64,000 nt of DNA from Panorpa germanica (Eukaryota; Arthropoda; Insecta; Mecoptera; Panorpidae), in contig OY783223.1 in NCBI GenBank assembly GCA_963678705.1, positions 5,766,001-5,830,000 of the forward strand, given 5' to 3'. Numbering within the stretch: position 1 is the first letter of the stretch; every line of letters starts with the position of its first letter. The notes under the pieces were generated by a model. It had not been told where the DNA came from. It did no database searches and worked only from the letters and a program-made list of their open reading frames with translations. The translations under genes and the position numbers were made by a program. Shown piece by piece: positions 1 to 64,000 of this stretch.

Positions 1-79
1 ATGAGAATGAAAGAGGACTAGCGAAAATGAATGGAGAGGGTCAAGAGAAGAAGAAGCAGAAAAGTACTTTTTGAAATAG
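1..79 (+). repeat. Purine-rich retroelement fragment, inverted copy of 20337-20415
   Basis: Bases 1-79 are nearly the reverse complement of 20337-20415. The other copy belongs to a pyrimidine-rich block that resembles the non-LTR remnants elsewhere in the window. Here it lies in the presumed last intron of the RDH-like gene, ending about 10 bases before the exon. Confidence 0.55.
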
Positions 80-89
80 AAAGTCACAG

Positions 90-204
90 TAAAGTAACCG
101 CTCCTGGAGCAACTGCCCTTGATGAAACTAGCGCTAAGAAACTCTGGGAAGTGTCGTTAAAACTCGTAGGAATAGAACAGGATCCGTATCCGCTTCCTGA
201 GTAA
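90..204 (+). CDS. C-terminal exon of an RDH13-like short-chain dehydrogenase (partial)
   Basis: After an acceptor AG at 88-89, a phase-2 exon reads 37 codons to TAA at 202-204. The translated tail contains APGATALDETSAKKLWEVS followed by LKLVGIEQDPYPLPE. The known C-terminus of RDH11-14 type short-chain dehydrogenases/reductases has the same form: an acidic run, then (A)(K/R)(K/R)LWE-S--LVG-, and RDH13 ends in PLP-. These enzymes reduce retinal-like or other lipid aldehydes with NADPH; the substrate here cannot be told. The Rossmann fold and the YxxxK catalytic site would lie in exons left of the window. A polyadenylation signal AATAAA is at 441-446. The segment is richer in G+C than its surroundings. 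A long minus-strand frame over it is its shadow. Assignment rests on the tail alone. Confidence 0.6.
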
Positions 205-539
205 GCCCTAAAGTGTAAAAAGTGAAAAGAAGATTGTGTGGAGATAGTGAGAAGGAACAAGGAAGGGCAGAGTACAAACAGGAGTAGCAGTAGGGGTTTC
301 AATTTATCTGTTTCGTTTGTATATTTCTTTTTTCGTTTGGAAGAAATGAGAATAGATAGATAGTATGTAATTAAGCACAATGATATGTAATTTATTGATT
401 TAAAGCGGAAGAATGTAGTGCCTAATGGCAAAAACATTACAATAAATAAAAATAATAATATTAGTAATTGTATTGCAGTTATTAATTTAACATATGTGTC
501 AATAAGCATTACGTTTTTCCGCCTTAAATTCACCGACTA

Positions 540-850
540 CATTTCCTTTTATTACATAAACCATTTGACATTCTTAAAACTACATATCAAGATTTATCTC
601 TTTGTCGTTTATTTCTCTTCGTTCACTCTTAAATTCTGTCATCCATTTTATTCCCTTCTTCTTCCTCTATGAGGTCTACTCGCTTTCCAATTCTTCCCTA
701 CACCTACTCTAATTATTCAACTTCTTTGCCACACATCTTACATAGCTTCTCTTCCTCTTCAACACAGTATCTACCTTTTTTCTCTTCGTTCTTTAGTCTA
801 AACCTCGTGATCATTCTCTTTTCTTTACCTCCTTGATTTTCTAGGACTGT
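540..850 (-). mobile_element. Degraded non-LTR retrotransposon 3' fragment
   Basis: The plus strand is pyrimidine-rich because the coding strand is minus. Around 705-745 the minus strand reads CKMCGKEVE, then a stop, then LE. This matches the C-terminal zinc-knuckle of non-LTR reverse transcriptase ORFs (C-x2-C ... EH). Related blocks in the same orientation occur at 49250-49750 and 56400-56600 and share long stretches of sequence. The block is full of stops and dead. It lies downstream of the RDH-like gene. Confidence 0.55.
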
Positions 851-859
851 ACCAGCAAT

Positions 860-1875
860 TAAGAAGGTCTTATTATGATTTCAGTAACTCAAAAATAATC
901 GTTTTTTAATTTTCTTTAATTACTCTTATATGGTAACTCTTATTATGTTAAATAAACCCAAAATAACTGTGTTTAGCGGTGCATATACCGTCTGCATCAC
1001 GTAATTGTCTGACACGTTATGACGCGATTAAATCATTCTTCGAATTAATAATTTAGAAATATATTTATTATGAATAAATTAACAAAATACGTGACGTTCA
1101 ACGGTATTTGTTGTAAGAATCCGTCCTCCGAATGTTTAATGAACTCACGTCCATGTTGAAGTACAAAACTGAAGATGGCCGACCAATCAGTTACGTAATA
1201 ACAATAAGTTGTTCACTTATAGAACTAATTGAAGAGAATTTCCTATTTTAGAACAATAATTTAACTGTAAATTGATCTACTGTTGGTAGACCTGTATTGA
1301 CAAACGAATGGTCCAAATCAGTTCAGCCGTTTACCAATTTACAGCATTTAATTTTTATCTATATAGATTTGTAAACACCCTGTAGTAAAAGTTGTAAATG
1401 TACCAAAAAATATTACAAGCAGAAGGTCAAATGAAGGCATCATTAATGCAGAGTTATATAAAAACGATGACTTTTAAGAATGATCACTGAACTTCCATGA
1501 CGATTTAAAAAAATTAATGGAATTAATGAATTTGTAATTATTTTTAAATAGTTAGATATTACAGATAAAATATTCAAGATCATTTATTTGCTTCATCATC
1601 ATCGTTAAATATTAAATCAAAGAATAGGCAGAGAGAAGAAGTGAAGAATGCACAAGTGTGGAAGAGGAGCTAAGGAGCAGAGGCAAAGAGATACAGCAGC
1701 AGGAAAGAATGGAAAAAATTCATAACTGTAAATATAGTGCACGATACAAGAGAATTTGGGAGAGAGAGAGATACCGAAATACATACGAGAAAAAGAGACA
1801 TACTACGAAAAAAAATCAAAATTGGTTCTTACTTTTTCGGCACCAAGGAAAATTTTTCATTTTGTTGGCCCATGT
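860..1875. other. Gene-free AT-rich stretch
   Basis: No coding exon, RNA gene or clear repeat boundary is visible. The only open frame of note (1658-1885) is low-complexity, lysine- and arginine-rich, and runs into the MITE copy that follows. Confidence 0.5.
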
Positions 1876-2454
1876 AATTTTTTAGTGGTCGATTTTTCAA
1901 TTGTTGATTGAAATTGATGTTAATAAATGTGTATTGGCTAAATATCTAAATATTGACGGAGATATAGCAATTAAAAATTTGAATTGTAGTTTTACCGCTA
2001 GAAATGGTCGGCCATATTTGTCTGATGTGGAATGCATTTTAACGTCAGTTATTTGTTGAGTAGGTCAGTGCTGTCGTAATGTTTTGTAGCTGTTGGTAGT
2101 CAAATAATCAAGTCAAATCAAAGAATAATAAGTTTTTATTTTATTTAACCCGGCTAAGGCAGACATAATATTGAAATTTGATTGTTCCTTGAAATAGCTC
2201 TAAATAATATGTGATATTTTGATGTATATATTCATATAGCAGAGATTTATGAGCTGTAAGGTTGGTAACCTTGCACATGGATTGTGATGTCACATTTAAT
2301 AAATAAAGGGACAAAATGACTTTTTTAATTGTTAATATCTCCTAACATATAATGAGTTATTAAAAAATAATTGAACATTTGAGGTTCTAGTAACCCACTT
2401 TATCAAGATATAGTACACTTTTATAGAAATTAAGACATAGGACACAAGCCCATT
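1876..2454 (+). mobile_element. MITE family 1, copy 1 (5' end lost)
   Basis: The copy starts inside the element at TTTTTTAGTGGTCGATTTTT and runs to the 3' end GGACACAAGCCCATT. Forward orientation. Compared with other copies it lacks about 20 bases at the start and about 15 internal bases near 1938. No transposase is encoded; the family is non-autonomous. Confidence 0.85.
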
Positions 2455-2476
2455 AGTAATCATTACGACAATATAC

Positions 2477-2590
2477 ATGTGGAAAACAAGACCTATCCCA
2501 ATTCTGATGTGGAAAACAAGACCTATCCCTCTAATCTGATGTGGAATTAAGGTATTGTTTTCCACATCAGAAGTGGGATTAGGTATTGTT
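2477..2590. repeat. Local direct and inverted repeat
   Basis: GTGGAAAACAAGACCTATCC occurs twice in direct order (2479 and 2509 region). An inverted relative, with GTTTTCCACATCAGAAGTGG and a further GGTATTGTTTCCC, follows at 2553-2585. The block sits directly after a MITE end and could form a hairpin. Confidence 0.6.
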
Positions 2591-2984
2591 TCCCATATAC
2601 ATATATTATTTTATCAAACTGCTAATATCTATTTCACAATGTAAACTCAAATATTATTTTCTAGTTTTTTGATTTAAAAAACAACAATAATTATTTCAAA
2701 ATTTCGTTTAACGCTGCCATATTATTAAAATAATTATTTACCATGATTCCAATTTAAAATTTATGCAAGATTTGTTCATTTTTGATTCCAGTGAACTCTG
2801 TGATTACACAATTACAATTCAACAGTTTGATAACATTAACCGTTAACCAATGATTGTAATAACCTTTATAGAATGTTGCATTTCATTTCCCATATTTATT
2901 TATTTATTAAATAACAATTTGCATGACGTTATGTTGTCTTACACTTACATTTAGGGTTACCAACCGTCACAGTATATTAAAATT

Positions 2985-3077
2985 TATGATTTTTTTCTTG
3001 TCATTGTTATGGGCTACAAATGGTGAAACCACTTCACTTGTCAGGATCCGAGTGATGAATAAGCTGATGCGAACTAC
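2985..3077 (-). mobile_element. Old fragment of MITE family 2
   Basis: The stretch matches, with many changes, the interior of the reverse-oriented family-2 copy at 32978-33239 (TTTTTTGTCAT, GGCTACA-ATG, ACC-ACTTC-C-TGTC, GATGCGAACTA). A family-1 MITE begins directly after it at 3078, so the fragment was probably the insertion target. Confidence 0.55.
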
Positions 3078-3640
3078 AATGGGCTTGTGTCCTCATTTTT
3101 TAGTGGTCGATTGAAAACAATTGTTGATTGAAATTGATGTTAATAAATGTGTATTGGCGTGTCTATTTTATTAAATATCTAATTGTTGAATATCTAATTG
3201 TTGAGATATAGCAATTAAAAGTTTGAATTGTAGTTTTAGCGCTAGAAATGGTCGGCCATATATTTGTATGACGTGAAATCCATTTCAACGTCAGTTATTT
3301 GTTGAGTACGTATGTGCTGTGGTAATGTTTTGTAGCTGTTGGTAGTCGAAATAATCAAGTCAACTCTTAATAATAAGTTTTTATATTATTTAACCCTTTT
3401 ACGGCAGACATAATATTGAAATTTGATTGTTCCTTGAAATAGCTGTAAATAATATTTGATATTTTGATATATAAATACATATAGCAGAGATTTATTAACT
3501 GTAAGATTGGTAACCTGTAAACTTGTCAGAGTTCTGTTAAGAATATATCTCTTTTACGCTCTGTTGTATAAAAGAGATAGCAACTGGCAGTTGCACATGC
3601 ACTTGGAATGTTCTACAACGTTGAATCCCTTTAATCCCTT
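3078..3640 (+). mobile_element. MITE family 1, copy 2 (3' end lost, interrupted)
   Basis: It begins with the intact terminus AATGGGCTTGTGTCC. The family sequence breaks near 3515, where about 70 foreign bases carry a small hairpin (TATCTCTTTTA at 3546 against TAAAAGAGATA at 3569). It resumes at TTGCACATGCACTTGGAATG and stops near 3640 without the 3' end. Confidence 0.8.
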
Positions 3641-3644
3641 GAAT

Positions 3645-5370
3645 CCCAGATCTGGGTGGATAAGTTTTTTTTATACAAATATCTCATAATCTGGGTTTTT
3701 TTACAATTGTGACTAGTTTTCGCTTAAAACCTAAAAGAAAATGTAATACATACTCCTACTAAACCGAAAAAACGAATGCTAGTGTTTTTCTGGGTTTAGT
3801 TAAAATTTGTAGATGGAAGTACTGCTAACGTAACATCGAACGTAATTTGTTCCAGTGAAAGAGCAGCTTTAAAACTCCAGAAGGACATATTTCATCCTCC
3901 TTTCATACTTTTACCGATTCAAGCTTTTCTTGTTTTTCAATATTTTAGGGTTGGCAACCCTATTTACAACATGTTAAGTTATTTCACCGTCGACTTATGT
4001 TGTATTCTTCTTACCAAAAGAGATTCAACAAGCTAGCGTTGACACTTTTCTTTATTTTCAATTAATAATTCAGCATCTCGCGGTGTTAGTTTGTACTTTC
4101 ACTTTGGATAAATAGTTTACTGCCTGCTTGCATCTTCTCCATTCTTAAACATACAAAAAATATGTTTGAAAGCATTGCTAGACAAAGTTCGGTTCAAACT
4201 TAGTTATTTAGTAAATAAAGATTATTTAGGATGACTTAAATATAGCCAAACTTTTTTCTCAGACTAATAGAATATTAAATCTTCTTAAGAATGCCTTGCC
4301 AAACACCATTACCTATTTTAAATTAAATATTACTAGGTTTTGCTTAAGCAAAAACTTATATCGAATTCAGAAGTGAATCTATAACGGAACGGTGTAAGAA
4401 AGTGTAATATATATATCTTAAATTTCCATCGCTGCCTTATAAATGTGTGATTAACATTGAAATATACTGAATTAAACATCACTTAATAAGTTCGTAGGAT
4501 GACATACAGATTGACAAATATGATTTTTAGATAGTACCAACCTTCAAACGATATGTGTCAAAATTTCATAACCTACCAACCATTAGTTTAAAAGTTACAA
4601 TGATTTTAGTGATGCTACTTTTGTAGTTAATTGGATATTTTTTGTTAGTCAATATTGAACCTAAAGATACAGCAGATTGTTCTTTGCTTGCTATTTAAAA
4701 TTAAATAGTGCCATAGTGAGAGTTTGGACGTCTCTGTTTTAACTGGTGGTAGTCGTGTATTATGTACACTGCGTTGCAAATATGGAACACGAAGATCAGA
4801 GACGACTTCTTCGGCATACGCCATACGAAGAAGCTGCGCGCTGGAAGGAGCCCAGCAACTCGTTGTGCAATTCCATAAAATGTTGGAGATGTACAAGTCA
4901 ATATTAGATAATATAGAAAGATTATTTAATAAGAAATTTATTATTAAATAAAATGTTAATTATCAATTTGTATATCTAATCATTACCAATAACCAATTGT
5001 TGATTACTTTAACTTTATAACGCACTGGAGTTTATCCATGGTCCTGTACACAGGTCTGGGAAAGGGACTAATAGAAGTTAAATGGCATGGTTCCCTTTTT
5101 AGTCTACCAGGATGAAGTTCTAGTTCCGCTTTGCACATGAATATGCTTGCGATTTCTAGCCTTACTTTTTGATAAGGTACTAGTAACAAACTTAACTTGG
5201 TGACTTAACATTTTCATATTAAAAATGCAAAGAACTCTAATTTAAATTTTCTTTTCTAGGCGCACGTTTCTGTCATTATTGACAGTTAGTTTTGGGACTT
5301 TGTTTTTAGAGCTGCAAGGCATTGTGTTGTTAAGTGCGTCACTTCTTTCAGAACCATGGGCTCATATCTC
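3645..5370. other. Intergenic AT-rich stretch with one gene-like island
   Basis: Apart from the island at 4782-4951 no coding exon is supported. About 4535-4600 carries AGTACCAACCTTCAAACGAT and following bases. Related sequence recurs at 19675-19740 and, inverted, at 32235-32275: a short dispersed repeat. The minus-strand frame at 5004-5189 has no recognisable domain. Confidence 0.45.
4782..4951 (+). pseudogene. Gene-like island with a frameshift, unknown product
   Basis: A G+C-rich island stands out in AT-rich DNA. From ATG at 4782 one frame gives MEHEDQRRLLRHTPYEEAAR then WKEPSN..., ending after 39 codons. The other frame continues with EGAQQLVVQFHKMLEMYKSI then LDNIERLF to TAA at 4949-4951. 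Both halves look protein-like, and the change of frame falls near 4845, so a shifted, possibly retrocopied gene is likely. An AATAAA overlaps the end near 4946. I do not recognise the protein. A repeat-derived origin is equally possible. Confidence 0.3.
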
Positions 5371-5379
5371 TGCAACCAG

Positions 5380-5830
5380 TTGAGTTTTTAGTCCAGTTTC
5401 CAGAGAAAATAGAAATGTCAAATTATTAAAAAGGCGGTAAGGTTCCAAATTTTTTCTATTTATTTATATTAATGTACAACATATTAAGTTTATTGTGTGA
5501 AAATTTGAAATCGATTGGAGTAAAACTGCCGGAGATATAGAGTTTTAAGTCTTCACCTTTCTGGTCTAGTTTTGTCTTTCTTTGAAACTTTTAAACGCGT
5601 ATTTTTGTGACGTCTGCTGAGATTCGCTGTCAATGTTTCATTTCTTGATATTTATTTATGAAAATTTTACAAAGTATTCTTTAAATGTTATTTTATCATG
5701 TAGTAATTATAGAAATAATTATATATTAATTGTGTCGTCAAAAAACATGATCGAAAATATGCTTGTTTACCGATTTGACAAAATCGTAACCAAAAACAAT
5801 TTTCTTACAATATCTCCTTAATTGTGGGTC
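5380..5830 (+). repeat. Dispersed repeat, inverted partner at 62990-63670
   Basis: About 450 bases match the right end of the window in inverted order, including GAAATCGATTGGAGTAAAAC with CGGAGATATAGAG, and the stretch coding YENFTKYSLNVILS. The partner carries roughly 330 extra bases in its middle. The open frames in the two copies (5633-5821 and its counterpart) are preserved only as shared ancestry. Type unknown; no terminal repeat seen. Confidence 0.65.
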
Positions 5831-6879
5831 TAACGATAAAAATAGTTATAACCAATCTTATAGAGAACAAAATTTCCTACAACTTTTGTTTACAACATTT
5901 TTTTGTATATCTCACAGATACGGAGATACAGTGCTGCAAAGTAGAGTACTTCAATGAAAATTTCTATATGTATGTATATTCACTGTTGCTACCATAAGAA
6001 GTACTTATTGCATAGGTATTGCTAACTCATTTCTATACCTTCGTGGTGGTAACAAAACGTCAAACAAGAATTTATACCTACAAAGTTATACCTACTGTTG
6101 ATACCAGACTTTTATGATATTGAGTGTGACAATTTTATTTCTCTCTTAGCAACAAGTAAATATATTCACTGTTGTCTTTCCTGATTAAATTAACCAGGAG
6201 ATATTCTAATTAACCAGACTAGTCAAAGCAGTAGTTGTTGATAAATGGCATGCTTATACTGGTTAGACGGTGACCTACCTTTCCAGGGACCTTGAGAGAC
6301 GTCAGACCATCATGCCATGGCATAAATCCCGTTAATCAACTATTTCCAGTAAAGTTATTCCACCAATAGTTCACGATACTAATAAATAGTCGATGTATAT
6401 TAAGTGGGGTGAAACGAATATTATTATAAAATGAATATGTCATAAGATTTACATGTATTTTGTTTAGGGAAAACTTGATTTGAAGACCCTGTTAGCTGAG
6501 TACGTAAATAGATTGCTATCATAACAGAATTCTTTTAAATGGGGTGTATTTTATTCTGGAATGCGAGGCTATCGTGTGTGTATTGTCCCCAGTTTAATTA
6601 TTAATATATTGTTAGTAGTATAGCTCTCAAATGAACCAAAGTTATCTGTATTTTAGATTTAGTTGCTGTCCAGATTAGACGTTGATCTAGATTTATGCAC
6701 ACAATTTATGAACGTACTGGCGATTTAAAATTCGCACGAAAAAGTCTGTAGTTTGATATATTTGTGGTGCGAATATAATATATACGCGCGATTCTTTCGA
6801 GGTGCAGCTCTAGCCTAAGAAAAAGATGTCTAAAGTTTTGTTCAATCAATTTCTTTTACAGGAGACGCTTTTGTTCTTC

Positions 6880-7507
6880 AATGGGCTTGTGTCCTATGTC
6901 TTAATTTCTATAAAAGTGTACTATATATTGATAAAGTGGGTTACTAGAACCTCAAATGTTCAATTATTTTTTAATAACTCCTTATATGTTAAGAGATATT
7001 AACAATTAAAAAAGTCATTTTGTCACTTTAATTATTAAAGGGATTCAACTTTGTACACATCCAAAGTGCATGTGACATCACAATCCTTGTGTAAGGTTAC
7101 CAACCTAACAGCTCATAAATCTCTGCTATATGTATTTATATATCAAAATATCAAATATTATTTACAGCTATTTCAAGGAACAATAAAATTTCAATATTAT
7201 GTCTGCCTTAGCAGGGTTAAATAAAATAAAAACGTATTATTCTTTGATTTGACTTGATTATTTGACTACCAACAGCTACAGAACATTACCACAGCACTGA
7301 CCTACTCAACAAATAACTGACGTTAAAATGCATTTCACGTCATACAAATATGGCCGACCATTTCTAGCGCTAAAACTACAATTCAAACTTTTAATTGCTA
7401 TATCTTCGTCAATATTTAGATATTTAATAAAAGAGACACATTTATTAACATCAATTTCAATCAACAATTTAAAAATCGACCACTAAAAAATGAGGACACA
7501 AGCCCAT
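6880..7507 (-). mobile_element. MITE family 1, copy 3 (full length, reverse)
   Basis: Full copy of about 628 bases, from AATGGGCTTGTGTCC to GGACACAAGCCCATT, in reverse orientation. The terminal inverted repeats match for about 15-17 bases. A target-site duplication is not evident. Confidence 0.9.
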
Positions 7508-7509
7508 TT

Positions 7510-8390
7510 ATGGGATTACTTGATTATTTAAACCCACTCATATATGCGCTGTGCATTAGGTGCTTACAGATAAATTTGTCTAAGTAATTTTAAGATACTG
7601 TCTGTTTTTCTTGTGCGTTTGCGTAGATTTAACGTTATTTTGTTTTTTATAGTATTTATATTGAATCCGGTTATCTATGCTACTGTATTTTTGAGGTTCA
7701 CGTAGTTAAATTTCTCAATATATATTAGTATTAGTTTTATAGAGTATAAAATTAGGGAAACAACCCAATCAAGTCCATCTAAGTGGCTTTACTTGTATTT
7801 TAAGAAATTCACAAAGCAAAAGAATAATGACTCCACTTTACCGAAGCCTGTTAAGTATTCTGAAACACAGATAACGTTAAATTGGTTCCCAGAAACGAAG
7901 GATTCTTTCAAAACATAATTTCCAAGAACCACACAATATTAGACGTGATGGACTATCATGCAAATTAAAAAATAAACAAAATTAAAATGTTTTCAAGTTT
8001 TGTAACTGAAAAATAAATATTTTTGTATTTTAAATATTATCATAAACTAAAAATAATCATTAATTATTATGTCAATTGAAAAGAAACAAGAAAATGGTGA
8101 ATTTTAATCTTTAAATACGTGTTTTTTGTTTCTTTTGTCACTTTGATGCATAAATATAACCATTGCTGGGAGATAAATTTATTTTAAATAATCGAAAATG
8201 TTATTGGAATATATTTTCCTTTTAATTTAATTTATTTCATGTCGGCCCATTTTTAATCTTCTACTATGCTATCAGATTTTATAGTGTAACATATGTGACC
8301 TACACTTCTGCCTAATAAGTTTATGATTACTTAACTTGATAAAAATGAAACTCTGATCCGGATCAAAACCGAAGTATTAATCATAGTGTA
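7510..8390. other. Gene-free AT-rich stretch
   Basis: Nothing supportable is seen between the two full-length MITE copies. The stretch is AT-rich with frequent stops in all frames. Confidence 0.5.
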
Positions 8391-8393
8391 AAC

Positions 8394-9037
8394 AATGGGC
8401 TTGTGTCCTCATTTTTTAGTGGTCGATTTTTCAATTGTTGATTGAAATTGATGTTAATAAATGTGTATTGGCGTGTCTATTTTATTAAATATCTAAATAT
8501 TGACGGAGATATAGCAATTAAAAGTTTGAATTGTAATTTTAGCGCTAGAATCGGTCGGCCATATTTGTATGACGTGAAATGAATTTTAACGTCAGTTATT
8601 TGTTGAGTTGGTCAGTGCTGTGGTAATGTTCTGTAGCTGTTGGTAGTCAAATAATCAAGTCAAATCAAAGAATAATAAATTTTTATTATATTTAACCCTG
8701 CTAAGGCACACATAATATTGGAATTTGAGTGTTCCTTGAAATAGCTGTAAATAATATTTGATATTTTGATATATAAATACATATAGCAGAGATTTATGGT
8801 CTGTAAGGTTGGCAACCTTACACAAGGATTGTGATGTCACATGCATTTGGAATGTGTACAACGTTGAATCCCTATAATAATTAAAGAGACAAAAAAAAGA
8901 GACTTTTTTAATTGTTAATATCTCTTAACATATAAGGAGTTATTAAAAAATAATTGAACATTTGAGGTTCTAGTAACCCGCTTTATCAATATATAGGACA
9001 ATTTTATAGAAATTAAGACATAGGACACAAGCCCATT
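8394..9037 (+). mobile_element. MITE family 1, copy 4 (full length)
   Basis: Full copy of about 644 bases with both termini. A 68-codon minus-strand frame inside (8655-8861) has a decayed relative in the copy at 24066-24502. It reflects shared sequence, not a gene. Confidence 0.9.
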
Positions 9038-9203
9038 TTATATAAATAAAATTACAGAAAAAGCCAGATGCAATATTTTAACTATTATGTATGTACATAT
9101 AAAGAAACTGTTATGTCCACGTATATCAGAAACTATTCGTGTGGTATACTTTCTTTATTTAACCTTCGAAACTCCATAAAAGAAGAAGATTCTCCAAAGA
9201 ATA

Positions 9204-9508
9204 TTAGTATTCCATCTTCATAGTGAAAACTCTCTCGCGGACAAACCTGCCTTCACCCGATGATGCGGCGCTACTGATGTTGAATAATTCATCCTGATTA
9301 AAACCTAATAAATCTTTGCACTGATTTCTGGAACACTCGGTACTTGTCGAACGTAGATTGTAGATCTTCCTGAACATTTTGCAAGTCGAAAGAAGAGTTG
9401 CCTTCATCGTAAAACACGGCCAAGAGGTTAGTTGATGTCAATGCCTTCACTACTTGAACGGGAAACAGACATTTGACATTTTGATTTTTGGGAAAGTAAT
9501 GTCGCCAT
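9204..9508 (-). pseudogene. Frameshifted intron-less gene copy, unknown product
   Basis: Read on the minus strand, AACATGGCGACA gives a good start context with ATG at 9508, then MATLLSQKSKCQMSVSRSSS and a few more residues to a stop. A second frame carries TSTNLLAVFYDEGNSSFDLQ followed by NVQEDLQSTFDKYRVFQKS. After about 9300 a third frame reads GFNQDELFNISSAASSGEGR through to MKMEY and TAA at 9204-9206. AATAAA follows at 9154-9159. Protein-like sequence spread over three frames, without splice sites at the switches and with a polyadenylation signal, suggests a processed pseudogene. The parent gene is not recognised. A MITE copy ends about 170 bases downstream. Confidence 0.5.
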
Positions 9509-10460
9509 GTTTAATATGTGAGGTGTGTTTGTACAATCAATGACAATGAAATATTTTATCTAGCTAAATGTAAACAGTTTTTAACGAAATGGTTACCAGA
9601 TGTAAAGCTTTTGTATTGTCACTACTCTGGCAATACTTTTGGTTGGGAATAGTATAGATTAGTAATCAATAAGGTTATGAAATCAAGCTACAGTGATCTT
9701 AGAGAACATAAGTCCTAGAGAAGTTAATATTTGTAAAACTCTTTATAATCGGAAAACTCACCAAATTCTTTAGTAGCTAGTGACATTTTGACATGGTGTG
9801 ACATTTGTATGGTAGCTCGAAAACGGCTCCATAAATATTTTTGAAAATTTCCCATTTCGTAGAGAAAATAATTCTAAGACTTTTGGCGTCCCCGGATTTT
9901 TCCCTAATTTTCCTGGAAACCCGTAATTTTGGAAAAACTGGAAAAAAAGTGAGCACTTTTTTGCTGTATTACTTTTAATTCGTAAAAGATAGAAAGTTGA
10001 AATTTTGCATGTGTAATAAGGTATTTAATGCTGACATTTCTCAAAAATTAGAAATTCAAAAATTGAAAAAGGGGTGGGCTGAAGAAATTCGGGGGCCCGT
10101 TACGGAACTTTGGAGAAAGTTCATATTCTGGATTCTAGAATAATTAAGTATATTATTAATAAAAAAAAAATTCAAAATTTCAAAATTTTATTTGGGGGCA
10201 CGGGGGCTGTATTTGCCGAGAGAAAAAATTGTGCTAGAAAGTTGAAATTTTGTATATAGGCTAACCTTGGTAACTTATTTACGAATCGAAAAAGAAATCC
10301 CAAATTTTGAAAAAAAGTTAGTCAAATAACGCATATTTTGATAAATTGAAAAATTATTTTATTATTGTGCGAGTTTATTATTTCAATTTAAAAATAGAAT
10401 TAAATATGAAATGTAATTACGAATTATTTTATTGGATTCAAATCATACACGCCAAAAAGA

Positions 10461-10489
10461 CGTCGCTTTGCGACGGGGGTAAACTCTAG
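10461..10489 (+). mobile_element. Helitron-like 3' terminus
   Basis: A perfect stem CGTCGC-TTT-GCGACG (10461-10475) is followed by GGGGTAAACT and CTAG (10486-10489), then T. A short hairpin about ten bases before a CTAG end is the hallmark of Helitron 3' ends. Similar ends occur at 42252 (CTAG) and, inverted and altered, near 34485. The 5' end was not found; the body probably covers part of 9820-10460. Confidence 0.55.
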
Positions 10490-10651
10490 TTATGTATAAA
10501 GTGTGCAGAGAAATCTTGTTTCTTTGTCAGATGTTAGAATCTGAGTTGAAGAGAGCTCGTACAGCAGTTTAAAAGAAATAAAAGGGACAGCATCTATATG
10601 TACGTTATGGCAAAAAAATGTTTGGTTGAATAAATTCTAACACCCCAGACA

Positions 10652-10823
10652 CCCAGTAAACAATTTGGTGAAGTGTCCTATTTTGTGACGGTTCTATCAC
10701 TATTGCACTTCAATTATATTTCGCATCAACTTTATCTTCATTTGTATACTGACAGGTGCAGTTGTTTTGCCATTTGTTGCCGATAAAACAGACATTTCTT
10801 ATGAACGAAAAATGTTAACTGGG
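10652..10823 (+). mobile_element. MITE family 2, short copy
   Basis: Begins CCCAGTAAACAATTTGGTGA and ends TTAACTGGG, a degenerate form of the inverted terminus TGTTTACTGGG. About 172 bases, shorter than other copies because the middle is deleted. Confidence 0.75.
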
Positions 10824-11239
10824 AGGCTACTAAAATAATGAATACAAGACATACTGGTACTGAAAGTTTTATTTTAATATGGCATTTTGAGGCAAGACTT
10901 TGTTCTTAAAATTATTTCATAAATAATTATCATAAATATTTTAAAACTCTACCCCCCACCAAAATCCCCTTATCTTAATACTAAAATTATAGTTCTTATT
11001 TTACGTTTAAAATTTACGTTTCTTTTACGTAAAAAGTTATACATAAAAATAACTTATATTGAACACATGTATGTCTGTTAACTGTAATAAACATCAGTCA
11101 GTTATCTGCAATCAAAATGGCACTGAAAATAAACAAATTCATTAATATTATTTCTAATTACAGGTATTAATTAAATAAGAAAATATCTAGGACACAAACA
11201 TTTATCGTAGCAACAAACTTTTTATATTTCTATCAAAGA

Positions 11240-11245
11240 TTTATT
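11240..11245 (-). terminator. Polyadenylation signal of the minus-strand chitin-binding gene
   Basis: AATAAA on the minus strand, about 20 bases past the stop codon at 11264. Confidence 0.5.
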
Positions 11246-11263
11246 CCATTCTTACAACCTACT

Positions 11264-14200
11264 TTACCTACCTGGTTGTGTTCTGTACTTCTTATACATT
11301 TTATATATAATAGGACCATTTGGTCCATTAAAACGGAGGAAGTCGTTCAGTGTTTGAACAGGATCATCAATTATTTCAATTGTTTGTAATGACGTGTCCA
11401 CGCTTCCGGCGCAATCTACGCGGTAGGGGAAGTCACATACGCCAAGTCTCTGAAAATAATATAATTAATTAAAACACTAATTAGTAATTTATAGGTTAGT
11501 TATTATACATACATCGTTGTAATTTAATCCTTCTGGACAGCTGAACTTCATAGGCATTCTGTCGGCACACACAATAAATTCACTGCAATTTAGAGGGTTC
11601 CTGTACGTTCCATATACAAATGGACATTTGTCAGGGCCAAATGGTGGTTGAGGTGCTGTAATATTAGCATAAGTATCAGGGGTATTTCTTTTTTAGTACT
11701 GAGAACGTAAATCGAAAATCTTACTTTCGTTAATTCGTTCGCCGCAATCAACATTATCAGGAAAATCACAGTTTCCATTTTCTGAAAAGAGAAGACCAGC
11801 TGGACATTTCTGTTCTATAGCTGTTTCGTCCCAACAGTTGACAAAGCTGTCACATCGAATTGTTTTGAACTGGCCGCGTGGTTTCTCACATAGGCTTAAT
11901 AAATTCACTGGTTCTAGAAATACAAAATGAATAAACGCATTTGAATCTGAGGTATAAAGAACTTTTGGTGAAATGTTAAAAGAAATGAAAAGGACAAGAC
12001 GAACACTGAACGAAATCTGAGCGAACTGGAATACACTTTATGATAAGAGGAGAGGATTGGAGAAGAAATTTTACTAACCTGATGGAGTTTCTTCTTCTGG
12101 TAAACTGCTGCCTTCTGAAGGCTCTAAAGTTGTGGAGGCTGCTTCTTCAGTAGTTGTTCCCAAGCTCGAACTATCACTTGTGGAGCTCTCGGAAGAAACT
12201 TCCACGTCAATTTCGGATGATGTTTCAATTTCAGGAGTTTTCGGTAGTTCTGTTGTAGAACTATTTTCATTTTCAAGTTCGTTACCTTCAGTTTGAGTTT
12301 CCATTTCAGGTGAAATTAATTCAGGTGCAGGATATGGAGGTCCAGGGTATATTGCTTGACCGGGATAGGGATAATATCCTGGAATTTGAATCCAGACAGA
12401 ACTAGGAGGGGGAACATTTCCTGGAGCTACACCTCCCTGAAAAATTTCATTTTTATGGAATTTTAAATGCAGTTATGTTCGTTATGCTCCAAAATAAAGA
12501 CCTGCTTCAATACTTTTTAAATAACTAGGCGATTCTGACTTTTATACGACCTTTTTTAAATTCATGGACTTTTTTTTTATAAATTTTTTTTCTGGAATCT
12601 TTGAAATTTTTTGATGCAGTTATGTTCGCTATGATTTAAAATAAAAAACACCTTCATTACATTTTAAATAACTATGCGATTCTGGTTTTTATTCGACCTT
12701 TTTTAAATTCAAGGACTTTTTTTTTCTAAAATTTTTTTTTGGATTCTTTGAAATTTTATGATGCAGTTATGTTCGCTATGATTTAAAATAAAGAACTGCT
12801 TCATTACATTTTAAATAACTATGCGATTCTGACTTTTATGCGACCTTTTTTAAATTCATGGACTTTTTTTTCTAAATATTTTTTTTGGATTTTTAAAAAA
12901 AATTTGATGCAGTTATGTTTGTTATGTTCTAAAATAAAGAACTGCTTCATTACATTTTAAATAACTATGCGATTCTGGTTTTTATTCGACCTTTTTTAAA
13001 TTCATGGACTTTTTTTTTCTAAAATTTTTTTTTGGATTCTTTGAAATTTTATGATGCAGTTATGTTCGCTATGATTTAAAATAAAGAACTGCTTCATTAC
13101 ATTTTAAATAACTATGCGATTCTGGTTTTTATTCGACCTTTTTTAAATTCATGGACTTTTTTTTTCTAAAATTTTTTTTTGGATTCTTTGAAATTTTATG
13201 ATGCAGTTATGTTCGCTATGATTTAAAATAAAGAACTGCTTCATTACATTTTAAATAACTATGCGATTCTGGTTTTTATTCGACCTTTTTTAAATTCATG
13301 GACTTTTTTTTTCTAAATTTTTATTTTGATTTATTGAAATTTTTTGATGCAATTATGTTTATTATAGTCTAAAATAAATAACTACTTCATTACATTCTAA
13401 ATATCTATGATTTTCTAGCTTTTAAGCAAATAATAATAAAGTCAAAATATCAACTTTAAAATGCCGATTACTTGAAAACTGTAAGAGATAATTGAAAATG
13501 GTTTTAATTTTTGAATTCAACATAAAAATCTACGTTAGAAAACATGTATCATGTGCCAAAATAAAATTAGTGTTATTTGTGAAAAGTAAGAAGAGTATAG
13601 CCTTCTTACTTTTCACAAAAAACACTAATTTTATTTTGGCACATGATATATGTTTTCTAACGTAGATTTTCATGCTGAATTCAAAAATGAAAACCATTTT
13701 CAATTATCTCTTACAGTTTTCAAATAATCAGCATTATAAAGTTGATATTTTGACTTTATTATTATTTGCTTAAAAGCTAGAAAATCGTAGATATTTAAAA
13801 TGTAATGAAGCAGTTCTTTATTTTAGATCATAACGAACATAACTGCATCAAATTTTTTAAAAAAATCCAAAAAAAATATTTAGAAAAAAAAGTCCATGAA
13901 TTTAAAAAAGGTCGCATAAAAGCCAGAATCGCCTAGTTATTTAAAATGTAATGGGGCAGTTTTTTATTATAGAACATAACGAACATAACTGCATCAAAAC
14001 TTTTCAAAGAATCCAAAAAAAAATATTTAGAAAAAAAAGTCCATGAATTTAAAAAAGGTCGCATAAAAGCCAGAATCGCCTAGTTATTTAAAATGTAATG
14101 AGGCAGTTTTTTTATTATAGAGCATAACGAACATAACTGCATCAAAACTTTTCAAAGAATCCAAAAAAAAATATTTAGAAAAAAAAGTCCATGAATTTAA

Positions 14201-17200
14201 AAAAGGTCGCATAAAAGCCAGAATCGCCTAGTTATTTAAAATGTAATGAAGCAGTTTTTTATTATAGAGCATAACGAACATAACTGCATCAAAACATTTC
14301 AAAGAATCCAAAAAAAATATTTAGAAAAAAAAGTCCATGAATTTAAAAAAGGTAGCATAAAAGCCAGAATCGCATAGTTATTTAAAATGTAATGAAGCAG
14401 TTCTTTATTTTAGATCATAACGAACATAACTGCATCAAATTTTTTTAAAAAATCCAAAAAAAATATTTAGAAAAAAAAGTCCACAAATTTAAAAAAGGTC
14501 GCATAAAAGCCAGAATCGCCTAGTTATTTAAAATGTAATGGAGCAGTTTTTTATTATAGAACATAACGAACATAACTGCATCAAAACTTTTCAAAGAATC
14601 CAAAAAAAAATATTTAGAAAAAAAAGTCCATGAATTTAGAAAAGGTCGCATAAAAGCCAGAACCGCCTAGTTATTTAAAATGTAATGGAGCAGTTTTTTA
14701 TTATAGAACATAACGAACATAACTGCATCAAAACTTTTCAAAGAATCCAAAAAAAAATATTTAGAAAAAAAAGTCCATGAATTTAAAAAAGGTCGCATAA
14801 AAGCCAGAATCGCCTAGTTATTTAAAATGTAATGGGGCAGTTTTTTATTATAGAACATAACGAACATAACTGCATCAAAACTTTTCAAAGAATCCAAAAA
14901 AAATATTTAGAAAAAAAAGTCCATGAATTTAAAAAAGGTCGCATAAAAGCCAGAATCGCCTAGTTATTTAAAATGTAATGAGGCAGTTTTTTATTATAGA
15001 ACATAACGAACATAACTGCATCAAAACTTTTCAAAGAATCCAAAAAAAAGTATTTAGAAAAAAAAGTCCATGAATTTAAAAAAGGTCGCATAAAAGCCAG
15101 AATCGCCTAGTTATTTAAAATGTAATGAGGCAGTTTTCTATTATAGAGCATAACGAACATAACTGCATCAAAACATTTCAAAGAATCCAAAAAAAATATT
15201 TAGAAAAAAAAGTCCATGAATTTAAAAAAGGTAGCATAAAAGCCAGAATCGCATAGTTATTTAAAATGTAATGAAGCAGTTCTTTATTTTAGATCATAAC
15301 GAACATAACTGCATCAAATTTTTTTAAAAAATCCAAAAAAAATATTTAGAAAAAAAAGTCCACGAATTTAAAAAAGGTCGCATAAAAGCCAGAATCGCCT
15401 AGTTATTTAAAATGTAATGGAGCAGTTTTTTATTATAGAACATAACGAACATAACTGCATCAAAACTTTTCAAAGAATCCAAAAAAATATATAGAAAGAA
15501 AAGTCCATGAATTTAAAAAAGGTCGCATAAAAGCCAGAATCGCATAGTTATTTAAAAAGTAATGAAGCAGTTCTTTATTTTAAATCATAGCGAACATAAC
15601 TGCATCATAAAATTTCAAAGAATCCAAAAAAAAATTTTAGAAAAAAAAAGTCCATGAATTTAAATAAGGTCGCATAAAAGCCAGAATCGCCTAGTTATTT
15701 CAAATGTAATGAAGCAGTTTTTTATTATAGAACATAACGAACATAACTGCATCAAAACTTTTCAAAGAATCCAAAAAAAATATTTAGAAAAAAAAGTCCA
15801 TGAATTTATAAAAGATTGCTATAGCCTTCTATCATCTCAATCAATGTATGAAATATAAATTTTTCTAAAATTAAAACTACATTTTCGTCGTTTTTAACAA
15901 GACTATATCGTTCTCTCATCTTTAATAATGGTATAAAATCTAATTTGCAACGCCTGATCATCAGGCAACTATATATACCCAAAAAGTATCTCTAGTTGCT
16001 TTCTGATCAGGCTATTTGCCAAAATACGACGCAAAAAAGGTAAACCTAATTTTTCATTTGAAATAGCTATATTTAAGTATTTACCTGGGCAGGTGGTGGT
16101 AGCTGCACCCCAGGAGGTTGTTGTACCCCAGGTGGTAGTTGTATTCCAGGAGGTAGAGCTACAGCAATTTGCCACTGCTGAATTTGTCTTTGAAGAGCTG
16201 CATTATCCGCATTCCGCGGGTTTAATCCATTGAGATATTGGTGCGATGAATGATGTTCTGGACCTGAACAAATGTAATTATTTACCTAATAATAACATAA
16301 ACAAAGACGCACACACATACACATACTCAAAAAGTTAACTAATTTTGAAACTAATTATTCCCGAATCTATGTTTATTGAAGCGTTATTTTTTACGCTGCG
16401 TTAAATCGATTCTTCGCTTCGGCATCGATAATGATGGACCGTCTTCGTTGTTAACACCAAGTCATCGGACAATGTCTAATGCCTGATGACTTGTCCAACG
16501 GTGTTCTAGTAGGTAGCTTTGATAATACCGAAGGACCAACTTAATTATTTTTTAATGAAAGCAGTTGTTGTTAACATTTTTACAGGAGCACGTTTGATTA
16601 CATATTAGAAAAATTATTGGAACGTCAAAATCAGTAAAAATTATTAATAATCATCGTTTAACTTAGAAGAATTTATAAGAGCCGTTATAAATGAAAAATA
16701 CGACATCTTATATATTATCACTTTTAAAAATTAATTGTAAATTTATACGGCACAACTTCTTTTAAACATAAGTGATCGTCGTTCTTTTATAATTGGAACT
16801 ATATGTATGTATCACTAATAAAAGGGACTTCATCAATTTGTCATCTAAATATCTGATGCAGAAGTGAGAACATTTTTGATAGGAACATTAAAAGAAGTCT
16901 GACTGAAATACAATCGAAATCTAAAGGGCGTTCTACACGACAGATCAGATTCAGACACAGACGAACTATCTAATTATCGTATATGTAGATCTGAAAGTAT
17001 GGAAAGACTTTACTATCAGATTTTTAGAGGTAATAACATATCTGATGCTACCGATTGCTCACCGTCAGTTCTGCTGAAGCTCTCATCCTCGTGTGTATTA
17101 TGCAATGTACATTTAGAAAATTTGAAGAGTAGTAAAATGAAATTAAAATTGAAACTAAAACTTATCTAATCGTCTTGAATGATTTTTAACAATTGCAAAA

Positions 17201-19114
17201 GTATGTTGCAAAATTACGCGACACATTGATTAAGAATCACTTGATATTTCTATCCTCTTTCAATAAAATTAAGACAATGAATACGTAGAATTAAATCAGT
17301 TGATTGATTTAGATTTTCATAGTTCAAGACTTCGATGATTCAGAGTTTGTAATTTATTTCACTCGTACGTTTGGCTGGCCTACGCGTTGTTTTGGTTTCT
17401 AAAGACCAAATTCTAAAACTTATAAGGTTTATTGAACTTGCATGTAAAGATGACATCATATCTTCCATTTCAACCACTATTTTTATTCACTTGATTCTCG
17501 CAAAATAACTAAGTGTTCAATTTTGTTTTACATTTACTTAAAATTCAAGCAGCATCCTAAATGTGAATATATACATTCAAGTCAAGTTATGTTCAATCAT
17601 TGAACATAAAACCGAGAAGAACTTATCCTATGAACCAGTTAAAGCTACTTAATCAATTCAAACTTATAAAACGAATTCAAATCAAAATAGATACAAATTT
17701 ATTTCAAATAAAATCTCTTACCAGTACTGGTATAACTTTGTTAAAGATAAGTAATACCTACATTAAAATCTATAGTACAAATTCATATCTTGTTATCATT
17801 CAAATCTCTGTACTATATATTGATAAAAGTTGACAATAAGGTCCTTAAATGATTATAATAGCAATTAAAATAATCAGTTTTGTCGCTTAATTTATTAAAA
17901 GGATTAAGAAATTAGTAATCATTCATTCTTTCTTTGAGTTGACTTCTCTTTTATACAACAGAGTTTTAAAAGAGAAGCATAAAGCTAAGAATCAAACACA
18001 TAAAGTTTTGATATTATGAAAGCGATAAACAAAGATATCTTCTAAACACATAAGGTTTATTTAACATAACAATTTTATCTTTTACTTTAAGTTATCCTAC
18101 CACATATATTACGTTAGTAAAATTTCTTATGTAAGATTATATAATGTTAAATTAATATAATAGTAAAACATTTTTAATAACAGAATTCTGTTAAACTTCG
18201 TTAAATCAAACATAACATTACGTTAAATAAACAAAGAGTTTACGTTTTGTATTTGAGGGTACATAATTATTTTATGACGTCAAAATATATTTAAAAATTA
18301 AGCAGCAAACCAGAAATTCAAATGGGCTTGTGTCCTATGTCTTAATTTCTATAAAAGTGTATTATATATTGATAAAGTGGGTTACTAGAACCTCAAATGT
18401 TCAATTATTTTTTAATAACTCCTTATATGTTAAGAGATATTAACAATTAAAAAAGTCATTTTGTCCCTTTAATTATTAAAGGGATTCAACGTTGTACACA
18501 TTCCAATAGGCCAACTTTACCGCTGCCAACCTTACAGCTCATAAATCTCTGCTATATATATTTATATATCAAAATATCAAATATTATTTACAGCTATTTC
18601 AAGGAACAATAAAATTCCAATATTATGTTTGCCTTAGCAGGGTTGAATAAAATAAAAACTTATTATTCTTTGACTTGACTTGATTATTTGACTACCAACA
18701 GCTACAGAACATTACCACAGCACTGACCTACTCAACAAATATCTGACGTTAAAATACCTTTCACGTCATACAAGTATGGCCGACCATTTCTAGCGCTAAA
18801 ACTACAATTCAAACTTTTAATTGCTATATCTCCGTCAACATTTAGATATTTAATAAAATAGACACGCCAATACACATTTATTAACATCAATTTCAATCAA
18901 CAATTGAAAAATCGACCATTAAAAAATGAGGACACAAGCCCATTTCAAATACCTATATCTTTCTATACGTTTTGATATTAAAAAAAATAGAAGTGCTAAC
19001 AAAATAGATGATAAATTTATAATAAAAAATCAACTTACCTACTAACGGATAGTTTGAAGCAATTAAACAGTTGGTACAACAAAATACCACACTCAGAAAT
19101 AATATGAAAATCAT
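11264..19114 (-). CDS. Secreted protein with two CBM14 chitin-binding domains, Pro-rich and acidic Ser/Thr-rich linker
   Basis: Six exons on the minus strand: 19114-19039, 16263-16085, 12436-12079, 11913-11725, 11655-11513 and 11449-11264. All introns are GT-AG and phases join to one 376-residue frame. Residues 1-25 form a signal peptide (MIFILFLSVVFCCTNC). Residues 65-85 are proline-rich with repeated PPG-Q; 86-125 are Gly/Tyr/Pro-rich; about 128-204 are acidic and Ser/Thr-rich, likely O-glycosylated. Peritrophin-A domain 1 has cysteines at 213, 225, 231, 241, 253 and 261; domain 2 at 278, 291, 297, 307, 320 and 328. An intron splits domain 2 after residue 315. CBM14 domains bind chitin, so the protein should act in cuticle or peritrophic matrix. 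Only two domains and a long unordered N-terminal half set it apart from the obstructor proteins next door. Intron 2 carries the large inverted 147-bp array. Confidence 0.85.
12456..15815. repeat. Foldback-like inverted array of a 147-bp satellite unit
   Basis: The left arm holds 7 units with GCAGTTATG at 12469, 12616, 12763, 12909, 13056, 13203 and 13349. The right arm holds 14 units in reverse, with AACTGC at 13841, 13987, 14135, 14282, 14428, 14574, 14721, 14868, 15014, 15161, 15307, 15453, 15598 and 15745. Spacing is 145-148 bases. Between the arms is a palindromic core. Long inverted repeats built of tandem units around a core are typical of Foldback elements; an amplified satellite is the alternative. 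It fills intron 2 of the minus-strand gene, and its left edge is about 20 bases from the exon-3 acceptor. Confidence 0.9.
13430..13770. repeat. Palindromic core of the inverted array
   Basis: Two arms of about 165 bases, from TAATAATAAAGTCAAAATAT outward to GTGAAAAGTAAGAAG, mirror each other around an 8-base centre at about 13594-13601 (GTAAGAAG against CTTCTTAC). Mismatches are few. Together with the tandem arms it could give a stem of more than 1 kb in RNA. Confidence 0.85.
15953..16012. repeat. Small palindromic element ending in CTGATCAG
   Basis: CCTGATCA followed by GGCAACTATATA is mirrored by TAGTTGC and CTGATCAGG. A relative of the same design lies at 59524-59597. It lies about 75 bases from the donor site of exon 2 of the minus-strand gene, inside the intron. 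Confidence 0.5.
18321..18944 (-). mobile_element. MITE family 1, copy 5 (full length, reverse)
   Basis: Full copy of 624 bases in intron 1 of the minus-strand gene. Flanks are ATTCA before AATGGGC and TCAAAT after CCCATT. A short duplication (TCA, or TTCAA if the ends are one base shorter) is possible but is not seen at other copies. Confidence 0.9.
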
Positions 19115-19163
19115 TTTATATTTGTATGTTTAAATTTAACCGCCAAAATGATGATTTATATTG

Positions 19164-19170
19164 TTTTATA
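19164..19170 (-). promoter_or_regulatory. TATA box candidate of the minus-strand chitin-binding gene
   Basis: TATAAAA on the minus strand lies about 50 bases before the ATG at 19114. The spacing leaves room for a start site near 19138 and a short leader. Confidence 0.45.
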
Positions 19171-19189
19171 CTAAAAGCAATGATGTTGC

Positions 19190-20336
19190 GCAACCAAGTT
19201 CAATGTCTAGCCATGGTCACTGCAAGTACCAAGATATTTATACCTAATCTTCGATGATTACCCCTTCTCCATAAGATCTAGAGCTAGTTCCATCGATACT
19301 ATTAAAGACGCTGGTGTAAAAACACAAAGATGGTGTATGAAAGGAAGAACAAGGGGAATAGTAAACATAAAGTAGCTTAAGTAATACATTGGATGTTTCA
19401 TTATTACCCCATTAGGAAGGCTAACTGCTAAAAGGCGTTTATACAGATATACTTTTTTTCGTATTAATAGAAACATAATAGATGTAGACGTTTTTAAAAT
19501 TTTGTTGGCATACAACATTTAGTTTTAGTGTGAATAGCATTTGCATTTTTATCTAGAAACGTTTGATAATTCGTAGCCCCGATCAGTTTAAAGAGAGGTA
19601 TCTTAAAATGCTTCTATGGAATATAACACACTACTCAACAAGCTCATAAAATTACATATGATCCAACGATTTCAGATAGTACAAACCTTCAAACGATAAG
19701 TGTCAAAATTTCTTCACATTCCGACCATTACTTTATGAGTTACAGTAGTTTATTAAACTTCCAATTCGTGGTTTGTCCGTGAAATAAAGTTCAATATCAC
19801 AACAAATTTCTAACGGGACATGTCCTTTTGTGTTCCTCAGACAATTCGTTATAAAATAATACAACATTCACACCAAATAACAGATTATAACATCTAAACC
19901 TACGTGATTTTAAAAGCGGAATTGCCAAAACCGTTCCTGGGAACGTAAGCCTTAGCCTGAACTGTATCTCAACTCCGTGTTAAGTCAGCATGGTCAAGAC
20001 GCCATTAAAACACCACCCACAACACCCGCTGAAGAATTATAACATGGGTACAATGGCCTCCGACGATTTGCACTTTGCTGCTTAAGAGTTGTAGGCGTCT
20101 TGTAGGAATAAATGAGTAAATTGGATTATATTAAACAACGATTAATTCTTGAAGATAAGGAGAGACCTGTCGGTAAACTAGAAGAGCAAACTTAATCTTT
20201 TTCAAATTAAACAAACAAATATTATCAAAAGATCATTATTTAAAATTTATTTATATTAATATATTATATTATATTAATTGTTTGCATTGCATAGAACTTT
20301 TACTTGAAATTAAACTTAAAACTATTCTAGACCTTT
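19190..20336. other. Intergenic stretch without recognised gene
   Basis: An 86-codon minus-strand frame at 19258-19518 is hydrophobic with no recognised domain and no supporting signals. About 19675-19740 is a copy of the short dispersed repeat also seen near 4535. About 19910-20110 is richer in G+C but broken in all frames. Confidence 0.4.
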
Positions 20337-20560
20337 CTATTTCCAAAAGTACTTTTCTGCTTGTTCTTCTCTTGACCCTCTCCTTTCATTTTCCCTAATC
20401 CTCTTTCATTCTCATCGTTTCCTCACCTCTTGCCTTCTTTGTCTCTTCATCTCTTTGTCACTTCAGATTCAAATCACTTCAGCTCTGACTTTACTTTTCT
20501 TACCTCGTTCCTTTTCTCTATCTCCGCCATCCCCTCTTCCCTTCACTGCCTCCCTATAAT
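20337..20560 (-). mobile_element. Pyrimidine-rich non-LTR-like remnant
   Basis: Strongly pyrimidine-rich on the plus strand, like the other minus-oriented non-LTR remnants. Its first 79 bases are repeated inverted at 1-79. No intact motif remains. Confidence 0.4.
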
Positions 20561-20650
20561 ATCTGCACAATATTCTTCTCGCTCATTACTTTTTAATTAC
20601 ATTATTTAATTTAATTAATTACATTATCTAAAATTTATTTATAGTTGTTA

Positions 20651-20866
20651 CCCAGTAGACAATTTGGTGAAGTGTCCTGTTTCGTGACGTTTCTATCACT
20701 ATTGCACTTCAATTATAGTTCGCATCAACTTTATCTTCATTTGTATTCCGAGAGGAGGAGTGGTTTCGCCATTTGTAGCCGTCTATGAGAAACTGAACTG
20801 AAAATGACAAAGAAATCATACGCATCTTCAATACGATGGCAAAGTGACTCGAAAATGTTTACTGGG
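20651..20866 (+). mobile_element. MITE family 2, full short copy
   Basis: Runs from CCCAGTAGACAATTTGGTGA to ATGTTTACTGGG, 216 bases. The terminal inverted repeat is CCCAGTAAACA with one change. The interior shares GTGACGTTTCTATCACTATT and flanking bases with the copies at 10652 and 55414. Confidence 0.85.
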
Positions 20867-21479
20867 TTCTGTGTAAATACTTCAACAAAATTAATTAAAA
20901 TATAAGCTGTATCAATATGACCTGATTGTTTTGTTCCTTCAATAAAACATGAAGCTACCTAAATATTTTAGATTCTTTAAATATATTGTAAACCTAATAC
21001 ATAGGAAATATTTATACAATATTATATGATGCATATACCCGTATTGATTCAGTTGTAGCTCTCTTGAAACAAACTATATTCAGATAGATATCACTGAGAC
21101 AATCTATAAATAATAAATGAATAAAACTTATTTACCAATTACATACCCCGAAGAGCAAACTAATAAAATTCAGACAAACAAGTTGACTCCAGTATATTTA
21201 AATAAATTAATAGCACGAAGTAATGAAAGAACTAAATTGTTTATTTAACGATCCTATAAATAAGAAGAAGACGTTATAATTGGCTATTGCAAGGCATAAA
21301 TATTTGTCTCCATTTTAATATACATTTTAGTTGTTTGAAGCGGGGAATAAACACTGAAATTATCGCTGTTGTTGTTCTTAATTAAAAATAACTTTAAAGT
21401 AAAGTAAAGTAAATGTCGGTGTTGGTACACCATTGATAATAAGTCTGATTCTCAAATTTCATTTTATTTAGTGTTCATT

Positions 21480-21910
21480 TCTAATGCAAAACTTTAATCT
21501 ATTCCAGAAGTCCACAAATAAGTGCTTTCTCTTGTCTCTATCTCTTCATGCTTCATTGCTTTTTGTTTTTCTCTTCTTTCTCTCTCGCCTTTCTTCTTCT
21601 CTTTACCTTTGCCAACTACCTCCTTCCTTCCCTGTCTTATCTCAGTCAATTCGCTATCTTCCTTTTACTGCCAAGCCTAATCTCTCGTGTTCTCATTTAC
21701 ATTCTACATATGTTCTCCTCTCTTTCTAATATTTATTTATTTCTCTTAATTTTGCATTTTGAAACATTGAGATATGGCGGTAATTCACTATACTATATTC
21801 TTTGCACTTCTCATTGTATTGGTTTCTTTTGCTGTTAGTTTTCACCTATCTCTCCTCCAACTTCACCTTCACACTTCTTTTCTCTTTTCTCCTCTTCCAT
21901 TTTCTACTGT
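21480..21910. other. Pyrimidine-rich block
   Basis: Long CT-rich tracts produce overlapping plus-strand open frames of 81 and 96 codons rich in Leu, Ser and Phe. These are composition artefacts. The block resembles the minus-oriented retroelement remnants but no knuckle motif is left. Confidence 0.4.
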
Positions 21911-21999
21911 CACTCCATAATAGTAATGATAATAATACTCTATTTAGTTATTAAAGGATTAACTCATTCTTTGTTTTTGTTCTGTAATGTATTAAAAAA

Positions 22000-22772
22000 C
22001 ATGAATTTTCTGGATTTCTCTTTTGACTTAACCGCATTGACTTCTGAAAGACGCTTCAACAAGACAGAGATTCAAGAATGACCTCACAAGGCCGCTGTTA
22101 AGTTCCCAGTCCTTGTACGAAACTAACCCTGCGTCTGGCAGACTTGCTGACAGCCAATAAACCTGATCAATAATGGAGTTCGATATTCATGTCCATCACG
22201 GGAGAAAAACTAGTTCAATGAATATCTTGCACGCAGTACCTCCTGGGGGACAATCATAAAGTTATTTCGAATTGCAGACATTTACTTTGCTGGTAATGGT
22301 TGTTAAAGTAATAATACTTGCAATTATCTTAAAGATATGTTTGTAACATTATTACAATTATTTATTTGAAATTCAGTGCTGTTTATAATTCTGTGATATT
22401 TAAATATACTTTACGAGTTTTTTTTCCAAATCAAGAAGAAGAATATGGTGGGGAACAAGTTTGTCTTAGGCCAAGATTGTTTCGTACGGACTGCTTTAAA
22501 GTGACGCTATTAGCAAAACCTTAAAGCGGGCTTATAAGTACTCTAATTTAGAAAATATAAGCCTGCTAAAAACCTTAAAAATTGAGGTTCTTAGTTAGAC
22601 AACACTTATGAATACCTGACTATGACTCACAGGATAATCTCAGGCCTACCTGATATGTTATTACCTTTAGACAAGCTTTATAAGTACTCCATTAGGACCC
22701 TGCCAGGCAATCCCTAATAAGGCATGAATCTAAGGCATAAGAATTATGGGAAACTCTCTAAGAACGTAACAG
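22000..22772. other. Intergenic stretch
   Basis: About 22040-22250 has raised G+C content but stops in every frame; it may be an old mobile fragment. The rest is AT-rich with nothing recognised. Confidence 0.35.
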
Positions 22773-22776
22773 TTAA

Positions 22777-23521
22777 GGAGGTACAGGACGTACCGTCAAT
22801 GCAAAAAGTTTATCTCTCGCTAATACGAAATGCAAAATTCGAAGTACATGAGGGACGAGCAAATATTGGGACTGTACCTTTGAATATGAATTTTTCAATT
22901 CCCTATTAAACTGCTATTTGCTTGTTAAAATGATTTTTATGCATATAATAGTTTAATAAATTAAAAATTACCTGTAATTAATATCAAATTTATATTAATT
23001 CAGTTTAAATACAAATTAAATATTTTGAAAAAGGAATAATAAATTTTGCAACGCTGTAAATTTACGTGCGTTGACGCATGCGTGATTTTCACCAATAAAT
23101 AGTTATATTTAATATAACATTTATTCCGATTTTGAATTTCCCGCTCAAATTGGCTTTTGCAACGTTGCTGGTTTATAACCTACATTTACTGTTTCTTAAA
23201 GATTTTATTTAAATATTTTCGTAAATAGGTATCCTTTTGATAATTTTCTTTTTGCAATAGTTACAGAAAAGATTATTTTATATACACTTAGTTTTTGAAA
23301 GCCGTGTCACCATTTTTTTATAGTTAAAAGTTATATTATGTGGTGAAATTGAGCTAAACATTATGATTTGTATGGAAAATGACTATTTTTAATCATGTAT
23401 AAAAAGAAAACTATGAACCCTAGGTCTCTAAAATTTTGAGACAGGATGTATTTTAACTATTTGTACCGACCCTCCAAATTTCACGACGTTTTCATCATTT
23501 ACGTTAACGTCCTGTACCTCC
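22777..23521 (+). mobile_element. TTAA-site MITE, copy 1
   Basis: Left end GGAGGTACAGGACGT and right end ACGTCCTGTACCTCC are perfect inverted repeats of 15 bases. TTAA precedes it (22773-22776) and TTAG follows (22522-equivalent at 23522-23525), so one base of the duplicated site has changed. A 757-base relative is at 42952-43708. TTAA duplication is the mark of piggyBac-type transposition; no transposase is present. Confidence 0.8.
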
Positions 23522-23525
23522 TTAG

Positions 23526-24065
23526 CAACAAAAACATTGACAGACCTGCATTTACAGTCATAAATCAAGTAAATGGTTCTTTTTTAAATTTTTGAATGTT
23601 ACGTTCTATCATTTTACAATAAAATTGGCACAACCGTATCTATTTATTATTTCATTTAGTGAAGTCCTCTTCAGTCTGCTGAAGGTAGTTCTGTCTTCCA
23701 TTAGGTTGGTCACTAAGGTCCAAATAAACCTTGGTTAATAATTTAAATAATTAACATATTTCTACTAAGTTTTGAGAAAACATTTATTCCGTTACGAATA
23801 GAGCATACCGTTTTAATTCAGCACGTATCAATTTTTTTACCAATTTGTCACCATTATTGTGTCGAAGTAACGGATCTATATGCCTAGTCAAAATACGCAT
23901 GTATCTTATTAGGTTGTTGATCCAAATGTCAAATACGGAAATATGTTATTGAGTAATCCACTGAAGCAGGGATACCCAAACTAAGGCGATCCATCTACCA
24001 TATAATTAAAAGTATATTAATTTGAAATGGAAACATTTTTTAATTAAATTTATTCCATTCTTTTC
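23526..24065. other. Gene-free stretch
   Basis: AT-rich sequence with no supported gene, repeat end or RNA between the TTAA element and a truncated MITE. Confidence 0.45.
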
Positions 24066-24502
24066 TCTTTAATTATTAAAGGGATTCAACGTTGTACACA
24101 TTCCAAATACATGTGACATCACAACCGCTGCCAACCTTACAGCTCATAAATCTCTGCTATATGTATTTATATATCAAAATATTAAATATTATTTACAGCT
24201 GTTTCAAGGAACACTCAAATTCCAATATTATGTCTGCTGTAACAGGGTTAAATAAAATAAAAACTTATTATTCTTTGACTTGACTTGATTATTTCGACTA
24301 CCATCAGCTACAGAACTCAACAAATAACTAGCATTTCACGTCATACAAATATGGCCAACCATTTCTAGCGCTAAAACTACAATTCAAACTTTTAATTACT
24401 ATATCTCCGTCAACATTTAGATATTTAATAAAATAGACACGCCAATACACATTTATTAACATCAATTTCAATCAACAATTGAAAAATCGACCACTAAAAA
24501 AT
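24066..24502 (-). mobile_element. MITE family 1, copy 6 (both ends lost)
   Basis: Reverse-oriented copy starting inside the element (TTAATTATTAAAGGGATTCA) and ending at CGACCACTAAAAAATG, just short of the terminus. It also lacks about 40 internal bases near 24315. Confidence 0.8.
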
Positions 24503-24679
24503 GCCCCCATTAACCCCAATGGATTCTATAATGAAGTAAAGTAATTTCGTAAAGCTCTTAAAGAAAACAAAACACATCTGTCTAGAATTATCTATGATGC
24601 CTTGATTTAGAGAGAGATTTCTGAATTCCATGGCACACTAAGATAAGAAATATTCATCATTTGCAAAACATCTCTCAAA

Positions 24680-25171
24680 ATGAGCCTCAAACAAAAATTT
24701 CAACCAATATACAAAATGAAAGCAATGTTTAAACAACAATACCCGAAATATAAAGCAACAAACAAAAGGAGAATATTATTCTCTCTGGTGAACATGTCCG
24801 CCGATTCATCGGAATTCAATTGGAATTACGAATACGAAGATCTGATAAGACTCAAAGAAGAATTCGATAAGAAACTCACAGAACTAGAGAAGGAATTCCA
24901 AAGAAAGAAATTGGCAAAATTTGATTTGAAAGACGTCTTCAAAGATGTTGAACCAGGTCAAATGTTGACGGCACAATTATTTAAAAGAAAATACACAGAA
25001 ATAACAACAACGGCAGGAAAATTACCGTCTTCTTGCATGGAATATCCATTAAGTGATTCTGATGAGAATTATTCACCCCCTAGAAAAGAAGACACTACTG
25101 ATAACGAAAAAGATTTTGATGATAGTTCGTGTCATGAGAAAGATGATTATAATTATAATAACGAAATATGA
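24680..25171 (+). CDS. Unrecognised single-exon protein with coiled coil and acidic tail
   Basis: One uninterrupted frame of 163 codons, long for DNA this AT-rich. I do not recognise the protein. An internal Met at residue 39 (MSADSSEF) may be the true start. Residues about 50-82 (LKEEFDKKLTELEKEF and neighbours) should form a coiled coil. A conserved-looking block FDLKDVFKDVEPGQMLTAQL follows. From about residue 120 the tail is rich in Asp, Glu and Ser. There is no signal peptide or membrane segment. AATAAA (25172-25177) touches the stop codon, and no introns are seen, so a retrocopy is possible. A truncated MITE ends about 180 bases upstream. Whether it is expressed cannot be judged here. 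Confidence 0.5.
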   Translation: MSLKQKFQPIYKMKAMFKQQYPKYKATNKRRILFSLVNMSADSSEFNWNYEYEDLIRLKEEFDKKLTELEKEFQRKKLAKFDLKDVFKDVEPGQMLTAQLFKRKYTEITTTAGKLPSSCMEYPLSDSDENYSPPRKEDTTDNEKDFDDSSCHEKDDYNYNNEI

Positions 25172-25179
25172 AATAAATT

Positions 25180-26540
25180 TGACATTTAATAATAATCTTT
25201 TGTTTTAATGATAAAACATTTTTCTTGCGCCTTACGATGCAACCACACTTACTCTTTATTCATTAGTTGTAGGTTTGTTTATATAATAGATGTTTGCAGG
25301 TTGCATATTGGAGACTCATACCTTTTAGGTAGTTCATATTGGAGCCCGGCAACAAAATTATGAATTAATGAAACAGAAATTCAGGATTTAAGGACATATT
25401 AAAAAGAATCACTCTTAAGGAATAATAGAATTCTGAAAGGAAGGATTCAAGTCAATTCGCTATCCAAGCAAAGAAACTTTCACCATCTCATCGGTCTTAC
25501 CCTGCAGCCGACTTTTGTTTCGCATTAGTACATTTATTATGAGAAGAACCTTCAACTTTAATATTGATTAATATAACACTGAACATCTATATCGTTTTCC
25601 CGTCTCACCGTTTCGCTTTTAAATAGAAAGGACAATCACTTGTACAGCTCACGTTATGTACGAATATGCATGTATTCCACTAAGGTTCAGAACAATGCGA
25701 TTTTGAGTAAATTCCACTGCGGCACTTTGATGTAAAAATGTATACTGAGTATTAGGAATACGAATATGTTAAATACATACAGTGATGGACAAATAGATAC
25801 TTCCTGGCATGATAAAGTGTGTTATTGCGAGTATACCCTCCTGAAATAATTGCACGTCGTAAGAAAATTGTTGCAGTGTGTGAAGAGCTCATCTAAAGGC
25901 AAAATTCCCAGTCCTGAACGTGCTTAGAAGTTGTAAATCAATGTGATGAAATTCAGGATTTATGGAAATATACTAAAATGATCATCACTCTAAGATATAA
26001 TATAATTATTACTGGAAATAATGGAAAAGAGCTCAAAACTATTTAAAAGTAGAAAGAATATTTCAAAGGAAATCGATAGAAGGAGGGCATCACTTAACTT
26101 TTGAACCAAAGGATCTCCTGTAATTTAATCCAGCAGTCCTAATTGGGTGTCTTAACGATTCAATTCTTACAATATTATAAGAATTTAAAATAATTAAAAA
26201 TTTAGTTTAAAGGGACAAACACTGCGTCACACTCAACGTTAAATATACATTTTCTTTTACTGAATGAACACAACTCCTTTAGGTGTATCTAACAGGCGTA
26301 AAAGAGCATCCCTTGTGAAAAGTAAAGGAATCTATCCACTGCTTAAATCAGCGGGAAATAATAGCTAGTAATTAATCAGAATGAGGTTGTAAGCTCCTTT
26401 TTTAGGGGTGGTTTTTTAAAAATTATTATTGAAATACAGATAATATATGCAATGGTGTTTTATTTTTTATAAATTCCAAAAATTGACGAAGATATAGCTA
26501 TTTAAAATTTTAATTGTTTTGTTAAATAGATATATTCAAA
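25180..26540. other. Gene-free stretch upstream of a MITE
   Basis: No gene is supported. Around 25785 the sequence ACAGTGATGGACAAATAGAT resembles a Tc1-like terminus, but no second end was found. The phrase CAGGATTTA-GGA-ATA near 25382 and 25953 hints at an old direct repeat. Confidence 0.4.
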
Positions 26541-26542
26541 AC

Positions 26543-27138
26543 AATGAGCTTGTGTTCTCATTTTTTAGTGGTCGATTTTTCAATTGTTGATTGAAATTGA
26601 TGTTAATAAATGTGTATTGGCGTGTCTATTTTATTAAATATCTATATATTGACGGAGATATAGCAATTAAAAGTTTGAATTGTAGTTTTAGCGCTAGAAA
26701 TGGTCGGCCATTAACGTCAGTTATTTGTCGGGTAGGTCAGTGCTGTGGTAATGTTTTGTAGCTGTTGGTAGTCGAAATAATCAAGTCAAGTCAAAGAATA
26801 ATAAGTTTTTATTTTATTTAACCCTGTTACGTCAGACATAATATTGAAATTTTATTGTTTCTTGAAACAGCTGTAAATAATATTTGATATTTTGATATAT
26901 AAATACATATAGCAGAGATTTATGAGCTGTAAGGTTGTAATGTCACATGCAATTGGAATGTGTACAACGTTGAATCCCTTTAATAATTAAAGAGACAAAA
27001 TGACTTTTTTAATGGTTAATATCTCTTAACATATAAGGAGTTATTAAAAAATAATTGAACATTTGAGGTTCTAGTAACCCACTTTATCAATATATAGTAC
27101 ACTTTTATAGAAATTAAGACATAAGACACAAGCTCATT
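26543..27138 (+). mobile_element. MITE family 1, copy 7 (full length, diverged ends)
   Basis: Runs from AATGAGCTTGTGTTCTC to GACACAAGCTCATT. Both termini carry the same change (GAGC for GGGC), so the inverted repeat is kept. It also lacks about 25 internal bases near 26710. It ends about 180 bases before the obst-B promoter. Confidence 0.85.
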
Positions 27139-27320
27139 AAGTAAAGATTCGGACATTTGCTAAGCTCTAAGTTCACAACCATTAAACCATTTTATAAAAA
27201 GTTTGTTTCCTAACTAAATATTATATTTCATATAAAATAATTAGTTTTACGCATACACATACATGTTTTACAGTTTACATGTATTGTAAATCCGGTTGAG
27301 AATACATTTCTCTAATATTT

Positions 27321-27355
27321 TTAAATAAGAATCGAACGTCTAAGACATTGTCAGT
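27321..27355 (+). promoter_or_regulatory. Core promoter of obst-B: TATA-like box and TCAGT initiator
   Basis: TTAAATA at 27321-27327 stands 30 bases before TCAGT at 27351-27355, the arthropod initiator consensus. Transcription should begin at about 27352, leaving a leader of about 19 bases before the ATG at 27371. Confidence 0.6.
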
Positions 27356-27370
27356 GAATTCAATACTACC

Positions 27371-30300
27371 ATGTTGTTCAGGAGTGCTATATTGTTACTT
27401 TTAATTGTTGGTAAGTATTTAAAACAATTAATTTATTATTAATAATAATTGAAATAGTTTATAATTTATAGTGATATCTAGTTTAGTAACCGTAGATAAT
27501 TATTGGTTAATAGTTTTTATTATTATACCTTTCTATTTACTTAAAAAGTTGAAATTTTAAAACAGAAAGTTTGGTTTTTAATTTTAGAAATTATTTTTAT
27601 TGTATACTATGGAAACATATGGAATTACGGTCATTATTCATTTCTAATTAAGATTTTTAGAGCTGGTTAAGGTATTGTTCTTTAAGATATAGATAATATG
27701 ACCTTGAACTTTATACATTCTTAAACTTTAGAGCTGGCTTTATTGGAGAATGTCATTCATTTTCTTTCCTTTATTTTTTAAATTTACCAAATTGCTAATA
27801 TTTTTTTATTGTGTAATTTATAATATTTCTGAACGTAATTTTTAATGCTGATTTCAAATCTGCAATTTATTTTTATATAGGTGTCCTGGTTTTCGAGATA
27901 TCAACGTTTTAAGGCGTAAATACTGCAAATATTTAAAAATGCTCTCCAATTTTGAAATCGGCGTAAAAAAGTACGCTTAAAAACATATTTTAATTTTAAA
28001 AGAAAAATTCATATTTTTCCTGTAAATTTTAAAGGCTATACAATTGTTAATTTTATAAAAAATTGAAATATTTTTATTGCATAGTTTATAATGGTTCTTG
28101 AAGTAATTTTTTATGCTGATTTCAAATCTGCAATTTATTTTTAGATAGGAGTCCTGGTTTTCGAGATATAACCGTTTTAAGGTGTAAACAATGGAAATAT
28201 TTAAAAATGGTTTCTATTTTTAAAATCAGTTTAAAAAATACTCTTAAAAACATATTTAATATTTGAAAATAAAAATGTATTTACTACTAACTAACTATGA
28301 GTTCAGCAATCGGTGCTATGTGTGATAGTTGTTTAATATTGTCTGGTTAACTCACTATTTACAAATACCACCCTTAAATAAATGCCTTTAATAAATTCTT
28401 GCTAGTGATTTTTTGTTACTCAAAGTATCTTACACATAAAACTGTTCCTTGTCTTCAAACAGTTTGGGAACCACTGCGTTTAACAGTTTCGTTTGAAGTC
28501 TACGAGCTCTTGGTGGCACCCGAGGTCATCTTCTTCGCGGCAATGTTTTTACTTTCACTATCTCGTATATTTCACAAGTTGCGATGAGCTGCAGATGTGA
28601 TTTGACTTTTAGAATGTTATTTATTCATTTTATTTTGTTTGAACTTTCGTGTTCAGTAGATTGACATTTAAAAACAGTCGTACCATTGTACATCTCATTA
28701 ACATAAATTATACGTAAATTTGTAAAGAAACGTTATAAGTTGAAAACTGGTTAAGAATTTGTAATATTTTACTCAGTACGCAGGTTTAAGGTAGATTCAC
28801 ACCTTTTGCTTTAATTTAAATCTTAATATATATAAATTACGTGTCACGTTGTTTGTCCGTGTTTGTCGCCGATGGACTCCTAAACTACTTAACCGATTTT
28901 AATCAAATTTGTACACCCTGTGCAGTTTGATCCAACTTGAAAGATAGGATAGCTTACATCTCAATTTATTTATCTTATTGCTAATTATTTGTCTATTAAT
29001 TATCTGTATATGACATATGACATCGGGCGACGATGATGGCGACATCTGTTGACTAGATTGAGTAAATATTCTGTTGAGTAAATCGAAATCTGTTGACTAG
29101 ATTGAGTAAATATTCAATAGATGGCGCTATGTAATGTAATATGACAAAAACGTTAGGCACAGCAACGCGTGGCCGGGACAGCTAGTTTATATATATATTT
29201 ATATACATATGGGAATATGTGGAATAATTTCCTGTCTCAGTTTTAACTTAAAATTTAATTTTACCTTTAGGTGTCGTTTTAAAATCTTGCAAGGTGTTCC
29301 ACTTTATGATTTTATTTTACTTTTCAGTTTAAGTTATAACCTCCAATTTGAAACAATCTGTCAAAATGCAATAGGATTTATTTTTAAAAGAAGTTCAATG
29401 CCAGTAAGTCAAAAATAAAGAAGTAAAAACAATTTACTGTTGCGTAAGCCTCGTTCAAGAAATGAAATTGTGTGATGAGGCATTATTTTTAACTTTTCTC
29501 GAATTTGACAATTTACTTATACCATGTTATATTCTTCTACTATCTCATCCAACAATTGCTCTTTCTATTCCTTATTCTTATACGAATACTATCAAAATTT
29601 ATATTATTAAACACTGCAAAGGCGCACCAACTAAATTAAACCACGTGAAATGAATGTGACAAGAAATGCCTATTCCAAAAACCTAAAAGTTAGATTAAAA
29701 TATTACCTAAATTAAATAACAAAACAGTGAGTAGAAATGAGGATTTATTTACATGCATTTATGCTTTCTTTTTAAGAAAATTTTGAACAATTTTTTTCTT
29801 TTTGAATAACCAAGCGTTGTAAGCGTTGATTGAAATTGATGTTAATAAATGTGTATTGGCGTGTCTATTTTATTAAATATCTAAATGTTGACGGAGATAT
29901 AGCAATTAAAAGTTTAAGTTGTAGTTTTAGCGCTAGAAATGGTCGGTTTTATGTGTATGACGTGAAATGCATTTTAATGTCAGTTATTTGTTGAGTAGGT
30001 CAGTGCTGTGGTAATGTTTTGTAGCTGTTGGTAGTCGAAATAATCAAGTCAAGTCAAAGAATAATAAGTTTTTATTTTATTTAACCCTGCTAAGGCAGAC
30101 AAAATATTGAAATTTTATTGTTCCTTGAAATAGCTGTAAATAATATTTGATATTTTGATATATAAATACATATAGCAGAGATTTATGATCTGTAAGGTTG
30201 GTAACCTTACAAAAGGATTATGATGTCACATGCACTTGGAATGTGTACAATGTTGAATCCCTTTAATAATTAAAGAGACAAAATGACTTTTTTAATTGTT

Positions 30301-33300
30301 AATATCTCTTAACATATAAAGAGTTATTAAAAAATAATTGAACATTTGAGGTTCTAGTAACCCACTTTATCAATATATAGTACACTTTTATAGAAATTAA
30401 GACATAGGACACAAGCCCATTTAAGCCTCATTTCATTAACCAAATCACCCTTAAAGGGGCCACATTCCGTACCCCCTCCTGATGGTAATTAGCCTTATAA
30501 TTACCGCTGTAGTCGTGGCAATGAAAGTTTTATTTAGCCTGTAAGGTCAACGGGATATATTCAAACACTACTTGTGCCGTTTAACGGAATTTAAAAATAT
30601 CCGTTAGCAATATGCATATTAATGAGGTGCGCCGGACGCGTTCGTGAGGGAAAAGGAGGGCGGAGAAGTGCGAGGAAAGGGGTGGTAATTCATAGAACAA
30701 AGCAACAAACCGCAAAGCCAACCATGTGCATTAAAGACAATTATTATCTGATGTTTACAAGGCTAATGAATAGATAAGTGTTTTATATTTCTTCTCTTTT
30801 TTTTATTGACATCCCACAATTTTCCAATCTATCCCTTAATATTACTAAGCTATTTACTAAGTCACATAGCATAATAAAATCATGAAAGGAATCTATCCAA
30901 CGTCTATGATACGTCCTTATAAGGTATTATTCCTTCCAAAGTGCACATGAGAATGTACACGTGAATATTTCGGACTTCAAGTCACTTAGTATAATTTAGT
31001 CGTCGACTAAATCGCTTGATAGTTTTCTTTTTAGCCTACGCTCTCTTCCCACTTTCATCAGGTTCCCCGTAAGGGTGTTTAGGTGGTCATCCAGTTGGTC
31101 TCTGTATTTGATGCTTTACTTAATAATTTCGTCTTTGACCATTGGTCCTTGCAGGTCTTGATGAATATCTTTATTGGTCAAATTGTGCAGCAAACAATTC
31201 TTTTAAATATGTTTTTTTTGGTTCTGGTTGGTACTCATTTGTAAAAGAATTCTGTTAAGATTAAGTTATACAAATTATTAAGTTAAATTTCTAGATTTGC
31301 ACCTCAAAATCGACGTTGATTTTTCTTCTGGTTATTATCTACAACATGTTCTTAAAAAACACCTTGAGATAGATATATTTTCTAACCTCAAATTTGTTAA
31401 TTATTCATGAATATCATAACCTTAAAGTATTGTCCTCATATTCAATAGAGAAATGTCACATACCAGTAATAAGGTCAAACTTTAGTCTGATGTAACCTTG
31501 AGACAATTTTAATTAAGCATTACACCTATAAATAGTAAATATCTAATTAATTCTGTCTCCAATACCCCAAGGTCGCATCACTGTCTAATCTACATCTCAA
31601 TTAATAATTAAATCATTGTGCATTTACTTAACTTTTTTTGTTTTGTGTCTATGCGAAATATTACAAGGTTTTTGCTTAATGATTTTTCTAGGCCTTGTGT
31701 CACCCCAGGCGTTGTTGTCTAGGAAGCAACAGTCAAAGGAAAATGCACGCAGAAGACAGGCCCAAGCCGAGCTAGTTTCCAAGGGAGGTAGCGCCGATGA
31801 AGACGAAGGTGAAACATCAGACCAGTGCCCAGAGCCCAATGGATATTTTGCAGATGCTGAACAATGTGATAAATATTACGATTGCAGGTTTGTACTCTTA
31901 CAAAAACCACCTTTGGAAAAAAACGGTTTCACATATTTAGATATTGAGTAATCAGCATCGCATAGTGGTTTAAAATACTAATATTGCAGGACAAAACTAA
32001 AATGGCTGTACATTCTAGCCAATCAGAGTTTGCGGCAGTGTAATAAATTGTATTATAAAGGCATTTGGTCAATTTCTAAATATTTTCCCGCAATTCCCGC
32101 CACGAACATGTTATTTTGTGCCCAATGTGACATTACTTTACTTGAACGGTATTATTTCCCATTCAAAAGCAATGCTTTATCAACACACTTATAAAAAACT
32201 TATAAAATGCTCGGCTAATGCTCGGAATATCATGAAATTTCGACATATATCGTTCGAAGGTTGGTACTATCTAAAAGTCATATGAATTTGTCAATAGTAG
32301 CGCCATCTACATGTCACCAAGCTTCATTTAAATACCAATAATATAATCTGTAATTTATTAATTTTAGGGATGGTGTCATAACTGAGAAACTTTGCCCAGA
32401 TGGTATGGTATTCAACGATTACGATCCTCAGGTTGAGAAATGTGACCTTCCCCTTAATCTTGATTGCAGTCAAAGACCTAAGCTGCGTAAGTTTAACAGA
32501 AATTCTTAATCTCTATAAACGTGTTCTTATGTATTTTATGTAAACGTTTTTAATGTGATTGCAGAGGAACCATCTCCTGCGCTTCATTGTCGTCGCCGGC
32601 ACGGATATTTCCCTCACGAGGATCCGACAAATTGTGTCACCTTCTACTACTGCGTCGACGGCAAGTTCAACATGATCACCTGCCCCGATGGTTTGGTGTT
32701 TAATGAGAAAACTGGCATTTGTACCTGGCCTGATGAGTCCAAGAAGAAAGGATGCGGATCTAAAGGTACCTAACGTCATTGCAATTAATCTGAGAATTGA
32801 CCTTTTAAGGGGTGCGATGGATTCAAGGCATTCACTTTCGATATACCGGAATTTTAAAATTTCTATATAACAGTCGTTACTCCACCATGTATTTTTCTAA
32901 AAGACACTTCTAAAGTAATAAATTAATAAAAAGTCGAGCTGTAGAATACCTTAACTAAGCTATATTTGCAGCTATAACCCAGTAAACATTTTTGGGCATT
33001 TTGGAGTCACTTTGACATCATATTGGAGATGCGTATGATTTTTTTGTCATGAAAGAGTTCATTTATAGTTCAGTTTCTCACAATCGTTCATATGAAATGT
33101 CTGTTTTATCGGCTACAGATGACGGAACCACTCCACCTGTCGGAATACAAATGAAGATAAAGTTGATGCGAACTATAATTGAAGTGCAATAGTAATAGAA
33201 ACGTCACAAAACAAGACACTTCACCAAATGTTTACTGGAAGTGACTACCACGTACACCTGTTTTTTAATAAGAATGATGATTAATTAATTAGCGATGATT

Positions 33301-35326
33301 AATAATAGAGAAATAGGATTCTGATAGCTTGCTTATTACTTTTAGACAATTCAGTATAATTGATTTCAAAGAGAGATATTTAAAGAACTTAAAAAGTCTA
33401 AGTTGCTGTTTCACAGTTGGACGCAATCTCTTGCCAGTTAGATGCAAACATTATATATGAAATTAAAGCTAATTTTTATCTCTACACAATGCGTTACTGT
33501 TAAAGACACATAAGAGCGAGAAAGAGTTAGTACAGAACACCGGTTATCAGACAAGGACGCAGTCGTTATGAACTATGAAAAATTTCTATAGTTATTCTGA
33601 AAGTATTTAAAATTTAAAAAATATTATTTGTTTTCGAAAATATCATGCAGTTGTAAAAAGAGATATCATATTTCCTACTTCCAAGGACGTTAACAGCACA
33701 TCCGTTTGTAATTAATTAAAAAACTGTTAAATCAAATATTTAAAATCATAAAGTTAATCACATCCGGAGCTCTACCATAGAAGGTCGATCCTCAATCAAG
33801 ATAAACATAAAATTAGCATAGAATGAAATGTTTCATGTTTTGTTTAGATGTCTTCAACTTCACATGCCCCAAGGTCGATGAGATGGAAGCCCAGACCCAT
33901 CCACGTTACGCTGATCCAGAGGATTGTCAATTCTTCTACGTTTGCATCAATGGAGACACCCCAAGAAGAAATGGTTGCAAGTTGGGACAAGCATTTGACG
34001 AATCATCCAAACGTTGCAATTGGGCGAGAAAAGTCCCTGAATGGTAAAACTACATATTTATTACTTCTTTTTAAATGAAAACTCTATAGCTACATTTTGT
34101 GATCGATTTACTACTTTCTGAGAAATAAATCTTCCTTTTTTCGGGTTATTAGAATCATGTAACTTTTTAGAAAGATTTTTACTAAGGATTATACAATTTT
34201 ATGAAGTTTCGCTTTACTTTTATCTTTAGTTCAGCTTATTGTATAACATTGTAGTCACATAGGTTTCTTTGCTATTCCTTAGAGAGAATCCCTTTTTTAA
34301 CTAATCATTTGTTAATGAAGGTATTCTTGCAATTATTATAATCATGCTTTTAATTTTGGTGAGTTTTGAAGAAACGTTAAAAATTATCATCGAAAGTGTC
34401 AAGTTTTCTATTCCTTTTGAAAATTAATAATTAGAAATAATTAAAATCTCTCGTCGAGTAGTAATCCAATTAAAATAAGTAGAGTTTACCCCTTCTCTAA
34501 GCGACGTCTGTTTTATGGATAATTTGAATTCAATAAAGTAATTCATATTTTCATTTCAAATCCTAAATGTGACATTTTTGTTTTGTTTAATTTTTAATGG
34601 TTTTTGACGTAGTTTTTTATGCTGATTCCAAATCTGCTACTTATTTATAGGTGTCTTGGTTTTCGACATATCAGCATGTTGTGATGTAAATAATGTAGGT
34701 ATTTAAAAATGGTTGCCAGGTTTGAACTCAGCGTAAAAAACTACGCTAGAAACTATATTTAATACATAAAAATAAAAATATGTTTTTTATTGAAAATTTT
34801 AAAGGGTATATACTCTTGTTAATTTTATAAAAATTGACATTTTTGTTTTGTCTAATTTTTAATAATTCTTGACGTAGTTTTTATGCTGATTCCATATCTG
34901 TAATTTATTTTTAAATAGGTGTTTTGGTTTTCGAGATATTAGCATGCTTAGACGTAAATAATGCAGATATTTAAAGATGGTTTCGAGTTTTGAAATCAGC
35001 GTATAAAACTACATTAGAATATATATGTAACTTGGCAAAATAAAAAGAGTTTTTTTTATTGAAATTTTTTAAGATAATACTCTTGTTAATTGTGGCAGTA
35101 AACGCTAGTATATTTTAATCAATATAATTTTCGCAATTTCAGCAAGGATTGGTACAAAGATACCCTGACCGACGCTGATCTAGAGGCTCTGGAAAACCCT
35201 CCAACACGCAAACCAGCAACTTCAAGACCAAATCGCAGAAGACCTTCCAGACCATCAAAAACAACCAAAGTAGTTACAGAGGCCATCGATGATGACATCT
35301 CAGAGGATTACGAGACCTCTCATTAA
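27371..35326 (+). CDS. obst-B: Obstructor B: secreted chitin-binding protein with three CBM14 domains (CPAP3-B)
   Basis: Six exons: 27371-27410, 31692-31887, 32368-32486, 32565-32765, 33848-34043 and 35143-35326. All are GT-AG and give 311 residues. Residues 1-18 are the signal peptide. Residues 23-57 are a basic then acidic spacer (RKQQSKENARRRQAQ, ADEDEGE). CBM14 domains have cysteines at 59/72/78/88/104/112, 127/142/148/158/171/182 and 192/212/218/229/242/251. Blocks such as YCVDGKFNMITCP, NGCKLGQ and DWYKDTLTD match my memory of insect Obst-B. The tail is basic and Pro/Thr/Ser-rich, then acidic. The family binds chitin in the assembling cuticle. Intron 2 splits domain 1 after Cys78, intron 5 splits the last cysteine. 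The 4.3-kb first intron holds a Helitron-like element and a MITE. It heads a plus-strand cluster with obst-A and a third paralogue. Confidence 0.92.
28821..29185 (+). mobile_element. Short non-autonomous Helitron-like element
   Basis: Starts TCTTAATATATATAAATTAC after an A and ends GGGACAGCTAG before a T, as expected for Helitron insertion between A and T. The 5' part (CACGTTGTTTGTCCG, TGGACTCCTAAACTACTTAA, CCGATTTTAAT) resembles the common insect Helitron 5' region. An imperfect GC-rich hairpin (CAACGCGTGG) precedes the end. It sits in intron 1 of obst-B. Confidence 0.6.
29825..30421 (+). mobile_element. MITE family 1, copy 8 (5' end lost)
   Basis: Begins at GTTGATTGAAATTGATGTTA and ends with the intact GGACACAAGCCCATT, in intron 1 of obst-B. 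About 50 bases of the 5' end are missing. Confidence 0.85.
30430..30730. promoter_or_regulatory. Candidate regulatory block in obst-B intron 1
   Basis: An island of higher complexity and G+C in an AT-rich intron, with no open frame and no resemblance to the repeats of the window. It includes ATTA-type homeodomain-like sites (GGTAATTAGCCTTATAATTA), ATGCATATTAATGAG and a G-rich run near 30640-30690. Function as an enhancer is inference. Confidence 0.3.
32978..33239 (-). mobile_element. MITE family 2, copy in obst-B intron 4 (reverse)
   Basis: Runs from CCCAGTAAACATTTTTGGGC to TTCACCAAATGTTTACTGGA, 262 bases. This is the longest of the short subfamily and keeps the middle (CAGTTTCTCACAATCGTTCA) missing in the copy at 10652. 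Confidence 0.85.
34482..35090 (-). mobile_element. Decayed Helitron-like remnant in obst-B intron 5
   Basis: The left edge, AGTAGAGTTTACCCC then TAAGCGACG, is the inverted and altered form of the terminus at 10461-10489. Its interior has two direct copies of a unit containing ATGCTGATTCCAAATCTG and GGTTTTCGA-ATA. The same unit occurs twice at 27840-28200 and, inverted, twice at 41770-42140. Confidence 0.5.
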
Positions 35327-35430
35327 AATCTACAATTTCTGTTGTTTCCTAATTTAATTGTAACAATATCTTTATCAAGACTGTGTTAAATAACCTTTAT
35401 TATCTTAAAAGACACATTTATAATAACAAA

Positions 35431-35436
35431 AATAAA
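35431..35436 (+). terminator. Polyadenylation signal of obst-B
   Basis: AATAAA about 105 bases past the stop codon. Confidence 0.65.
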
Positions 35437-35578
35437 ATACAATTAAAATTTAGTTTTTGTACAGTAATTTCATCCAAACAGAAACCTTCCTTGATCGCCT
35501 TCCTCTTCCAATTCACAGTACTCATCTTTCTCGAGGTCCAAAAGTTTCTATAATCTTCTTAAAAACCAAGAAACGTTG

Positions 35579-36205
35579 AATGGGCTTGTGTCCTAATTTT
35601 TAGTGGTCGATTTTTCAATTGTTGATTGAAATTGATGTTAATAAATGTGTATTGGCGTGTCTATTTTATTAAATATCTAAATATTGGCGGAGATATAGCA
35701 ATTAAAAGTTTGAATTGTAGTTTTAGCGCTGGAAATGGTCGGCCATATTTTTATGACGTGAAGTTAGTCATTTCTTGAGTAGGTCAGTGCTGTGGTAATG
35801 TTTTGTAGCTGTTGGTAGTCAAATAATCAAGTCAAATCAAAGAATAATAAGTTTTTATTTTATTTAACCCTGTTACGGCAAACATAATATTGGAATTTTA
35901 TTGTTCCTTGAAATAGCTGTAAATAATATTTGATATTTTGATATATAAATACATATAGCAGAGATTTATGAGCTGTAAGGTTGGTAACCTTACACATGGG
36001 ATTGTGATGTCACATGCATTTGGAATGTGTACAACGTTGAATCCCTTTAATAATTAAAGAGACAAAATGACTTTTTTAATTGTTAATACCTCTTAACATA
36101 TAAGGAGTTAATAAAAAATGATTGAACATTTGAGGTTCTAGTAACCCACTTTATCAATATATAGTACACTTTTATAGAAATTAAGACATAAGACACAAGC
36201 CCATT
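35579..36205 (+). mobile_element. MITE family 1, copy 9 (full length)
   Basis: Runs from AATGGGCTTGTGTCCT to GACACAAGCCCATT in forward orientation, about 130 bases after the obst-B polyadenylation signal. About 20 internal bases near 35762 are missing. Confidence 0.9.
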
Positions 36206-37087
36206 TTTAAAATTTGCTAAACTCACTATTTAATAATTTATTAATTGAATCTGTAATGTATAATAATATTTATTTCCGGCTCTAATTCTAGTTCTAATTT
36301 CACATTGTCTGAATCAGAAAAAACCGCATCTAGATAAAAACCACGTATGTGACAAATTAGAAAAGTAATTTATCTAAATATTAAAGTGTACGTATAATAA
36401 AAGCGTGTGGCTTTGTTTGTGTGAGTGACAATGACAAGAAGCGCAAAATTTTAGTTTTATAGTTTAGAGTTTTGTAATGATGTTATAACCTTATCCTTAA
36501 GTTGCATTTTCACTACAATATTATTTGTAAATAATGATTGTCACATTAGTCCAATTCATAACGCATGACGTCAAAGAAGAACTTACAAAATAAGGCCCTA
36601 AATAATAAAAAATAGATTCTCATTTCAGTGCGCTGGCTTCATTTTATATTTAATTATAATTTGTACGTTTCTTGCTCTTGGTGATTGGCTCATATTTTAC
36701 CAATTAAGGCCGCCAGCTTTAGTTTCGTTTTCATTATATAGTGTCCGGGGTAAGGGCGGGCGTAGTAGCCACGCTTAACACAAGGTGCACCTCGACGATT
36801 GAAGCCCGGCAGCCTGTAAAATCAATCAACTTTCTTATTTCATGTTTATTCAAACCAGTTTACTTCATGAGTGAAAGTGCGGGCGTTTGTTGACCAGGGC
36901 CGCAACGGATTCCATATTGATATACTGAAAATATAAATTGATCTTTCGTAATTCTATTGCAAACAAAGGGCTGTGGCACACATGAGAAAATAGAGAATAG
37001 TCATATACGTGTACTACAACGCTGCCTAATAAGTTTATCATTATGTATCTACATAATCAATTGACAACAAGCAAATACAAAATATAT

Positions 37088-37160
37088 CTGTGCTCCGAGA
37101 ATCGAACCTGAAGACACAGCAGTCAGCGTCAAACACCAATGCTCTCACCCACAATATCGT
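37088..37160 (-). repeat. tRNA-derived SINE-like fragment
   Basis: On the minus strand GAGAGCATTGGTGTTTGACG and later CAGGTTCGATTCTCGG look like the A-box and B-box parts of a tRNA, about 60 bases apart. The acceptor stem does not pair, so it is not a working tRNA. Related pieces occur at 44461-44510 and 47970-48024. Confidence 0.45.
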
Positions 37161-40100
37161 CTTAATTTTACAACTGTTACACATATTAAAAACCTATTTA
37201 TACTGCAATTTAAATATTAATAATAAAAATCTTTTTTTTTTTTAATTTTATTAATTTTACGCTGGGCGCCGTCAGATAGTGTGTAATTTTTATGATATCC
37301 TTTAAAGTGAAACATTACTTCATGGTTATATAGTTAGATATACATGGTAACAGTGTACTAAAATGACAATCGATTTACAACTTTGTACTAGCTCTCCATG
37401 TTTTCAAATATGAAAACGTTAATAACTTTGCACATGATTGAGCTATTTAAACCATATAAACTTTAGGAGTCAGATAAATGTTCAAGCTTTGTTTATAAAT
37501 AGATAATTAATTAGTATATCAATTATTTAGAAACATATAGCGTGTTGAAAATCAAATTTATATTTTCTGTTCATATTTTTATACCCTGCATTTAAGGATA
37601 TGCGTTTTATATTTTCCTGAATATTAGACAATGCTAATAGAGATATTATAGGGACTTATCACAGACCTAGTAAATAGGGTTATATCCTAACTACGGAAAT
37701 AGAAAGAATTTTCTTTTCTATAAGTTCCAAAAGCAGGTTAGTTACAAAGACAAAATACTTTATGTAAAGAATTTGTCTGATATTTATGCGGCATATCTAG
37801 CATACTTCACTAATGTCTTAGGATGTCGTCTTCATATACAGTCTCGTCACTAGGTGACATTTCAGAGCTGATCGACGACACGTGACATATTCTGGTCATC
37901 TGTCTGGCTAATTTATACCTAATCCTGTTTCTACTCGACCTTGCGTAATATTCTTCTTCTTTAATTCTGTTAAAGGTCAATTTAGAAGATGAACGGTTAT
38001 GTGAAATATAAACATTGTAAGTTATTAAAGGTTGCCCAATTAAAATGTAAATATTTAATGGATTAACTTCATTAAGACGATTGATCTTTTTCTAAGTTAC
38101 AATCTTTGAAAATCTGTATGCTATATTATTGTAGAACCAATAAAACAAAAATTAAAGTGATATTTAGTAAATAGAAAGTAATTTAAATTAACTTAATCTT
38201 AATTTCCGATTCTCTCACGTTCCATTTAAGAAAATGTCACCTCTGGCAATACTAACCAAAGATTTTATATTATTTACACGTGCCATCCCTTTCTCACATA
38301 CTAATTACCTGTATAACTTTCTCTCGTTTTCTCATATAAAAATATATTTTCCTGTTTTTGCAGTAAATAGTAATTGATAAAATTATAAAACTTTGTTTAT
38401 ACGATCGTTGCTATGTTATTTAATAAGTTGTAGTATAATTTATTAGTAATTAATGTAAAATGTATAAAATATTACGTTATGTAATTCTGAAGTGAAAGAA
38501 CTTTAATGACATCCGCCATTTGCAATATTGGTTTGACATGTAATAAACAAATTGTAATGATTTGTTACTTTCTTTGCTTATTAAGGTGATAATAGTTTTG
38601 TTGAATGCATGTTTACCTTTAGAGAATCATTAGAAAGCAATTTATTAGCGTGTCTGTGATACGTAGTGTCAAATAACTTAAAGAGAGGTTATGTAATGTG
38701 AACATTATGACTGTATAACAGTTAGTGCTTTGTATTAGCTAGTAATACAAGTTATTACTTAGTTTCGATTACAAAATGAAAACTAAATGTTGTTGTGGAT
38801 TACAATATTGCAAATTTATCGAATTTACCAATAATTTATACAGCTTTTGCAACACACAATTGTGTGTAACATATTGATTTTGATTTTAAAATAGGGTAGA
38901 ATGTCCAATACATGCAATATATCCAAAATATAGATTGGAGTTGTTTCACATAAACACATTTTATCAAATTCTGTAAAGAAGTAGTGAACTACCTTAAATA
39001 TTCTTTTAATAGATGAATGTCCTACGTGTTGTCTACATAATGAATAAACTAAATTAGATTTTTGTTTATTACATTTCGTTTTATTTCTAAAAGAAAATAG
39101 TCAGTTCTTATTGATACACCCTCTATCAATTAGATACAGTTTCTTGTCATTACGTACATTGTTTTTGGAATGATTATTGCGCCATTACTAGGGAAACTTT
39201 AAAAAATGAAATGCGGAAATGTGACATATTGATTGCATTGACATAATTGCAATAATTTTATGTAATTGTGACGTAAATAACATTGACTTTTAATTAAAAA
39301 ATAAAAACATAATCCTTCAAAGAGTAACTGTATGTTTACCATGAGAGAAAGAAGTCGATCTTGAAATTGCACTAAATATATTGTCCATTCCTGAAGATAT
39401 TGAATGATTGTATAGGTTTCTAGCCTCGAAGTTTGGTAGATAATACAGTCAGTCCGGCAGAGAATCGTGCCGTTTTATGTGAAGGAGTCAAACCCAGATT
39501 TAAAGTTAAGTTCTTGGGGCGCTGGGCACAATCATTCGACCGCCATATTGAAAATAAAGGTGCAAGCATTAATTTTTGTTTATCTTGGAAACTACACCTC
39601 TTACAAAAATTGTGTAAAGAGCTTTTTTGTAGACAATTATATTATCTTATATTTTACAAACAACTTTTTGCTGTGACTCTTATAATAAATAAACTACATG
39701 CAAAAATGTATCTAAAATTAACTGGGATGACGAACATACCGAACTGCAGTAGTACTTTCTTGCTCTACTGCAAAGTGTAAGATCATTCCTGTGTATTCGC
39801 TTTAGCTATTTGTACACGAACACGCATAGTCTCGATATTACAATGAATATAAGACACGATTTATTTGGTGATGCAATTTCAGGAGAAAGGTGACAGCGCA
39901 GCGCAGCGTTCTGAATCTAGCTCGACCAACATCGTGATTTGAAAACAAGCATCTTAAGTTGATTTTAAAATAATTGTTATTGATTGCACATCTTTGTACG
40001 TAAATACAGCGGTTGGTTATGTTTGCTAGAATACAATGTGATTCACGAGACAATTTTCAAAACGGCAAGTTGGCTAGTACTAATACATCAGCTCAATTTT

Positions 40101-40549
40101 GATAATTGATAATGAAAACCTTGTGCTCTTACCTATGGGTCGTAGGTATACATAAGTATAATTAATCACATTAGGAGAGGACTCAATTTCCTAGAATTTG
40201 TGTATAAAACGTTTTTTTTTATCTCTGAGAGATATTGAGCTGCACCGCTGTAAAGTAGAGTACTTAACATACATATTTTTGTATAATTTCACGTATAAAT
40301 ATATTAACATTATCATTATCAAATTACTTTTATTGAAACAATCCAAGGCTAACTCAAAATACCGTTGTTAACAAAAGATCCAAGCAAATAACAAATCATA
40401 AAATAAGCTAGCAGCTAGATAATTTTAACGCTTAATTATTCGTTAATATAATGTAATGTATTTTTCATTTTATACCAGCAGCTACCTTGTAACAAGCTTA
40501 TAAAACAAACCTGGTATGTTGAGCTAAAATAACGCAATCAACAAGTTTG

Positions 40550-40700
40550 AACTTGCGGCTTGGGTAAGTTCAATACATGCTTTAAACGTTATTTAAATTA
40601 GAAACAGGGTTAGTCTGACGGGCACGCAAAATTGTAAAAAGGGAGCCATTTAATTTCGCATTAGACTATTGAAACGCTCTCAACCCTGCCAGCAACCGTA
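40550..40700. promoter_or_regulatory. Candidate regulatory block upstream of obst-A
   Basis: About 600 bases before the obst-A start lies a non-repetitive, G+C-richer block without open frames. It contains ATCAACAAGTTTGAACTTGC, GGGCACGCAAAATTG and CATTTAATTTCGCATTAG. Its position and composition fit a control element; this is inference only. Confidence 0.25.
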
Positions 40701-41089
40701 TGTTAAACCTTATTGTAAAATTGTCACTATACAGAATGAAATTTGAAAGATGCAAAAAAGAATTTATTTAAAATAATACCTAGAATTATAGGAGATTGTT
40801 TAGGCAAACAGAAAATTAATTTTAGCAGCAGTTTAATTACTATAATATGAGCTTTGAAAACTATAAAAACTGAGAATATCGTTGGAGATCATTTATGATT
40901 GCAAATAGAATTTCAATTCTATATCTATAAATATCAAACTTTGAAATAGTTTTAAATAAAAATAAATTACATTACTTATTAATTAATTTAGCGCCCCCTC
41001 CTCTAATATTTGGGTCCTCAATAATTTATTGAACGGAATTTGTCTGCTGTCTCTTATCCGTGATGCAATCCGCTGTATTTTCCTCGTGG

Positions 41090-41223
41090 ACAATTCTTTC
41101 ACGGTTTGAGAGAAAGGGAAGGAACAAAAGAGAGAGGTGGTGGACCGGCACACGCAGTTCGTGTGCAGAAGCAAAACCACGAAGACTTAAATAGGACCTC
41201 ATCAACTTATATTTAAAAAGTTA
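41090..41223 (+). promoter_or_regulatory. Putative obst-A promoter region
   Basis: A GAGA-rich stretch (TTTGAGAGAAAGGGAAGG and AAAGAGAGAGG, 41105-41138) and an interrupted palindrome GCACACG...CGTGTGC (about 41149-41166) precede a TATA-like TTAAATA at 41187-41193. A start near 41220 would leave a leader of about 60 AT-rich bases. The exact start site is not certain. Confidence 0.35.
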
Positions 41224-41281
41224 GTTTATTTAGAAATTTTAGAATTTTAGTTTTATTTTTATTAAATTTTTTTTTATCAAA

Positions 41282-44200
41282 ATGAGGAGTTTTGCTTTTG
41301 TTCTGTTGGCGGCGCTTGCAGTTTCTTCAAGTAAGTTTATTTTTTGTTTTAATTATTATCTAATAATATTAAATATTTTACGAAATATATCCAAGTAGAA
41401 ACTTGTTTTGCAATGCACGCTTGACATTTTCTAGCTTGTCATAAGGTTCTGATTCTCATGCAGAAATTGTCTTACAATGGAGTTTTATACGTGCTAGGTT
41501 ACTACAAGCTCATTTCAGTTACATTTTCTACCTGGGTATATTTCATTTAATTATATTCTAAAAATTAAATTGTATCTTGCACACAGATATGTTTATTTCA
41601 GTTTAAATTAAGATGATTTATTTGTAAGCGATCCTTCTCATCATTCTGTTACATTTAATTTATTTAACGTCGGTTTAATTTTTATGAAATTATTTAGGCT
41701 ATAACCTTCAAAATTTTCGCTGAAAAACATATTTTTATTTTAACGTAAGAAATATATATTTTCTAACGTAGTTTTTTAAGCTAATTTCAAAACTGGTAAC
41801 CATTTTCAATTATCTGTATTATTTACACCTGAACATGCCGATATCTCGAAAACGAAGACACCTACTTAAAAATGAATTGCAGATTAAACCATTAAAAATT
41901 AAACAAAATTAAAATGTCATTTTTTAAGAAATTATCAAGCTTTAAAATTTTTAATAAAAAAAAACATATTTTTATTTTGACGTATTAAATACAGATTCTA
42001 GTGTAGTTTTTTACGCTGATTTCAAAACCGGAAACAGTTTTTAAATATCTATATTATTTATGCCTGAGCATGCTGATATCTCGAAAACCAAGACACGTAT
42101 CTAAAAATAAAATGGTGATTTGGAATTACCATAAAAACCTACGTCAAGAACCATTGAAAATTAAACATGTAATTTTATATCAATTATGAATTATTTTTCA
42201 AATTCAAATCATACACAAAACTGACTTCGCTTAGCGACGGGATAAACTCTAGTATAATAAATAGTACAATACAATATCCTGTATAAGATATACCACTGAT
42301 CTAAGATTTGAAATTAGAAATTTCTACTATCTCCAAGTTGTGACCTTTTTTAATACAAAATGTTAGATTCTATTAACTTCTTACTTACAATGAGTAGTAG
42401 TACATAATCAATTACATAGTGACACGTACACAGAAATGAACAGCTATATAATAACTGTATATGCAATAAAACTAATAATCATATAATATCAGAAGTGGGA
42501 TTTGTGGTATAAGTTGAATAAACGTGAGCCGTTGTTGTCTTGAGGTAGTCATTAGTATTCAGCGAAGAAACTAATGAATTATTTATTGTCATGCATTCAA
42601 TTAGCATGCATGCATTGTACATTTCACTGGCTAGGTAGGCGTGGTAGGCTATGGAATACAAATTACCTCAAAGATTTGAATATTTAATGTTTCTTTGTTG
42701 TTATAAATAACTTGGCTTTTATGCAGATTGAAGGTATCCAACAGATCCACTGATATAGATTATAAATTATCTATTGTAAATGTTTAAAACTGAATATATT
42801 GTTTTAAGAGCTAATAACTATCGAAAGTTGATGCACTCAAATAAATATTTTTAAAAAAAACGAACAATGATACTACAGTGATATCCTTTATAAGTATATA
42901 AAAATATATAATATTGTAGTTATGAGGTTTATAACAACTTAACTACCTTAAGGAGGTACATGACGTACCGTCAAAAATGCAAAAAGTTTATCTCTTGGTA
43001 ATACGAAATGTAAAATACGAGGTACATGAGGGACGAGCAAATATTGGGACTGTATCTTTGAAAATGAATTTTTCAATTCCCTATTAAACTGCTATTTGCT
43101 AGCTAAAATGATTTTTTTATGCATATAATAGTTAAATAAATGAAAAATTACCTATAATTAATATCAAATTTATATTAATTCAATTTAAATACAAATTAAA
43201 TATTTTGAAAAAGGAATAATAAATTTGGCAACGCTGTAAATTTACGTGTGTTGACGCATGCGTGATTTGGTTCTTTGACAAATAAATTGTTATATTTTAT
43301 AAAATATTTATTCCGATTTTGAATTTCCCGCTCAAATTGGGATTTGCAACGTTGCCGGCTTATAACCTACACTTACTGTTTCTTACTGGTTTTATTTAAA
43401 TATTTTCGTATATAGGTATCCTTTTGATAATTTTCTTTTTGCAATAGTTACAGAAAAGATTACTTTATATACACCTAGTTTTTGAAAGCCGTGTCACCAT
43501 TTTTTCATAGTTAAGAGTTATATTATGTGGTGAAATTGAGCTAAAAATTATGATTTGTATGGAAAATGACTATTTTTAATCATGTATAAAAAGAAAACTA
43601 TGAACCCTAGGTCTCTAAAATTTTGAGACAGCATGTATTTTAACTATTTGTATCGACCCTCCAAATTTCACAACGTTTTCATCATTTACGTTAACGTCCT
43701 ATACCTCCTTAAGGTACTAAAGTATTTAACTTTTTTCTTTCCTATATTCCTGACAGCGCTGCACCTTTTCCCGAAACTTACATTACCAAGAAATGTAGAA
43801 TGTTTCTTTGAATTGTTATTAACATCAAAACAAGTTCTAAAAGCAGTTCACCTCGACTCCTTAAGCGAAATGTTAACCAATTCAGAAAATATCGAACGTG
43901 AATGTTACCTGGTTGTACTACAACCGTCGGTGCCAGATTGTCAGATTGTCAGATTGTCGACAGACATTTCACTTTCAATGAATCTCGTTGTTAATTTATT
44001 TATTATTCAGCATCACTACGGATATTTATAATTAGCAGCATTTGAATTTTAAATTAATTAGTTTAACATTTGGAATATTATAAGTCAGAATTTGTTATAC
44101 AACATTCTTTAATGTTAACTGAATTTAAATATATTCCGTTAAATGAATAGATTATTTGTCCAATAACTCATGTTATTTATAGTTTAATGGTAAGATTACA

Positions 44201-46558
44201 TTCTATGACCTATTTTAATGCTATTAGAATAATAAAATCACCTTTTCTCTGGATTAATAGTATCTTAAGAAAAAATTCAGATTACTAAAATCTTTTTTTT
44301 AAGATTAATAAATTTTAAACTAGATTAACACAGCATCGAAGTTAATAATTATTTAATATAACAGAACTGCGTTTTACGTAAAAAATATTACCAAATATTC
44401 ATCGTTTAGTGACGTATTTTATTAGTTTTTTTTATATAAATTCACCTTTGTACGTGAGAAGAAGAGCATTGGTGTTTGAAGCCTGATAGCTGTGTCTTCG
44501 GGTTAGATCTTTAATTGTTATCATTTAGTTGATTATATATTTAATAATCTACAGTCTTGCAAAATATATAAAGCCATTTATGAAACATAACAACATTAAA
44601 GACAAATTGTTATGGCAAGTAATCCGATAATTTGTTATTAATATTTTATAAATTATCAATGGAACCTTTTCAGATTCTGTATTTTTTAATTGCATATTTT
44701 ATTTGTACTAACTTTGGTATTAATTATCTCGAATTCTAAACGGTCAAAAATTCTAAAACTACGGGATCTATTATTCTTAGCCTATAAAGAAACATCTATC
44801 GAAAAGTACATTGATCGCCTTGTCCATAAATCGCTAAATACATTTCCTAATACAAAACAATTAAACAAAGAATTCAAATGGAACATTTCAAATATCACTG
44901 TAACTATTATTAAATAACTATATTTTGCAATAGAGTTCAATAAATCATTTCTATCACTTTCTAATATCTTCCATCTCGTTCTAGCAACATAAATCAATGA
45001 ATATATGCATTTAAAAATGACATTTCTTAATTTCGGTATGTAGCAATCAGTTCTACTTGTTCATATAACATATTTCTCCAACCAAACAAATCGTTCGTTG
45101 TGTTTTATTGTTGTCATGCTGCTGGTCCAGAGATTGTTTTGTGACGTCACATATTGTAGTGTTCGCGTGTGTTTTAGAAAGTAAGAGTTCAGCTTCGTAA
45201 TTAACAACTGAATCGAGTTACATTGTACTGGATCAGATACTGGTTTACGTGTAGTACAACCTGTGTCAAAAACTGTCTGAAATTATGAATAAATCAAAAT
45301 TAGATTCATTTTACAACGATATGTCGATGTTTCCACGGACAAAAAGTACTCCAAAAAGTTTCCTTTTCATAATTTAAATCTATTTTCTTCTTACACAATA
45401 AGACTATGATATCGTCGGAGTTTTACACCTATTCATCTTCTCTTTCTACGTATTTTCCTTTGTTTTCTTTATCTTCCTAATATTAGGTCATATGCTGTTA
45501 GTTTGTTTGCCTAATTTGCCCATTTGACAGCTGATTGTCAAATTGTGAATCAAGCTAATAATGACGAAAATTTGGTTCTGTTGTTTATTAAAACAGACAA
45601 CGTCTGTGGGGTCAGCTAGTAATAAATATTTTTGATTTTCCAGATGCTCAAAGTTTCAAATGTCCCCCCAAGGACGGTCAATACCAGGACGACCGCCAAT
45701 GCGACAAATTCTACCAATGCACAGATGGCGTTGCCAAAGAGAAGTTATGTCCCGATGGTCTGGTGTTCGATCAAGGAATCAGAAAAGTCAACAAATGCGA
45801 CCACGTCTTCAACATAGACTGCGAAGACAGAGTTGAATTACGTAAGTCAAAACAAGAATAACATTTGGGAAACATTGCAAAAGGTTTTACATTAAGTTTA
45901 ATTTCCAGAACCCCCTCAATCAACCAAATTGTGTCCTCGTCGTAACGGATTCTTCGCCCATCCCAATCCGGCCATTTGTGACAAATTCTACAACTGTGTC
46001 GATGGAGAAGCTACAGAGACCCCTTGTACTGTAGGTCTTCATTTCGATGAGTACTCCGGAAACTGTGTCTGGCCTGCTACCGCCCAAAGAGAGGGATGCG
46101 TTAACAAAGACAGTCAGTCAAACTCTCTACCTGTTCATAATGTTCTAAGAATACTTATCTAAATTTAAAAGAACTTGACATTTAAAAGCAACTTATCTTT
46201 CTAGATATTCTCAAGGACGGTTTCACCTGCCCCAAGGATGTTCTAACCGACGAGAGAGGTCAAGCAGTAACCCACCCTAAATTCGCCCACCCCTCAGACT
46301 GCCAGAGGTTCTACGTTTGCTTAAACGGTGTTGAACCCAGAGATCTCGGCTGCCAAGTCGGAGAAGTCTACAACGAAGAATCCCAACGTTGTGATGCCCC
46401 AGAAAATGTCCCCGGATGGTAAGATATATTAAAACTATTTCCAAAGATAATTTTATCAATATATTTATATAAATTTTCCATTTAATTTCAGTGAGAACTG
46501 GTACAAGGACTCTGAGGAAGAAGCCCAAGCTCCAAAAGCAATCCCAAAAAGAAATTAA
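41282..46558 (+). CDS. obst-A: Obstructor A: secreted chitin-binding protein with three CBM14 domains (CPAP3-A)
   Basis: Five exons: 41282-41330, 45644-45841, 45909-46112, 46205-46418 and 46492-46558. All are GT-AG and encode 243 residues. Residues 1-18 are the signal peptide. Three CBM14 domains have cysteines at 23/36/42/52/68/76, 91/106/112/122/135/146 and 159/183/189/200/213/222. VAKEKLCPDGLVFD, CTVGLHFDEYSG, CQVGEVYNEES and NVPGCENWYKD agree closely with insect Obst-A as I remember it. Drosophila Obst-A organises the chitin matrix of the epidermis at the cell-cuticle boundary. The exon-3 donor is ACA|GTCAGT; a second GTCA four bases on would break the frame. Intron 1 (4.3 kb) holds the transposons; the others are under 100 bases. 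It lies 6 kb after obst-B and 4 kb before the next paralogue, all on the same strand. Confidence 0.93.
41690..42252 (+). mobile_element. Helitron-like remnant in obst-A intron 1
   Basis: Ends with TTCGC-TTA-GCGA, then CGGGATAAACT and CTAG before T (42249-42252), the same terminus type as 10461-10489. The body has two inverted relatives of the ATGCTGATTTCAAA / TCTCGAAAAC unit found in obst-B introns 1 and 5. The 5' boundary is approximate. Confidence 0.5.
42952..43708 (+). mobile_element. TTAA-site MITE, copy 2
   Basis: Flanked by TTAA on both sides (42948-42951 and 43709-43712). Ends GGAGGTACATGACGT and ACGTCCTATACCTCC. Closely similar over its whole length to 22777-23521. It lies in obst-A intron 1 and has no coding capacity of its own. 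Confidence 0.85.
44461..44510 (+). repeat. tRNA-derived SINE-like fragment
   Basis: AGAGCATTGGTGTTTGA and GCTGTGTCTTCGGGTTAGAT match the minus-strand reading of 37088-37160. The B-box is damaged. Confidence 0.4.
45593..45619 (+). mobile_element. Helitron-like 3' terminus next to obst-A exon 2
   Basis: Stem ACAGAC-AAC-GTCTGT (45593-45607) is followed by GGGGTCAG and CTAG (45616-45619), then T. The end lies only 24 bases before exon 2, so the polypyrimidine tract begins immediately after the insertion. The 5' end was not located. Confidence 0.55.
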
Positions 46559-46622
46559 ATAGAACAATTCAAGAAAATATTCATTTCAACTATCTTTATC
46601 TAAACTAAGTCATTATTTCTAT

Positions 46623-46628
46623 ATTAAA
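46623..46628 (+). terminator. Possible proximal polyadenylation signal of obst-A
   Basis: ATTAAA, the common variant, about 65 bases past the stop. A canonical AATAAA occurs only at 47529-47534, which would give a pyrimidine-rich 3' UTR of about 1 kb. The sequence does not decide between them. Confidence 0.35.
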
Positions 46629-46629
46629 T

Positions 46630-49000
46630 ACTTTTTACTTAAACTTATTCCGTATTTCTTTCCTTTTTCTTCATCTTCTAAAGTTTCTAAATAACTGCTA
46701 GACTTTTGTAATCTTGTGATTTTATAATTTCTAATTTTAGATGAAATATTTCTTCTATTTTTCATACTTTTTCTTTGTAAACACCTTTACGTCTCTTGCC
46801 AATTTTCTACGTATTATCTAAAGACTGAATATTTTCAACAGTTCCTTTTATTCTGTAGCAGATTTCTTCAAATCTTCTATTGTAGTTTCTTACTCTATAT
46901 CTTTTCAGTTCTAATGCACAACTATTTTCGATTTCCTTATTTCCGAAGCACTGTCTCCATAGATACAAATCTTTGCATGATTGTCTTACGTTTCTTGACG
47001 AAACTCATCTCTTCTTCGTTGTCTTTATCTTTCTTTATCTGTTTTTAACTTCCACTTACTTTCTATATGAAATTCTATGTGTAACAAATCTTGAAGACTA
47101 AAACAAGCTTTCAAAATTTGAGAAATCTTTATCTCCAAAATATTTTCTTCTACATTCCTTCTGTAAATGTTATGTCCTTTCTTTGTCTAATTCTAGTAAA
47201 GCTCTAAGTAACATTTACGTAGCAATAACATTAGTGTGCTATTTTTCTTTTTATACTTGTAGTTAGTTTTCATGTTGCCTTATTTTTCAACACCTGTAAG
47301 TAGCGACTAGTTTTCTATACTTTACTTCAACTTGATATTACGTTTATCAACTAATTTCTTAAAAGTAGTTCTATTATCTAAATGTACGAGTATCTAATTG
47401 TTTTCTTAAATCTTATCTCAATTCTTATTCGTTTCTTCATTTTCCTTATGTGTTTCTTCCATTATTCTGATTTGTGTTCCTTCCAGTTCTTGTTTCTCTA
47501 TTTTTGTTTGTTCTATAAAAATGTGTCCAATAAAAATTAGAAAAGAAATAAAAAATTATCAAAATTTATCTATTGTATTATTTATGTGATTCACTATTTA
47601 AAATATACGAATGTGTCCTCTCCTCTATATATAAAACTTACCGTAAAATCACTCTTATAAATTAATTATATTAAGGGTCATTATTCAGAGAAGAAAATTT
47701 TAAAATTGCTTTAAGAATTTAAATGTGTAATTCTGTATTAATATTAGAAACTTATTTTGTAACTTTTCCTCTGACGTCTTGTGTCATGAATTGAACTTGT
47801 ATGATATTCATTTGTTTGTTAATATTGGCAATTAAAAGCTTAATTTTAACAAAATAGGGCACTCAGTCCGGCTGTTCAGATCTTGATCGGAACGTCAGAT
47901 GATATATATAATATATGCATGTCCTGTTTGATACGTATTGCATTTTAGTAGACCCGATTGGGACTAGCAATGATCCAATAATCGAACCCGAATGCACAGC
48001 GAATAACTCAAGGCTTGCATTAACAATTGTTATTCAAGATCCGAACCTGGAATGCAATGCTATAGAGACACTTTAGATGCTAAACAGCTAGAGGACTCTG
48101 TCGAATATCCAAATAAGCTTGAAGAAGTGTGGTGCGTTTCAAATTTGCTAAATTACAAGCGGAAACAAAGCGACGTGGCTCACACTGTGAAACGCAAAGT
48201 CCCATATTAAAATAAGTCGTATGACTCGTGTCAAACACATTGAGTTTGTCTTATGAAATGTAGAAGAGAAAGGAAGCGGGAGGGAAGGCGTATGGGACAA
48301 TAAAAATGTTTTAGTGTTATCTGTATATAGTCGTATAAACGTGTTATTGTCAGCTTTGCCAACGAGATAACTTTGAAGAATAACTCTACCTCAGATAGCT
48401 AATCTCAGTTGTTACTTAAGTAGACCTGTAGAGGATGTGTGTATGATCTATAAGAGCTTAGAATAAACTAATGAAGAGGAAGCATTATATATTTGTAAAT
48501 AAAAGAAATAAACAATCTTCTATCATTGACAAATCGCACGATTAATTTAATAATTGCATAAATATTATTTTTAATTGAAATGAAATAGTAAAATATGATT
48601 TAGGGGCACCCTGTGATGTAGCCCAGTCTTGCGTAACTGCACAAAGCATTGCCCAATTCGTTCGATATTCAAGAAACCAGTTAATCCACTCATTTCCAAC
48701 TCCAGCACCAGTTCCAGCTCGAACTCCAGCTGCATTCACTCTACTTGTCCATTCTACGTTTAGTAAATCATTACTTCGTATTGCTTTACTTACTTTTTAT
48801 ATTGACGATCATATTGGCTAAATATCTTTCTCCCTTCTTTGTTTTCTTTCATTTCTTTGCATGTGTGCTCACAGTGGCGGGTGAAATAGGAGTTTATAGT
48901 AGGGCTTTTGTGAAATAAACATATATAGAAATTTTAGCGACGATAAATAATTCTTTGCCTTCTTACAGCAATTCCTCTAACTCCTTTTTACTAACTACAT
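46630..49000. other. Stretch after obst-A
   Basis: To about 47520 the DNA is rich in T and C; it may be a long 3' UTR or an old minus-oriented retroelement. A tRNA-like piece is at 47970-48024 (minus, with CGGGTTCGATTA). About 48600-48745 has higher G+C and a run of ACTCCAGC-like repeats, with an unrecognised minus-strand frame. No gene is supported. Confidence 0.4.
47970..48024 (-). repeat. tRNA-derived SINE-like fragment
   Basis: On the minus strand AATGCAAGCCTTGAGTTATT precedes CTGTGCATTCGGGTTCGATT, a tRNA-like layout matching the pieces at 37088 and 44461. Confidence 0.35.
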
Positions 49001-49019
49001 TCCCTTCACATACATTTTC

Positions 49020-49750
49020 GTTTTGCTCCTGCATCATCTTCCCTTATTCTTATTTCATTTTCTCATTTTAAATCTAGCGATTCTTCTTGTCTCTTTCTTA
49101 TTCTCTTCCCTTAATATATCTTTTATATTATTTATTGTATTGTACTTATTAATTATAACATCTGTGCCATTAGACATTACATTCTCCTACTTTAAATTCA
49201 CATTTTCTTAGATAAACCTTTTTACATTCTTAAAACTACAAGCGTTATCTCCTTGTTCTTTATTTATCTTTGCTTACTCCTAACTTCTGTAGTTCATTTT
49301 ATTGCCTCCTTCTTGCCCATTAAAATTTCTAATAAAGTCTACTTCACTTTCCAACTTCTCTCGATGCCTACTTTTAGACTCCTATTTTGTAACTGCTGAC
49401 GAGGGCCTATATTTTCTAAATTAAGCTATGTAAGTTTACACAAAACTATCAAAAGGCCTTAAATGAAGGGTAAGATGGATCCCATAGCTTGGAGCTGGTA
49501 TAAGTACCCTAATTTGTAAATTTTAGGGCTTTGCAAAATCGTCAGAAGTTTACAGAAGCCAGTTAAATACTTATAAAATAGGGGCCTTAATGTGCTCTAA
49601 TTTTCCCACTTCCTTGCCACACATCCTGCATAGTTTTCCTTCCTCTGCACCCCCTTATCTACTTCTCCTTTTTTCATTCCCTACACTTCACCTGGTGATT
49701 ATTTTTCTTACTTTATCTCACTATTTTTCTAGGCATTGTAGCATTCTTTT
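49020..49750 (-). mobile_element. Degraded non-LTR retrotransposon 3' fragment
   Basis: Near 49600-49640 the minus strand reads CRMCGKEVGKLEHIK, the C-terminal zinc-knuckle of a non-LTR reverse transcriptase ORF. The surrounding TC-rich plus strand aligns with 560-850. Frameshifts and stops are frequent. Confidence 0.6.
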
Positions 49751-49874
49751 CGACCGTAACTGACTATATCTTTATCTCTATTATTTGCACTTTTTTTTAT
49801 ATTTATTTACTTATTTGCCTTGACTTTCTTTCGTCATAGCCACCATCAAACATTTTTTATACATCTTTTATAAT

Positions 49875-50267
49875 TTATAATTCAATTTTACAAATTTCTA
49901 AATATTTCAATAATTCACTAATTAATTTTGAATTACTTAACAAAAATTTAGTATTAACAGGAAAAGTTTTAATCACATCTAATATATCACTATTCAATTT
50001 TGATCTTTCTAAACTATAATTTATGCATTTAAATATAATATGATCCAAAGTTCCTTCTTCACCACGTTGACATCTATCGTCAGGTTTAATATTAATTTTG
50101 TACAGGTGAGCTGAAGTTTTGCAATGATTACTTTTGATTCTGATTATAGTTGATATAATTTTGCGGGACTCATTTCTAAACCATCTCTTCTTACTTAAAT
50201 TTGGATGTAACATATAATAATCTCTTCCTTTTAACTGACTTTTGTTAATGAAATCTGTGTTTCTCAA
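49875..50267 (-). pseudogene. Non-LTR retrotransposon ORF2 C-terminal remnant
   Basis: A 130-codon minus-strand frame has no gene-like start context, and it is open only because it is the end of a larger ORF. It contains KRWFRNESRKIISTIIRIKS, then CKTSAHLYKI, then DDRCQRGEEGTLDHIIFKC. The last block is the C-x-G-x-E-x2-H-x4-C type knuckle at the end of many reverse transcriptase ORFs, though the usual second cysteine of the first pair reads Arg-Gly here. No polymerase domain is present. It is a different family from the remnants at 49020-49750 and 56200-56690. It lies about 350 bases upstream of the third CPAP3 gene, in the opposite direction. Confidence 0.65.
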
Positions 50268-50614
50268 ATTGAAGTATAATTTTTTGATTGTACTTTTATT
50301 TTTTATCTATAAATTGTCAGCAAGACAGAAAGTTACAAATTTTTAAAAGATTTATCAAATACTACTGAAAATAAATTTGTATGTACTTTCAATTTATGTT
50401 AGTAAAGTATCTTACACTTTATCGACGCCGTCACTGCCATCTTTTGTCTGCAATGAACATAGACGCAATGCACGGCGACGGGCATCAGCACCATTCATAC
50501 CAATGTTTACCCTATCCACCACGAAACAATTTCCAATCATACTTAGTTCGTACATCCTCTAAGTAACAACCTATTTAGTTTTAATTAATAATTATTGTTA
50601 AATATATTTTAAAA

Positions 50615-53600
50615 ATGTTACAAGAAATTAAATTAGGCTTACTTCTGACAACGTGTGCTATATTGGGTACGTATTTTTACATTTATTATAATTTATAATT
50701 AATTCATATTTTTAACCATCTTTCCTTATCATAATTTAGCTATATTTTCAATAAATTATATATCGATATGTAAGCCATCTTTAAATTAACGATTTATTTA
50801 TGTATTAAGTCTAAAATTATATCAATATTTATCTTGATTAAGGCCCCTAATTTGTAACAGATTTTTCAAAGCCCTATAGTTTCTAAATTTATTCGGAGAT
50901 GTCTTACTAATGTAGGGATGATATAAATATTGATAAAGTTAATTGTCTGTACCTCAAATGTCCTATTGTTATTTAATACGTCGCAATATTATGGCAATTA
51001 TTTAAAAGAATCTCATTCCCACTCACTAACTTTTAGTGTAATTTAAGGTTTTAACCTAAAATGTAATTATTATTTTGTGAAATATAAAGAAATAAAATTA
51101 ATTATATTAAATACAATAATTTATATTAAATAAAGATAGTAATTATTACTGACGCAAGAGTTCAAAATTGCATTTAAGGTTAAAACCTTAAATTAAAACT
51201 AAAAACAGTGAGTGGAAATGTGGCTTAAGACTGCATAGTCAAACGTCAAATACTATTTACTAAAAACACATTAAGTTTTGATGTTATACATGTGATAAAC
51301 ACAATAAATTAAATTACTTTTATTCTACAGACTTCTACACTTATTAATATCATAATGTAATGTCAAAATATGGTTAAAAATTTAACGAAAAAATAGAAAT
51401 TCAAATTTTTAATAGCTATATCTCCGTCAAATTAGTTTTATGGATATTTAAAGAGATATAAAGAAAACTATACACACAATAATAGGATTTGTTCCTTTCA
51501 AACAAAAATTTAAAACCTTTGACAGTGAGAAAATAGCTCACAGCTTAATTGTATACAGTCCGAATTAACATTCGTTTCAGGGTGCTTTGCTTCTGATCTA
51601 TAGGGGGTAATATTATATGTGCTATAGCTCTTGAAATACAGAATTTGTGATAGCGCATCCGAAATTTGAGTTCTGACGGTATTTTCAAAGTGTCTAGCAC
51701 AGCGCTATGCCCCTCCTACCCCACCCCGAATTCTCACTGATCCTTTTCTTACGGCTCCATAGATACCAATTACTTTTTGCCGGTATATTCTAGTTTTGTT
51801 ATGTGGAATAGAACAAAAATGTGGAAAGACAACAGAAATTAGGAGAATGGTGTTAAACAAGTTGAAATATAAATAAATCAAGGTGATATAACAACAATTA
51901 ATGATTTAAATAAACAAATGATTGTTGTAATTATCAACATTTTTGATAAAATATCAAATTAGAAACAATAGCGCATGTATTATGAAACAAACCGGACTCT
52001 AGCTCTGAGGCATTCTTATTTTGCACAGTCTAGACCCGTATTGATGATGTAATACGTGTTATTAAACTCGTTGTCCTCTGCGTGGCCTATAGCATTGATA
52101 TCAAGCCTGCGGCTTGTGGTTTAAATATGGTCTAAGACTTTCTCTTTAAAATTAATCGCATACTACAAAAACAATTTTTGATTTGAATTGAAGTGAAGAA
52201 TTTTATTTTCATAATTACCAAATATTTTAGCAAGGTCATTGTGTAAGAAATGATAATATACAAAATATAGTAAACCACTTATAACGCGGTTAATGTGATC
52301 GCGTAATATGAAACCGCATTATATGAGCTATATGTCTTACAGACAATATCTCCAATTTTATTAGAAATTGTAAATTTGTAATCAAACTTATGTGTTACTC
52401 TGAAATCAAAGACTTTTATTTTAGTAATTTACATACACATTATATTAATTACACTGTTTAACTTAAATCATACTATCTTATTTGGAATCAAAGAAACGAC
52501 ATTTAAAGTTTATTATTTAAATTGTTAATTCCTTTTTATTTAATTTTATTATAAGTTAACATTATGCTCAGTGAGTTCTGTCAGCTCCAAGTATTAGCTC
52601 CGTTATTCCTTATACATCATCTATGGAGTCCATGAGTATATGGTCACTGTTTTACCGACAGACGAGCTTTGTACGAACTAAAGAGATATAATTTCTTTGC
52701 ATATATACAATCCTTTGATCTGCCACTCTATTTCTTTCATTTATAATCACCCTATGCAACATTCTTGAATGTTCTATACTTGTAAACAAGAACCAATAAA
52801 AAATAATGTACATAAATATAAAAAAACAAATAGGAATTAACTTTCAAAATATATTTAAATAAATTTAAATTTAAAACGTGAAATATTCGTAATTTAGTTT
52901 AAAAAAACCGTTAAATTTAAATAATGCATCAAATGTCAATGAATGTAGAAAGCTATGCGCTTGCGCTTGTGCATAAATAAACATGCGATGAAATGATTTA
53001 CTTAATCTTGTCGCAGACCATCATTAAATTGAAGTTTTCTAGATAAAGAAAGTTCAAGTAATTTGGCAAGAATTAGTTTTACATTTATATTAGAAATTTT
53101 ATTAACGGGTTGGGCCATCGGATGGTTTTTTTTTCAAATTGCTGTTAAAACTGCACCGTTGAATATTTTTAAATGGTTGTTGCTTTATTTAAGAGAGTAC
53201 ACCGCACGATTATTTATGGAATATAAATTCAATGGCTGACGCGGCTGGTTTGGTAGGGATCTACCTTTAAAACTAATTTTTCAGAATATAGCTCTATCAA
53301 AATTGTAATAAGTAATAAGAATTGTAATTGTAAAATACATATGTCCGATCTTAGAATAATGAGCTTGTGTCCTCATTTTTTAGTGGTTGATTTTTCAATT
53401 GTTGATTGAAATTGATGTTAATAAATGTGTATTGGCGTGTCTATTTTATTAAATATCTAAATGTTGACGGAGATATAGCAATTAAAAGTTTGAATTGTAG
53501 TTTTAGCGCTAGAAATGGTCGACCATATTTGTATGACGTGAAATACATTTTAACGTCAGTTATTTATTGAGTAGGTCAGTGCTGTGGTAATGTTTTGTAG

Positions 53601-56600
53601 CTGTTGGTAGTCAAATAATCAAGTCAAATCAAAGAATAATAAGTTTTCATTTTATTTAACCCTGCTAAGGCAGACATAATATTGAAATTTCAATGTTCCT
53701 TGAAATAGCTGTAAATAATATTTGATATTTTGATATATAAGTACATATAGCAGAGATTTCCCAGTAAACATTTTGGAGTAAATTCTACTTAATTTTTATT
53801 ACATATCATGAATTTTTTGTCTGGAACGTGTTCGTTTTCTATTCAGTCGTTCAAAGGAAAGGTCCTTTTTATGAGCTACAGACATTGCAACGACGGTTCA
53901 CTGCTGAATTAAAAGCGGAGTAGGTTTATGATTTATGACCGGATAATAAAAATATACCCATGTGGGAAAGAAACAGAAATACTTAATGAATGATGTTGGA
54001 AAAAGAAAGAATATTATTATGAAAAACTAATACAAAATCTGTGACAGGTAGAGAACTTGTAAAGCGTTAGAATAGAATTGTACGAGTGACTCGAACTTCA
54101 CCAAATAGGACACTTCACCAAATTGTTTACTGGGTTATGAACTGTAAGGTTGATAACCTTACACAAGGATTGTGATGTCACATGCACTTGGAATGTGTAC
54201 AACGTTATTGTTAATATCTCTTAACATACAAGGAGTTATTAAAAAATAATTGAACATTTGAGGTGCTAGTAACCAACTTTATCAATATATAGTACACTTT
54301 TATAGAAATTAAGACGTAGGACACAAGCCCATTCACCGTTTTAATATCTTAGGTCATTCGCCGTCTCTACCTACTTTACAATTACTTATTAATATTATGA
54401 ACGGTTCATTTACTTTTAATATATAATTTGAAAGAAGTTCCATTTACATAATAACGTGAGTTTAATTGAAGCGAAAATAGAAATTACATGAAAAAAATGT
54501 ATTAGCAAATATCGTGACTAGAAATCTTAGATCATCGGTGAGAGAAAGAAAGGCAACAAGTACAACGCTTGTGTAGCGATCTCGTGAAGGATCAGTGAAC
54601 TAACTGTAGAGTGTTATGCAAATACGTATAGAGAAAAGTGAGGTTAGGTGAAGATGCACATTTTATAACGTTGTAAAATGTTTATTTGTGTTGATAAGAT
54701 CAATAGTCGTGGAAACTGGTTCTTACATGCGAATATGTTATATAAGGTGTAAATATTTTGTATATAATTCACTTTCATATATATTTGTATGGGGAGTATC
54801 AATAGAAGCTGACTCTATTCCAAGTAGGAGGCGCTCTTATCGAAAAATCTTTTTGGTTCTCTCCCAAAATTTTTCTGAAACAGTAGCAATAGAATTTTCC
54901 ATATTCGGATCAACTGATACGGAAAGAAGGTTCCCAGTAAACATTTTGGAGTAAATTCTACTTAATTTCTATTACATATCATGAATTTTTTGTCTGGAAC
55001 GTGTTCGTTTTCTATTCAGTCGTTCATAGGAAAGGTCCTTTTTATGAGCTACAGACATTGCAACGACGGTTCACTGCTGAATTAAAAGCGGAGTAGGTTT
55101 ATGATTTATGACCGGATAATAAAAATATACCCATGTGGGAAAGAAACAGAAATACTTAATGAATGATGTTGGAAAAAGAAAGAATATTATTATGAAAAAC
55201 TAACACAAAATCTGTGACAGGTAGAGAACTTGTAAAGCGTTAGAATAGAATTGTACGAGTGACTCGAACTTCACCAAATAGGACACTTCACCAAATTGTT
55301 TACTGGGTTATTATAAAAGAAGGTTATACTCTTGTTAAATTTGAAAAATATGTTGTATTTTTAATTTTAAGAAAAATAAGATTTTCTGCAGTTGATGAGA
55401 TGAAAGAATGTTACCCAGTAAACAATTTGGTGAAGTGTCCTGTTTTGTGACGTTTCTATCACTATTGCACTTCAATTATAGTTCGCATCAACTTTATCTT
55501 CAATTGTATTCCGACAGATGGAGTGGTTTTGCTATTTCTATCCGATAAAATAGGCATTTCATATGAACGACTGTGAGAAACTGAACTCTTTCATGACATC
55601 TTCAATATGATGACAAATTGCCGAAGTTAATTGTATCTATGGCCTTGATAATTGATAATTCGTGTTAAACGTAATTTGTTTTATTCCCCAGTAACAACAA
55701 CAGTGTTCTAGTATTTTTTAGTATTCTGCATTCAATTTAAATATTTCAAGTAAGATCACTCCGAGATAAATAGTGCTTGTAATATAAATTGAGCTTCTTT
55801 AAACTCAACATTTATTTAACATTTTGCATACGTTTCTTTAACATCGTTAAGGGGACTTCCACTTTATATTTAATAATAATTTAGAGGTCATACATACATG
55901 CGCCAAGCCTTTAATACAGTTCATTAATACATTATGTATTAGACACAGGGTCCTATAATATAATCTACATACATATTAATCGCTAATTTCTATATTAATA
56001 AAAATATATGATGTAATGAAACAAGGCTAATAGAATCAGATGCTAATTCTACCCACACAAAACTATTTTAAGTTTAATTTATGCATCAATTTGCAAAAGA
56101 TGCAGGCACCATTTCTATTTGTAAAGTTCAATTTTTTTGGTTATGTAAAATGATCAAAGTTATAAGTTAAACATCATTCTCAGCTACTGTTACAATTCCT
56201 TAAAATTAAATTCTCTTCTTTCTTTTCAAAGTTCGTCTCCCTTATTATCTTGTTTCACTGCTTCTTCCTTACTTCTAACACCTATCTACTTTTCTCTCTT
56301 CTCTTGCAATTGTTCGCCAGGACTTCCTCTGCTTACAAAGTTCCTCCTCATTCTTCTTCCGTCATCTATACTCTTCCTTGCAATAACTCCTCCAAACTTA
56401 ATTCACTTTCCACTTTATCCTGACTCCTACACTTAATGTGTTCTAATTTTTTCTCTTGCTTCTCGCATATGCTGCATAATTTCTATTCTACTGTTCCCCA
56501 ATACCTACTACCTTTCTCTTCATACCCCAGCCTTAATCTAGCAAATATTTACACATCCTTTCTCCCATTTGTTTTCCAGATATCGTAGCAATCCCTTAGT

Positions 56601-58648
56601 CTATAACCTTCTATATCTTGTACTGTATCTTCCTTATCCTCTCCTGTTGTTAAATCTTCACGTTTTTCACTCCCAGTTACTTTCTAATTTAAATTTAAAC
56701 CTTATTTTTAGGGGTTCATGGTTTTTTACAGCCATTTAATAACAATTAGGTTAAACTTCGTAAATAATAGAACGTAGCGTTAGGTAAAATGAAATAATAC
56801 ATGAGTTTACGTGTTGTAATTAGCGAAAAGTTAATAACTAATTCATAATCAGATTATTTTCCTAATTATTAATGAATGAATGAATCTATATGTGTATTGT
56901 TCCAGCCACCGCTCAGAAAGATGACCTAGACTACAACTGTCCGGACCGGACAGGTTTCTTCCCTGACCCTCAGCAATGTGACCTGTATTACAAGTGTTCC
57001 AAAGGTCGTGCTGAGGTCAAACTCTGTCCAGACGGTCTGGTCTTCGTGGACAAGAGCCCCAACCACGAGAGATGCGACATCCCGTCGAACGTGGACTGCG
57101 GGGACAGGACAGAACTTCGTAAGTAACCAATTAACTTCCAAGGTCATTTGTGCATAATTGCAGTGTTCAAGGACTTTGTGGTTTGTGAGGTCATTTATGT
57201 TGAATCAGGGTCAGTAAAATAAAGGCTTAATTATAACTAAAAGCGGATTAGTAGATTTATATCGCTATAAATACAGAGATAATTAAAAGAATACTGGGCT
57301 AGAACACCTAAAACTAATTCTAAAATACTAATTATTTATTATTATTGCAGAGGAGCCACAACCTTCAAAGTTCTGCCCGCGAGCAAATGGTTATTTCCGT
57401 CATTCTGATCCTACGGTAAGTTAAATATCGGTAAATGGGCTATCTATAATACAGTTTTAAATTTACCGTCAACGTTTGCTGGTGTGGTGACGTCATCTAA
57501 TCATCTAGACCATGGATCCCAAGACAGATTCGCTGCTTTTGTAAAAAACATAAGAAATTAAATTAAATCAAAAATACTAGATTTAGAATATGACGTAAAT
57601 GCATCCACAAATCATTTTGATTTTTTATTTGATTCGATCCTCCTAAATTCGTGTCTCTTTTTCTGCTTACACCTTCTGTAGACTTTTCCCTCTATTTCTT
57701 CTAGCTACTTATTTCCCAAAACAAACTATTTTTATTGCGCATCTTGTGTACTATTGTTTTAACTATTTCTTTCAGATCTTTTGTACCTCTCATTGTACTC
57801 AATTTCTCCATCATATCAACATCCTCACGTCTTCCCTCCTCCATTATACCTGCTCTACTACAACTTCATTCTCTTTTTATTATTTTTTCCATTTTCTCGT
57901 TCCTCCTGTGTCGCACTCCTTCCTAACCTCCTCGCGTGTTAACCTCGTTGTCTTCGTAACTCACTGTTCTTACCTCTGCCTCAATTCTTAATAAGTCGCA
58001 ATATTATAGAAGTTTGACTATTTCAACAGGAATGCAACAAGTTCTACAACTGCGTGGACGGAACCCCTAATGAACTACCATGCCCACCAGGTCTGATCTA
58101 TGACGACATAGCATCCACGTGTTCCTGGCCGCTAGAAAGTAAACGTCAAGACTGTACAAACTCCAAAAGAGGTTGGCAACCCAATAAGTTAACGAATACG
58201 ACTCCTTATTACTCGTTTTATAGCAAATTAACATTTTTATAAAATATATTTAATAATTGTTTTGTAGAAGTATTACCCGATGGGTTCTCATGTCCTGACG
58301 GCCCTGTAATGGGCCCTAATGACCGTCCTTTACCTCACCCAACGTTCCCACACCCAAGCGACTGCCAGAAGTTCTACATATGCAGGGGTGGAGTCATTCC
58401 TCAACGGGGTTCTTGCGGGCCCAATGAAGTTTACAACGAGGAGAGCTTTAGGTGTGATGACCCCGCTAATGTTCCTGGATGGTGAGTTAAGACAAGTTTG
58501 TCTGATAGTTAATAGCAACTGAAGCGACCAAAGGAAACAGCAACTACCTCTGTCTCTTTCTATATTATAGTTCTAATTTTTCGTTCAACCAAATTTTAAT
58601 TTAAAATATTTTTGTTTCAGCGAGGATTACTTTAAAGGAAAAGCTTAG
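50615..58648 (+). CDS. Third obstructor/CPAP3 paralogue: secreted, three CBM14 domains
   Basis: Six exons: 50615-50666, 56906-57118, 57351-57415, 58030-58171, 58268-58481 and 58621-58648, all GT-AG, giving 237 residues. Residues 1-20 are the signal peptide (MLQEIKLGLLLTTCAIL). Cysteines are at 29/42/48/58/74/82, 97/112/118/128/141/152 and 166/190/196/207/220/229, three peritrophin-A domains. The protein ends soon after, in EDYFKGKA. LCPDGLVFVDKSPN, FYNCVDGTP, NEVYNEESFRCDDP and NVPGC place it near Obst-A; it may be an A-type duplicate or a CPAP3-D type, which I cannot settle. It should bind chitin in cuticle. The first exon is chosen for its signal peptide and matching phase 1; it lies 6.2 kb upstream across transposon-rich DNA. 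Intron 3 splits domain 2, unlike in its two neighbours. Confidence 0.88.
53358..54333 (+). mobile_element. MITE family 1, copy 10, with a nested insertion
   Basis: Runs from AATGAGCTTGTGTCC to GGACACAAGCCCATT. At 53760-54134 it is interrupted by a family-2 element; without it the family sequence AGAGATT / ATGAACTGTAAGG is continuous. Lies in intron 1 of the third CPAP3 gene. It also lacks about 30 bases after ACAACGTT near 54205. Confidence 0.9.
53760..54134 (+). mobile_element. MITE family 2, long subfamily, nested copy
   Basis: 375 bases from CCCAGTAAACATTTTGGAGT to CAAATTGTTTACTGGG. The interrupted MITE shows that only TT is duplicated around it. By eye only three bases differ from the copy at 54933-55307, so both are recent. 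Confidence 0.9.
54933..55307 (+). mobile_element. MITE family 2, long subfamily, second copy
   Basis: 375 bases, nearly identical to 53760-54134. TT precedes the first C and follows the last G, again a two-base duplication. Same orientation, same intron. Confidence 0.9.
55414..55622 (+). mobile_element. MITE family 2, short subfamily, 3' end lost
   Basis: Begins CCCAGTAAACAATTTGGTGA about 105 bases after the previous element. Matches 20651-20866 and 32978-33239, but breaks off near 55622 without TTTACTGGG. Confidence 0.75.
56200..56690 (-). mobile_element. Degraded non-LTR retrotransposon 3' fragment
   Basis: At about 56435-56480 the minus strand reads CSICEKQEKKLEHIK, the same knuckle as at 49600 and 720. 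The plus strand is TC-rich throughout. It lies in intron 1 of the third CPAP3 gene, about 200 bases before exon 2. Confidence 0.55.
57620..57990. repeat. Pyrimidine-rich block in intron 3 of the third CPAP3 gene
   Basis: CT-rich on the plus strand with two overlapping artefact frames. Composition fits another minus-oriented non-LTR remnant; no motif survives. Confidence 0.35.
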
Positions 58649-58767
58649 AAAATTAAAGACGAATCTACTGTTATTTTAAGTCTTTAGATAATAAGAAGCT
58701 CTCTACAACCTAACACAACAAGACACAACATTCAAATCAAATGTATTCCTAAAATATTCAAATGGAC

Positions 58768-58773
58768 AATAAA
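58768..58773 (+). terminator. Polyadenylation signal of the third CPAP3 gene
   Basis: AATAAA about 120 bases past the TAG at 58646-58648. Confidence 0.65.
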
Positions 58774-59121
58774 AATATAATGTTAAATTATATCAATACA
58801 CTTATTTGTTTTTTTGTTAAAGACAGGACTTGATTAAAGTGAAACGATACGTGGCCATTTTTTCTCGCGAAATATAGATGGCGATACTATATAGAAAGTT
58901 AAATATTATCAAAAAAAAACATGTTTCTTTATGTTTAAATCGTTTTATGTAAGTAACTATAAACGCGAATCAAAATCTAAAACTGCAATTAGTTAGATGA
59001 ATAACGTATCTACATTTTAAGCTTTCTTCCACTGACTTTTAATGAGTTGGAACCGCAAAAATAAGTTTTGAGAATTAATATTGCTATATTTTCTAGTTAA
59101 ATTCCAATTTTTATATGACTC

Positions 59122-59189
59122 GTAACATTTCTAAGGGTTTGTCATAAATTTTATAACCTTTATTTATGACAAACCCTTAGAAATGTTAC
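59122..59189. repeat. Perfect inverted repeat, 27-base arms
   Basis: The arm at 59122-59148 (containing CATTTCTAAGGGTTTGTCAT) is exactly mirrored at 59163-59189 around a 14-base loop. It could act as a hairpin in DNA or RNA. No T-run or gene context gives it a role. Confidence 0.85.
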
Positions 59190-59523
59190 CAGTTTTGTTA
59201 ATAATATTTGTAAGAATATTTTGAAAGTTTAATCATCTCAATATTTTAAATATTACTTAAACTATAACAATTTAAAGTGAGCGGTGTATATTTATACTAT
59301 AATCTTTTTTCTTTTGCGTTTATTTCGGAAATGTTTTCCTCCAACTATCGCACCGATACTTTCAAAACTATTAAACCAATCTTAATAAAAATTACTCCAT
59401 AACTTCTTTTTTGTATTATCTTTCGTGTAGTATATGCTTTATGCAGTTATTTTTATTTTAAACTATTATTTTAAAGACATAAAATACGCCATCTATTAAA
59501 CAGTAGTGTATATATTACAGCGC

Positions 59524-59597
59524 CTGATCAGTTTGCAACTATATACGCATGCAACCATGTATACTTTTATTTGTGTATATAGTTGCATTCTGATCAG
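59524..59597. repeat. Small palindromic element ending in CTGATCAG
   Basis: CTGATCAG then TTTGCAACTATATAC at the left are mirrored by GTATATAGTTGCA and CTGATCAG at the right, 74 bases in all. Same design as 15953-16012. Confidence 0.6.
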
Positions 59598-59649
59598 CCG
59601 TTGAAAATAGAATTTTTCTAGATTATTTGACATAAAAGCTCAAGGGACC

Positions 59650-59899
59650 TTCACTTAGTGTAAAATCTTTCGATACTGAAAAAACCGCTTTTAGCGACAT
59701 TATGTATTGTGAATCTTCTATGAACTAAAATTATTCGGTGAATCTATGGGCGTATGTCAGATAAGGACTAGATAAGGACTGTGTGTTTATAATTAAAGTA
59801 TATATTTATTGAGTCGCCGAGTAATTTTAGTTCATAGAAAATTCACAACATCGCTAAAAGCGATTTTTTCAGTATCGAAAGATTTTACACTAAGTGAAG
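59650..59899. mobile_element. MITE with 85-base terminal inverted repeats
   Basis: Left arm 59650-59738 (CTTCACTTAGTGTAAAATCT onward) and right arm 59816-59899 mirror each other with a few mismatches, around about 77 bases. The centre includes GATAAGGACTA twice in direct order. No coding capacity. Only this copy is in the window. Confidence 0.75.
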
Positions 59900-62568
59900 A
59901 TCATCTGCAATAGATAGTAATATTTTCTGCATTTCTTTGAGATGAAAGAAGGTTACTGTTCTTAAAAATGATGAGAATGGTGTATTTTTATTTTAACATA
60001 AGATTTCCTTCATTTTTTATACTCTTATATACTTTTTATATTGTTGTATTTGTATTTTACATGTTATTTAAATTATCATTTCACCACAGAGGTCGAGATC
60101 TAGCTGTCATCAGACAAGCTGGCTAGTTCGTCACTGCAAATAAATATTAATCCTCTATTCATAATAATGATCATTGTACTAATCAATATTTGATAATTCC
60201 ATGGCATTAATGTAACTCCAATAATTGTGCTTAAAAAGTAAAAGTGAAGACTTGTCGTAATAAATCGTCGTAATTAGAGAGTTTTTAACGAAGAAGCGCT
60301 AATGACGAATGACTAAACACAAAAACATATGTTACTTGGCACTGGGATTGTATTGGGTGTAGTCAAATACTAATAATGTACATAATTATATACAGCAAGG
60401 ATTCTCAAACTGTGAGAACAAATTATAAATAAATATTAACACGTCAATTTGCTTGTAGTAAGCTAGCAAGTGTGAAACTGCATTGTATAAACATAAGCAG
60501 CAGAAAATAAACCTTATGGAAAGCTAGCAGTTCAAAACTAGCTTTGTAATACAACTTTCTTTCAGTAGTATACTGTGTTTTTTCTATTAAAAATATAATA
60601 TAGAATTGAAGACAACATTTGACAATCTCTGGTATACCTGTTTGTATATAAAACGAATGTTTGAACTCTTATACGAGTCCGCCATTTGTATACAACTTTC
60701 ACTATCTCTCAAAATGTAAATTGAACGTACGACATTGAGTGGTTTTTGTTATCTACGACACAAGCCGCCTATATTACAAATCCTAAACTACTTGTACTAC
60801 ATTCTACAAAGTAATATTTTAATTATGTTGAATTTATTTTTATTTTATACAATTGGGTTGTGTAGCATTTAGCGCGCAAGATTAAAATTGTTCTACCGCA
60901 ACAATAAAAATTAAAATGGCTGTCATCTGTAAGGGGTACGGTGCTTTTGTCAATGAAATTATACGAGTATATAGCACTTAATATATTATCACTTCAATAC
61001 TATATGAATAACAGTTTTAGAAAAATGAGTCTTGTGTTTTTTCGCCAACTTGAAAAAATTTCCTATTTTCTTTGAGCTACAGCGCGCTTATTATAGCGTT
61101 TAGAAGAAAGTTGTGAAAGAGAAATTTGTTCAAAATTTTATCCTCTTTAATATTGATAATAACTACCAAAGCCATAAAACCATCCAATTCCGAGATATTT
61201 TAAAGAAACCAAAGAACTGTAAAAAAATATCCGCCCAATGTATTTCTAATTGGAAAATTTAAGTCCATTGAAAAACTCTTATTAGTAAATTGCAATAACC
61301 AGAAATGAATGTATTATAAAAACCTAATTATGAATAATATCGTGCAGCGCATGGCTGCATAGCGAGACAAAATACAGACAAACCATCGAAACCGACTCGA
61401 CAAAACACTGTACATACATTGCTCGATATATTGTGTAATAAGAAATAGACTGGAACGAAATGAAAGGAGAATTAGTAACCAAACTGCCAGACATTAACAA
61501 GTATAGGTAAGTAATGTGCGGATATTGTCATAGGCGTACGCAGATTAAAACAAATGGGGTCTTTCTTCACATCGACATATTAAAATTTGTACTATAAAAG
61601 TACTGCGAAAAGATTCCACCCTTTACATAAAGATGGTGTTACTCGTGCCCAATATTTTGGTAATTGTGCATGCATCGTTAAAAATATCAGCCATATTAGA
61701 TACTTAATTTTTGTTTAACAGTCATTTGTGTAGACAAGCCGTAGACGCCAATTAAAGCGAGATGTCCCCTCTTTACGGCAGGACCCCCGTCCATTTAAGA
61801 GTGCCTCGTAGATAGAGTAGTATTTACACTATATTAAATAGAATGTAGTTGATTGACTCCCCCCAATTTTTGCCGTCACGACGCCAATGGTTGCTTATAT
61901 CATAAGTTGATTTTATAGACTCCAATATTCCACATACCTGATCTAATAAATCTAACGGTAATTAAAAAATGATATCTTTTACTTTGTACTATAGCGGATA
62001 TATCATATTCTACATTGGGGTAAATTAAACCAAGTGGGGTAAAATCTTTGAAGGATAGTTCCTATTATATAGTTCAATGGCTACTCATGCTTAAAAGAGG
62101 TTATAAGCGCAATAAAATATCCAAAATCTATTCCTACTTTTCTGACTCCAAAAAAAACTTCATTTTGCCTAAATGTTGTTAAATCAAAGCATCGCCATCC
62201 CAATGTTTTGTCCTTAATTTTTCCGTTAGACACCCTGTATATTAAATGAATAAAATCATAGCACAATCGCAATCGTCAATCCGGATATCAAATACAGCTC
62301 AAAAGTTGATCACCTTGTAGTTTTATTTTATTTTATTTTATTATTATTAGAAACAGAGCTCTAGCTACAAGGTTGTTAGAAAAAGTACAAGGAGTCATTT
62401 CTGAAATGGAGCAAATTGAATGAGAGCAACAACTGGGTGCCCAATAATACATCTGTGGTAAAACCATATTTACCATAGAACTCAAGTCTTATTTTTTTCA
62501 ACTTCAGGATCATGATTACCTTCAACAAAATTTTTTTTAAAAAAACTGCACCTAAAAATGACACGCCC

Positions 62569-62601
62569 ATGACACGCCCATGACACGCCCATTGGTTAGT
62601 T
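62569..62601. repeat. Short tandem repeat, three units of ATGACACGCCC
   Basis: An 11-base unit is repeated three times head to tail, identical in each copy. No function suggested. Confidence 0.7.
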
Positions 62602-62989
62602 CATATAGAGTTAATTTGTTAGCAAACCTCTAAAATGCATTTGATTACTAAATTATGTTAATTTTATATAATTGCATATGCATTTCTACATTCAGTGGGT
62701 GCCTGGTGCATAATAGCATTCCGCTCCGTTATGAAATAAAACAGTGAATTCAGATTTTCACATTTTTTAAATCTTTTTACTTTGTATTATGAAAATATTG
62801 ATTTCATATTGCTTGTAGAAAGTGTAATACTATTTTGTCTATCGGTTAACAAACTTTACTAGCAGCTGGGTGAGTATAAAAGTGAAAAAGAAGTGGCCGT
62901 ACCAGAAGTGGGACTTGATTTAAGACAGGACCCCACTTGGAAACAATAAACGAAATATTTAACGAAAAAATTTAATGCGTTAAAGGGCT

Positions 62990-63670
62990 CAAGTTTCTCA
63001 CGATAAAAAAAATATTTTCGATAATGTTTTTTGACGACACAGTTAATATATAATTATTTCTATAATTACTATATGATAAAATAACATTTAAAGAATACTT
63101 TGTGAAATTTTCATAATTAAATATCAAGAAATGAGGCATTGATAGCGAATCTTCGCTGACGTCACAAAAAAAAGTTCCATTGCGGAGCCACTCATAACTC
63201 ATCACTGGATTATCTGAAATCGAAAAATCAAAATGATTTCATTAGTTGATAAGTTTCTGCAGGTAACCCTGTCGAGTTTTTCTTTTTTTTTATTGATTTT
63301 TCAATTTTTTACAGCACTTAAAACTCAAAATACCGAGTTTTCATGAAAAAAATCAGAAACTTTGTTATTTTAAAAAACGTTAACATAAAAAAATTAAAAA
63401 AACTCAACAGCGTTACCTAGGCATTTATACAAGGATAGAGTGTACAAAATTTCAAAAGAATCGGTCCAGTAGATTTTGAGCTAGAGAGGGCACCGACTCT
63501 GAAAAAGCTAAGTGTGAGAAACCGCATTGAAAAGTTTCTAAGTGCGCAGACGAAGTGAGAAGAAAGCAGACTTAAACCTCTATATCTCCGACAGTTTTAC
63601 TCCAATCGATTTCAAATTTTCACACAATAAACTTAATTTGTTGTACAATAATATAAATAAATAAAATGTT
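62990..63670 (-). repeat. Dispersed repeat, inverted partner of 5380-5830
   Basis: Reverse-oriented relative of the repeat at the left of the window, with about 330 additional bases at 63190-63520 including AT-rich palindromic runs. The minus-strand frame at 62972-63205 is part of the repeat, not a gene. Confidence 0.65.
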
Positions 63671-63928
63671 TATTTTCATTTCACTCACAATAATAAAAAC
63701 TAAATCGTAAAAGCATTTCCTCCTCCTAAGTTCGGCTCTGTTTATACATATTATTATATTATAACACAATCACTAGAACACACAACAAATTAAAGGTACA
63801 GACACCGCAGTAGGCGCTCTGTGGCTCATTTCGTACTAGTGAGTATCCGCGGCAAGGTGCCACGAAAAAAACACGCGAATTCAGAAAGTGATTAAATCAG
63901 AAAAGTGATTAATTTAGTTACTGGAAAT

Positions 63929-63977
63929 ATGAAATTCTTCTGCGCAAGTGTTGTTGCATTGGCTGTCATTGCTACAG
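63929..63977 (+). CDS. First exon of a further secreted-protein gene (partial)
   Basis: ATG at 63929 opens MKFFCASVVALAVIAT, a good signal peptide, ending at a donor G|GTATGG after 49 bases in phase 1. The first exons of the three CPAP3 genes have the same length (40-52 bases), the same phase and the same role, and this one follows in the same direction 5.3 kb later. A fourth cluster member is therefore likely, but no chitin-binding domain is inside the window. Upstream, 63800-63900 is non-repetitive and G+C-richer, fitting a promoter or leader. Confidence 0.6.
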
Positions 63978-64000
63978 GTATGGACATTAATTATAAAAAG

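What the first reader, a model, noticed from the sequence alone, without database searches (positions are those of the whole stretch)
12456..15815. Giant inverted satellite array inside an intron: possible long hairpin RNA source
Seven 147-bp units face fourteen reversed units across a near-perfect palindromic core, all within intron 2 of a transcribed gene. The pre-mRNA could fold into a stem over 1 kb long. Long hairpin RNAs of this build feed the endo-siRNA pathway in flies, and such duplexes are also editing targets. The unit length equals nucleosome DNA length, common for satellites. It could be a Foldback-type element or a satellite seed.
Basis: partly seen in the sequence, partly recalled or inferred. 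Interest (0 to 1): 0.78.

Follow-up and report, generated by a model that had tools for sequence, protein, structure and literature searches.

The report
Dispersed foldback element made of repeats
An intron in what looks like an insect gene holds one copy of a repeat-element family found at dozens of other places in the same genome; its two halves are mirror images, so its RNA could fold into a hairpin over a thousand bases long, but it is best read as mobile DNA rather than a purpose-built RNA gene.

Summary
The inverted array is real: seven 147-bp units (12456-13477) face fourteen and a half reversed units (13718-15815) across a 240-bp palindromic core, inside a GT-AG intron (12437-16084, minus strand) of a chitin-binding (CBM_14) gene. 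It is not unique. In the same 464-Mb genome the unit has at least 260 matches and the core 46 scored places (40 full-length). In 21 of 21 loci examined the units converge on the centre in one polarity. In 41 of 41 cores the two mirror arms (mean 90.5% identical) differ more from each other than from the best other copy (98.5%). So the palindrome was copied whole, mismatches included, which argues strongly against an assembly fold-back. Similarity to the family stops near 16012, leaving about 91 nt of host intron. Of 20 fetched loci, 6 carry a Helitron-type 3' end (hairpin plus CTAG-like end; strict CTRR in 3), and Helitron Rep genes abound, but the window copy lacks that end and no partner was identified. 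Best reading: a truncated copy of a non-autonomous foldback family, perhaps moved by rolling-circle enzymes. The RNA hairpin is only predicted; small RNAs, editing and transcription could not be tested, and core pairing is eroding.

The parts
12437..16084 (-). host intron (3648 nt, GT...AG) of a CBM_14 (peritrophin-like) gene
   Evidence: splice borders and open frame read from sequence; CBM_14 in stretches 11492-11692 and 11696-12037
12456..13477 (+). left arm: seven units of 146-147 bp, the innermost (13346-13477) degenerate
13478..13717 (.). 240-bp palindromic core, centre about 13597
   Evidence: 46 scored places in the genome, each matching on both strands
13718..15815 (-). right arm: fourteen reversed units plus a 62-bp partial; units R2-R6 recur as R8-R12 (97-100%), R7 and R13 at 92%
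15816..15946 (.). about 1.5 units of an 87-88-bp repeat that forms tandem arrays elsewhere; 15820-15914 aligns with the left outer flank of L099, outside its Helitron-type end
15950..16012 (-). outer hairpin with the GCCTGATCAG motif; similarity of the window to nine other genome places stops here
12077..12436 (-). exon downstream of the intron (open frame ...QGGVAPGNV...)
   Evidence: borders read by eye
16085..16261 (-). exon upstream of the intron (approximate start; open frame ...VQLPPPAQ)
   Evidence: borders read by eye

Best explanation
The array is a truncated copy of a dispersed, non-autonomous foldback-like transposable element family. Long mirror-image arms of 147-bp tandem units meet at a palindromic core; fuller copies carry conserved outer ends. 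Shown: the family exists at many loci in one polarity, and the palindrome is copied as a whole with its old arm mismatches. The window copy has one recognisable outer part ending near 16012 and lost the other. Its right arm grew by duplicating a block of five to six units. Inferred: copies were moved by rolling-circle (Helitron-type) enzymes acting in trans, because several copies have Helitron-type 3' ends and the genome is full of Helitron Rep genes. Inferred: one copy landed in an intron of about 91 nt. Predicted only: when the gene is transcribed the intron folds into a stem of over 1 kb, which Dicer or ADAR could use; I take this as a by-product, not a maintained function.
For: At least 260 unit matches (40 of 739 candidates scored) on 14 listed contigs. 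21 of 21 loci (20 fetched plus the window) have convergent units; 14 of the 20 had been picked from hits listed on one strand only. 46 core places, 40 full-length, each matching on both strands. 41 of 41 cores: within-locus arm identity (mean 90.5%) is below the best other copy (mean 98.5%). Outer motif (A/C)GCCTGA: 20 hits pointing inward and 6 outward in 20,564 bp of flank; the 64-kb window has 5 on both strands, 2 of them in this element's own flank. Helitron-type 3' end in 6 of 20 loci, 170 genome matches to its pattern with up to 2 mismatches against 0 for the reversed control, and on both outer sides of the palindromes L098 and L099, which were chosen because their ends face outward. PF14214: 150 of 150 scored candidates (893 found) above cut-off. 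Window right border at 16012.
Against: The window copy has no Helitron-type 3' end. Strict CTRR is met in 3 of the 6 ends (L034, L039, L049); the other three differ by one base, and the pattern was written after seeing the ends. Target-site duplications were looked for by eye in L031, L036, L042 and the window and none was seen; empty sites were not searched. By eye, none of the 150 listed Rep places lies within 100 kb of the 100 listed 3' ends (of 170), so no autonomous partner is identified. 5' Helitron ends were not resolved: the TC candidate is preceded by sequence shared between copies. The nesting of the 87-88-bp repeat, the CTAG end and the GCCTGA end is unclear. Clustering of related cores by contig (25 of 41 nearest neighbours; permuted mean 4.9) could also come from spreading without a transposase.
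Confidence: 0.7

Rival explanations
1. A functional hairpin-RNA locus: the intron hairpin is diced into siRNAs that silence other copies of the family or a host gene, and is kept for that.
For: Predicted fold of the whole intron: 79% paired, 1059 pairs enclosing the centre, helices of 72, 51 and 50 bp (no shuffle control); 106-bp exact inverted run. Drosophila simulans hpRNAs can have transposon-derived arms (PMC10317233, passages).
Against: Pairing is eroding in the cores: 63 mismatched cells against 1 cell changed on both arms in the 7 C20 copies, 398 against 13 in the other 34 (copies are related, so the counts are not independent). The anatomy is that of a repeat family found at many loci. 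No RNA data.
Confidence: 0.1
2. A cut-and-paste foldback transposon of the Mutator or P type, like Tetris or Galileo, rather than a rolling-circle one.
For: Same modular plan as Tetris: outer domain, tandem repeats in the arms, inner domain, variable middle (PMC4079207). Related GCCTGA-type ends on both sides in L031, L036, L037, L042, L045.
Against: No target-site duplication seen by eye in the few copies looked at. Hairpin-plus-CTAG-like ends in 6 of 20 loci resemble the Helitron hallmark (PMC4067079, passages).
Confidence: 0.25
3. Satellite arrays spread without a transposase, by extrachromosomal circles or segmental duplication, carrying the inverted junction along.
For: Related cores cluster by contig (25 of 41); one copy, L037, sits in a palindrome that takes in about 1.1 kb outside its arrays at 99% identity; both arms of the window are cut inside a unit.
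Against: Shared outer end motifs at similar distances from the arrays and a 3' end pattern with 170 genome matches.
Confidence: 0.2
4. Independent local inversion of a tandem array at this locus, or an assembly fold-back.
Against: Same convergent structure at 21 of 21 loci; arm mismatches shared with other loci and not with the sister arm; arms of 7 and 14 units.
Confidence: 0.02

Closest known systems
Tetris of Drosophila virilis (foldback, TIR-220 repeats; PMC4079207: abstract, section 10 and part 1 of section 16 read)
   Different: unit 147 bp instead of about 220; core itself a palindrome; Helitron-type ends in some copies; no 8-10-bp duplication seen
Galileo / Foldback elements (PMC3573991, passages read)
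   Same: internally repetitive long arms, unequal repeat numbers on the two sides, chimeric copies
   Different: no transposase searched or 7-bp duplication seen here; many more units per arm
Non-autonomous Helentrons/HINEs carrying satellite repeats (oyster Cg_HINE, PMC7492417; DINE-1, PMC4067079; passages read)
   Same: dispersed short arrays of satellite-like units with conserved flanks; palindromic motif near an end
   Different: in Cg_HINE the repeats keep one orientation relative to the flanks; here two arrays face each other
Drosophila hairpin RNAs (PMC10317233, passages read)
   Same: long inverted repeat that could be transcribed, sometimes from transposon sequence
   Different: no small RNAs known here; dozens of copies scored; pairing not kept in the cores

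Membership tests
Foldback-type element | long terminal inverted repeats | tested here: met
   convergent arms in 21 of 21 loci
Foldback-type element | tandem repeats inside the arms | tested here: met
   147-bp units, 7 and 14 in the window
Foldback-type element | target-site duplication (8-10 bp in Tetris) | tested here: inconclusive
   none seen by eye in L031, L036, L042 or the window; ends not fully resolved, window copy truncated
Foldback-type element | Mutator- or P-type transposase partner | not tested
   no search made
Helitron (non-autonomous) | 3' end CTRR with a hairpin about 11 nt upstream | tested here: inconclusive
   hairpin, 9-10 nt and a CTAG-like end in 6 of 20 loci, strict CTRR in 3 of these 6; 170 genome matches to the pattern against 0 control; not present in the window copy
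Helitron (non-autonomous) | 5' end TC | tested here: inconclusive
   TC candidate in L037, L039, L041, L042, L063, L064 but its upstream sequence is shared between copies
Helitron (non-autonomous) | insertion between A and T without duplication | tested here: inconclusive
   T follows the CTAG-like end in 5 of 6 loci; no empty site was searched
Helitron (non-autonomous) | Rep/helicase partner sharing its ends | tested here: inconclusive
   Rep genes abundant but none of 150 listed lies near any of the 100 listed 3' ends (by eye)
Hairpin RNA / endo-siRNA locus | long intramolecular duplex in a transcript | tested here: inconclusive
   duplex predicted; transcription not shown
Hairpin RNA / endo-siRNA locus | Dicer-2-dependent 21-22-nt RNAs | not testable with these tools
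   no RNA data
Hairpin RNA / endo-siRNA locus | pairing kept by compensatory change | tested here: not met
   (cores only): 1 and 13 double changes against 63 and 398 mismatched cells
Satellite DNA | arrays of tandem units | tested here: met
   arms of up to about 40 units (L049); large heterochromatic blocks were not tested

The most novel reading that the evidence does not exclude
The family is a hybrid class: inverted-dimer rolling-circle elements, in which two Helitron-like arms joined head to head at a palindromic core, both 3' ends facing outward, spread as one unit in chromosome-specific subfamilies. They would seed dozens, perhaps hundreds, of kilobase-long hairpins in introns and between genes.
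Probability: 0.32. Interest if true: 0.68.

Novelty: new variant of a known kind. Interest (0 to 1): 0.5.

Why it matters
It gives one genome with dozens of sampled, and possibly hundreds of, natural kilobase palindromes of known relatedness. With these one can test how foldback elements arise, whether rolling-circle enzymes can move a palindrome, how arm repeats grow into satellites, and whether long intronic hairpins alter splicing or feed RNA interference. The arm-versus-copy comparison used here is also a simple sequence-only test against fold-back assembly artefacts.

Tried and rejected
Iterated profile search of the unit across the window drifted into A+T-rich noise; only the strong hits at 12467-15878 were used. 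Rfam at gathering thresholds and the ARAGORN scan with bacterial code: nothing in the window. The pairwise BLAST output of L063 and L064 was cut and not read in full. Searching the literature for the end motif listed unrelated papers. Eight paper searches were made; their listings, titles and abstract starts, showed no element of this hybrid build; most papers were not opened. The idea that each palindrome is homogenised by conversion between its own arms was rejected on 41 cores. A first run on 8 cores was less clear: mean arm-to-arm identity 91.7% against 91.1% between loci for the same arm, or 92.3% against 93.9% without L049, whose two arms were then each other's closest. The idea that the window's right flank is host intron was rejected. 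ADAR and Dicer searches did not complete.
Full report
CHECK OF THE OBSERVATION. TRF and repeat search confirm two facing arrays of a 146-147-bp unit, 12459-13409 and 13788-15814. Cutting them into units gives seven left units and fourteen right units plus a partial one; the innermost unit on each side (13346-13477 and 13718-13849) is degenerate and merges into the core. The core matches its own reverse complement at 297 of 317 positions around 13597. Left and right arms agree at 1020 of 1128 aligned positions in one register, with a longest exact inverted run of 106 bp against 14 bp in 20 shuffles.

The structure sits in a minus-strand intron, 12437-16084. The reading frame runs from ...VQLPPPAQ (exon ending at 16085) into GGVAPGNV... 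(exon from 12436), with GTAAAT and TTTTTCAG at the borders. Two stop-free stretches downstream, 11492-11692 and 11696-12037, match CBM_14, a chitin-binding domain. Transcription and the intron's number were not tested.

IT IS A FAMILY. The window is G000:C20:5766001-5830000 of a 464-Mb assembly. The unit has at least 260 matches (40 of 739 candidates scored; the window's own units are among them), listed on 14 contigs. I fetched 20 loci. All 20, and the window, have the same plan: units pointing inward, a core or a nearly direct junction, units pointing inward from the other side. Some have extras, such as a third array in L046 or two core copies in L034 and L043. For 14 of the 20 the listing had shown hits on one strand only, so the choice did not favour inverted loci. 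Two core classes exist. One is related to the window's core; the other is longer (about 350-750 bp) and entered at a different unit position. Both centre on the same short palindrome around GAAAAGTAAGAAG. Two loci (L032, L044) have arms that meet almost directly. L047 has arms about 2.5 kb long at 95% identity.

THE PALINDROME IS COPIED WHOLE. The core has 92 matches, which are 46 places each matching on both strands, 40 of them full-length; only 40 of 1193 candidates were scored. I compared the two halves of 41 cores: 7 from fetched loci on C20 and C21, the window, and 33 fetched as short pieces. The mean identity between the two arms of one locus is 90.5%. The mean identity to the best other locus is 98.5%. 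In 0 of 41 is the sister arm the closer relative. An earlier run with 8 cores was less clear: arm-to-arm 91.7% against 91.1% between loci for the same arm, or 92.3% against 93.9% without L049, whose two arms had no close relative in that set. Fold-back assembly errors, fresh local inversions and conversion between sister arms would give arms that match each other best, which is not what one search shows. The nearest relative lies on the same contig in 25 of 41 cases, against a permuted mean of 4.9 and a maximum of 14 in 10,000 shuffles. The nearest relatives of the 7 C20 cores are all on C20. The sample is the top of a ranked list, so it is not random.

ENDS. Outside the arrays, copies share end sequences. 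A motif reading (A/C)GCCTGA towards the array occurs 20 times in 20,564 bp of flank, and 6 times in the other direction; the window as a whole has 5 on both strands, 2 of them in this element's flank. Inward hits occur in 14 of 21 loci, the window included. A second end type, in 6 of 20 loci (L033, L034, L039, L040, L043, L049), is a hairpin followed by 9-10 nt and a CTAG-like end, with T next in 5 of 6; the end is strict CTRR in L034, L039 and L049 and one base off in the others. The search pattern was written after I had seen these ends. It resembles the canonical Helitron 3' end (hairpin about 11 bp from a 3' CTRR, insertion between A and T; PMC4067079, passages). A 32-letter pattern of it has 170 matches in the genome, with up to 2 mismatches, and the reversed control none. 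Among the 100 listed, four pairs face outward at 2.7-3.5 kb; I fetched two (L098, L099), and both are palindromes of the same units whose mirror symmetry goes on beyond the CTAG ends. Helitron_like_N (PF14214) gives 150 of 150 scored candidates above the cut-off, many in long open frames. By eye, no listed Rep place lies within 100 kb of a listed 3' end, so a partner is not identified.

THE WINDOW COPY. Its left arm stops 19 nt from the acceptor site. On the right, 15820-15914 aligns with the left outer flank of L099, beyond its CTAG end (score 50; best of 500 shuffles 31). The other eight flanks tried did not exceed all their shuffles; the right flank of L099 came closest (38, with 95% of shuffles below 27 and a best of 41). 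A genome search with 15816-16084 is much stronger (best other match E = 4.7e-26) and shows two things. Positions 15818-15946 belong to an 87-88-bp repeat that forms tandem arrays elsewhere. Nine other places run on and stop at query 196-200, window 16012. Several of those nine stay alike a little beyond that point, where the window departs from them, so the border may be a truncation. What remains as host intron is about 91 nt. The window copy has no CTAG end. Its right arm contains a duplicated block: R2-R6 against R8-R12 at 97-100%, R7 against R13 at 92%.

HOW IT WORKS. Shown: dispersal of the palindrome as a unit; growth of an arm by block duplication. Inferred: movement by rolling-circle enzymes in trans. 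Predicted: the intron RNA folds into one long stem (MFE -1665.9 kcal/mol, 79% paired, 1059 pairs enclosing the centre; no shuffle control). Such a duplex could be cut by Dicer, edited, or affect splicing, since the stem begins next to the acceptor site. Against a maintained RNA function, the 7 C20 cores have 63 mismatched cells and 1 cell changed on both arms together; the other 34 cores have 398 and 13. Shared ancestry makes these counts non-independent, and arrays were not tested this way.

KNOWN RELATIVES. The plan is that of foldback elements, closest to Tetris (PMC4079207; abstract, section 10, part 1 of section 16) and Galileo (PMC3573991, passages). Satellite arrays carried by rolling-circle elements are known in oysters, but there the repeats keep one orientation (PMC7492417, passages). 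A combination of facing satellite arms with Helitron-type 3' ends did not appear in the listings of my searches, of which I saw titles and abstract starts. I therefore call it a new variant of a known kind.

ODDS.

Noticed in passing
window 27929-28180, 34565-35091, 41679-42132: Diverged relatives of the palindromic core without unit arrays; the 34565-35091 copy is a 268-bp unit repeated twice.
   Followed up: partly
window 59521-59600: A solo copy of the outer hairpin (GCGCCTGATCAG ... CTGATCAG), like a small separate mobile element.
   Followed up: no
L037 2165-7141: One copy lies in a larger palindrome: about 1.1 kb outside the arrays on each side is inverted-duplicated at 99%, with a 225-bp insertion on one side. 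Either a recent inverted duplication around the element or an assembly fold-back.
   Followed up: partly
G000 C21:1026634-1035824, C11:9463732-9468288, C14:5906284-5909364: Tandem arrays of an 87-88-bp repeat related to window 15816-15946.
   Followed up: no
G000 C20 (10 Mb) and C12: The seven full-length cores closest to or including the window's are all on the small contig C20; three cores on C12, up to 12 Mb apart, are identical over the compared halves. Chromosome-specific subfamilies.
   Followed up: partly
G000, mainly C1, C2, C5: Very many Helitron Rep domains, many in long open frames and of equal score, suggesting recent Helitron activity.
   Followed up: no
window 24647-25168: A 174-aa open frame with no Pfam match.
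   Followed up: no
L031, L042, L064 left flanks and L103, L105: An AGATGGCGC-like motif lies outside the GCCTGA-type end, possibly part of the true outermost end.
   Followed up: no
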